Virus record (IMG/VR): IMGVR_UViG_3300045135_003095
Location: 1 to 34,398 of that record
Length of the DNA stretch: 34,398 bases
Source of the DNA: a virus
Strand: one strand, 5' to 3'
Below are positions 1 to 34,398 of the stretch, piece after piece. The notes beneath the pieces are model-generated. The model did not search any database. It was not told the origin of the DNA and saw only the letters and a program-made list of their open reading frames with translations. Every line of letters starts with the position of its first letter. The first letter of the stretch is position 1. The translations under genes and the position numbers were made by a program.

Positions 1-194
1 TGGTGGGGACGCGCCGACACGGTCGCGATCTGGCGTAGGTTCTGATCGAGCGCGTTGTCCCCCCGGCGTGTGAGGCTCTACAATGCCGACATTGGTTCAA
101 GCCGCAGCGAATGACCGCTCCCCGCCCTTCGAGACGAATACCTTAGCGGCACACCTCAGTGGATCAAAGTTGTGAAACCAGATAATAAGAACAA

Positions 195-1586
195 ATGGAT
201 TTTGTTTTCTACGATCTTGAAACCACGGGGATCTCGCCTGAGTTCGACCAACCGCTGCAGTTCGCGGCGATTCTGACAGATGAGAATTTCGTAGAGAAGA
301 ACCGGGTTAACCTCCGTTGCCGGTTGGCGCCCCATATCCTGCCGTCACCGCAGGCGTTGGTTGTGACGCGGGTCAGCCCTGATCAGTTAACTGACCCAAG
401 CCTACCATCGCTGTTCGAGTTCTCGCAGCAAGTAGCCGAGTTCACTGAACGATGGTCCCCGGCCATCTGGGTCGGCTACAATACGATAAAGTTCGATGAG
501 GAGGTGCTACGGCAGACCTTCTATCAGAACCTATCACCGAACATTTACGTCACGCAGTTCAATGGCAACACGCGCTTCGATATTCTGCCAGCAGTCTACG
601 CTACTTATGCTCGGGAGCCTGATATCCTGGCCTGGCCCACCGATGACACAGGCCGGCGGAACTTCAAGCTCGACCAACTTGCGCCCGCAAATGGGTTCAA
701 TGCCCATAACGCACATGATGCTTTGGGGGATGTTGAGGCGACCATCCACATCGCACGCCTAATTGCCACCCGAAGCCCAGCGCTATGGTTAGAGTTACTC
801 GATAACGCGCATAAGGCCCGGGTGCAGGGCAAGCTTGAAAGCTTTAAACCCTATGAACTGGTCACCCGATTTGGCGGCGGGGATCCCCGATCCCACGTGG
901 GCTGTTTCTGCGGGTACTCTCATGGCAACAGCGCGCAGGCGGCCTTCTTCGATCTGGATGCCGCGGATCCGTCTGATTTCCTCGAGGCCTCTGATAAGAC
1001 GATCTTTGCGGCAGTGGATGCCACGCCGAAGATCATCAGAGGCGTGTCCACAAATAAAGCGCCCGCGCTCCTGGAGCACTCAGCGCCCAGCGCCGAGCAT
1101 GTGCGCCGTGCTGGGGTCATCGCCGAGGCACCTAAGTTTCGTCAGCGTGTAGGCGCTGCAATGGCGGCTCGCTTTATCGAAGACCCAGACGCCCCACCAA
1201 AGCCGGTTGAGCGACAGATCTATGGGCAGTTTTACTCCAACGCTGACAAACAACTCCTGCAGGAGTTTCAGCGTGTGAGCTGGCCACGACGCCAGGAAAT
1301 CGTGTCGAGCCTTTCGGACCCACGCCTGCGCCAGCTCGGTCGGCGGTTGGTGGCGTTTTATAGTCCGGAGCTGCTGAACGCGAAAGAGATGGCTCTATTC
1401 CAGGGTTATCTGCGTCAAAAATGGTCTTCTCCGGATACCACAGAGACAGAGTGGATGACCCTATCAAAGGCGCGCTCGGCACTCGAAGATCTCAGGGAGG
1501 AAGGTGCAGCTGCTCAGGGTGAACTCGATGAGATTGCTGCATTCATTGAGCGGTGGACATCCCGATCAAAACTACAGACGAGATGA
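195..1586 (+). CDS. sbcB: Exonuclease I (SbcB)-like 3'-5' ssDNA exonuclease
   Basis: This 463-residue protein aligns along its whole length with exodeoxyribonuclease I (E. coli SbcB is about 475 aa), a processive 3'-5' single-strand DNA exonuclease. All DEDDh catalytic residues are visible: D7 and E9 in FYDLETTG, D101 in GYNTIKFDEE, and H174 and D179 in NAHDALGDVEAT. The middle SH3-like and C-terminal helical parts are also present, including a segment near QIYGQFYSNADKQLL that matches the family. It stands alone and is convergent with the PLD gene that ends 55 bp away. SbcB normally acts in recombination and mismatch repair. Next to a DNA-backbone modification system it could equally degrade strands opened by a nickase, but that role is inferred. 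Confidence 0.9.
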   Translation: MDFVFYDLETTGISPEFDQPLQFAAILTDENFVEKNRVNLRCRLAPHILPSPQALVVTRVSPDQLTDPSLPSLFEFSQQVAEFTERWSPAIWVGYNTIKFDEEVLRQTFYQNLSPNIYVTQFNGNTRFDILPAVYATYAREPDILAWPTDDTGRRNFKLDQLAPANGFNAHNAHDALGDVEATIHIARLIATRSPALWLELLDNAHKARVQGKLESFKPYELVTRFGGGDPRSHVGCFCGYSHGNSAQAAFFDLDAADPSDFLEASDKTIFAAVDATPKIIRGVSTNKAPALLEHSAPSAEHVRRAGVIAEAPKFRQRVGAAMAARFIEDPDAPPKPVERQIYGQFYSNADKQLLQEFQRVSWPRRQEIVSSLSDPRLRQLGRRLVAFYSPELLNAKEMALFQGYLRQKWSSPDTTETEWMTLSKARSALEDLREEGAAAQGELDEIAAFIERWTSRSKLQTR

Positions 1587-1640
1587 AAACCCTTACAAGT
1601 TATCGATGAGAGCCGGCGATCGCACTCCAATTCGACCTTG

Positions 1641-2585
1641 CTATGGTGTCCAGATAGGACTTCTTTCCGATTTATAACTGGTGGTCCGCTCGTGATTATG
1701 CTCGGTGAACTTTTCGTTGTCGCACTCTCGAGCCCACGAAATTAAATTAGACAAAAGGCGTTTTACCTCACGACGCTTAGGTGGCGAAGGGTCGGCTAAC
1801 GCGTCATGAAGTTGGGACGCAAGATGACCAAATTTTACTGCAGTTTGTGTCTCTCTTACTAACCATGCAAAACACGTGCTTGACAGAAAAGCATTGCGAA
1901 TTTCTTTCAATGTAGGGCTATCATTTAATGAAAACAGCTTCAGATCATGCGCTACACCCTCATCAAATTTATCTCCCAACATCAAATCGGCCGGACGCCC
2001 ACAAAGAGGGAGATCGTCTTTACACAGTCTTCCCATGCAATCCGAAGTCAAGCGTCGGATAAATGCGTTTGGCATTTGTATAGGAGAAACTGCGTTTAAT
2101 ATTTCATCATGCCTTGGACATTCGGCAAGTTCACGTTGAATTTCCGCTATCGATTGAGGATCCAAATGCATGGCCTCTCGCTGAAGCTCTTCAACAAAAT
2201 GAATTAGGTCTTTGGAGGGCGCCATCTGAACGGCAGCTTCTATGTTGCCGGCACCATGTTTTAGAGGTAGTCCAGACGAAGTTAAGTTGGCACTGCCGAC
2301 GAACACATGATTGTCAAACAAGAAAACTTTGGCGTGTAGTCTGGGGTGGATAAAAAAAGAGCCTCCCTTTGACATTGTCTCATTCGCAGCTTTAAAGTCG
2401 CTGGCACCCGCCAGTAAATCTGCCAAACGCCATCGGGAAAAGACCTTGAGGTCACATCCTCCATTGACGTCCATTCGCTCCAAAAAACCGCTTTTTACGA
2501 AGCCGCTGACAAGCCAGACACGCTCTGAGCTAGCAGCAGCTTCGTTGACTGCAAAATGAAGCGATGTGCCTGTCAACAGACGCAT
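1641..2585 (-). CDS. PLD-family (HKD) nuclease-like protein
   Basis: A 314-residue protein with one phospholipase-D-type motif: H84, K86 and D91 in LHAKVFLFD, followed by GSANLTSSG at 97-105, the usual GSxN continuation. PLD-family members with a single HKD motif act as dimers, and many are DNA nucleases (Nuc, BfiI). The N-terminal third predicts an alpha/beta fold. The C-terminal half (about 150-314) is unfamiliar and may bind DNA or a partner. The ATG lies 3 nt after the TGA of the TerB-like gene, so the two are co-transcribed and probably coupled. In this context it is the best candidate for the DNA-cutting subunit of a phosphorothioation-linked restriction module. That function is inferred. 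Confidence 0.8.
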   Translation of the reverse strand: MRLLTGTSLHFAVNEAAASSERVWLVSGFVKSGFLERMDVNGGCDLKVFSRWRLADLLAGASDFKAANETMSKGGSFFIHPRLHAKVFLFDNHVFVGSANLTSSGLPLKHGAGNIEAAVQMAPSKDLIHFVEELQREAMHLDPQSIAEIQRELAECPRHDEILNAVSPIQMPNAFIRRLTSDCMGRLCKDDLPLCGRPADLMLGDKFDEGVAHDLKLFSLNDSPTLKEIRNAFLSSTCFAWLVRETQTAVKFGHLASQLHDALADPSPPKRREVKRLLSNLISWARECDNEKFTEHNHERTTSYKSERSPIWTP

Positions 2586-2588
2586 GGC

Positions 2589-2981
2589 TCAAAGCCCCCA
2601 ATACTCTTTCAAAACGGTCACGATAGCCTTTTCATCTTCATGAAATTCATCATCAACGAACGCTACCTCGAAGATGGCATTCATTGCGGCAATTCTAAGA
2701 TCCTGATCCGATATTTTGTCTGCAAGTTTCAGAATTTGCTCACTACTCAACTGCATTTTGTCCGACTGCGCCAAAGCATCTGCATATTGAGCAAGGTTAG
2801 CAACATTGTTTTCAAGATCGGAAAATTTGATCTCACCCCACCCTGCAAGAAGTCTTACCTGTTGTGCTAACTCTTTTGTTTCCCTAGGGTCGACTTTGTT
2901 ATCAGCAACGACGGTGGCAACAATGAGCATCACAGCGGCGTCGACTTCTGAAATGCTTTCGAAATCCAAGGTTGAAGTCAT
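2589..2981 (-). CDS. TerB-like (tellurite resistance TerB family) protein
   Basis: A 130-residue acidic, all-helical protein. The segments AAVMLIVATVVADNKVDPRE near the N terminus and FVDDEFHEDEKA near the C terminus form the paired acidic helix pattern of TerB-like domains, which bind metal and act as adaptors in stress and defence loci. I chose the ATG at 2981 because AAGGAAA lies just upstream. A longer start at 3050 has no comparable site and would run into the divergent helicase gene. It is first in a two-gene unit with the PLD-like nuclease and divergent from the helicase/GHKL pair. A role as sensor or scaffold of the nuclease is inferred from the context. Confidence 0.8.
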   Translation of the reverse strand: MTSTLDFESISEVDAAVMLIVATVVADNKVDPRETKELAQQVRLLAGWGEIKFSDLENNVANLAQYADALAQSDKMQLSSEQILKLADKISDQDLRIAAMNAIFEVAFVDDEFHEDEKAIVTVLKEYWGL

Positions 2982-3038
2982 ATCTTTTTCCTTATGTTGC
3001 TTGGTTCCGATTTCAGTTAGAGGGGTAGCATTAGGGGC

Positions 3039-4685
3039 ATGAACAAACAAGAATCCATTATTGCAAGGCTTGGTGAGGAGCGGTTAACCGAGCTCATTGG
3101 CCCTGAAATTGTTGAGGTTCTCGCAAGTTTGGATCAAAAACGGGCAGGCCCTAAGGCTTTAGCAGAACTTCTTGTCGGTATGGAGGGGCCCGGTATATTA
3201 TTGTCTCGTCCCGACGTGCGTTCTGCAGTTTTTGACAGCTTGCCAGTACAACATGCCACTGAATTGTCGAGAAGACTTGGTCAACCTGGCTTGTCCCCAT
3301 GGGAAGAGCTAGGCCGCACGCGATTTCGCAAAGGCTCTTTTGCAGCAAAAACATTGTTGAGTTGGTTGGAAATCAATGAATGGGACATAGAGGACATTGA
3401 TGCTTCGGGTGTCAAGCATGATAAAGTTTCTTCTGTTGACCCCGAATATCCCCTTTTTGCCCATCAAATATTGGCGATTCAAAGAGTTCACAATGCACTA
3501 GATAGTGAGTTCGGCAGGGTAATTCTACATATGCCAACAGGATCGGGTAAAACCCGCTCCGCAATAAATGTTATCGTTGATCGCCTTCGTGGTGAGCTTT
3601 CAGACGGGCGGTCAGCGGTTTGGTTGGCGCATTCGGAAGAACTGTGCGAACAAGCCGCTTCTGAATTCGAAACTGCTTGGAAGCTGCTCGGAAACCAAAA
3701 GGTCAATGTTATCCGGCATTTTGGGCCACATGTATCAGAAGAAATTCAGGACCTATCAAACTCTTTCGTAATTTTGAGTTTGCAGTCGGCTCATTCCTTA
3801 GCATTTAGTTCGAAACGTGATGGGATGCTATTTGCGATTGGTCGAGCAAGTGGGCTCGTTGTGATTGATGAAGCCCACAAAGCCACAGCTGAAACATATA
3901 AGCACGTTTTGAACCTCTTAGCACCTCAGGGAAGCACCAAACTTCTTGGTCTAACTGCGACACCGGGCAGGAGTTGGGCCGACATCGATGCTGACGAAGA
4001 ACTTGCAGATTTCTTTGGCCGTAAAAAAGTGACTCTTGAGGTTCAAGGTTTTAACAATCCCGTCGAATATCTGGTTTCTGAGGGGTATCTAGCGGCAGTT
4101 CAAACTGAAGAGATTAGATATCTGGGAGGGTCAGATCTTTCGGAAAAGGAGATCGAACAGTTAGCCCTCACTGGGGATGTTCCGAGGACTGCTTTGAAAC
4201 GCATTGGCAAGGACGCTGCGCGAAATTTAAGAATTCTTTTGCGAGCTGAAAAGGAAGCTACCGACGGGAATTCAATCTTAATTTTTGCTTGTTCGGTAGA
4301 ACACGCAAACGCACTAACAGCGTTACTTAAACTTCGACATGTTTCGGCAGAATGCGTGACAAGTTCTACCCCGAGACAGGTAAGGCGCCGCTCAATAGAG
4401 AAGTTCAAGTCTGGTGAGATCTCAGTGCTTTGTAATTACGGGGTTTTGAGCACTGGTTTTGATGCCCCAAAAGCGAACGTCGCTATAATTGCGCGCCCAA
4501 CCCAATCTCTGGTTTTATATAGCCAAATGGTTGGGCGTGTAATTCGAGGACCTCGAGCTGGAGGCACAAAAGCCTGCAAAGTGGTTACAGTCGTTGACCA
4601 AAAATATGGATTTCGGAACCTAGGTGAAGCATTCACCTTTTGGGATGACCTTTGGAAGGAGCATAAAGAAAATGGACGGAACTGA
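3039..4685 (+). CDS. SF2 DEAH-box helicase
   Basis: A 548-residue superfamily 2 helicase. Visible motifs are Walker A PTGSGKT (166-172), DEAH (277-280), TATPGR (306-311), LSTGFD (470-475) and QMVGRVIRG (496-504), so both RecA-like domains look intact. The architecture resembles restriction-enzyme-type (ResIII) helicases and translocases. About 130 N-terminal residues precede the motor and are not recognised; they may contact a partner. The start has a GAGGGG stretch upstream. It shares 14 bp with the next gene, whose ATG lies inside its last codons, which indicates tight coupling. It is divergent from the TerB-like gene across 57 bp. With the GHKL ATPase, PLD nuclease and TerB it probably forms the effector half of the Ssp island; which subunit acts on which DNA is unknown. 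Confidence 0.88.
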   Translation: MNKQESIIARLGEERLTELIGPEIVEVLASLDQKRAGPKALAELLVGMEGPGILLSRPDVRSAVFDSLPVQHATELSRRLGQPGLSPWEELGRTRFRKGSFAAKTLLSWLEINEWDIEDIDASGVKHDKVSSVDPEYPLFAHQILAIQRVHNALDSEFGRVILHMPTGSGKTRSAINVIVDRLRGELSDGRSAVWLAHSEELCEQAASEFETAWKLLGNQKVNVIRHFGPHVSEEIQDLSNSFVILSLQSAHSLAFSSKRDGMLFAIGRASGLVVIDEAHKATAETYKHVLNLLAPQGSTKLLGLTATPGRSWADIDADEELADFFGRKKVTLEVQGFNNPVEYLVSEGYLAAVQTEEIRYLGGSDLSEKEIEQLALTGDVPRTALKRIGKDAARNLRILLRAEKEATDGNSILIFACSVEHANALTALLKLRHVSAECVTSSTPRQVRRRSIEKFKSGEISVLCNYGVLSTGFDAPKANVAIIARPTQSLVLYSQMVGRVIRGPRAGGTKACKVVTVVDQKYGFRNLGEAFTFWDDLWKEHKENGRN

Positions 4686-6501
4686 ATTGGGCGCAAAAGT
4701 CGAAACAACGGAATTTTTTGATATCGTTCCTCCGCAACTTGCAATTAAAGCCATGCGTTCGAGTGGCTTTAAAAGCACCGATCATGCGGTCGCGGAATTG
4801 ATTGACAATAGTATTCAAGCTGGGCTTGCTTCTGGAAATGATGTTACAAATGTAGAAGTGCTTTGCATCGAAAGACCCGTTCAAATTGGTGTACGGCAAG
4901 CGCATAGAATTGACGAAGTAGTTGTCTATGATAACGCGTCAGGTATGAGTCCAAGCCTCCTCCGCAAGGCGTTGATGTTTGGTTCTGGAACAAACCTGGA
5001 TCCTGAAAATCAGAAAGGGATTGGTAAATTTGGTATGGGATTGCCTAACGCATCAATATCCCAGTGTAAAAATGTGGATGTTTATTCATGGCAACAAGGA
5101 AAATGCTACTTCACAACTCTAAGCGTTGACTCGATTTTAGAAGGACGTATGCGGGAGGTCCCAGAGCCCGTCGAAAAAGAAGTACCTGCTACCTACAAAC
5201 AACTCATCAAGTCCGAGATTGGCGAAAGTGGGACTATTGTGATTTGGCGCAACTTGGACAAAACCACTTGGGTCAGACATAAAGCATTCTTTAGAAACTC
5301 CGAGTTCCTGATAGGAAGGTTATACCGGAGGTTTATTTCAGATGGATCCGTGAAAATACGCTTTGGTGCGTACAATTCTATTGATCACGAAAACTTTGAA
5401 TTCATGGACGAACTATTTGTTCGTGCAAATGATCCCTTGATGCTATCCACTGGGACATCTGCCCCAGATGAATTCGCTAAATCTCCTGCTTTTGAGGAAT
5501 TCGGCGCGCATGATGAACTAACGGTATCTCTTCCCGATGGGAGCGAAAGCAAAATCGTTATTAGGTATTCCGTTGCGAAGCAAGAGACCAGGTTAGCAGG
5601 CGAAGGCGGCGGGGCCGGGGGGCATACTCCTATAGGAAAATTCTTGAAACGCAATGTGGGGGTCAGCGTTGTTCGAGCCGGACGTGAGCTTGAGATGAAC
5701 CAAACTTGGGTCAATCCAAGTGAGCCTCGCGAGCGTTGGTGGGGCATAGAAATTGAATTTCAGCCGGAACTTGACGACATTTTTGGCGTCACCAACGACA
5801 AGCAAGCAGCAACTAACCTTTACTCGGCTGATTACAAGGAAGATGCCGACGATTTGGGTATGACCCCTAGCGAGTTAATGGAGCAATTACAGGAAACAAA
5901 AGATCCAAAGCTGGCAAACTACAGGGTTTCAAACGCAATTGCTATAAGACTGAGAACCTTGCGTGAACATATTAAGAAGCAGAACGCAGGCAGTCGCCAA
6001 ACCAAACAAAAGACAAGGCGGGCCGAGGCAACCGCCACCAAGGTTACGGAAATCCGCGCAGCACAAAAAGCAACGGCTTCTGACGTTGCTTTTCAAAATA
6101 CATCCGATGATGAGCGTAAAACTGTCATAAAAAATGCCTACGTGGAGTCAGGTTATGATGAAGGCCATGCGGACGCCCTTGCAGTAGAAGCGGTAAGTTC
6201 AGGCGTACGCTATATGTTTACCGAAGCTTCGCTCTCCTCTCCCGCAATTTTCGACCTTGCTCAGGAAAGGGGCGAATATTTTATCAAGCTCAACACACGT
6301 CATCCCGCATTCAAGAACTTCATAGAATTGATGCAGGATGATGATGGGGATGAAGAAGCGCCTGCCCTAGTAGGTCTCAAATTGCTTTTAACGGCATGGG
6401 CTCGGATGGAAGATGAAGCAAGCGATAGGGAGCTTGATGTGCTTCAGGACATTCGATTGTCGTGGGGCCAAATGGCCCGTGATTTTTTGCGGGAACTCTG
6501 A
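4672..6501 (+). CDS. GHKL (Hsp90/MORC-type) ATPase
   Basis: A 609-residue protein with an N-terminal GHKL ATP-binding domain: the N-box AVAELIDNSIQAG (E42, N46), the G1 box VYDNASGMS (D87) and the G2 box GIGKFGMGLPNAS (116 onward). A transducer-like second domain follows. Residues about 440-490 are a lysine/arginine-rich, probably coiled stretch with several KQK and RRAE repeats, and an acidic C-terminal helical domain ends the protein. The layout recalls MORC and MutL-like ATPases that clamp around DNA on ATP binding. I chose the ATG at 4672, preceded by GGAAGGAG and overlapping the helicase stop. A longer start at 4624 lies deep inside the helicase gene. It likely works as a DNA clamp with the helicase; this is inferred. 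Confidence 0.85.
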   Translation: MDGTELGAKVETTEFFDIVPPQLAIKAMRSSGFKSTDHAVAELIDNSIQAGLASGNDVTNVEVLCIERPVQIGVRQAHRIDEVVVYDNASGMSPSLLRKALMFGSGTNLDPENQKGIGKFGMGLPNASISQCKNVDVYSWQQGKCYFTTLSVDSILEGRMREVPEPVEKEVPATYKQLIKSEIGESGTIVIWRNLDKTTWVRHKAFFRNSEFLIGRLYRRFISDGSVKIRFGAYNSIDHENFEFMDELFVRANDPLMLSTGTSAPDEFAKSPAFEEFGAHDELTVSLPDGSESKIVIRYSVAKQETRLAGEGGGAGGHTPIGKFLKRNVGVSVVRAGRELEMNQTWVNPSEPRERWWGIEIEFQPELDDIFGVTNDKQAATNLYSADYKEDADDLGMTPSELMEQLQETKDPKLANYRVSNAIAIRLRTLREHIKKQNAGSRQTKQKTRRAEATATKVTEIRAAQKATASDVAFQNTSDDERKTVIKNAYVESGYDEGHADALAVEAVSSGVRYMFTEASLSSPAIFDLAQERGEYFIKLNTRHPAFKNFIELMQDDDGDEEAPALVGLKLLLTAWARMEDEASDRELDVLQDIRLSWGQMARDFLREL

Positions 6502-6517
6502 AAGCGCATAAATGATT

Positions 6518-6556
6518 GTTTTGACCGGCGCATCGCAGTATTGGGCCGGTCAAAAC
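6518..6556. repeat. 12-bp perfect inverted repeat between convergent genes
   Basis: GTTTTGACCGGC and its exact complement GCCGGTCAAAAC flank a 15-nt loop, between the convergent GHKL ATPase and methyltransferase genes. The position suggests a bidirectional terminator. However, the T-rich part is on the 5' side of the stem and the A-rich part on the 3' side, on either strand, so no U-tract follows the hairpin. It may block RNA decay or act as a protein site instead. Confidence 0.6.
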
Positions 6557-6574
6557 AAAAGGAAATCGCCACGT

Positions 6575-8503
6575 CTAAATATTTCTTATAAAGAGATCGA
6601 ATTCCTGCGCTGATGGCCCGTACCCAGAGAAATCAAAATTCGTAATCTTAGACAATTGGCGGTCAAATTCTGCTTGCTTGACGTAGCCTACCGACTCCTC
6701 AGGTAGGTAAAGTGATTTCATGTAAAGATATTGTCGATTTTCATCGTCGTAATCGAAAATGTGCACTTGCTGCGAGCGCATATCTATTTTGATCCGCTGG
6801 CGCAGTACCGGCAGTAGGTCCTCAAAATTCTCATATAACAACAAGGTCAATTTTCCTGTGTTCATGTGAATTTTGATCATGTCGGCCTGTTCAACGTCAC
6901 CGAACAGAATTGACCCACAGGCTACGTAACACCGAAGTATAGCTTGGAGGTTACCAAGCTGAGATTGATGGAACTGGAATTGGTGGTCTGGTAACAAATA
7001 CCCCAAACCTTCGTCTGCGGCGTCTTCCACGGCTTCACGCACCTTCGCTTCGTTCCCAATTGAAAACAGTAGTTCTCGGGCAGCGATTTGAGCGTTAGCG
7101 TAATTCCCCCAAAATTGTTTCAAGTCTTGCTGTAACCGTTTGGGGAGCTGCCGATACGGCTTATGACGTGAAAACAGCTCCAGCGCGAAATATAGCAACA
7201 GGTCTTCTTTTCGCTGCGCCGCCACTTTATCAAGCTCTTCCTGCGGACACAGCTTCTCAAGGCAGTAGTGCTGGGCGGTATTGAAGGCCACGCGGTTGAC
7301 TTGAAGAGCTTCTGAGAGTTCGGGAGGCATTTCGTCCGAATGAATAGGGCGACCTAGCTCCATGATTTCCGCACCAAGCGCCTCTAATGCAGGTGTGACC
7401 TTTTCCAATCGATCAATTGAAGGTTTTGGCTTCCGGCGAGAGCGCTGTCCACTTAGATTGGCGGTGCTTCGAATACCACGAGCGTATCGATTGATCTGGT
7501 ACTCTTGCAGTGCAATTTCATCTTTAAAGGCGAAAAAAATTCCTGGGGCCACTGCAACCGGTTCCACCCCGATGACATCTGAGATGTAGGATTTTAGCTG
7601 ATCTTGCGTATAGTATTTCTGGAAAGTATTCCGCGAGGTTAGGAATCCGTCTTTGTACGGTTTTGCATTTTCAATCGAAGCCGCGCTCGGAGACATCACG
7701 GCAACGCTGAGCGCTTTATCCGCTAGGTTCCAGGCTCTCGATAATGCTTGCCGTCGCTCGTCAGGATTTTCAATTACGTTGAGTACAAAACCGATGTTTA
7801 CCACGGTACTCTTTATTTTTGGGTTTTCTGGGGCAAAATGCGGGTCCCACCCGGCTGCTTTGATCCCACCTGCATTTAGTGTTTCGACATCATCTCCACG
7901 GCCACAACCGTAATCAAATAGAGTGTCACCGTTGGACAACACGCCCTGTCGAATAAGCAATTGAACTGGCTGCGATAGTTGATAACGGGCAAGGGCCGTC
8001 CGGTATCGCTCAACCGTTATTCCCGTTGTCTCAGATTGTTTTGTAATCTTGTGACCGTTAATTGAAATTCCATGACTAGCGAGGCGAACCCTCCACTGTT
8101 CTTTGAAGCCGATCTTGTGGGGCTCATAAAACACCCCAAGCCGGTCCAAACTCTCTGTCAATTTGGAAAAGTCCTCGCGACCCGGATGATCGGGATGAAG
8201 CAGGAGTTCTTTCCGATGTAGGATCGGCGGGTTTGACTGTTTGGAAAAGTCACGCAGACTCTTTCGACCATCAAGAAGGTCGAAGCGAACGCTCTTCCTC
8301 AGTTCGGGAAAAGCAGCTTCCGCAAAGTCTTGATAAGTCAGGAAAGCAACGTTTTCGTTGCCGATGCGGACTACGTTCCAATCTCTTTCTTCTTTTACGA
8401 GATTTTGGGCCAGTTCTTGAACAAGCTCTTGGTCCTCCTGTAGAGCAAAGGCAAGGCTTGTCTTGTGGAGGTAAAGATCCCCTGCTACGCGTTTCCCGAT
8501 CAT
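6575..8503 (-). CDS. DNA phosphorothioation-associated putative methyltransferase
   Basis: A 642-residue protein whose N terminus (MIGKRVAGDLYLHKTSL) matches the start typical of the family named DNA phosphorothioation-associated putative methyltransferase. Residues 196-204 (FDYGCGRGD) form an AdoMet-binding motif I. GWDPH at 218-222 fits the following acidic-loop region, and NIGFVLNVIENPDER at 237-251 fits the motif IV region of a class I methyltransferase. The long C-terminal half has no motif I recognise. It is the last gene of the ssp operon, 10 nt after the preceding stop, with GGCGGGGA as ribosome binding site. Its substrate is unknown. It could modify DNA near phosphorothioates or a partner protein. 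Confidence 0.85.
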   Translation of the reverse strand: MIGKRVAGDLYLHKTSLAFALQEDQELVQELAQNLVKEERDWNVVRIGNENVAFLTYQDFAEAAFPELRKSVRFDLLDGRKSLRDFSKQSNPPILHRKELLLHPDHPGREDFSKLTESLDRLGVFYEPHKIGFKEQWRVRLASHGISINGHKITKQSETTGITVERYRTALARYQLSQPVQLLIRQGVLSNGDTLFDYGCGRGDDVETLNAGGIKAAGWDPHFAPENPKIKSTVVNIGFVLNVIENPDERRQALSRAWNLADKALSVAVMSPSAASIENAKPYKDGFLTSRNTFQKYYTQDQLKSYISDVIGVEPVAVAPGIFFAFKDEIALQEYQINRYARGIRSTANLSGQRSRRKPKPSIDRLEKVTPALEALGAEIMELGRPIHSDEMPPELSEALQVNRVAFNTAQHYCLEKLCPQEELDKVAAQRKEDLLLYFALELFSRHKPYRQLPKRLQQDLKQFWGNYANAQIAARELLFSIGNEAKVREAVEDAADEGLGYLLPDHQFQFHQSQLGNLQAILRCYVACGSILFGDVEQADMIKIHMNTGKLTLLLYENFEDLLPVLRQRIKIDMRSQQVHIFDYDDENRQYLYMKSLYLPEESVGYVKQAEFDRQLSKITNFDFSGYGPSAQEFDLFIRNI

Positions 8504-8513
8504 TTTCCCCGCC

Positions 8514-9113
8514 CTATTTTCCCGTCAAGCCAATGACCATCCCGCTGTCATCTGTCATGTTCAGGAAATCCTCATTGGATATCCGTCTGGGAATTCTCTT
8601 TCCTGACAACTCAGACGGACGCATCAAAACAACTTGCCCGCATTTTTCGGGACCGACACTCACATGAAGCGGGTGCTGATCACCATAGTAGTATAAACGA
8701 TCGAATTCGCGTTTCCTTACGATCCATTGTGCGACGATGCGGGTTCCTGCTCTTGTGCTACGGAAATCCACCGCCGCGCCGCCTCTTTCACATATCAATC
8801 GATCTTTTGTGTTCCGCTCATAAGACGCATGCTGATCCAAGGTGGGACTGATATTCCCTTTGATGTGGCGATAGAGCCTTTGACAAGACACTCCGTAGGT
8901 CAATTCAATTTTGCCAAATTTTTCTACCACCGGGTCAAGTATTTCTTCCGCAAGGTGTCTCAATGCCAAGTAGGTTTGGGCGGCCTGCGGGATATTTTCA
9001 GGTCCCAAAATGTGAAATGTCTCACCGCATTCAATTAGGTCTCGGAACTGAAAATGAGCACCGCATTTATCATCCAGGGAGGGGAGATCAGGAGTTTTCG
9101 TTTCCTTTTTCAA
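8514..9113 (-). CDS. M15-peptidase-like small protein in ssp operon
   Basis: A 199-residue protein that resembles the hedgehog/DD-peptidase (M15) fold. It has HFQFRDLIECG at 20-30, a possible zinc-ligand set H95 (DQHAS), D116 (GGAAVDFRS) and H150 (PLHVSVGP), and FDRLYYYGDQ before the last histidine. In classical M15 enzymes the first His and the Asp are only about seven residues apart. Here they are 21 apart, so catalysis is uncertain. There is no signal peptide, so it is cytoplasmic and unlikely to cut cell wall. It lies between sspD (40 bp upstream) and the methyltransferase (10 bp downstream) and is probably a dedicated partner of the modification system. The start is a TTG directly after an in-frame stop. 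Confidence 0.6.
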   Translation of the reverse strand: MKKETKTPDLPSLDDKCGAHFQFRDLIECGETFHILGPENIPQAAQTYLALRHLAEEILDPVVEKFGKIELTYGVSCQRLYRHIKGNISPTLDQHASYERNTKDRLICERGGAAVDFRSTRAGTRIVAQWIVRKREFDRLYYYGDQHPLHVSVGPEKCGQVVLMRPSELSGKRIPRRISNEDFLNMTDDSGMVIGLTGK

Positions 9114-9116
9114 AGC

Positions 9117-9136
9117 TTATTTCATGCTCCTCTCTT
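9117..9136 (-). promoter_or_regulatory. Two-codon ORF with strong RBS upstream of a TTG start
   Basis: On the minus strand GAGAGGAG leads into ATG AAA TAA. The next in-frame codons are GCT and TTG, where the 199-aa gene starts. The strong ribosome site therefore serves a Met-Lys-stop mini-ORF, and the gene must restart at TTG. This may be a translational control or an ancestral ATG start damaged by a point mutation. Confidence 0.6.
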
Positions 9137-9153
9137 TGCAAAACTTGGCATTT

Positions 9154-9993
9154 CTACTTATGGCAAGCGAGGCAGACTTTCTGCTGACCATATAGGTCAT
9201 CAATGTCAACGTGGCCTTCGTCAGGACGTAAAGGATTGATCCGCCGTTTCTTTTTTGCTTTTTCTAAACGCTTTTCGTGTTCGATTTTGATCTGCTGAAT
9301 ACGCTCCGGCTTCGAAAGCTCATCAAGGCTTTCACCTTGGCACCATGTGAAAGGAGACCCATCGTCAAGAGCCGTCTTTTCCATGTTTCGGGCGTTCTCG
9401 AAGGCTTCGGGATGGCGCTCTAATAGTCCCACCCATTCAATTTTACGCTGAAAGAAACAGAACGTACACCCGCTACGAGATCTCCAATCATAATATTTAG
9501 GCAAGCCAAGGCCTGAGTTCTCCAAGATTTCAAATACACCGGCTTTATCGACGTGGGCTTCGACGAAGGGCAAAACAGTCTCAATGTCTTTTTTTGACTG
9601 CAGCCCTTCCCGAAAGTTCTCATCAGCCCGGATCGCGACGTAAGATTTCACCTGAAAACCTTGGCTAATGAACTCTTCTTCAACCCACCTTTCGAATGGC
9701 ACCAATTTTAATTGAATGGTACACCAACGGGCTTGGGGAGATGGCAAGAAGTTGTTGTATTGCTTCAGATAAAATTTGAAATCACGCTGGGGATCTAAGT
9801 AACGAATTGGCTTTCCTAGATAGCCTTCCAACATATTGAGGTACTCATAGACCTCTTCCAATTCTTCGCCGGTATCCGTGAAGAAGTACTCTATATCCAA
9901 ATCGGGAAAGTTCTCGCGCATGTAAATGGCCAAAGCAGAACTGTCTTTGCCGCCAGATAATCCCAATACGTGTTTGGTCTTTTCCTCAGACAT
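9154..9993 (-). CDS. sspD: SspD-like PP-loop ATP pyrophosphatase (DndC/PAPS reductase family)
   Basis: A 279-residue member of the PAPS reductase/DndC family. The PP-loop SGGKDSS is at 13-19. FFTDTGEELEEVYEYL follows at 37-52, which is typical of the family's nucleotide site. Cysteines C91 (ARWCT), C176 and C179 (SGCTFCF), and C274 and C277 near the C terminus could hold an iron-sulfur cluster as in DndC. In the SspABCD pathway SspD activates the DNA backbone by ATP pyrophosphatase chemistry so that sulfur can replace a non-bridging oxygen. Its ATG overlaps the sspC stop by 8 nt and has AGAGGAAA upstream. The order sspB-sspC-sspD fits the known locus. Confidence 0.9.
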   Translation of the reverse strand: MSEEKTKHVLGLSGGKDSSALAIYMRENFPDLDIEYFFTDTGEELEEVYEYLNMLEGYLGKPIRYLDPQRDFKFYLKQYNNFLPSPQARWCTIQLKLVPFERWVEEEFISQGFQVKSYVAIRADENFREGLQSKKDIETVLPFVEAHVDKAGVFEILENSGLGLPKYYDWRSRSGCTFCFFQRKIEWVGLLERHPEAFENARNMEKTALDDGSPFTWCQGESLDELSKPERIQQIKIEHEKRLEKAKKKRRINPLRPDEGHVDIDDLYGQQKVCLACHK

Positions 9994-12900
9994 TATTTTC
10001 CTCTTTCTTAAGTAGAAATGCTAAGGCAGCAATCATTTCGCGGAACCCAACAGTCGCATTTTCCTTCGCCAACAATTTGGATATTTGTTCGCTCAAGTGC
10101 ATCGCCTCTTGTACCTGTTCAGGCGACAACTCGATGTCTTCTGTCCTCACATGGCCGTCGCCACTATTATGGAAGACCAAAGACAACGCATTGCGAGAGC
10201 TTTTCCGACCTTTGATATGGCCCATCGTTTCTAGAGTGTTGAATTTTCTGGCGTAGTTTGTTGCTTCAACGAACAGTTTATCGACGTCGTTGTCGATCCA
10301 AAGTTTGGCTGGTTTGTTGACAAGCATCCCTGCCAATTTCTCAATGCTGCTGGTTTCCATCGATAAAGTTGACAGGTTGGTTATGAATGTTTCCATTCGG
10401 TTGTCGCCGGCCATTTTTTGTACGTTCTTTGCCCTTTCGTGCAACCGTTCAAGAGATGCTGGTGAGGCAGTTGGAATGCCGACTTCCTTGAGAAGGTGGC
10501 GACGCAGATCGTCCATGACGTGTGCCTGATACGTACGCAGCTCGGATAGTGCGCCCTCAACCTTACCGAGCACTTCTTGAAGGGCAATTTCATCTCGAAG
10601 ATCTATTTCTCCAAAAAGATTTGGGATGTCGATCAATGTAAACTGTGCTGGATCTATTGCCCGAGCGAATAGACTCCGAACGAGTTTCGCGTTGTGTGAG
10701 ACTTTGGCCGTTTTCTTTGTCCAAGGCGGCACGCTATCGAAAAGGGCAATCAAACTCCGAGCAACGTCAAGTGGCGCGGTGGACCTTGGTATAGACTGCC
10801 CGAGGCGTGGTGGAATTTCAGCTAGCGCTTCGAGTAGGACCTTGGTCTTCGCGTCGAAATCCAAGTACCGCAAAGAACAATATTTCGGGGATTTTAAGAA
10901 ATAGTCCGCGTCAACTTGGGTGAGTTCCGGAGAGAACACGCCGTCCTGATAAGCGACAAGTTCGGATGCGTGGATTTTTGCAAAGAGGAAAGAAAAAATG
11001 GGTAGCAAACCGCCCTTAAGCCCATATGGAGGTTGGGTCCAAATTTTTTGATAGATTTCGACGAGCCCGACTGCACGATCTTTGTGAATCTTCAAATAAT
11101 TTAGCGTCCGCGTGAACAACATCGCCAAGCGTTGTGCTTTTTCATTGTTTGCTACCTCCGGATCGAGCAGCTTCCATTGGCCGCCTTTCAGAGCGTATAT
11201 ACCGTAGTCTTTCAGTACCGTCTCAAAGATCGCTCTTTCTGGGGGGAAAGATGAATAACCTAGGTTTTCTTCTCCTTCGTGCTCCAATAAATCGTAGAGA
11301 AATTGCTTTGTAGCACGGCTGGCGCTCGCCGAGACCTTCATGCGATTGATGAGTTCATTTTGAACAATCGGCGCGTGTTCATAGAGCGCGTTCGCAATAT
11401 TCGACGCAATTTGCGCGAGGCTCGCAGATTTGAACTCTTGGTCTAGTGCAGGACTGTCCCACGTGGCCTCAGTGAGCTTTTCGCTAATAAGGTTCCCAAT
11501 TTGTTGGCGCCGCAAATCAATCCGATCATAGACTTCGCGTCGCGCTATCTTGTCCTTTGAAAGCTCTGCCCTGTGTTCGCCAATTCGGGACAGCGCCACG
11601 AATTCCCGGATGGTATCAACATCGACTTCTGTAAGCTCTAGGGTTGTGACCGCAAAATGCTGTCGTAGCTCACTATTGTGTACATGTTCATTGATTGCAT
11701 CGCCGCTATTGCCGATATTTACGATGAACCGCGCAAAGTGCCCAGTCGAGGGGGAGAAATCGTCAATTGCACTAGTGCTTTGCTCAAGGTCGGCGAACGC
11801 AATATCGGCCCAGCGCATTGAGCCGGTTTCTAGAAAGTGACGTTTTGCGATGACGGTTGAACCCAGGAATTCTTGACCCAATCTATCCAAATCGATTGAG
11901 TTCTGTAGTTCCAATTCTTCAGCTAGAGCGACGTCAATATTGAAGTCACTTCCCTCGTGAAGGAAGATCGAATTGTTGTGCGACCTAACAGAAACCAGGT
12001 TAGCCACAACCAATTTATTTACTACGCGCTTGGCTTGTGGTCGACTAATCCCAAGAGCAATTGCCAAGGTGTCATGGTTCGCACTTAGGCCTGTTTCATG
12101 GCGGGTCAGCTCAAGCAAATGGACGCTTTTGATTGCGTCAACTAACTGGGCAAAATCGGGATCGATCGCCGCTAGCTTTTCATCAAGTTGACCTAACGTT
12201 TCCTTTGCGATGCTGAAGCTATGCGAATCTTGGCTTGCAGAGATCAGCCCACTCCAGTTGAGACTTAAGTAATCCCAAAGGTTGGGTAAGCTGAAGCCGC
12301 ATTTGTCGACGGTTCCAACTTGGTGTGTATCCAGATATGCCCGAAAACCTAGCGGTTCATTAGAGCTTAGGAATGTGAAAATGCTTCTTTGATTTTGGCC
12401 GTAGCTTCTCTTGCTGATCGGCCCCAAAACATAGGTCGTCAGAGGGTTCAGTGGCCAGCATCGTGTCAAAAGATTTGGAAGGTTTTTCGCTGGTGTTCGC
12501 TTGGTGGCAGAAAGATGTTTGAAGAAACGCTCGGACAAAACTTTTTGGTGCGACGGAGCGCAGTCGGAGTTTACTGCGTTTGAAATCAGCTCAATCTGTT
12601 CGGCACTGTTCAAGTTGAGGCCAATGTCGGCAAAACGCCCTTGAACTTTGCCCCATTCATCCCTGACCCGCTTGATCGCTGTTACTGCGTATTCCTGAAT
12701 GGACTGATGTAAAATGCCAATGAATACGAACCTACCACCGCTTCTCGCGGCGGCCTCTGCCAAAAGTTGGTACAAATAGACGTCGCCATCATTACTAACG
12801 GCATATTCCAAAAACTTCCCCATCTCGTCGACGATCAGAACGAGGCCGGAACCTTTATCCTCTGACCGCACGAAAGTTTCGATGGCTTCAACGAGTTCTT

Positions 12901-13360
12901 TACCGGAGAATTTCCTTTCTGTCGGAATTACCCCCAAATCGGCCAACCGATCCTGCAAGGCAGCCTTAAATGAGGACTTGGTTCCAACAATTGGAACGCT
13001 TGTCCATGAACCTACGTTCTTGAAAAAAGCTTTGGAAAGCGTGCTTCGCGTGCTCTCATAGTAGCATTTCGAAGCAGTATCCCTTTCTTCCTTCGAGCCA
13101 ACCAAAAAGGACAACAGGCTTTGTGCAAGCGTAGATTTTCCACTTCCATAAGGCCCTGTCCAGGTGAAAGCACCCTGAGGTGTGTCGCCCAACTGATGCT
13201 CGGCAAGGGTTCTTAAAAATTGATCAATTGTATTGGAATAGATCAACTTTTGGCTTGTTTCGGGAGCATCATCAATCCTTGATGAACGAACAAATTGCTC
13301 CCGTATCGGGATAACGTCGGATAGCATTTTGCGGTCGAGCTTGTTCATAAGTGTCGCCAT
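9986..13360 (-). CDS. sspC: SspC-like large P-loop ATPase
   Basis: A 1124-residue protein with Walker A GPYGSGKST at 69-77, Walker B LVLIVDEMG at 173-181 and a sensor-like FIGILHQS at 213-220, that is, a STAND/AAA-type ATPase core. About 700 residues of mostly helical, unrecognised sequence follow, including a winged-helix-like stretch near 430-460 (ALGISRPQAKRVVNKLV). The position between sspB and sspD and the size identify it as SspC, the ATPase of the single-strand phosphorothioation machinery. Two starts are possible: ATG at 13360 (16-nt overlap with sspB) or ATG at 13348 (ATGA overlap). Neither has a clear Shine-Dalgarno, so translation is presumably coupled to sspB. Confidence 0.88.
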   Translation of the reverse strand: MATLMNKLDRKMLSDVIPIREQFVRSSRIDDAPETSQKLIYSNTIDQFLRTLAEHQLGDTPQGAFTWTGPYGSGKSTLAQSLLSFLVGSKEERDTASKCYYESTRSTLSKAFFKNVGSWTSVPIVGTKSSFKAALQDRLADLGVIPTERKFSGKELVEAIETFVRSEDKGSGLVLIVDEMGKFLEYAVSNDGDVYLYQLLAEAAARSGGRFVFIGILHQSIQEYAVTAIKRVRDEWGKVQGRFADIGLNLNSAEQIELISNAVNSDCAPSHQKVLSERFFKHLSATKRTPAKNLPNLLTRCWPLNPLTTYVLGPISKRSYGQNQRSIFTFLSSNEPLGFRAYLDTHQVGTVDKCGFSLPNLWDYLSLNWSGLISASQDSHSFSIAKETLGQLDEKLAAIDPDFAQLVDAIKSVHLLELTRHETGLSANHDTLAIALGISRPQAKRVVNKLVVANLVSVRSHNNSIFLHEGSDFNIDVALAEELELQNSIDLDRLGQEFLGSTVIAKRHFLETGSMRWADIAFADLEQSTSAIDDFSPSTGHFARFIVNIGNSGDAINEHVHNSELRQHFAVTTLELTEVDVDTIREFVALSRIGEHRAELSKDKIARREVYDRIDLRRQQIGNLISEKLTEATWDSPALDQEFKSASLAQIASNIANALYEHAPIVQNELINRMKVSASASRATKQFLYDLLEHEGEENLGYSSFPPERAIFETVLKDYGIYALKGGQWKLLDPEVANNEKAQRLAMLFTRTLNYLKIHKDRAVGLVEIYQKIWTQPPYGLKGGLLPIFSFLFAKIHASELVAYQDGVFSPELTQVDADYFLKSPKYCSLRYLDFDAKTKVLLEALAEIPPRLGQSIPRSTAPLDVARSLIALFDSVPPWTKKTAKVSHNAKLVRSLFARAIDPAQFTLIDIPNLFGEIDLRDEIALQEVLGKVEGALSELRTYQAHVMDDLRRHLLKEVGIPTASPASLERLHERAKNVQKMAGDNRMETFITNLSTLSMETSSIEKLAGMLVNKPAKLWIDNDVDKLFVEATNYARKFNTLETMGHIKGRKSSRNALSLVFHNSGDGHVRTEDIELSPEQVQEAMHLSEQISKLLAKENATVGFREMIAALAFLLKKEENNV

Positions 13361-14253
13361 AGATTTTTCAAAAGTTCAGGCTTGAATTTTCGTTGGTTCT
13401 TGAAGATTTGGACAATTCCAGCAGTCTCAGAAACTTCCAGCATACCATTTGTGCGGTCTGAAATACGAGCAACGCGATCCAAGAGCTCTGTCTCGCTCAG
13501 TGCAAAAATCCGGCCTGGTGATCGCGCACTGTAGAGCAATGTGTCGAGTTTGATCGAAGTGGAGTTCGCGTCCGTAGAATCCCAAAAATCATGTATCGCG
13601 CTAATCAAAAGACCATCGCTCAAGGATTTCTTCGGGCCTATGGCAATGGAATATGTCCCATCATGGTTCATACGTATTAGCCCCAACTCTTGAAGTGGAT
13701 AAGAGATCTCATCCTCGGAGCGGTGTGATGAATTTTTTCCCCCACAGTACATTGAAAGCGTGACCGACACATCAGTCTTTAGGGTCTTTTGAGCAGGCGC
13801 TGAGCGTTCGTTTTTCTCGCAATACTCAACCAACCTGCGCTCAAGGTGCTCACGACTAAAGGAAGCCGAGTTTAGATGAGAGAATACCCAGTATATTGTT
13901 GTGTTTAAGGGATTTTTCGCTATCTCATAGTGAACCTTCCATAAGGTTGAACTTTTTTCAAGATATGGATCAAGGTCCTTCATGACGGCAATCGCGTAGT
14001 CACTTGCCTCGTAGCCGTGCTCACCTTTTAGAATGAAATTTGACGCTAGCGCCCAATGCTTGATTGCGTTCACCATATTCTTGCCGACGCCGAAGCGGAT
14101 GATGCTGTCGTTAGAAGAAAAGGGGTTTCCATGCCCTTCTTTCCGCTTCACTTCATGAAATGCCTTTTCAAGCCATCCGTGACGCAGAGCAAATGAATCG
14201 TGCCCCGTAAAGCTTACAGGCATATTGCTGCCGTTAATTGTTGTATTGTTCAT
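13345..14253 (-). CDS. sspB: SspB-like DUF4007 protein
   Basis: A 302-residue DUF4007 protein. The N-terminal signature is clear: SFTGHDSFALRHGWLEKA, then NDSIIRFGVGKNMVNAIKHW, then an acidic mid-region ending in YPLQELGLI, typical of the family. SspB is the DUF4007 subunit of SspABCD and is reported to nick DNA during single-strand phosphorothioation. I chose the ATG at 14253, seven nt after GGAG. A TTG at 14265 would add four residues, but the GGAG lies inside that extension. It is the first gene of the minus-strand operon and is divergent from sspA across about 120 bp with several inverted repeats. Confidence 0.92.
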   Translation of the reverse strand: MNNTTINGSNMPVSFTGHDSFALRHGWLEKAFHEVKRKEGHGNPFSSNDSIIRFGVGKNMVNAIKHWALASNFILKGEHGYEASDYAIAVMKDLDPYLEKSSTLWKVHYEIAKNPLNTTIYWVFSHLNSASFSREHLERRLVEYCEKNERSAPAQKTLKTDVSVTLSMYCGGKNSSHRSEDEISYPLQELGLIRMNHDGTYSIAIGPKKSLSDGLLISAIHDFWDSTDANSTSIKLDTLLYSARSPGRIFALSETELLDRVARISDRTNGMLEVSETAGIVQIFKNQRKFKPELLKNLWRHL

Positions 14254-14282
14254 TTTGTGCTCCAATGTATGGGCAACCTAGT

Positions 14283-14294
14283 CCAACACGTTGG
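14283..14294. repeat. Inverted repeat CCAAC-AC-GTTGG
   Basis: First of three short inverted repeats in the sspB/sspA divergent promoter region. It has 5-bp arms and a 2-bp centre and sits nearest the sspB side, at about 30-41 bp from its ATG. It may be an operator. Confidence 0.4.
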
Positions 14295-14304
14295 TGCGGT
14301 CAAA

Positions 14305-14334
14305 TTGCTATTGGTGAACTCCACCAGGAATAAT
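14305..14334 (+). promoter_or_regulatory. Possible sspA promoter with inverted repeat in the spacer
   Basis: TTGCTA (14305-14310) and AATAAT (14329-14334) are separated by 18 bp and lie about 40 bp before the sspA start. A TGGTG-AACTC-CACCA inverted repeat (14312-14326) fills the spacer, where a bound repressor would block polymerase. The match is modest and comes from inspection only. Confidence 0.35.
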
Positions 14335-14350
14335 TCTCAAACCACTTCAT

Positions 14351-14363
14351 CTACATGTTGTAG
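14351..14363. repeat. Inverted repeat CTACA-TGT-TGTAG
   Basis: Third inverted repeat of the divergent region, with 5-bp arms. It ends at the G-run (14363-14367) that serves as the sspA ribosome binding site. As RNA it could form a small hairpin in the sspA leader; as DNA it could be an operator. Confidence 0.35.
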
Positions 14364-14372
14364 GGGGCACGA

Positions 14373-15527
14373 TTGAAAGTTATATATCTAGATCATCAGG
14401 CGACAACGCCGATAGAAGCCGAAGTCGAAACCTACATGCGGCCTTTTTGGTCGGAGAGGTTTGGAAACCCACATGCCACCGAACATGCCATCGGGCTCAA
14501 CGCTGCAAGAGTCGTGGATGAGGCTCGCACGTCGGTTGCGTCGACATTGGCGTGCGAAATGGATGAAGTCTTCTTTACTTCAGGAGCTACTGAAGGAAAC
14601 AATCAAGTCATTTTTGGCATTTGCGCCTCACAGGCGATCGAGCAAAGCAGGAAACGTGTCATTGTGTCTGAAATTGAACATAAATGTGTTCAAGAGGCCG
14701 CCAAATATTGGACTTCGATCTTTGGGTTGGATCTGCAAATATTGGGAGTGGATCGGTTTGGATACGTTGACCTTGAGCAACTTGAAAACCTTTTGAAAAC
14801 TCCAACGCGGCTCGTTTCAATAATGGCCGTGAATAACGAGATTGGGACGATCCAAAACCTGAATCGGATTTCAGAAATGGTTTGGGATGCGGGTGCATTA
14901 TTTCATTCCGATTGTGCCCAGGCATTGAAGGCCCTGCCACAGCTAGAGGTATCTGATTTTGCCGACCTCGCGACTTTTTCCGGTCATAAAATTGGAGGGC
15001 CGCAAGGCGTAGGAGCGTGTTTCATTTCCGCGGATCTCCAAAATTCAATCTCGCCTTTGATACTCGGTGGAGGACAACAAAATGGAATACGCGCAGGCAC
15101 CCTACCTTTACCTCTGGTTGCGGGTGTTGGAAAAGCTTTTGAGCTTCGTTCCCGCTTGGGCGCGGTAAACGAAGAAGCGATCCGGACTAAATACCTTCGC
15201 GACAATTTCTTTGGGCGGCTTCGGGATGCGCGGCCCGAAATTTTGCTGAATGGACCATCGCTAGATGAGCGCCACGCTGGAAATTTAAATATTCAATTCC
15301 CGAATACGCCAACCGTTGAGCTACTCGCACGACTACGGAGCAACATTGCGGCCTCTAGTGGATCAGCGTGCAGTTCTGGAGCCATCAATCCGAGCTATGT
15401 GCTGAGGGCAATCGGCCTGAATGACGCCGAGGCAAAAAGTTCAGTCAGATTTGGTTTCTCAGAGAAGAATAATCTAGCCGAACTCAACAAGGCGCTTGAA
15501 TTGATATTGGTGGCTCTGACAACTTGA
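14373..15527 (+). CDS. sspA: SspA-like cysteine desulfurase (IscS/NifS family)
   Basis: A 384-residue PLP-dependent cysteine desulfurase. The internal-aldimine lysine is K206 in TFSGHKIGGPQG. The catalytic cysteine is C333 in SSGSACSSGA. H104 in SEIEHKCVQ stacks on the cofactor. The length and start (YLDHQATTP) match IscS/DndA-type enzymes. It should mobilise sulfur from cysteine to SspD for DNA phosphorothioation. The start codon is TTG, six nt after GGGGG, with no better ATG nearby. Transcription is divergent from sspBCD. It is the last defence gene before the prophage. A housekeeping IscS is possible in principle but unlikely given the neighbours. Confidence 0.93.
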   Translation: MKVIYLDHQATTPIEAEVETYMRPFWSERFGNPHATEHAIGLNAARVVDEARTSVASTLACEMDEVFFTSGATEGNNQVIFGICASQAIEQSRKRVIVSEIEHKCVQEAAKYWTSIFGLDLQILGVDRFGYVDLEQLENLLKTPTRLVSIMAVNNEIGTIQNLNRISEMVWDAGALFHSDCAQALKALPQLEVSDFADLATFSGHKIGGPQGVGACFISADLQNSISPLILGGGQQNGIRAGTLPLPLVAGVGKAFELRSRLGAVNEEAIRTKYLRDNFFGRLRDARPEILLNGPSLDERHAGNLNIQFPNTPTVELLARLRSNIAASSGSACSSGAINPSYVLRAIGLNDAEAKSSVRFGFSEKNNLAELNKALELILVALTT

Positions 15528-15660
15528 TCTCACCATTTCGTCAGAGTTCGTTGGTCTCGTTGGCAGATTTTGGGCGGCGATCACCAAGTATAATTGACCT
15601 TACATCAAGTTTGCTGGTGTCATCCCAGCGCACCATTGGCTTCACCCGTCGTGCTAATCT
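15528..15660. other. Junction between defence island and prophage
   Basis: These 133 bp hold no gene. A consensus-like TATAAT lies at 15589-15594 on the plus strand without a plus-strand gene downstream, and a small hairpin (GCTGG, 7-nt loop, CCAGC) lies at 15613-15629. This is where low-GC island DNA gives way to GC-rich late phage genes, so a prophage attachment core could be here. No tRNA fragment was recognised. Confidence 0.5.
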
Positions 15661-16167
15661 TTAAGAGACCTCCCTCACAAACACCCGCCCCCCATTTGGG
15701 CTTGGCAACCCAATATCCACAATCCCAGGCAGCGCCGCCGCCCAATCCTCCATCTCCTTTGAGGGAAGCGTATGCGCCAGAGTATGCGTCAGCGCCGGAT
15801 TGCTGCGCCGCGAGGCCTCAGTCAGCGAGAACGTCCCCCCGCTTCCCCAATAGTCCGGATGGAGATAGACAAAGTGCGAGCAGCCCATCTTACCAAGATC
15901 ATAGCCCTCGCGCGCCAGATGCACCTTGATTGGAAGCCACTCCGGCCCGGAGATAAAGTGATGGCAAAGGCCAAGACAGGTCACCCCGACCAGCTGGTCG
16001 CCATCCCAAGCCAGAGCCGCTGTGTCGCCACGCTTGGCAAAGGCCTCAAGGGAGGACACCGCATCAAGGGGATCTCGCCCCGTCTTTGCACGCACGGCGG
16101 CAACGATCACCGCCAACTGCTCAAAGTGCTCGGCCGCATCGGCCAGTTTCACCTGCTCATAGCGCAT
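15661..16167 (-). CDS. GNAT-like acetyltransferase-fold phage protein
   Basis: A 168-residue protein at the end of the late operon. The stretch LAWDGDQLVGVTCLG, then SHFVYLHPDYWGSGG, looks like strands 2-4 of a GNAT fold with a weak acetyl-CoA loop (WGSGG). No function is certain. It follows the fibre-associated 143-aa gene by 3 nt, so it is co-transcribed with the tail-fibre genes and could modify a fibre or a host surface target. It is the phage gene nearest sspA. Confidence 0.5.
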   Translation of the reverse strand: MRYEQVKLADAAEHFEQLAVIVAAVRAKTGRDPLDAVSSLEAFAKRGDTAALAWDGDQLVGVTCLGLCHHFISGPEWLPIKVHLAREGYDLGKMGCSHFVYLHPDYWGSGGTFSLTEASRRSNPALTHTLAHTLPSKEMEDWAAALPGIVDIGLPSPNGGRVFVREVS

Positions 16168-16170
16168 GAG

Positions 16171-16602
16171 TTATACCTCGATTGTTTCTGCAAGACGGAA
16201 CAGCTGGTCCAGATCCGCGTCTGAGAGCGCGGTGCCATCTGGCCAAGTGACATAGGCCGAGAGCGCATTCAAAAGCGGGCTTTGACGACGGAAACTCGTC
16301 GCCTCACGCCAGGCGAGCTGCGTCATCGCATCCAGCCCCGCCATGAGCGCCTCGACTTGATCCAAGAGACCCATCTGCAAAAGCGCCGCCTTGGCCTGCA
16401 GGCGGCTGACGACGATCTCACGCTCCGCTGAGGGTGTCACATCAAACGCCGGGTCAAACGGTGTCACAGCCCCGAACTCCCCAGCCTCAGCGCGATCGAA
16501 CAGGTCCGAGGATCCATCCCGATCCACAACCCGCAGCGCGCCATCGTCCATTTCCAAGCGGATCGAACCCAGATCCGCCGTCACATATTGAGGGTTTTTC
16601 AT
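16171..16602 (-). CDS. Tail-fibre-associated protein, unknown
   Basis: A 143-residue acidic protein encoded directly after the 253-aa fibre gene, with start and stop overlapping by a few bases. The N-terminal half is beta-rich. The C-terminal half contains LQAKAALLQMGLLDQVEAL and a WREATSFRRQSPLLNAL stretch, a helical pattern common in phage fibre-assembly or baseplate accessory proteins. I do not recognise a family. The position suggests a fibre chaperone. Confidence 0.5.
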   Translation of the reverse strand: MKNPQYVTADLGSIRLEMDDGALRVVDRDGSSDLFDRAEAGEFGAVTPFDPAFDVTPSAEREIVVSRLQAKAALLQMGLLDQVEALMAGLDAMTQLAWREATSFRRQSPLLNALSAYVTWPDGTALSDADLDQLFRLAETIEV

Positions 16603-17363
16603 CAGTCATTCTCCACAAGAGCATAAACGCCGGGAATGAGGTTTTCCCCGCCGGTCTTGAAACGCACGTTCTGAATCCGGGCGTAGCCGTAGTAATCAAC
16701 AACCTCTTTCCCTGAGCCAACCTGACGATGTGAAGCCAGGCATTGAACGCTAACGCGATCCCCCGGCGCCACATCCACATCAACAGATTTGTAGCTGTAA
16801 CTTGTGCCCGTGACCGTCCAGCTGCCCATGACAGTCTCGGTGCCATTCCGAAGCCGCGTCACACGGAAATAGGCCGGCTCGGTCGAACTTGATGAGGCAT
16901 CAAAGCTCACCCGGATCGTGCCATCTTGGGCAAACTCGAACAGGTGCTGCGTGAGATAGCCGCTGTAGTAGTTTGTGTTTTGCCAATAGGCATCCAAGCG
17001 ACTGCGGATGGTCTCGCCTGCCGTCAGGGACGTGCCCCCAGAACTGGCCAGCGCCGCAATCGCCTGTGCCACCCGCTCCGGCGTCATCAGCTTGGTGCTG
17101 ACTGTGCCCGCCTCGGCCTCTGCTTGGCTGGCGATATCTGCCGCCAGCGTGCGATTGGCCGCAAGCGAGCCGCCCCCGGTCAATCCCGTGCCTGCCGAGA
17201 TCAGCCTGCCAGAATTCACGATCTCAACAATGGCCTCCGTGCCATCATCTTTTTTAAGGAACAGCCGACCGTCATAGGTATTGACGGCCAACTCCCCGAG
17301 CTCAAGCTGCGTGGTGGTGGGCAGTTTGCCCGCCACACTCGAGCGTTTCATCTTCAGAGCCAT
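16602..17363 (-). CDS. Tail-fibre/receptor-binding protein
   Basis: A 253-residue fibre protein. The N-terminal motif KMKRSSVAGKLPTT, then LELGELAVNTYDGRLFLKKDDG, is the attachment module seen on many phage fibres and on major tropism determinants. It is followed by SAGTGLTGGGSLAANRTLA, a typical fibre repeat. The C-terminal 130 residues are a beta-rich, tyrosine-rich domain (YYSGYLTQHLF, VDYYGYARIQNVRF), probably the receptor-binding tip. The N-terminal module echoes that of the upstream 419-aa fibre, so the phage carries two fibres of related design. Confidence 0.75.
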   Translation of the reverse strand: MALKMKRSSVAGKLPTTTQLELGELAVNTYDGRLFLKKDDGTEAIVEIVNSGRLISAGTGLTGGGSLAANRTLAADIASQAEAEAGTVSTKLMTPERVAQAIAALASSGGTSLTAGETIRSRLDAYWQNTNYYSGYLTQHLFEFAQDGTIRVSFDASSSSTEPAYFRVTRLRNGTETVMGSWTVTGTSYSYKSVDVDVAPGDRVSVQCLASHRQVGSGKEVVDYYGYARIQNVRFKTGGENLIPGVYALVEND

Positions 17364-17407
17364 ATGGTCTGCCTCCTGTTGTGCCTATTTAGATGAGGGG
17401 AACGGGA

Positions 17408-18667
17408 TCAGAACGTCCCACCATCAAGCGCAACACCGGTGATCGAGCCACCTGTGATCGCCACATTGCTGGCGGCCTGCGTCGCCATCGTGCCAAGCCC
17501 AAGATTGCTCCGCGCGGTTCCCACATTGGTGAGATCGGCGAGGTTCGAAGCCTTCGCCAGTTTATCTGCAAGACCATTGGTCACCGTGCTGGCAAAGTTT
17601 GGATCATCGCCAAGTGCCGCCGCCAGCTCGTTCAAAGTGTCGAGCGCCCCCGGTGCGGCATCGATCAGCGCCGCAATCGCTGCTGAGACAAAAGCCGTGG
17701 TGGCAATCTGCGTGGTATTGGTGCCCGCAGATGCCGTCGGAGCCGCGGGCGTGCCCGTAAAGGTTGGCGAGGATTTTGGCGCCTTGGCATCAAGCGCCCC
17801 CTGCAGACCCGTCACATCCCCGATTGCATGACTATGCGCAGACGGTGCAAAGGTGCTCGGCTTGCCGGTGATCCCGGCCCAGGCCACGGAATCTGCCACC
17901 TCGGCCGCATCCACCTTGCCGTCATTGTCACTGTCATAGGTCGACTTCGCCATATCCCCAGCCCCGAAGCTGGAGATTGCCGATTGCACAAAGGCCGTGG
18001 TGGCGAGCTGCGTAGTGTTGGTGCCCCCCGCTGCCGTCGGCGCGGTCGGCGTCCCGGTCAGAGACGGCGAGGTCAGAGGTGCCTTGCCATTCAACGTGGT
18101 TTGGAGATTGGCAATATCCGAGATAGCATGGCCATGAGATGCAGCCGCAAAAGCGGTGCTACTCGCTAAAGCTGCCGTCCCCAACCCAAGCGACGTGCGC
18201 TGCGCGGCTGCATCCACCGCCTTCAACAGTGCGCGCCCCGCCAGAGTGCTGTCGCTGATATCGGCGGCGGTGTGCTCATGGCTCGCCGCCGCCTTGCCAT
18301 CCAGCGCCGTCTGCAGCCCCGTCACATCCCCTATCGCATGGCTGTGGCTGGTGTTCGCCTTGCCGCCCAGAAGCGTATCAAGCTGCGACTTGCGCACCAG
18401 ATCCGTCGAAGAACTGGCATCCTGCGAGGACTTCGGCACCGTGGAGAATGTCTTTGCACCGGCAATGGTCTGCGTGCCGGTCTTCGCCATAAAGGCGCCC
18501 GTGCCCGCCACAGCCACAATGGAGGTGGCATTGCCCGCCCCATCGTCGCCCTTGCCGATATAGAGCGTGTCGTCGACCTCGTTATGGGCGACCTCGCCCG
18601 ATTTGAGCGCCGCCGGCGCGCCGGCATTGCCGGACACCCGGCGTTTAAACTGAATCGTATTGGCCAT
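17408..18667 (-). CDS. Long tail-fibre protein with HSHAIGDVTGLQ repeats
   Basis: A 419-residue fibre protein. The N terminus (IQFKRRVSGNAGAP, then LKSGEVAHNEVDDTLYIG) is the same attachment module as in the next fibre. The shaft holds repeated units of SHSHAIGDVTGLQ/ALDGKA type and two copies of a SPTFTGTPAAPTASAGTNTTQIATTAFV unit, written here only in part: near residues 199-227 (TGTPTAPTAAGGTNTTQLAT) and in the second half (TGTPAAPTASAGTNTTQIAT). A DSDNDGKVDAAE loop could bind calcium. Histidine pairs in the repeats may bind metal in the trimer. There is no obvious receptor-binding head, and the C terminus is short. Confidence 0.8.
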   Translation of the reverse strand: MANTIQFKRRVSGNAGAPAALKSGEVAHNEVDDTLYIGKGDDGAGNATSIVAVAGTGAFMAKTGTQTIAGAKTFSTVPKSSQDASSSTDLVRKSQLDTLLGGKANTSHSHAIGDVTGLQTALDGKAAASHEHTAADISDSTLAGRALLKAVDAAAQRTSLGLGTAALASSTAFAAASHGHAISDIANLQTTLNGKAPLTSPSLTGTPTAPTAAGGTNTTQLATTAFVQSAISSFGAGDMAKSTYDSDNDGKVDAAEVADSVAWAGITGKPSTFAPSAHSHAIGDVTGLQGALDAKAPKSSPTFTGTPAAPTASAGTNTTQIATTAFVSAAIAALIDAAPGALDTLNELAAALGDDPNFASTVTNGLADKLAKASNLADLTNVGTARSNLGLGTMATQAASNVAITGGSITGVALDGGTF

Positions 18668-18873
18668 TAGAAGAACCCTCCGTTAATGGACGCATCTGTT
18701 GGTAAAATCGTGACGCCAGGATCTCCCTGGTCGCCCTTATCCCCTTGCGGCCCGACCGCCCCCTGCGGTCCAGGCTGCCCACCAAGACGGATCCGCACCG
18801 GGCCGTCTTGCACCGAGACTTTGATGGGCCCTGTGACGGCAATCGGGGAGGTTTGATCGCGCAGCGTGGTCAT
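18667..18873 (-). CDS. Small collagen-like fibre protein
   Basis: A 68-residue protein with about seven Gly-X-Y triplets at residues 32-53 (GQPGPQGAVGPQGDKGDQG, then DPG). Collagen-like segments form rigid trimers in phage fibres. It overlaps the upstream 115-aa gene by 4 nt and ends where the 419-aa fibre starts, so it is probably a fibre connector. Confidence 0.65.
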   Translation of the reverse strand: MTTLRDQTSPIAVTGPIKVSVQDGPVRIRLGGQPGPQGAVGPQGDKGDQGDPGVTILPTDASINGGFF

Positions 18874-19217
18874 GAGAGCCCCCGGGTCACCGGCAGCATG
18901 ACGGGAATTTCCAATGCAAAGCCTAAATGCAGATCTGGATCGAGATCCGTGCGCACCACGTCAACCACCACGGAGCCCACAGACAAAGCAGCGGTCTCAG
19001 TGGCTGTTATGGTCAGATCGAGCTCTTGGTCTGAGATCCGCACAAAGCTCCCTGCCTCCGTGCTGAGCGTGATAAGCACTTGATCCGCGACGACCTTGGC
19101 TCGAACCTGCCCCACAAAGACCGCGCCTTGCGGAAACAGCGCCCCCTCCGCCTCGAGCCGCAGCTTATAGGCATAGCCGACCATGATCGCCGGCCCTTGG
19201 TAGATTTCTGTCGTCAT
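18870..19217 (-). CDS. Unknown beta-rich tail protein
   Basis: A 115-residue beta-rich protein of unknown family. Features include the stretch FVGQVRAKVVADQVLITLS, then LDLTITATETAAL and FALEIPVMLPVTRG. This pattern of alternating strands recalls small N-terminal domains of baseplate or fibre proteins. I chose the ATG at 19217. A start three codons earlier is possible. It lies between the spanin genes and the collagen-like gene. Confidence 0.5.
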   Translation of the reverse strand: MTTEIYQGPAIMVGYAYKLRLEAEGALFPQGAVFVGQVRAKVVADQVLITLSTEAGSFVRISDQELDLTITATETAALSVGSVVVDVVRTDLDPDLHLGFALEIPVMLPVTRGLS

Positions 19218-19405
19218 GGCTGCCACCCGCAGAGTTTTTGCCCGATTTCGTTATGCGTCAGGATCTGGCGCTGCGTGTCTGGCGTCAGGATATCGGCACG
19301 CGATGGCCGAATAGGCTCGGCCCAATCACACTCCGCCGTTATGCTCATCCCGCATCCAGCGAGAGAGACGGCGAGACACGCCAGCATCACTCTCCACATC
19401 CACAT
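19214..19405 (-). CDS. Rz1-like outer-membrane spanin lipoprotein
   Basis: A 63-residue lipoprotein precursor with a short hydrophobic signal and lipobox LAGC (cysteine at residue 18), followed by a small periplasmic domain. It starts inside the Rz-like gene in another frame and overlaps it by 80 bp, the hallmark of Rz/Rz1 pairs. It should pair with the inner-membrane spanin to fuse the inner and outer membranes at lysis. Start M1 or M3 is possible. Confidence 0.8.
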   Translation of the reverse strand: MWMWRVMLACLAVSLAGCGMSITAECDWAEPIRPSRADILTPDTQRQILTHNEIGQKLCGWQP

Positions 19406-19601
19406 TGCGCCGCACCTCCGCTGCTTTCTTCAACACCCGCACCCGCGCCTCGGCGCGTTTCACCGCAAACCGCGCGATCCCCGCCGCGCGGCCGTGGCGC
19501 CAGATCACGATCACCGCCACCAAGACCGCGAGGACAATCGAGCCGACATACATCACGCGCCGCTGGATCCCGCCAAAGGTCATCCCGAACAGGCTCATCA
19601 C
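19326..19601 (-). CDS. Rz-like inner-membrane spanin
   Basis: A 91-residue protein with an N-terminal membrane anchor (VMYVGSIVLAVLVAVIVIW) followed by a charged helical segment (FAVKRAEARVRVLKKAAEV) that can form a coiled coil in the periplasm. It overlaps the endolysin stop by 4 nt and carries the Rz1-like gene in another frame. The organisation endolysin, Rz, Rz1 is that of lambdoid lysis cassettes. Confidence 0.78.
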   Translation of the reverse strand: MMSLFGMTFGGIQRRVMYVGSIVLAVLVAVIVIWRHGRAAGIARFAVKRAEARVRVLKKAAEVRRNVDVESDAGVSRRLSRWMRDEHNGGV

Positions 19602-20242
19602 CCGAGGCCTGCCAGGATCTTGCGGATCCGCTCACGCGCAATCCACATGGCCAAGACCAGCACCAGCCCCGCCACGCCAAGCGCCACGATCTGCGCTCTG
19701 CCCTCCAGAGAGCGCAGCGCCTCGAATGCCGCCGCCACGCCCGTCGCGGCCTGCACACCCGCCGCGCGCACCGTGGTGCTTTCGGTCACGCCAGCCCGCC
19801 GCTTGGGCATCGCATCTGGCTCAACAGCGCGCCGCACCGCAACCACGCGTGCTTTTGGGTAGGCGGAGATATTCACCTGATCGCCCTGATTACCGCCAAG
19901 GAGGTAAATATTGCTGCCGGCCGCGCCCTCATAGAAGGCCACATGGCCCTGCCAAGGCTGGCCACGCGACAGGATCACAACATCACCGCGCTGTGCTTCC
20001 TCAAGCGGCACCGAACGGCCCCAGCTCTCATAGCTGCGTGCCAAAAGGGATCCTGTGCCCTGCACCCCAGAGCGCGCCAGCACCGCCCCGACAAAGGCCG
20101 CGCACCACGGCACCTCATCGCGCGTCTGCGGCACGCCCGCTTCACGGTAATAGGCCAGAACTCGAGGATTATCCCCCTTGGCCCATTCCCAAACGCCCTC
20201 ATCCGATTTCGCGGTCTCATAGATCAGATCACCGATCCGCAT
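19598..20242 (-). CDS. Endolysin (TIGR02594/CHAP-like) with C-terminal membrane anchor
   Basis: A 214-residue lysin. Residues about 40-110 hold VPWCAAFVGAVLARSG, then LARSYESWG, then RGDVVILSRG and HVAFYEG. This is the catalytic Cys...His order of the TIGR02594 family of putative cell-wall amidases (NlpC/P60-like). Residues about 185-205 (QIVALGVAGLVLVLAMWIA) form one C-terminal transmembrane helix, unusual for a soluble endolysin. I chose the ATG at 20242, five nt after AGGAGG. A TTG at 20257 lies upstream without such a site. A terminator-like hairpin precedes the gene. Confidence 0.82.
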   Translation of the reverse strand: MRIGDLIYETAKSDEGVWEWAKGDNPRVLAYYREAGVPQTRDEVPWCAAFVGAVLARSGVQGTGSLLARSYESWGRSVPLEEAQRGDVVILSRGQPWQGHVAFYEGAAGSNIYLLGGNQGDQVNISAYPKARVVAVRRAVEPDAMPKRRAGVTESTTVRAAGVQAATGVAAAFEALRSLEGRAQIVALGVAGLVLVLAMWIARERIRKILAGLG

Positions 20243-20257
20243 GGCTGCCTCCTGCAA

Positions 20258-20284
20258 ATAAAAAAGCCGCCCTAAAGGACGGCT
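20258..20284 (-). terminator. Intrinsic terminator-like hairpin before the endolysin
   Basis: On the minus strand AGCCGTCC-TTTA-GGGCGGCT is followed by a run of six T. The stem is 8 bp with one G-T pair. It lies 16 bp upstream of the endolysin ATG, so it would uncouple lysis genes from the tail operon unless antiterminated. Confidence 0.7.
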
Positions 20285-20310
20285 GTTCAGTCAATATTTT
20301 CTAAGTGTGG

Positions 20311-20324
20311 GACCCATATGGGTC
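20311..20324. repeat. 14-bp perfect palindrome
   Basis: GACCCATATGGGTC is a perfect palindrome overlapping the stop codon of the 85-aa gene. It might be an operator or a cruciform-forming site for a lysis promoter. No protein is known to bind it. Confidence 0.35.
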
Positions 20325-20580
20325 AGGCTGAGCGCGCAAGCTCCGTATTGGCAGCCGGCTCTCTATTGGCAGCCGCTTGAGCCTGCACAATCCAGTCATC
20401 GACGGCCGTTTCCACAGACGGGCCAATCCCCACCAAGCCAGCGACCTGGATTTCCACAATGCCGGAAGCGACCTCTGGATCATACCAAACACCGCCTTCA
20501 GTCAGCACCACGGTTTTGATGGTTTGCACAGGGTCAGCCCCCTGCTTTAGCTCTGATAAAATATCCCCAATATCGCTCAT
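20323..20580 (-). CDS. Small unknown phage protein
   Basis: An 85-residue soluble protein (MSDIGDILSELKQGADP at the start), rich in V, E and A, with no recognised domain. It lies between the holin and the lysin, so a lysis or fibre-assembly role is possible. There are 84 bp without a gene between it and the holin. Confidence 0.45.
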   Translation of the reverse strand: MSDIGDILSELKQGADPVQTIKTVVLTEGGVWYDPEVASGIVEIQVAGLVGIGPSVETAVDDWIVQAQAAANREPAANTELARSA

Positions 20581-20664
20581 AAGGCCAACTCCTCCGCATC
20601 AATGACTTACCGCTCAAATGGCAACACCCAGGGGGCACATCAAGGGCAGATCAGCATTCGGGGC

Positions 20665-21015
20665 TTATTTTTTCCGCCCAAGCCAGGTGCTGAGTAAAGC
20701 TTCAGCGCCGCGCGGCCCCAAATAGGCCAGCGTGGCGACAAACCCGGTCGAGACAGGCTGCGTCAGTCCGATGTAACTCGCCGCCGCCTCTCCAATCAGC
20801 GCCATGCCCACCGCCACCGGGATCTCCCACAAAAGCTCCTTGCCGAAGAATTTGCGCTTGCCCAGTTTCACCTCGCCCGAGTGATACATCAGACGCCCCG
20901 TAAACGCCCCGATCAACGTGGTCACCGCCCCGCCAAACAACCGGTCGATCATTTCGATAAAGCTAGGGTCTTGCATCTGCTTAGCCTTGTCTTCGCGTTT
21001 AGTAGGACCCGCCAT
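20665..21015 (-). CDS. Holin-like membrane protein (LydA/holin III type)
   Basis: A 116-residue protein with a charged N terminus and about three hydrophobic segments (near MIDRLFGGAVTTLIGAFTG, IPVAVGMALIGEAAASYIG and VSTGFVATLAYLGPRG). The pattern and the genomic position beside the endolysin fit LydA-like phage holins. I chose the ATG at 21015, about nine nt after GGAGG. A longer start at 21048 lies deep inside the 76-aa gene. It overlaps that gene by 17 nt. Confidence 0.7.
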   Translation of the reverse strand: MAGPTKREDKAKQMQDPSFIEMIDRLFGGAVTTLIGAFTGRLMYHSGEVKLGKRKFFGKELLWEIPVAVGMALIGEAAASYIGLTQPVSTGFVATLAYLGPRGAEALLSTWLGRKK

Positions 21016-21229
21016 CGAGGAATTCCTCCCAAGCGTCATCCGTCGCATTGCGGAGTTTCAGGATGGGAGACGTCCCGCTGGTATCAAGCCACAGCATCCC
21101 CGGCTGGGTGGCCGTGGGCGCCGTCGCCCCGGCATTGGAGGATTGCAGCGCCGCCAAAACCTCGTTGATGCGCTGGCGCACCGCGAGACCTGCGTCATTG
21201 GCAATCACAAAACTCAACGTCTGGGACAT
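20999..21229 (-). CDS. Small tail-associated protein
   Basis: A 76-residue protein with the stretch TATQPGMLWLDTSGTSP, then LKLRNATDDAWEEFL, a compact module often found in phage fibres and as a separate small gene after the tail tip protein. Its ATG overlaps the TAA of the open frame that follows gpJ (TAATG), suggesting coupling. Confidence 0.6.
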   Translation of the reverse strand: MSQTLSFVIANDAGLAVRQRINEVLAALQSSNAGATAPTATQPGMLWLDTSGTSPILKLRNATDDAWEEFLDGGSY

Positions 21230-21231
21230 TA

Positions 21232-21441
21232 GAGGGGTCTCCGATCTACTGAACTAAAATCATGGCAGGGGGCGCGTTCGAGACGCAGTCGAGAGGCAGC
21301 GTTTCCTGCCACATTATGATCGGAGGCACCTAAACTGTTTCTCACATTTATAGCCGGCACGCGGGTCTCCGAGGCTTTTCTACATAAAAGCGTTGTGCGC
21401 GTTTTGGGCCGCGATCCTGCGTCAAGGGCGGCCCAAAACGC
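21232..21441 (-). other. 70-codon open frame between gpJ stop and next gene
   Basis: This apparent gap is open in the gpJ reading frame: after the gpJ TAG, 70 sense codons follow and end at TAA (21231-21229), which overlaps the next ATG. The last 38 codons could start at a GTG. It also carries a strong hairpin right after the TAG. It may be a readthrough extension, a small gene, or simply a leader with chance openness in GC-rich DNA. Confidence 0.35.
21399..21441. repeat. 14-bp perfect inverted repeat directly after gpJ stop
   Basis: GCGTTTTGGGCCGC and its exact complement GCGGCCCAAAACGC enclose a 15-nt loop. In the minus-strand RNA the stem starts immediately after the gpJ TAG. No T-run follows, so it is not a classical intrinsic terminator. 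It might limit RNA decay or pause ribosomes. Confidence 0.65.
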
Positions 21442-24006
21442 CTATGCTACCTCATCTGCGTGTATCCGGAGGCGCGACACCACCGGCGTAAAGGCTGCGT
21501 CCGACGTGCGCAGCCATGCCCGCGCCTCAATCGCGCGCGCCTCAATCTCGTGATTGTCGACCCGGCTCCACTCGGACCAGACAGGAGACGCGGTCGGATC
21601 ATCATCGCTCTCGCGGACCTCAACCACCACATCCGTTTCAGCCCCATCCGTGCCGTCAAAATCCGCCCATGTGTCGATCGGCTCCATGCGGGCGTCGATC
21701 TCATCAAGCAAGGCCAAGACCGCCACCCGGATCTCACTGCGCAGCCGGATCCGACGCACCGCGCCAAAATCCATCCCCGCCCCGAAGCCATAAAGCCCCT
21801 CGGTTTGCACCACATAGGGCACGCCATCCCCGTCAACCGCCGTCGCCATACGCAGGGTTGATCCTTCGACCACCAGATCCGTCTTGGTGCCAGGGAAGGT
21901 GCCATCGGCCTGCAAGCTCTCCACAGAGGCAAAGGCCAGAGCCTGCGCCCCCTTGGTGGAGACCGCCGTCACCGGACCAAGCCGCCCGCCGCTGTCCTCG
22001 GCGCGGATCAGATAGGTGCCGGGTTTGAGCGGCACCACCGCAATCGCCTCAGAGCCAGCCACCCGGTCCATCGAATAGCTATTGGCCCAAGTCGCCGGCA
22101 CCTCGCCGCTGTGGCGAATGACAATGTTCCCTGCCACCCGCACATCCGGATCCGAGGCCCGCGTCCATTTGAGGATCGCCAAGCCCCCGGCCGTCTGCAG
22201 CGTCACATTCTCAAGCGCGACCGGCGGGGCGGTCAGGCCAAGGATCTCCGCCTCGCGCGAGCGCCACTCAGATGAGACCCCAAGCGCCGACACCGCCTTA
22301 ACGCGGATCTCCCAAAGACCGGGGCTGGCGTCCCGGATCTCCAATGTGGTCCCGCTCTGGCGGCCATAGTCCATCCAAGCCCCGCCATCGCGGCGCGCCT
22401 CGATCTGGTAACTTTCCACAAATGTCGAGGGCGCCGCGGCCCAGATCGCGGTGATTAAGACCTTCGCGCCCCCGCCATCGCGGGTGATATAAAGCGCCTC
22501 CGAGATCTCCGGCACGCCCGGAGCCGAGGTGCGGAAGGCCGACGGCAGCGTGGTGCGCGGCGCGGCTGCGTAAATCTGCTCCTCGGACGCGTCCCAATCA
22601 TAGACCAGCGGCGAGGTTTCCCGCAGAATGAGCTCCGGCACCAGCATGACGCCCTCGCCTACGGCGCTGAGATCAAGCCGCGACGATTGCACCTCAAAGG
22701 GTTTGTTTGCAAAACCCCAGCGCGCGTAATCCACATTGACCGTATCCCCAGCGGCGGCTTTCCAGGCGCTGAGCTTGCCAGACCATTTGACCACCTGCTG
22801 GCGTCGCGCGCGCTCCAGCTCGATCTTGGCAATGCGCTGTGCCGTCGCCGAGGAGATGGTAAAGGGCAGCGAGATATCCCGCCACACCGGCTCGCCGCCA
22901 TCCTCAGCCACATAAGTATCCGAGGCATAGGCCGGAAAGTCATCCGGCTGCCAATCATTCTCCGGGCTGATAAACTGCCCCCGCACCCCGTTGAAGTTTG
23001 AGGCCCGACTTTGCCGCGTGGTGAGCGCCACACCGCCCTCGCGCACATCCTCCACTCCCAGCGTCACATCCGGCACCCGGTAGGCACCAGCATGGATGCG
23101 CCACGCCCCGCCTTGCCACACGCACCACCCCGCACAGGCCGTCAGCATCGCCTCGACAATGGTCTGCGGCGTTTGATCGAGCGTCACAATCCCATTGCAG
23201 GCATAGCGCGGCTCCGTGCCGCCCGAGGCCAAAGGCACCGCCTCATCGCAGATATTGGCCGCCTCAATCAGGCTCTCCGTCTCGACCCCATCCTCAAGCC
23301 CGATCCCGGCCCCAAGGCCAAACACCGGTTCGGCCATGTAATCAGCCACGCAAAGAGCTGCATTCTCAGAATAGCCTCGCACCCCCGCGCGCGGATCGAG
23401 AATGTCATCCTTGCCCTCCATATCCACCGCAATGCTCGGGATCCCGCCCGGAAAGGCATCTGCGTTATAGGTCAGCCGCAAATGGATTGCCGCGCAGCCG
23501 TCCAAGCGATGCGCGGAGGTCCAATGTTCCGAGACTTGCTCTGCGAGATCCGTGAACGCTGTCTGGTCCGGATGCCCGAGGCGTTTCTCAATCTCCACCT
23601 TGCCGGCCCAGCGATCAAGCGCCGCGCCACTCTCATCCACGGCCATTTCACCATCAAAGTAGACCGCACCAATCGATTTCACCCGGTGCGTGGCCAGCAC
23701 AATCACCAGATGCAGATACTCATTCGCATCACCCGCCTCGTGCAAAAACACGATCGCGCCGCCCTTGCGCACCCGGCCATAGACCATATCCCGCGGCATG
23801 ACCGGCTCGCGCACGCTCACCGTGCGCGGCTGGACCCCGACCGTCGGTGTCGGCATCAAGGCCTGCGCGGCCGCCGACAGGAGCATCGAGGCCCCGAACT
23901 GCGCGGCAAATCCAATGAGACCCCCTGCGGTAAAGGCCGCCGCAATCCCCCCGGCCGCGACCGCTGCACCCCCAAGCGCAACAGCCCCCATCACAACAGG
24001 TGGCAT
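21442..24006 (-). CDS. Tail tip / host-specificity protein (lambda gpJ-like)
   Basis: An 854-residue protein at the gpJ position after a peptidase-like tail gene. Residues 1-50 are hydrophobic and Ala/Gly-rich, as in gpI/gpJ-type proteins of this phage group. The following segment (VSVREPVMPRDMVYGRVR, then HLVIVLATHRVKSIGAVYFDG) is typical of tip-attachment protein J. Fibronectin-III-like repeats follow at about 495-680 (PGVPEISEALYITRD, then WEIRVKAVSALGVSSEW). This protein forms the hub of the tail tip and contacts the host receptor directly or through fibres. It lies 3 nt after the stop of the upstream gene. Confidence 0.88.
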   Translation of the reverse strand: MPPVVMGAVALGGAAVAAGGIAAAFTAGGLIGFAAQFGASMLLSAAAQALMPTPTVGVQPRTVSVREPVMPRDMVYGRVRKGGAIVFLHEAGDANEYLHLVIVLATHRVKSIGAVYFDGEMAVDESGAALDRWAGKVEIEKRLGHPDQTAFTDLAEQVSEHWTSAHRLDGCAAIHLRLTYNADAFPGGIPSIAVDMEGKDDILDPRAGVRGYSENAALCVADYMAEPVFGLGAGIGLEDGVETESLIEAANICDEAVPLASGGTEPRYACNGIVTLDQTPQTIVEAMLTACAGWCVWQGGAWRIHAGAYRVPDVTLGVEDVREGGVALTTRQSRASNFNGVRGQFISPENDWQPDDFPAYASDTYVAEDGGEPVWRDISLPFTISSATAQRIAKIELERARRQQVVKWSGKLSAWKAAAGDTVNVDYARWGFANKPFEVQSSRLDLSAVGEGVMLVPELILRETSPLVYDWDASEEQIYAAAPRTTLPSAFRTSAPGVPEISEALYITRDGGGAKVLITAIWAAAPSTFVESYQIEARRDGGAWMDYGRQSGTTLEIRDASPGLWEIRVKAVSALGVSSEWRSREAEILGLTAPPVALENVTLQTAGGLAILKWTRASDPDVRVAGNIVIRHSGEVPATWANSYSMDRVAGSEAIAVVPLKPGTYLIRAEDSGGRLGPVTAVSTKGAQALAFASVESLQADGTFPGTKTDLVVEGSTLRMATAVDGDGVPYVVQTEGLYGFGAGMDFGAVRRIRLRSEIRVAVLALLDEIDARMEPIDTWADFDGTDGAETDVVVEVRESDDDPTASPVWSEWSRVDNHEIEARAIEARAWLRTSDAAFTPVVSRLRIHADEVA

Positions 24007-24009
24007 AGA

Positions 24010-24414
24010 TCAGACCCTCCAGGCCAAAGAACAGGATGAGAGAGGTAAGAACCCCAATCCATCGGGTGTCACAAAGGCCGCGCGCGCCCCGGCGCAGACA
24101 CCAAAGGCCGGATCCTCCCCGCCCAAAACAAGATCCCCACGCTGGGCCAAGAGAGGCGTGGCCAGAGGATCCCCCAAGAGATCGCGGCCCATTGCCTCGA
24201 GATCTTGCCAGCCGAGCCTGCGCATGATGCGCCGCGCCCCAAGCGGCGTCGTGTATCGGCCCCGCCAAAGAGCCGCCACATCCTCGCCCCCCGTCAGATC
24301 TCGGCGCAAATCAAAAGCCCAAGTCGCACAATCATGGCGCCCCCAGACAAACGGCACATCCCGCACCGCCTCAAGCCGCGCCGCCAGGAGCGATCCCCAA
24401 CCACAGACCCTCAT
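24010..24414 (-). CDS. DUF6950-like tail peptidase (NlpC/P60 type, gpK position)
   Basis: A 134-residue protein with FVWGRHDCATWAFDL near the N terminus (catalytic Cys), ARRIMRRLGWQDL in the middle, and RGDLVLGGEDPAFGVCAG later. This fits DUF6950, an NlpC/P60-like tail protein corresponding to lambda gpK. The usual downstream His is not obvious, and a histidine-containing HDC motif leads. It may cut peptidoglycan during DNA injection. I chose the ATG at 24414, which overlaps the upstream stop as ATGA. Confidence 0.72.
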   Translation of the reverse strand: MRVCGWGSLLAARLEAVRDVPFVWGRHDCATWAFDLRRDLTGGEDVAALWRGRYTTPLGARRIMRRLGWQDLEAMGRDLLGDPLATPLLAQRGDLVLGGEDPAFGVCAGARAAFVTPDGLGFLPLSSCSLAWRV

Positions 24415-24983
24415 GCCCGCCCCCAAGTGATCTCTTTGTCCTGGATTGAAGTGACAAACTCAAAGCCAAGATCCCGCGGTCGATCCCCCTGCGCCAGCAC
24501 CTGCTGGCTTTCATGGGTGTAGCGCCATGTGCGCGCCACCCCGAGATCAATCAGGCGGCTTTCATAAGAGATGGTCAGCGTGCAGCTCTCGCCCGCATCC
24601 GCAATCTCCGGCACATCGAGCCGCCCCGTAAAGGCCTGCACCGGATCCGCAATCACCTCACGTGCCTCGGTCAAAAGCCCAAGCCACACCCGGCCCGGTT
24701 TGCCTTGGCGCGCCTCATCAATGGCCAGAGAGATCATGTCGAGCGGCACACCAGAGAGCGACACCGTGGTGCCATTCGCCACCACCTGCTGTGTCTCCTC
24801 AATCGCGCCAAGGCCCAGCAAGCTGCCCGCCCCGGTCCAAATCTGACCATTCCAGACAAGATCGCCAACCCCGGACCAGATCCGTACCCAACCCGACGCA
24901 AACTCTCCCTCAAAGAATAAAACAGGCCGCAGCGTGCCCTGCTCAAGCGCCGCCGCAATCTCTGCCGACATATTCCGTGCCAT
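24411..24983 (-). CDS. Minor tail protein (gpL position)
   Basis: A 190-residue protein with the stretches RPVLFFEGEFASGWVRIWSG, then WNGQIWTGAGSLLGLGAIEE and CTLTISYESRLIDLGV. This domain is typical of distal minor tail proteins in this phage group (DUF2163-like) and lies in the gpL position. It overlaps both neighbours: TGATG with the 197-aa gene and ATGA with the peptidase gene. Confidence 0.72.
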   Translation of the reverse strand: MARNMSAEIAAALEQGTLRPVLFFEGEFASGWVRIWSGVGDLVWNGQIWTGAGSLLGLGAIEETQQVVANGTTVSLSGVPLDMISLAIDEARQGKPGRVWLGLLTEAREVIADPVQAFTGRLDVPEIADAGESCTLTISYESRLIDLGVARTWRYTHESQQVLAQGDRPRDLGFEFVTSIQDKEITWGRA

Positions 24984-25576
24984 CAGAGCGCCTCCCGTGC
25001 CGCCACAGAGAAGCGGAAGCTATCGGCCCGGCTGATCCGCGTCGGCACCGGCTGCGTTAAGCGCAGCGCCACACCCGGCGCGGCCACCTCAACCGGGCTT
25101 AGATCCACAGGAGAGGAGCGCAAGCGCGGCGTAAAGCTCAGCACAGCCTCCCCATTGGCATCGGCCGTCACATCCTCCGTGATCTGATAGAGCCGCATAT
25201 CTTGGCCCGTCCCGAGTGAGATAAAATCCCCCGCCTCAAGCGCCAGCGCATCTGCGTCCCAACCCGAGGTGGTGAGCGTGCCGCCAGACTGACCCGCTCC
25301 AGAGACCGCAATGTCTCTCTGCGACAGATCAGGCCGCGCGGCCGAGGGATCGCGCAGCACAAACCAGCCCCGCACCCCGCCAAGCGCGGTGAAGAAGGCC
25401 GAGAGCCGCCGCCCATCACGGCCCTTGGTCAGTCCCACCTCAAATGTGACCTCCCACCACTCACCGCCCCAATCTTGGATCTGCTGGCTGCCGGTAAACG
25501 GCGAGGTTTGAGCCGTGACCGCCGTCACCAGACGCCGCTCAATCGACCCAATCAATGTCAAAGGAAGCTCACTCAT
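24983..25576 (-). CDS. Distal tail protein (gpM position)
   Basis: A 197-residue protein with the pattern QDWGGEWWEVTFEVGLTKG, then LSAFFTALGGVRGWFVLRDP. This W-GG-W plus short helical repeat pattern is usual for distal tail proteins that follow the tape measure gene. Its ATG overlaps the tape measure stop. It probably forms part of the tail tip. Confidence 0.7.
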   Translation of the reverse strand: MSELPLTLIGSIERRLVTAVTAQTSPFTGSQQIQDWGGEWWEVTFEVGLTKGRDGRRLSAFFTALGGVRGWFVLRDPSAARPDLSQRDIAVSGAGQSGGTLTTSGWDADALALEAGDFISLGTGQDMRLYQITEDVTADANGEAVLSFTPRLRSSPVDLSPVEVAAPGVALRLTQPVPTRISRADSFRFSVAAREAL

Positions 25577-28002
25577 AGTGCATACCCCCGCTGCCGGCGA
25601 TCACTCACGCTCTGGATCGCCACCCGTTTAATCTCCGGCAAGGCCGCCTGCAGCTTGGCCTCAATCTGCTCCGCCACGCCCATCTGCGCCCCGCGCGCAT
25701 CGATTGAGATCGACACCCCGCCACCCGCAGCTCCGCCAGGCGAATAAGCCGCCGCCTCGCGTCGATTGAGCACCCGCTCGCCGCGCTGCAGGATCGTCGG
25801 CACTTCATCAGGCCGCAAACCAGCCCAGGAGCCAACCGGCTCCACGGTGCCACCAGAATGCATCCGCGCCGCCCCAGCAAACACTGCCGCCGGCACAGAG
25901 CGCGACATGCCAGACAGACCCACCATGCCGCCATTATGCGACACCGCCGCCGTGGTGCTGCCACCGCCAAATACGCCGGAAAGCGCATTGGCAATCGGCC
26001 CCAGAACCGCGTTCTTAAACGCCAGCACCGCCAGATCCGCGAGGATCGAGCGCACCAGGCCCTTAAAATCCAACTTGCCGGTTTCCACAAAGCTGCGGAA
26101 GGCAGACTCGGCATTCTGAAACGCCGATACCAGCGCCCCGCCAACGCCCTTGCCAAAATCCATCGCAGTGTCGGCATAGTCTTTAAGAGACTGCTTCGCG
26201 GCTGCCCAGCCGGTTAGCTTATCCTTGACGCCATCCGCCGCACCGCCGGCCGCCGCAAGCGCAGCGGTCACCTTATCCGCCGAGGCCGCCGCCTCATCGA
26301 GCGCATCCGCGCCCTCATCACCCGCCCCGGTCATCGCATCTTTGAGTGCCTGCCATGCGGTCAGCGGCCCAGAGGCCGCCGTGCTCAGCATCCGCGCCGC
26401 CTCGGCATAGCCAGACGCCCGGATCCGCGCATCATCTGCCATGCCATCAAAAAGCGTCGGCGCTTTCAGAGGATCATCCGCAAACGCGCTCTCATAGGCC
26501 TCGCGCGCAGCCTCCCCGAGACTCACCGCCTCCGGCACGGTTTGTTTCCACTCCGTGAGGTCCGGCGCCGGGATAGCCCATTCCGGCCGGCGGCCGCCAA
26601 GCGTCAACAGGCTGTTGACCGCAGAGGTCAGCCCTTCAAGGCCGCTCTCCATCGCCTCAACCAGACCATTGATCGCCAGAGCGCCAATCCGATCAAACAC
26701 CGCCGGTAAGCTCTCCCAGATCGCCTGAACGCCGAGGAACGTGCCCTCAAATGTGTTCAAAATGCTATTGGCCCAGCCGACAACCCCATCACTGGCAGCT
26801 TGCAGACCAGCGTAGATCCCCGCTTGTGCCGTAGCCCAACTGCTCTCCACATGCGCCCAGGCCGCCTGTGCAGAGAGCGAGACCTTGGACCAGACCTCGG
26901 AAGCCACATCCTTCAACAGACCCAACGCCGCGCCAAAACCGCCCGCGCCAGAGACGAGCTTCGAGAACCAATAGACCAGCTCTCCCGCCCCCACGACCAG
27001 CGCCCCGATCCCGGTGCGAACAAGCGCGCCCTTCAACACCCGAAGCGCCCCCGCCGTGCGCAGCGTCATCGCTGCCGCAGCCGCCATGCCGGCAACCCAC
27101 TTGCCCGCCATCAAAGCCGCAAATGTGCCCGCATAGGCCATGATCCGGCCAATATTGTGCGTCAGCGCATCAAGTCCCCTGCCAATCGGCCCCGTCGAGC
27201 GCGCCAGATCCACAAAGGTCTTTGCTAGCCCCTCCAGCACCGGTGCCAAGGCCGAGCCGATCTTATTGCCCATCCCCGTCATCACCTGACCCACAGCCAC
27301 CAGCGCCGTGCGCGAGCGGTTCAGACCCGCAATCGTCTTGCGATCCATCACCACGCCGAGGTCCGCCGCCCGCTCGGCCAGACGGGTCATCTGAGCGCCA
27401 TTGTCGCGCAAGAGCGGCAAAAGCGCCGTCGCATCCGAGGCCATCGACTCGAGATAAAACGTCATGTCCTGCTGGCTGGCCCCCGCCTTCTCCAGCGAGG
27501 CGATATAGAGCTGCAACGCCTCCGGCCCCGACAGCTTGGCAAACTGCGCGGCCGTCACCCCAACCTTCGGGGCGACATTTTCAAAAAAATCCTTCATCGG
27601 ACCGCCGCCGGTTTGCAGGAAATCCCCCACACGGTCGTTCACGTCCTTCAAAATATCCGACAGCTTATCCGCCTCGATCCCCACCGTCTCAGCGCCCGCC
27701 GCCCAGCCTTGGAACATCTCCGGGTCCGCATTGGCGACCGCCGCCTGTTTTTGCACCTCAAAAGCCCGGTCCATCGCCGCATGGGTCGCCGCCACAGCGC
27801 CCGCCGCCGCTGCAGAGGCCGCACCGATTGCGGCGAACTTCACACCCCGCGCAAAAGCCGCCAGCTTGGCATTGGCCCGCTGCACCTCGCGCGGGATCTT
27901 CTTAAACGCCTTCTCGCCAGCCTCACCGACACCGCGCAGCTCACCCTCAACCTGCTTACCACCCGTCGCCGCTAAGCGCACCGAGACCTGCTTCGTCGCC
28001 AT
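25573..28002 (-). CDS. Tail tape measure protein
   Basis: An 809-residue protein with an N-terminal charged helix, long Ala-rich helical stretches and several hydrophobic segments near 270-350 (MAYAGTFAALMAGKWVAGM). Its position after the tail assembly chaperone is the tape measure position. At about 0.15 nm per residue it predicts a tail near 120 nm, suitable for a siphovirus. I chose the ATG at 28002, preceded by GGGGA. A TTG at 28014 is upstream. The ATG lies inside the end of the frameshifted chaperone gene, so the two overlap. Confidence 0.9.
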   Translation of the reverse strand: MATKQVSVRLAATGGKQVEGELRGVGEAGEKAFKKIPREVQRANAKLAAFARGVKFAAIGAASAAAAGAVAATHAAMDRAFEVQKQAAVANADPEMFQGWAAGAETVGIEADKLSDILKDVNDRVGDFLQTGGGPMKDFFENVAPKVGVTAAQFAKLSGPEALQLYIASLEKAGASQQDMTFYLESMASDATALLPLLRDNGAQMTRLAERAADLGVVMDRKTIAGLNRSRTALVAVGQVMTGMGNKIGSALAPVLEGLAKTFVDLARSTGPIGRGLDALTHNIGRIMAYAGTFAALMAGKWVAGMAAAAAMTLRTAGALRVLKGALVRTGIGALVVGAGELVYWFSKLVSGAGGFGAALGLLKDVASEVWSKVSLSAQAAWAHVESSWATAQAGIYAGLQAASDGVVGWANSILNTFEGTFLGVQAIWESLPAVFDRIGALAINGLVEAMESGLEGLTSAVNSLLTLGGRRPEWAIPAPDLTEWKQTVPEAVSLGEAAREAYESAFADDPLKAPTLFDGMADDARIRASGYAEAARMLSTAASGPLTAWQALKDAMTGAGDEGADALDEAAASADKVTAALAAAGGAADGVKDKLTGWAAAKQSLKDYADTAMDFGKGVGGALVSAFQNAESAFRSFVETGKLDFKGLVRSILADLAVLAFKNAVLGPIANALSGVFGGGSTTAAVSHNGGMVGLSGMSRSVPAAVFAGAARMHSGGTVEPVGSWAGLRPDEVPTILQRGERVLNRREAAAYSPGGAAGGGVSISIDARGAQMGVAEQIEAKLQAALPEIKRVAIQSVSDRRQRGYAL

Positions 28003-28327
28003 TGTGATCCCCAATCTGCTCGCTAAACTTGCGCACCATCACCGCCTCAATGGGCGGCAACAGCTCTGCGATCACCCGCGGCGCAATGCCAAGCGCGGCC
28101 CCCAACTGCAAAGCCGCGCTCATATCCCAGCCGGTGACAACCCCGCCGTCCGCGCCGGCCATCACCCGAACCTGACCTCCAAGACGCTGCACCAGGTCCC
28201 AGATCTGCCAGCCCTCAAGGGTTTGCGGCGCGTTCACCAGACATGGGCAATCCACGCAGACGCCAGAGCATCCTGTGCAATAGTCACCGCCCCCGCCGAA
28301 CTCCCAGTCGGCGAGAGCGGTCAGCCG
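27956..28327 (-). CDS. Frameshift-dependent chaperone extension (gpT-like)
   Basis: This frame has no convincing start of its own (the first candidate is a GTG at 28255 without a good ribosome site). It is open without a stop from the slippery site to TAA at 27958. After a -1 shift at the end of the 119-aa gene, translation continues here for 123 residues, giving a product of about 241 aa. The junction region is Cys-rich (DYCTGCSGVCVDCPC) and could bind metal. This corresponds to the T part of lambda gpGT, which helps load the tube protein on the tape measure. Confidence 0.8.
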   Translation of the reverse strand, partial: RLTALADWEFGGGGDYCTGCSGVCVDCPCLVNAPQTLEGWQIWDLVQRLGGQVRVMAGADGGVVTGWDMSAALQLGAALGIAPRVIAELLPPIEAVMVRKFSEQIGDHNGDEAGLGALSGDGW

Positions 28328-28680
28328 TTTTTTTCCTGATCCAGCAACATCGCGCCGGCGACGACCTTCTCCTGGAACGCCTCAAACATCGGCCAAAGAT
28401 CCAGCAAAGCAGAGATCCACTCCGTCGAGACAGGCACAGGCGCGCCCGCCTCATCGCCGACACCCTCCCAGTCTTCGATCACCATTCCGGCAATGACCTT
28501 TGCCACAGCAAGCGCCACGGCCTCATCCTCCGGAGCCTCCTCCGCCTGGGTCAGCTGGGCGACGCGCGGATCTTTGCGCGCCGCCAGCATCATCGCCGAG
28601 GTCAATGGCTGGACCTTCACGCGCACACCGCCCGCAAGATCCATCCAACGCGATCCCGCCTCAAGATTGAGTTTCAGCAT
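28321..28680 (-). CDS. Tail assembly chaperone (gpG-like)
   Basis: A 119-residue acidic, helical protein between the tail tube and the tape measure, the position of lambda gpG. It starts at ATG 28680, which overlaps the tube stop (TGATG). A longer start at 28755 would lie inside the tube gene. The last codons GAA AAA AAC GGC TGA contain the slippery heptamer A AAA AAC, so part of the ribosomes should shift into the -1 frame. Confidence 0.85.
   Translation of the reverse strand: MLKLNLEAGSRWMDLAGGVRVKVQPLTSAMMLAARKDPRVAQLTQAEEAPEDEAVALAVAKVIAGMVIEDWEGVGDEAGAPVPVSTEWISALLDLWPMFEAFQEKVVAGAMLLDQEKNG
28327..28333 (-). promoter_or_regulatory. -1 ribosomal frameshift site A AAA AAC
   Basis: The minus-strand heptamer A AAA AAC matches the X XXY YYZ consensus, is in phase with the zero frame, and lies two codons before the zero-frame TGA. 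The -1 frame is open from there into the gpT-like region. A stem-loop downstream was not established. Confidence 0.85.
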
Positions 28681-29618
28681 CAGTAAGCCTCCACCGCGTT
28701 CACCAGAGTGACAGACGCCATCGCAGAGCCATCCGCCTGTTGCGCCGCCTGCCAATCAAAGCTCACCTGCACGCCCTGCGGCCCGGTGATCTCCCGGCGC
28801 GGACGCGGCAGATAGACCGTGGGCACAGACACCGTCAGGCTTTCACCAGAGGCCAGCTCATAGGCAAACTCCAGCGCGCAGGACGTGCCGTTCACCGCCT
28901 GGGTCAGCAGCGTGGTATCTGCAAAGCGCACGTCGATCTTGCCCGTCATCGCCGCGATCGAAGGATCCGCCCCGTCGATCTTGCCATCCGCCCGGATCGT
29001 CTCCACCCGATCCAGATTGTTGGCGTAATTGATCTCCGCAGAGACGATATTGCCAATCGAAACCCCATTGCGCGTCACCGAGCCGTTAAAATGCCCAAAC
29101 CGCTGCAGCGCCACCGTGGCCAGTGTCCCAGCCGACGAACTGGTCGCCAGATCCTCGCCTTGTGCCACGATCCCCACCGAGGCCGTCAAAAGCCCCGAGC
29201 GCGCCATCGACCAGCTCAAGCGATCCACCATGCAGCCCGCATACATCGCGTAGCTCGGCACCTCCGGGAGACCCGTCTCAATCGAGAACGATGGCAGCTC
29301 CCAGCTGCCGCTCTCAAACACATGCGTGTAAGGATCGGTGCCCGTGGTCGCGGGCGCCCCAAACGTGGCCTTCAGCCACAAGCCAAACGCCTCCGCATCC
29401 ATCGGCACCACCACAGTGCCATCCGCCGTCACCGCATCCTTCTGCGGTGCCAGAGGATCCCGGCCATAGCCAAGCAACTCCGAGGCTTGCAGAGGCTGCT
29501 CAGCCCCCAGCGAAGCCGTCGCAAACGGCATCTTCGTATACCCCGAACTCGGCGAAGTGCCATAAGTGGTTTCAAACGCAAGCGCCATTTGCGCGCGCGC
29601 TCCTTGGGCTCGTCCCAT
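28680..29618 (-). CDS. Major tail tube protein
   Basis: A 312-residue tail tube protein. The start (MGRAQGARAQMALAFETTYG) and the segment VPMDAEAFGLWLKATFG, then MVDRLSWSMARSGLLTASVG and LQRFGHFNGSVTRNGV, fit the tail tube family found in many alphaproteobacterial siphoviruses. The size suggests a tube domain with an extra C-terminal Ig-like part. It is followed directly by the tail assembly chaperone. Confidence 0.87.
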   Translation of the reverse strand: MGRAQGARAQMALAFETTYGTSPSSGYTKMPFATASLGAEQPLQASELLGYGRDPLAPQKDAVTADGTVVVPMDAEAFGLWLKATFGAPATTGTDPYTHVFESGSWELPSFSIETGLPEVPSYAMYAGCMVDRLSWSMARSGLLTASVGIVAQGEDLATSSSAGTLATVALQRFGHFNGSVTRNGVSIGNIVSAEINYANNLDRVETIRADGKIDGADPSIAAMTGKIDVRFADTTLLTQAVNGTSCALEFAYELASGESLTVSVPTVYLPRPRREITGPQGVQVSFDWQAAQQADGSAMASVTLVNAVEAY

Positions 29619-29764
29619 CTGTGTCTCCTGTATTGAATTGAGATGCTGGCAAGGTCGACAAACGTCTTCTACTTGCAGGTCGGTAAATCGGTATTACGTC
29701 TATAAGAAGGGATGGCGGCCGGTAGGGCCAAGCCGCCTGTATGCGCAAAGGGAGCCGACATCAT

Positions 29765-29989
29765 ATGACCTCAGATGCTTTATCGGGCCTAATTATGCTC
29801 GCCGTGGCAGCGTCGATTCTCTTCTTGGGTCTGTGGATCTATGTCCTGCTGCCAGCCGATATGGCGAGTGACCGCCATCGCAGTGCCTTTGGCTGGGTTC
29901 TGGTAAGCCTGATGTTCTCTCCGCTGTTGGCTTGCCTGCTGCTATGGCTGCTGGGAGATAATCCAAACCAACCAGATCGTGCCGACTGA
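29765..29989 (+). CDS. Small two-helix membrane protein (moron)
   Basis: A 74-residue protein with two hydrophobic helices (LIMLAVAASILFLGLWIYVLL near the start, then FGWVLVSLMFSPLLACLLLWLL). It runs against the late operon between the tube and terminator genes, so it has its own promoter and may be expressed in the lysogen. Preferred start is the ATG at 29765, about ten nt after GGGAG; an ATG at 29741 is also in frame. Small membrane proteins like this sometimes block superinfection, but nothing in the sequence shows it. Confidence 0.65.
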   Translation: MTSDALSGLIMLAVAASILFLGLWIYVLLPADMASDRHRSAFGWVLVSLMFSPLLACLLLWLLGDNPNQPDRAD

Positions 29990-29994
29990 CGATT

Positions 29995-30414
29995 TTATTG
30001 CAGCGGGTTTGCAACCGCATAATGCAGGACAATCGGAATAACGGCCGCCTTTAGGCTCGGTGCGCCCTCAACAGGTAGGTCCACTGGCTCCGGGGCTTGC
30101 CCCTCTACCCAATCGCAAAGCCCACCCAAAGTGCGATCATCACCATACACATCACCCAAAGCACGACATATCCGATCAAAACCATCTTCATGGTCGCCAC
30201 CCTGCACAATCACTTCAACCTCCGCAACATGTCGATAATGATAGCGCAAAGGCGATAAGGTCACCTCGGGCTCTCCCGGATCGCCGTCACGCAGAATGAC
30301 CAGACCACCCGCTGGGATCCGCTCGGGCAGCACAGACCCGCGTAAAACTGTGCTGTTCAGTGTTTTCAGCCGCAGATGCAGCGCTTGCAGGATGGTTTCT
30401 CGGGTGCTGGGCAT
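29995..30414 (-). CDS. Tail terminator/completion protein (gpU position)
   Basis: A 139-residue protein upstream of the tube gene, where lambda has gpU/gpZ. Motifs are STRETILQALHLRLKTL at the start and PAGGLVILRDGDPGEPEVTL, then a C-terminal strand pattern. I believe relatives are often labelled acyl-CoA transferase, but nothing here resembles that enzyme. It probably ends tube polymerisation. Confidence 0.65.
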   Translation of the reverse strand: MPSTRETILQALHLRLKTLNSTVLRGSVLPERIPAGGLVILRDGDPGEPEVTLSPLRYHYRHVAEVEVIVQGGDHEDGFDRICRALGDVYGDDRTLGGLCDWVEGQAPEPVDLPVEGAPSLKAAVIPIVLHYAVANPLQ

Positions 30415-30457
30415 GGTCTTGATTTCCGTTCCAATATTCTACATTGAGCACACCAAT

Positions 30458-30534
30458 GGGCCTGTAGCTCAATTGGTTAGAGCAGAGCGCTCATAACGCT
30501 TTGGTTGCGGGTTCAAGTCCTGCCGGGCCTACCA
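30458..30534 (+). tRNA. tRNA with CAT anticodon (Ile2 or Met)
   Basis: A 77-nt cloverleaf including an encoded CCA. The acceptor stem is GGGCCTG/CGGGCCT with a G1-T72 wobble; D-arm GCTC/GAGC; anticodon loop CTCATAA with 3 GC pairs next to it; T-stem GCGGG/CCTGC. C4-G69 and C5-G68 recall the determinants read by TilS in tRNA-Ile2, so an AUA-reading isoleucine tRNA is favoured over elongator Met, but this is uncertain. It is not an initiator. Confidence 0.9.
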
Positions 30535-30537
30535 ATT

Positions 30538-30623
30538 GCCCCCTTGGTGGAATGGTAGACACAGAAGACTTAAAATCTTCAGGCCGAAAGGCCGTGCCAG
30601 TTCGAGTCTGGCAGGGGGCACCA
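30538..30623 (+). tRNA. tRNA-Leu (TAA)
   Basis: An 86-nt class II tRNA with a long variable arm and encoded CCA. The acceptor stem GCCCCCT/AGGGGGC is perfect. The anticodon loop CTTAAAA gives TAA, reading UUA and UUG leucine codons. It follows the CAT tRNA by 3 nt, so both are one transcript. Confidence 0.93.
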
Positions 30624-30701
30624 AAGTTACATCTGTCATACAATTCGGTTTCAAAGCACCAGTGGCGGTCAACCGTTCTGGATTTGCTTCAAGAATTATG
30701 G

Positions 30702-30714
30702 TAGGTATTACCTA
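30702..30714. promoter_or_regulatory. Palindromic operator candidate before parD
   Basis: TAGGTATTACCTA is a palindrome with 6-bp arms and one central base. It lies just before a TATACT element (30717-30722), which could be the -10 of the toxin-antitoxin promoter. RHH antitoxins usually repress their own promoter at such sites. Confidence 0.5.
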
Positions 30715-30739
30715 TTTATACTCACTTGAGGGTTCGATC

Positions 30740-31024
30740 ATGAATGCAGTGCGCCCTGTAGCTGTCAAATTAGATGAGGCCACACGTGAACGGCTTCAAC
30801 ATCTTGCAGAAGTAAGAGAGCGCACGCCGCATTGGCTGCTCCGCGCGGCCGTATCTGAATTTTTGGACCGCGAAGAAAAACGTGAGGCATTCCGGCAGGA
30901 TGCACTAGCCGCTTGGGCAGAATATGAGATGACAGGTCAATACGTCACTCATGAGGAAGCTGATGCCTGGTTTGAGAAACTCGAAACAGGCAACGATTGC
31001 GGACCTCCTGAATGCCACAACTGA
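30740..31024 (+). CDS. ParD/CopG-like RHH antitoxin
   Basis: A 94-residue protein with an N-terminal ribbon-helix-helix (RPVAVKLDEATRERLQHLAE, then RTPHWLLRAAVSEFLDREE) and an acidic C-terminal tail (EYEMTGQYVTHEEADAWFE) that would wrap around the toxin. The ATG at 30740 has GAGGG upstream. It overlaps the toxin gene by 13 nt, the usual antitoxin-first order. It probably also represses the promoter at the palindrome upstream. Confidence 0.88.
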   Translation: MNAVRPVAVKLDEATRERLQHLAEVRERTPHWLLRAAVSEFLDREEKREAFRQDALAAWAEYEMTGQYVTHEEADAWFEKLETGNDCGPPECHN

Positions 31025-31302
31025 TATGGTCCCCAGCAGCGCTGCGGGATATTGAACGCCTTCATCGGTTTCTTGTCGAGAAGAACGCTCAAGCGGCGCG
31101 CAATGCGATAAAGACAATTCGTAGCAGTATGAACGTTCTTGCTGAGCATCCTGAAGTAGGCCGGCCCGCTGAGCATATGACGCCTGAGTTTCGGGAATGG
31201 CTTATCCCATTTGGTAGCAGCGGGTATATTGCTCTGTATCGTATTCATGACCAGAAGGCCGTGGTTCTAGCCGTTCGCCATCAACGGGAAGCTGGGTACT
31301 AA
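31012..31302 (+). CDS. ParE/RelE-like toxin
   Basis: A 96-residue toxin of the ParE/RelE superfamily: SPAALRDIERLHRFL at the start, IKTIRSSMNVLAEHPEVGRP in the middle and the terminal strands YIALYRIHDQKAVVLAVRHQR. The size and order fit a type II system. ParE-like members poison gyrase and RelE-like members cut mRNA; the sequence favours ParE. In a prophage it may stabilise the lysogen or act in abortive infection. Confidence 0.87.
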   Translation: MPQLIWSPAALRDIERLHRFLVEKNAQAARNAIKTIRSSMNVLAEHPEVGRPAEHMTPEFREWLIPFGSSGYIALYRIHDQKAVVLAVRHQREAGY

Positions 31303-31309
31303 GGCAAGT

Positions 31310-31939
31310 TCACAGTTTGCCTCTCCCCCACTTAGCCACAACCCGCGCTGGCAAGCCCGCCTGCACGCGGTCAGCATCGCGCGGCAGATCCAGACGTTTT
31401 GCCAGCTTCACCTGCGGCACCAACAGGAAGATCGGCACCGTTGCGCGTCCACGCCCCGTTTTGGAGCGGGATTCGACGCCAAGCCCACGCGCGTTAAGCC
31501 GCCCATCGGCCACCAAGAGACTTGGACCACGGCGCCGATAGACAAACCGCAGCCGCAACCCGCGCCGACGCTCCCACTCGCCGGGGGTTAAGGCTTTGCC
31601 GCGTGTCCCTTTGCCAGCCGCAGGCAAAGGGATGGCCAACCAAAACCCATCCTTCGATCGGATCAGAGGCCCTGTATCATGCGCGCCGATGATCTCAGGC
31701 GCTTTCGACCAAACAAAGGCCGCAGCACTTAAGCTTTCCCCAGTTTGAGGATAAGCCCGGCTGCGAATGGAGTTGCTGAGGCGTCGCCCCAGTCCCGCCC
31801 CGGTAACCTGCGCCCGCCAATCTCCTTTCAGCTCTTGGCCTGCCTCACGCATCGCCCCGGTGACGGCTTTCTCCCCGGCCTTGATTTCAGCCGCCATGGC
31901 CGCAACCAGGTCCGGGGTGATATCTACCGAGAGTTTCAT
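31310..31939 (-). CDS. DUF6441-like tail completion protein
   Basis: A 209-residue basic protein with an N-terminal MKLSVDITPDLVAAMAAEIK, then TGAGLGRRLSNSIRSRAYP and IIGAHDTGPLIRSKDGFWLA. This matches my recollection of DUF6441, a tail or neck protein in Rhodobacteraceae phages (HK97 gp10/lambda gpZ position). It overlaps the upstream head-tail joining gene by 4 nt. Confidence 0.7.
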   Translation of the reverse strand: MKLSVDITPDLVAAMAAEIKAGEKAVTGAMREAGQELKGDWRAQVTGAGLGRRLSNSIRSRAYPQTGESLSAAAFVWSKAPEIIGAHDTGPLIRSKDGFWLAIPLPAAGKGTRGKALTPGEWERRRGLRLRFVYRRRGPSLLVADGRLNARGLGVESRSKTGRGRATVPIFLLVPQVKLAKRLDLPRDADRVQAGLPARVVAKWGRGKL

Positions 31940-32247
31940 GCGGGGGTGAGCTCCAAGGTCCAGAACAATCGCTCCCGGTCCCGTTGTGGTTCCCCCTGAA
32001 TGAGGAAGGTCTCTTCCCCGATCAGGATCTGCTCATCCGGACGCGGGGCTGGAATGTCCGCCACCCGAACGTCCATCCGGGTGGTGTCTGACATAAGACG
32101 CGCCGCACCGAACGACGTGATTACATCCGGGCGACGCAGGATGCCACGCGCCCGGGTGAACTGTCCTTCAGCATCCCGGTGCCAGATCTCAATGGAAAGG
32201 TTGGCATCAAGGAACAGAGCGGCAGTGGCATATGCAAAGGCAGACAT
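31936..32247 (-). CDS. Head-tail joining protein
   Basis: A 103-residue protein directly after the capsid gene. The N-terminal stretch (ATAALFLDANLSIEIWHRD) and the pattern LILIGEETFLIQGEPQRDRE-like C-terminal half (here ILIGEETFLIQGEPQRD) fit small neck proteins of the lambda gpFII type. It should form the interface between portal and tail. Confidence 0.65.
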   Translation of the reverse strand: MSAFAYATAALFLDANLSIEIWHRDAEGQFTRARGILRRPDVITSFGAARLMSDTTRMDVRVADIPAPRPDEQILIGEETFLIQGEPQRDRERLFWTLELTPA

Positions 32248-32253
32248 GCTGGC

Positions 32254-33276
32254 TTAGTTCGAACTATGCAGGCGGATGGCCAGCCGCGGGCGCTTATTGA
32301 CCGGTAGGATGGAGCTTTCGGTCATCAGATCGATCCAACGCCCCTTACTGTCCATCTGCTGGCGGGCATAGAGCGGCAGGCCGACGGTGTTGGCGGTCTC
32401 GAGAAGATTGGCTGGCCCGCCATAGGTGGTGAAGGTGTCAAAGGTACCCATCGGGAAGGCAATGCCTTCGCCTGCCGGGATCAGACGTTCAGAGGTGCCA
32501 TTCGAAAGGGTCACCGAGCCGTTATATTCCTCAAAGAGGATGCCCGCGAAGGGGAAGGCGCGACGCATGTCGTCACGCAGTGGCTGACCGCCGGTGGCCG
32601 AGTAGAACTTGTAGGCGTCTTCGGTCTTGGGATGGCTAATCAGCTTGTCGAAGAACTCAGAACTCACCAGGGCATGGGCCGTCGTCATGGTCTCGCCCAG
32701 AAGATTGTCCTCGATCCCGCGCAGGATCGTGCGGACCTTGCCTTGAATGTTTGTACCAGCCGTGCCGAAGACGAAGTCGACCGAGATTTGCTCAAGACCA
32801 AACTCGGTAAAGTAGTTGTAGAGGGTCGTGCCTGCGCCGTCTTTGACGATGCCACGCAGAGCGTTCATCTCCATATACTCCCGTGTCTGGGCATGTTTGC
32901 GCCGCATGAGGGTAAGCTTGCGGTTCATCACCTCAACCAGCGGATCGGCTGCATCCGAGACACCCAGTGCCGGCATGCCCTGAATGTCTGCGGGAAGGAT
33001 GACATCGTCATGGGGGATCCAAGGCAGAGCAAAGCTGCGCATCTCGCGGGTCTCACGATTGCCAACCGTGGCAGGAGCACCAAGAGGGACAGAGGGCAGG
33101 AGGCTTAAGACCCCCTTGCGCTGCTCAATGACGATGGAGCGTTGGGTGACACCTTCAAAGCGAAATAGGCCAATCTGGCCAAGGCGGGTGTAGAGATTGG
33201 GCAGGATATTGATGGCCTGCGTCATCTCGGCGAGCGAATAGCCGCCCGCATCAAACGGGTTGCGGGTGATGGTCAT
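32254..33276 (-). CDS. Major capsid protein (lambda gpE family)
   Basis: A 340-residue capsid protein of the lambda gpE family. Start NPFDAGGYSLAEMTQAINIL, then LYTRLGQIGLF, is typical of the family, as are RKHAQTREYMEMNALRGIVK in the middle and a conserved YGGPANLLETANTV-like C-terminal region. The gene order protease, decoration protein, capsid matches lambda C-D-E. The HK97 fold assembles the shell. Confidence 0.93.
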   Translation of the reverse strand: MTITRNPFDAGGYSLAEMTQAINILPNLYTRLGQIGLFRFEGVTQRSIVIEQRKGVLSLLPSVPLGAPATVGNRETREMRSFALPWIPHDDVILPADIQGMPALGVSDAADPLVEVMNRKLTLMRRKHAQTREYMEMNALRGIVKDGAGTTLYNYFTEFGLEQISVDFVFGTAGTNIQGKVRTILRGIEDNLLGETMTTAHALVSSEFFDKLISHPKTEDAYKFYSATGGQPLRDDMRRAFPFAGILFEEYNGSVTLSNGTSERLIPAGEGIAFPMGTFDTFTTYGGPANLLETANTVGLPLYARQQMDSKGRWIDLMTESSILPVNKRPRLAIRLHSSN

Positions 33277-33324
33277 AGGGAAACTCCGGGGAATAGAGGG
33301 ATGTGTGTGAGGCAGTGGGGGCGC

Positions 33325-33705
33325 TTAGGCGGTATCGCGAGGGATGATGCCCAGCGCGCTCAGCTGCCCGAGCTTGGTCGTGATTTTGGCGTCGTCATCA
33401 ACTGTGGTGTCAAATACGAGGGCTGACTTTGAGACAATTGCAGGGCCGCGCAGCACGACGATGGCGTTGATGTCTCCATCTGTGGCATCGGTTGCATAAA
33501 GTAGGACACCGGCAGCCGTTTGGGCGCCATCCGTGCCGCCAGAGGTGGCGAGTTTGTATTTGCCGCTAGCAGTGATTTTGCCCAGCACAGCGCCAACCGG
33601 GTAGCTCGTGCCGGCGAGTAAAGTGATGGTTTCTCGTGTGTAGTTGGGGTTCAGCTCATATTTGAGCACATCGCCCATGGTGGGCGGTTGGGTCAGGACA
33701 GACAT
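33325..33705 (-). CDS. Head decoration protein (lambda gpD family)
   Basis: A 126-residue protein of the gpD family: DVLKYELNPNYTRETITLLA, then GTSYPVGAVLGKITASGKYK and GVLLYATDATDGDINAIVVLRG. It binds the expanded capsid as trimers and stabilises it. It lies 48 bp before the capsid gene and downstream of a terminator-like hairpin. Confidence 0.92.
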   Translation of the reverse strand: MSVLTQPPTMGDVLKYELNPNYTRETITLLAGTSYPVGAVLGKITASGKYKLATSGGTDGAQTAAGVLLYATDATDGDINAIVVLRGPAIVSKSALVFDTTVDDDAKITTKLGQLSALGIIPRDTA

Positions 33706-33724
33706 GGGTCATCTCCACTCAGAG

Positions 33725-33762
33725 GATAAAAGAAAGCCCCCACCGCGTGCACGATGGGGGCT
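33725..33762 (-). terminator. Intrinsic terminator-like hairpin
   Basis: On the minus strand AGCCCCCA, a 12-nt loop and TGGGGGCT form a perfect 8-bp stem followed by TTCTTTT. It lies between the protease/scaffold gene and the decoration gene, so it would reduce or time expression of the capsid genes, or require antitermination. Confidence 0.7.
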
Positions 33763-33791
33763 CAAGGTGGGTGCAAAGAAGGGAGGGTGAG

Positions 33792-34253
33792 TTAGGTCTT
33801 TGCACCTGAGGCAGAGCGTTTCGCGGCCGCGACAATAGGGCTTTCTCCCGCTTGGCTTTGAACGGGAGAGGGAGGGGCGGCCACGATGTCACGAGCATCA
33901 GCGGCCGCACTGGCGCGCTCCAAGACAAGACTGCGTAGGGCGTCAGGTGTGGTGCCCTCGCGCAGGGCTTTGGCGGCATCAATGGCAATGCCGAGGCGTC
34001 CAGCCTGCGCGGCGATCTCGGTGATTTCTGCCGCTTCCTGGCGCAGCTGCGCGGAAACCTCTGCAAGAGTGCTCTGTTGCGCCGCGGGTGGTGCGTGCAT
34101 GGGCGCTGCGGTAGCTGCGGGCGCGGTGTCTTCTTCGTGCACGCCGCAGGCATCATCCTGAGCGTCCGAGGTTTCACCGGCGCTCTCCACCGTGGTGTCT
34201 TCAGTATCGATGGTTTCTGCATTTGCTGCAGCGACATCTGTTTTGGCGCTCAT
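33792..34253 (-). CDS. Nested in-frame scaffold protein (Nu3-like)
   Basis: Inside the protease gene, in the same frame, an ATG at 34253 is preceded by AAAGGAGG with a 5-nt spacer, one of the best ribosome sites in the window. It would make a 153-residue acidic protein: Thr/Glu/Ala-rich at first, then a helical, coiled-coil-like part (LAEVSAQLRQEAAEITEIAA). Lambda makes scaffold Nu3 from the 3' end of gene C in the same way. Its product should fill the procapsid and then be degraded. Confidence 0.7.
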   Translation of the reverse strand: MSAKTDVAAANAETIDTEDTTVESAGETSDAQDDACGVHEEDTAPAATAAPMHAPPAAQQSTLAEVSAQLRQEAAEITEIAAQAGRLGIAIDAAKALREGTTPDALRSLVLERASAAADARDIVAAPPSPVQSQAGESPIVAAAKRSASGAKT

Positions 34254-34398
34254 GGCGGCCTCCTTTGGTCGGGGATGACTGGCGCGGGGCAGCCGCGCGG
34301 TTGGGGATGGGGCAGACAGGCTTTCTCGGAAGCGCGTAAAGCCCCGGGTGAGATCGGCAACTTCATCAGCCAAGCCTGCGGTCACTGCGTCCGCCCCG
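33792..34398 (-). CDS. S49-family head maturation protease, C-terminal part
   Basis: Only the 3' end of this gene is inside the window; it runs off the right edge. The frame begins GADAVTAGLADEVADL at the edge, the typical end of the S49/SppA-like peptidase domain (lambda gpC), followed by a scaffold-like C-terminal extension. The GTG at 34385 is an internal valine codon, not a start. It cuts scaffold and itself during procapsid maturation. Confidence 0.82.
   Translation of the reverse strand, partial: GADAVTAGLADEVADLTRGFTRFRESLSAPSPTARLPRASHPRPKEAAMSAKTDVAAANAETIDTEDTTVESAGETSDAQDDACGVHEEDTAPAATAAPMHAPPAAQQSTLAEVSAQLRQEAAEITEIAAQAGRLGIAIDAAKALREGTTPDALRSLVLERASAAADARDIVAAPPSPVQSQAGESPIVAAAKRSASGAKT

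Follow-up and report, generated by a model that had tools for sequence, protein, structure and literature searches.

The locus at 27956..28680 on the minus strand raises two connected questions: how an open -1 frame that runs past the stop codon of a short gene would be reached, and what kind of domain that frame encodes. Frameshifted tail chaperones are a textbook case, and the locus very probably encodes the tail assembly chaperone (G/GT) of a long-tailed prophage, of which both forms, G and GT, would be produced by way of -1 ribosomal frameshifting. The features on which the argument rests are given below with their positions in the window, by which is meant the whole stretch of 34,398 nucleotides (34.4 kb) that was analysed.

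28680..29618, minus strand: tail tube protein, directly upstream of G (PF18906 Phage_tube_2, E 1.5e-58)
28321..28680, minus strand: G, predicted tail assembly chaperone, 119 aa, 0-frame product (PHROG_313, E 5e-15; AF2 fold matches in BFVD)
28327..28333, minus strand: putative slippery heptamer A_AAA_AAC, in phase, 3 nt 5' of the 0-frame stop codon
28322..28326, minus strand: spacer GGCTG, 5 nt, from heptamer to hairpin
28308..28321, minus strand: 5' arm of the putative stimulatory hairpin, ACCGCTCTCGCCGA
28286..28299, minus strand: 3' arm of the same hairpin, TCGGCGGGGGCGGT; 14 bp with the 5' arm, 8-nt loop
27956..28327, minus strand: T, predicted -1 frame extension, 123 codons and a stop; the G-T fusion is 241 aa
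28247..28279, minus strand: CxxC-x3-CxxC four-cysteine motif (C17, C20, C24 and C27 of the T part)
28241-28243, minus strand: fifth Cys, private to this window
28001..28144, minus strand: DUF7697 (PF24752) / PHROG_11212, C-terminal half of the T domain (Pfam E 2.7e-23; PHROG E 3.2e-18)
25573..28002, minus strand: tape measure protein, overlapping the end of T (PF09718, E 4.8e-18; PHROG tape measure families)

Gene layout and identity of the G and T parts

Pfam matches on the window give the gene order tail tube, G/GT, tape measure. The start codon of G overlaps the last base of the tail tube stop codon, and the tape measure gene starts at the ATG at 28002, while the ORF listing puts a TTG start at 28014. 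The 0-frame end of G reads CAG GAA AAA AAC GGC TGA, so that the in-phase A_AAA_AAC described in the first-pass annotation is present as claimed, and AAAAAAC occurs just twice in the window, this heptamer being one of the two occurrences. From the heptamer the -1 frame is open until the stop at 27956-27958, also as had been stated, and the fusion, put earlier at about 241 aa, is of exactly that length with the predicted junction peptide ..DQEKNRLTALADWEF...

In addition to its PHROG_313 match, the G part gave an AF2 model (pLDDT 83) whose BFVD matches are viral tail assembly or pre-tape-measure chaperones (best E 4e-4). No significant match was found for the G part in Pfam or for the G and T parts by sequence in the PDB, and Foldseek of the G model against the PDB gave no match under E 0.4, leaving the viral library as the only informative one. 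The T part scores 82.1 bits on DUF7697, above the Pfam gathering threshold of 27 bits, and the -1 frame has 26 invariant columns across 32 diverse members. The AF2 model of the T domain was poor (pLDDT 62). Six of the 32 T domains weakly matched the tape measure family PHROG_680 (alignment A2; best E 9e-4), and a DUF7697 match was also seen in the Caulobacter vibrioides control genome.

DUF7697 and PHROG_11212 are families of unknown function and of about 50 residues (52-55), to which the C-terminal half of T belongs; however, they describe a function-less fragment, and both the cysteine motif and the link to a frameshift are missing from them. Both begin after the cysteines, which bears out the earlier statement that simple gene calls would hide the cluster, and we infer that they are fragments from gene calling without the frameshift. 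DUF7697, which was mentioned nowhere in a literature search and, like the downstream hairpin, was absent from the first-pass annotation, is likely to correspond to the T domain of a tail chaperone extended by frameshifting. One Pfam family and one PHROG family of unknown function would thereby receive a likely function, and standard gene calling is seen to strip the conserved cysteine part from the T domain.

Shift site, frame relation and downstream hairpin

The open -1 frame by itself means little, as long spurious ORFs are common in this G+C-rich DNA, and the comparison with related phages, which had been proposed earlier as a check, carries more of the argument. Among 80 related IMG/VR viral contigs, collected using the fused protein as query, GAAAAAAAC-N3-stop was found in 80/80, and in nearly all of these loci A_AAA_AAC sits exactly 10 nt ahead of the 0-frame stop codon and T lies in the -1 frame. 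When 80 further genome loci, mostly from Rhodobacterales, were added, the -1 relation held in 158 of the 164 sequences having both parts (the window and related loci). A test independent of the junction was made by picking loci with the C-terminal DUF7697 model alone, which is present in 63/296 genomes of the order and 14/399 of the phylum; all 54 of the loci so picked in which a G was detectable are in the -1 relation, and the distant loci whose sequences were read carry a heptamer in phase, in a few cases G_GGA_AAC, A_AAA_AAA or A_AAA_AAT. An in-phase shift heptamer is present in 173 of 174 distinct Cys-motif junctions, 54-60 nt ahead of the first Cys, and is A_AAA_AAC alone in 166 of the 174, counts that are not independent events because many of the loci are related. 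GAA/AAA/AAC is kept as a tandem-slip heptamer, and in the G_GGA_AAC lineages (RcBaka, RcKvothe) position and hairpin are kept.

The relation is not kept in every copy, since G and T share one frame in L086, L087 and L122. The first two are Roseovarius sp. TE539 prophages (L086, 3001-3723; L087, 2165-2860) with A8 in place of A7 and the hairpin mostly kept, which may mean that G and T are permanently fused, that the extra A is a sequencing error, or that slippage works in the reverse direction. Other broken or rearranged junctions are an A9 run in L090, the fused frames of L122, and frame breaks in L116, L002 and L023.

A 14-bp hairpin (ACCGCTCTCGCCGA / TCGGCGGGGGCGGT) begins 5 nt past the heptamer, and this spacer lies inside the usual range of 5-9 nt for -1 frameshifting (PMC5009743). 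Standard pairs fill 95% of pair cells across 84 distinct sequences, against 42-57% when the arms are slid. Double-sided changes were observed 27 times, compared with 11.8 +/- 2.5 in shuffles; 26 of the 27 are at basal pairs 6-41 and 7-40, the latter being broken in many relatives, and stem variation is mostly one-sided (C to U opposite G). Codon conservation beyond the amino acid level peaks at codons 116-133 of 241, which correspond to the heptamer and hairpin, although the loci were chosen for A_AAA_AAC, so that the EKN codons are not independent there while the hairpin codons are. Under synonymous randomisation with the same peptide, an equally stable fold arose in 0.14% of sequences and 14/14 pairs in 9 of 20,000, while the dinucleotide-shuffle z-score was just -1.7 (98-nt fold). 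The RcBaka/RcKvothe stem, GCGCCCTTGC / GCAAGGGCGC, is of other sequence and can pair at the same place, and the hairpin-region peptide differs between the window and these phages (FGKGAG vs FGGGGD). Judged from these alignments, heptamer, frame relation, hairpin and cysteines are conserved among related phages beyond what chance would give.

Translation of the locus and competing accounts of the frame change

The resemblance to lambda gpG/gpGT, for which the first-pass annotation had argued, is upheld by the PHROG_313 homology, the fold matches, the gene order, the conserved heptamer with its hairpin, and homologues annotated as joined CDS. As in lambda, the gene is flanked by the tail tube and tape measure genes, and a -1 frameshift near the end of G would add a T domain; however, the lambda heptamer is G_GGA_AAG, its T sequence is without cysteine, and DUF7697 is not known there. 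The Rhodobacter capsulatus RcC cluster phages (RcBaka gp16/gp17, RcKvothe) are true homologues over 95% of the fusion at 44-46% identity, with G/T annotated as joined CDS, the hairpin in the same place and the Cys motif YCDRCDGPCPDCPR; they differ in having G_GGA_AAC for A_AAA_AAC and a longer 0-frame tail past the shift site. A frameshift has been stated for R. capsulatus phages (PMC8601537). The pre-tape-measure chaperone of the Caulobacter phage CcrColossus is a distant homologue of the G part, but its T extension is without the CxxC motif; the published heptamers are A_AAA_AAC in phiCbK and G_GGA_AAC in Colossus (PMC3556154). The chaperone frameshift, the joined-CDS annotation in R. capsulatus phages and A_AAA_AAC in phiCbK were already known, while the assignment of DUF7697/PHROG_11212 to T, the conserved hairpin of this clade and the four-cysteine motif are new as far as searches show.

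Under ribosomal frameshifting, the majority of ribosomes would end at the TGA and release the 119-aa G, while a minority, with tRNA-Lys and tRNA-Asn sitting on A_AAA_AAC, would pause in front of the hairpin, and, as the signal suggests, the paused ribosomes would slip one base back and read on to 27956, giving the 241-aa GT. By analogy with lambda, for which the roles of G and T are taken from PMC5009743, G would coat the tape measure protein, while T, with a four-cysteine knuckle followed by DUF7697, would recruit tail tube subunits. G and GT are presumed to be made in unequal ratio. The report that a permanent G-T fusion in TP901-1 gives non-infecting particles (PMC4493119) fits the need for a G:GT ratio, and in a different phage chaperone cluster the shift was measured at 6-7% (PMC3711429). 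A point against the favoured explanation is that A_AAA_AAC shifts less readily in E. coli than A_AAA_AAG does (PMC5009743). The related loci amount to a large natural collection of A_AAA_AAC sites that are followed by a conserved hairpin; most come from alphaproteobacterial prophages, in which A_AAA_AAC and not A_AAA_AAG has been kept.

The same junction could in principle be bridged during transcription, if RNA polymerase slipped on the A7 run and so yielded a mixed mRNA population, with no ribosomal shift involved. The run of seven A with a C at its end would suit such slippage, relatives with A8 and A9 exist (L086, L087, L090), and the dnaX gene of Thermus uses transcriptional slippage in place of ribosomal frameshifting (PMC5009743). 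However, the RcC phages and L203 have G_GGA_AAC at the same place, without a long homopolymer; the conserved downstream structure stands at the spacing expected for a ribosome and is still untranscribed while the polymerase is on the run; and GAA/AAA/AAC is retained as a heptamer suited to tandem slippage. Polymerase slippage is on these grounds highly improbable.

That T is made as a protein of its own, from an internal start or by re-initiation in the -1 frame, is more improbable still. The first-pass annotation had seen no -1 start codon of quality, and this needs some adjustment, as a GTG at 28255, the sole -1-frame start codon ahead of the end of the cysteine cluster, does exist and opens a 99-aa ORF in the window; gene calling also produces truncated families of just this kind (DUF7697, PHROG_11212). 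The GTG is not conserved in relatives, however, and an internal start for T was rejected on finding, in 59 distinct relatives, no conserved start codon ahead of or inside the cysteine motif, so that most relatives could not make a separate T; a start at 28255 would, moreover, remove three of the four conserved cysteines. The least credible account, to which almost no weight is given, takes the -1 frame for an ORF that arose by chance in G+C-rich DNA. Such ORFs, even long ones, occur often in the window, but this frame encodes a conserved protein family (DUF7697, E 2.7e-23; 26 invariant columns in 32 diverse members), and that conservation already refutes a chance origin.

The cysteine motif and a possible metal site

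The cysteine cluster DYCTGCSGVCVDCPC was first credited with six cysteines but holds five, of which relatives conserve four (C17, C20, C24 and C27 of the -1 part). All 57 distinct T domains from the viral contigs show the pattern CxxC-loop-CxxCP; the loop between the CxxC pairs has 3 residues in 158 distinct junctions and 8, 9 or 14 in others, and one distant group has an altered spacing and still four cysteines. A structural zinc site is expected to show fixed CxxC pairs and a variable loop. The persistence of CxxC-loop-CxxCP despite a loop of variable length suggests that the T domain may be a metal site, and one structural zinc ion is most likely what the four cysteines would bind. The motif appears from sequence comparison to be a property of this clade and not of T function in general, since the lambda T is without cysteine and the Colossus extension is without CxxC.

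The metal-binding T domain of the first-pass annotation is supported indirectly: the two CxxC pairs are kept across loop lengths, but neither a significant match to a zinc family nor a confident fold was obtained. Nothing significant was found when T was compared with known zinc families (best Zn_ribbon, E 0.094), and a literature search on frameshifted tail chaperones with zinc or cysteine returned nothing relevant. For this part of the reading only, the cysteines might instead form disulfides or a redox switch, and the low confidence of the T model (pLDDT 62), together with the insignificant zinc-family matches, leaves room for it. However, structural zinc sites commonly take the form of two CxxC pairs that are separated by a loop of varying length and followed by Pro, and a tail chaperone acts in the reducing cytoplasm, which counts against disulfides; a disulfide or redox role is for these reasons considered unlikely.

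Extending a structural zinc site beyond the window, it is conceivable, though doubtful, that a large prophage clade in Rhodobacterales and some other bacteria has a zinc-dependent T domain, that recruitment of tube subunits by GT is metal- or redox-dependent, and that DUF7697 is a marker for T domains of this kind. A T domain that is compact and carries cysteines would lend itself well to structural work on how GT recruits tail tube subunits.

Elsewhere in the window, SspD, SspC, SspB and SspA, genes of phosphorothioate defence, lie at 9154-15527 beside the phage structural genes (PADLOC E 8e-126, 6e-281, 2e-84 and 4e-112). With the Ssp genes are a DNA phosphorothioation-associated methyltransferase (TIGR04096) at 6575-8503 and, adjoining them at 3039-6501, a PbeA-like helicase (E 9e-29) and an MzaB-like ATPase (E 1e-13).
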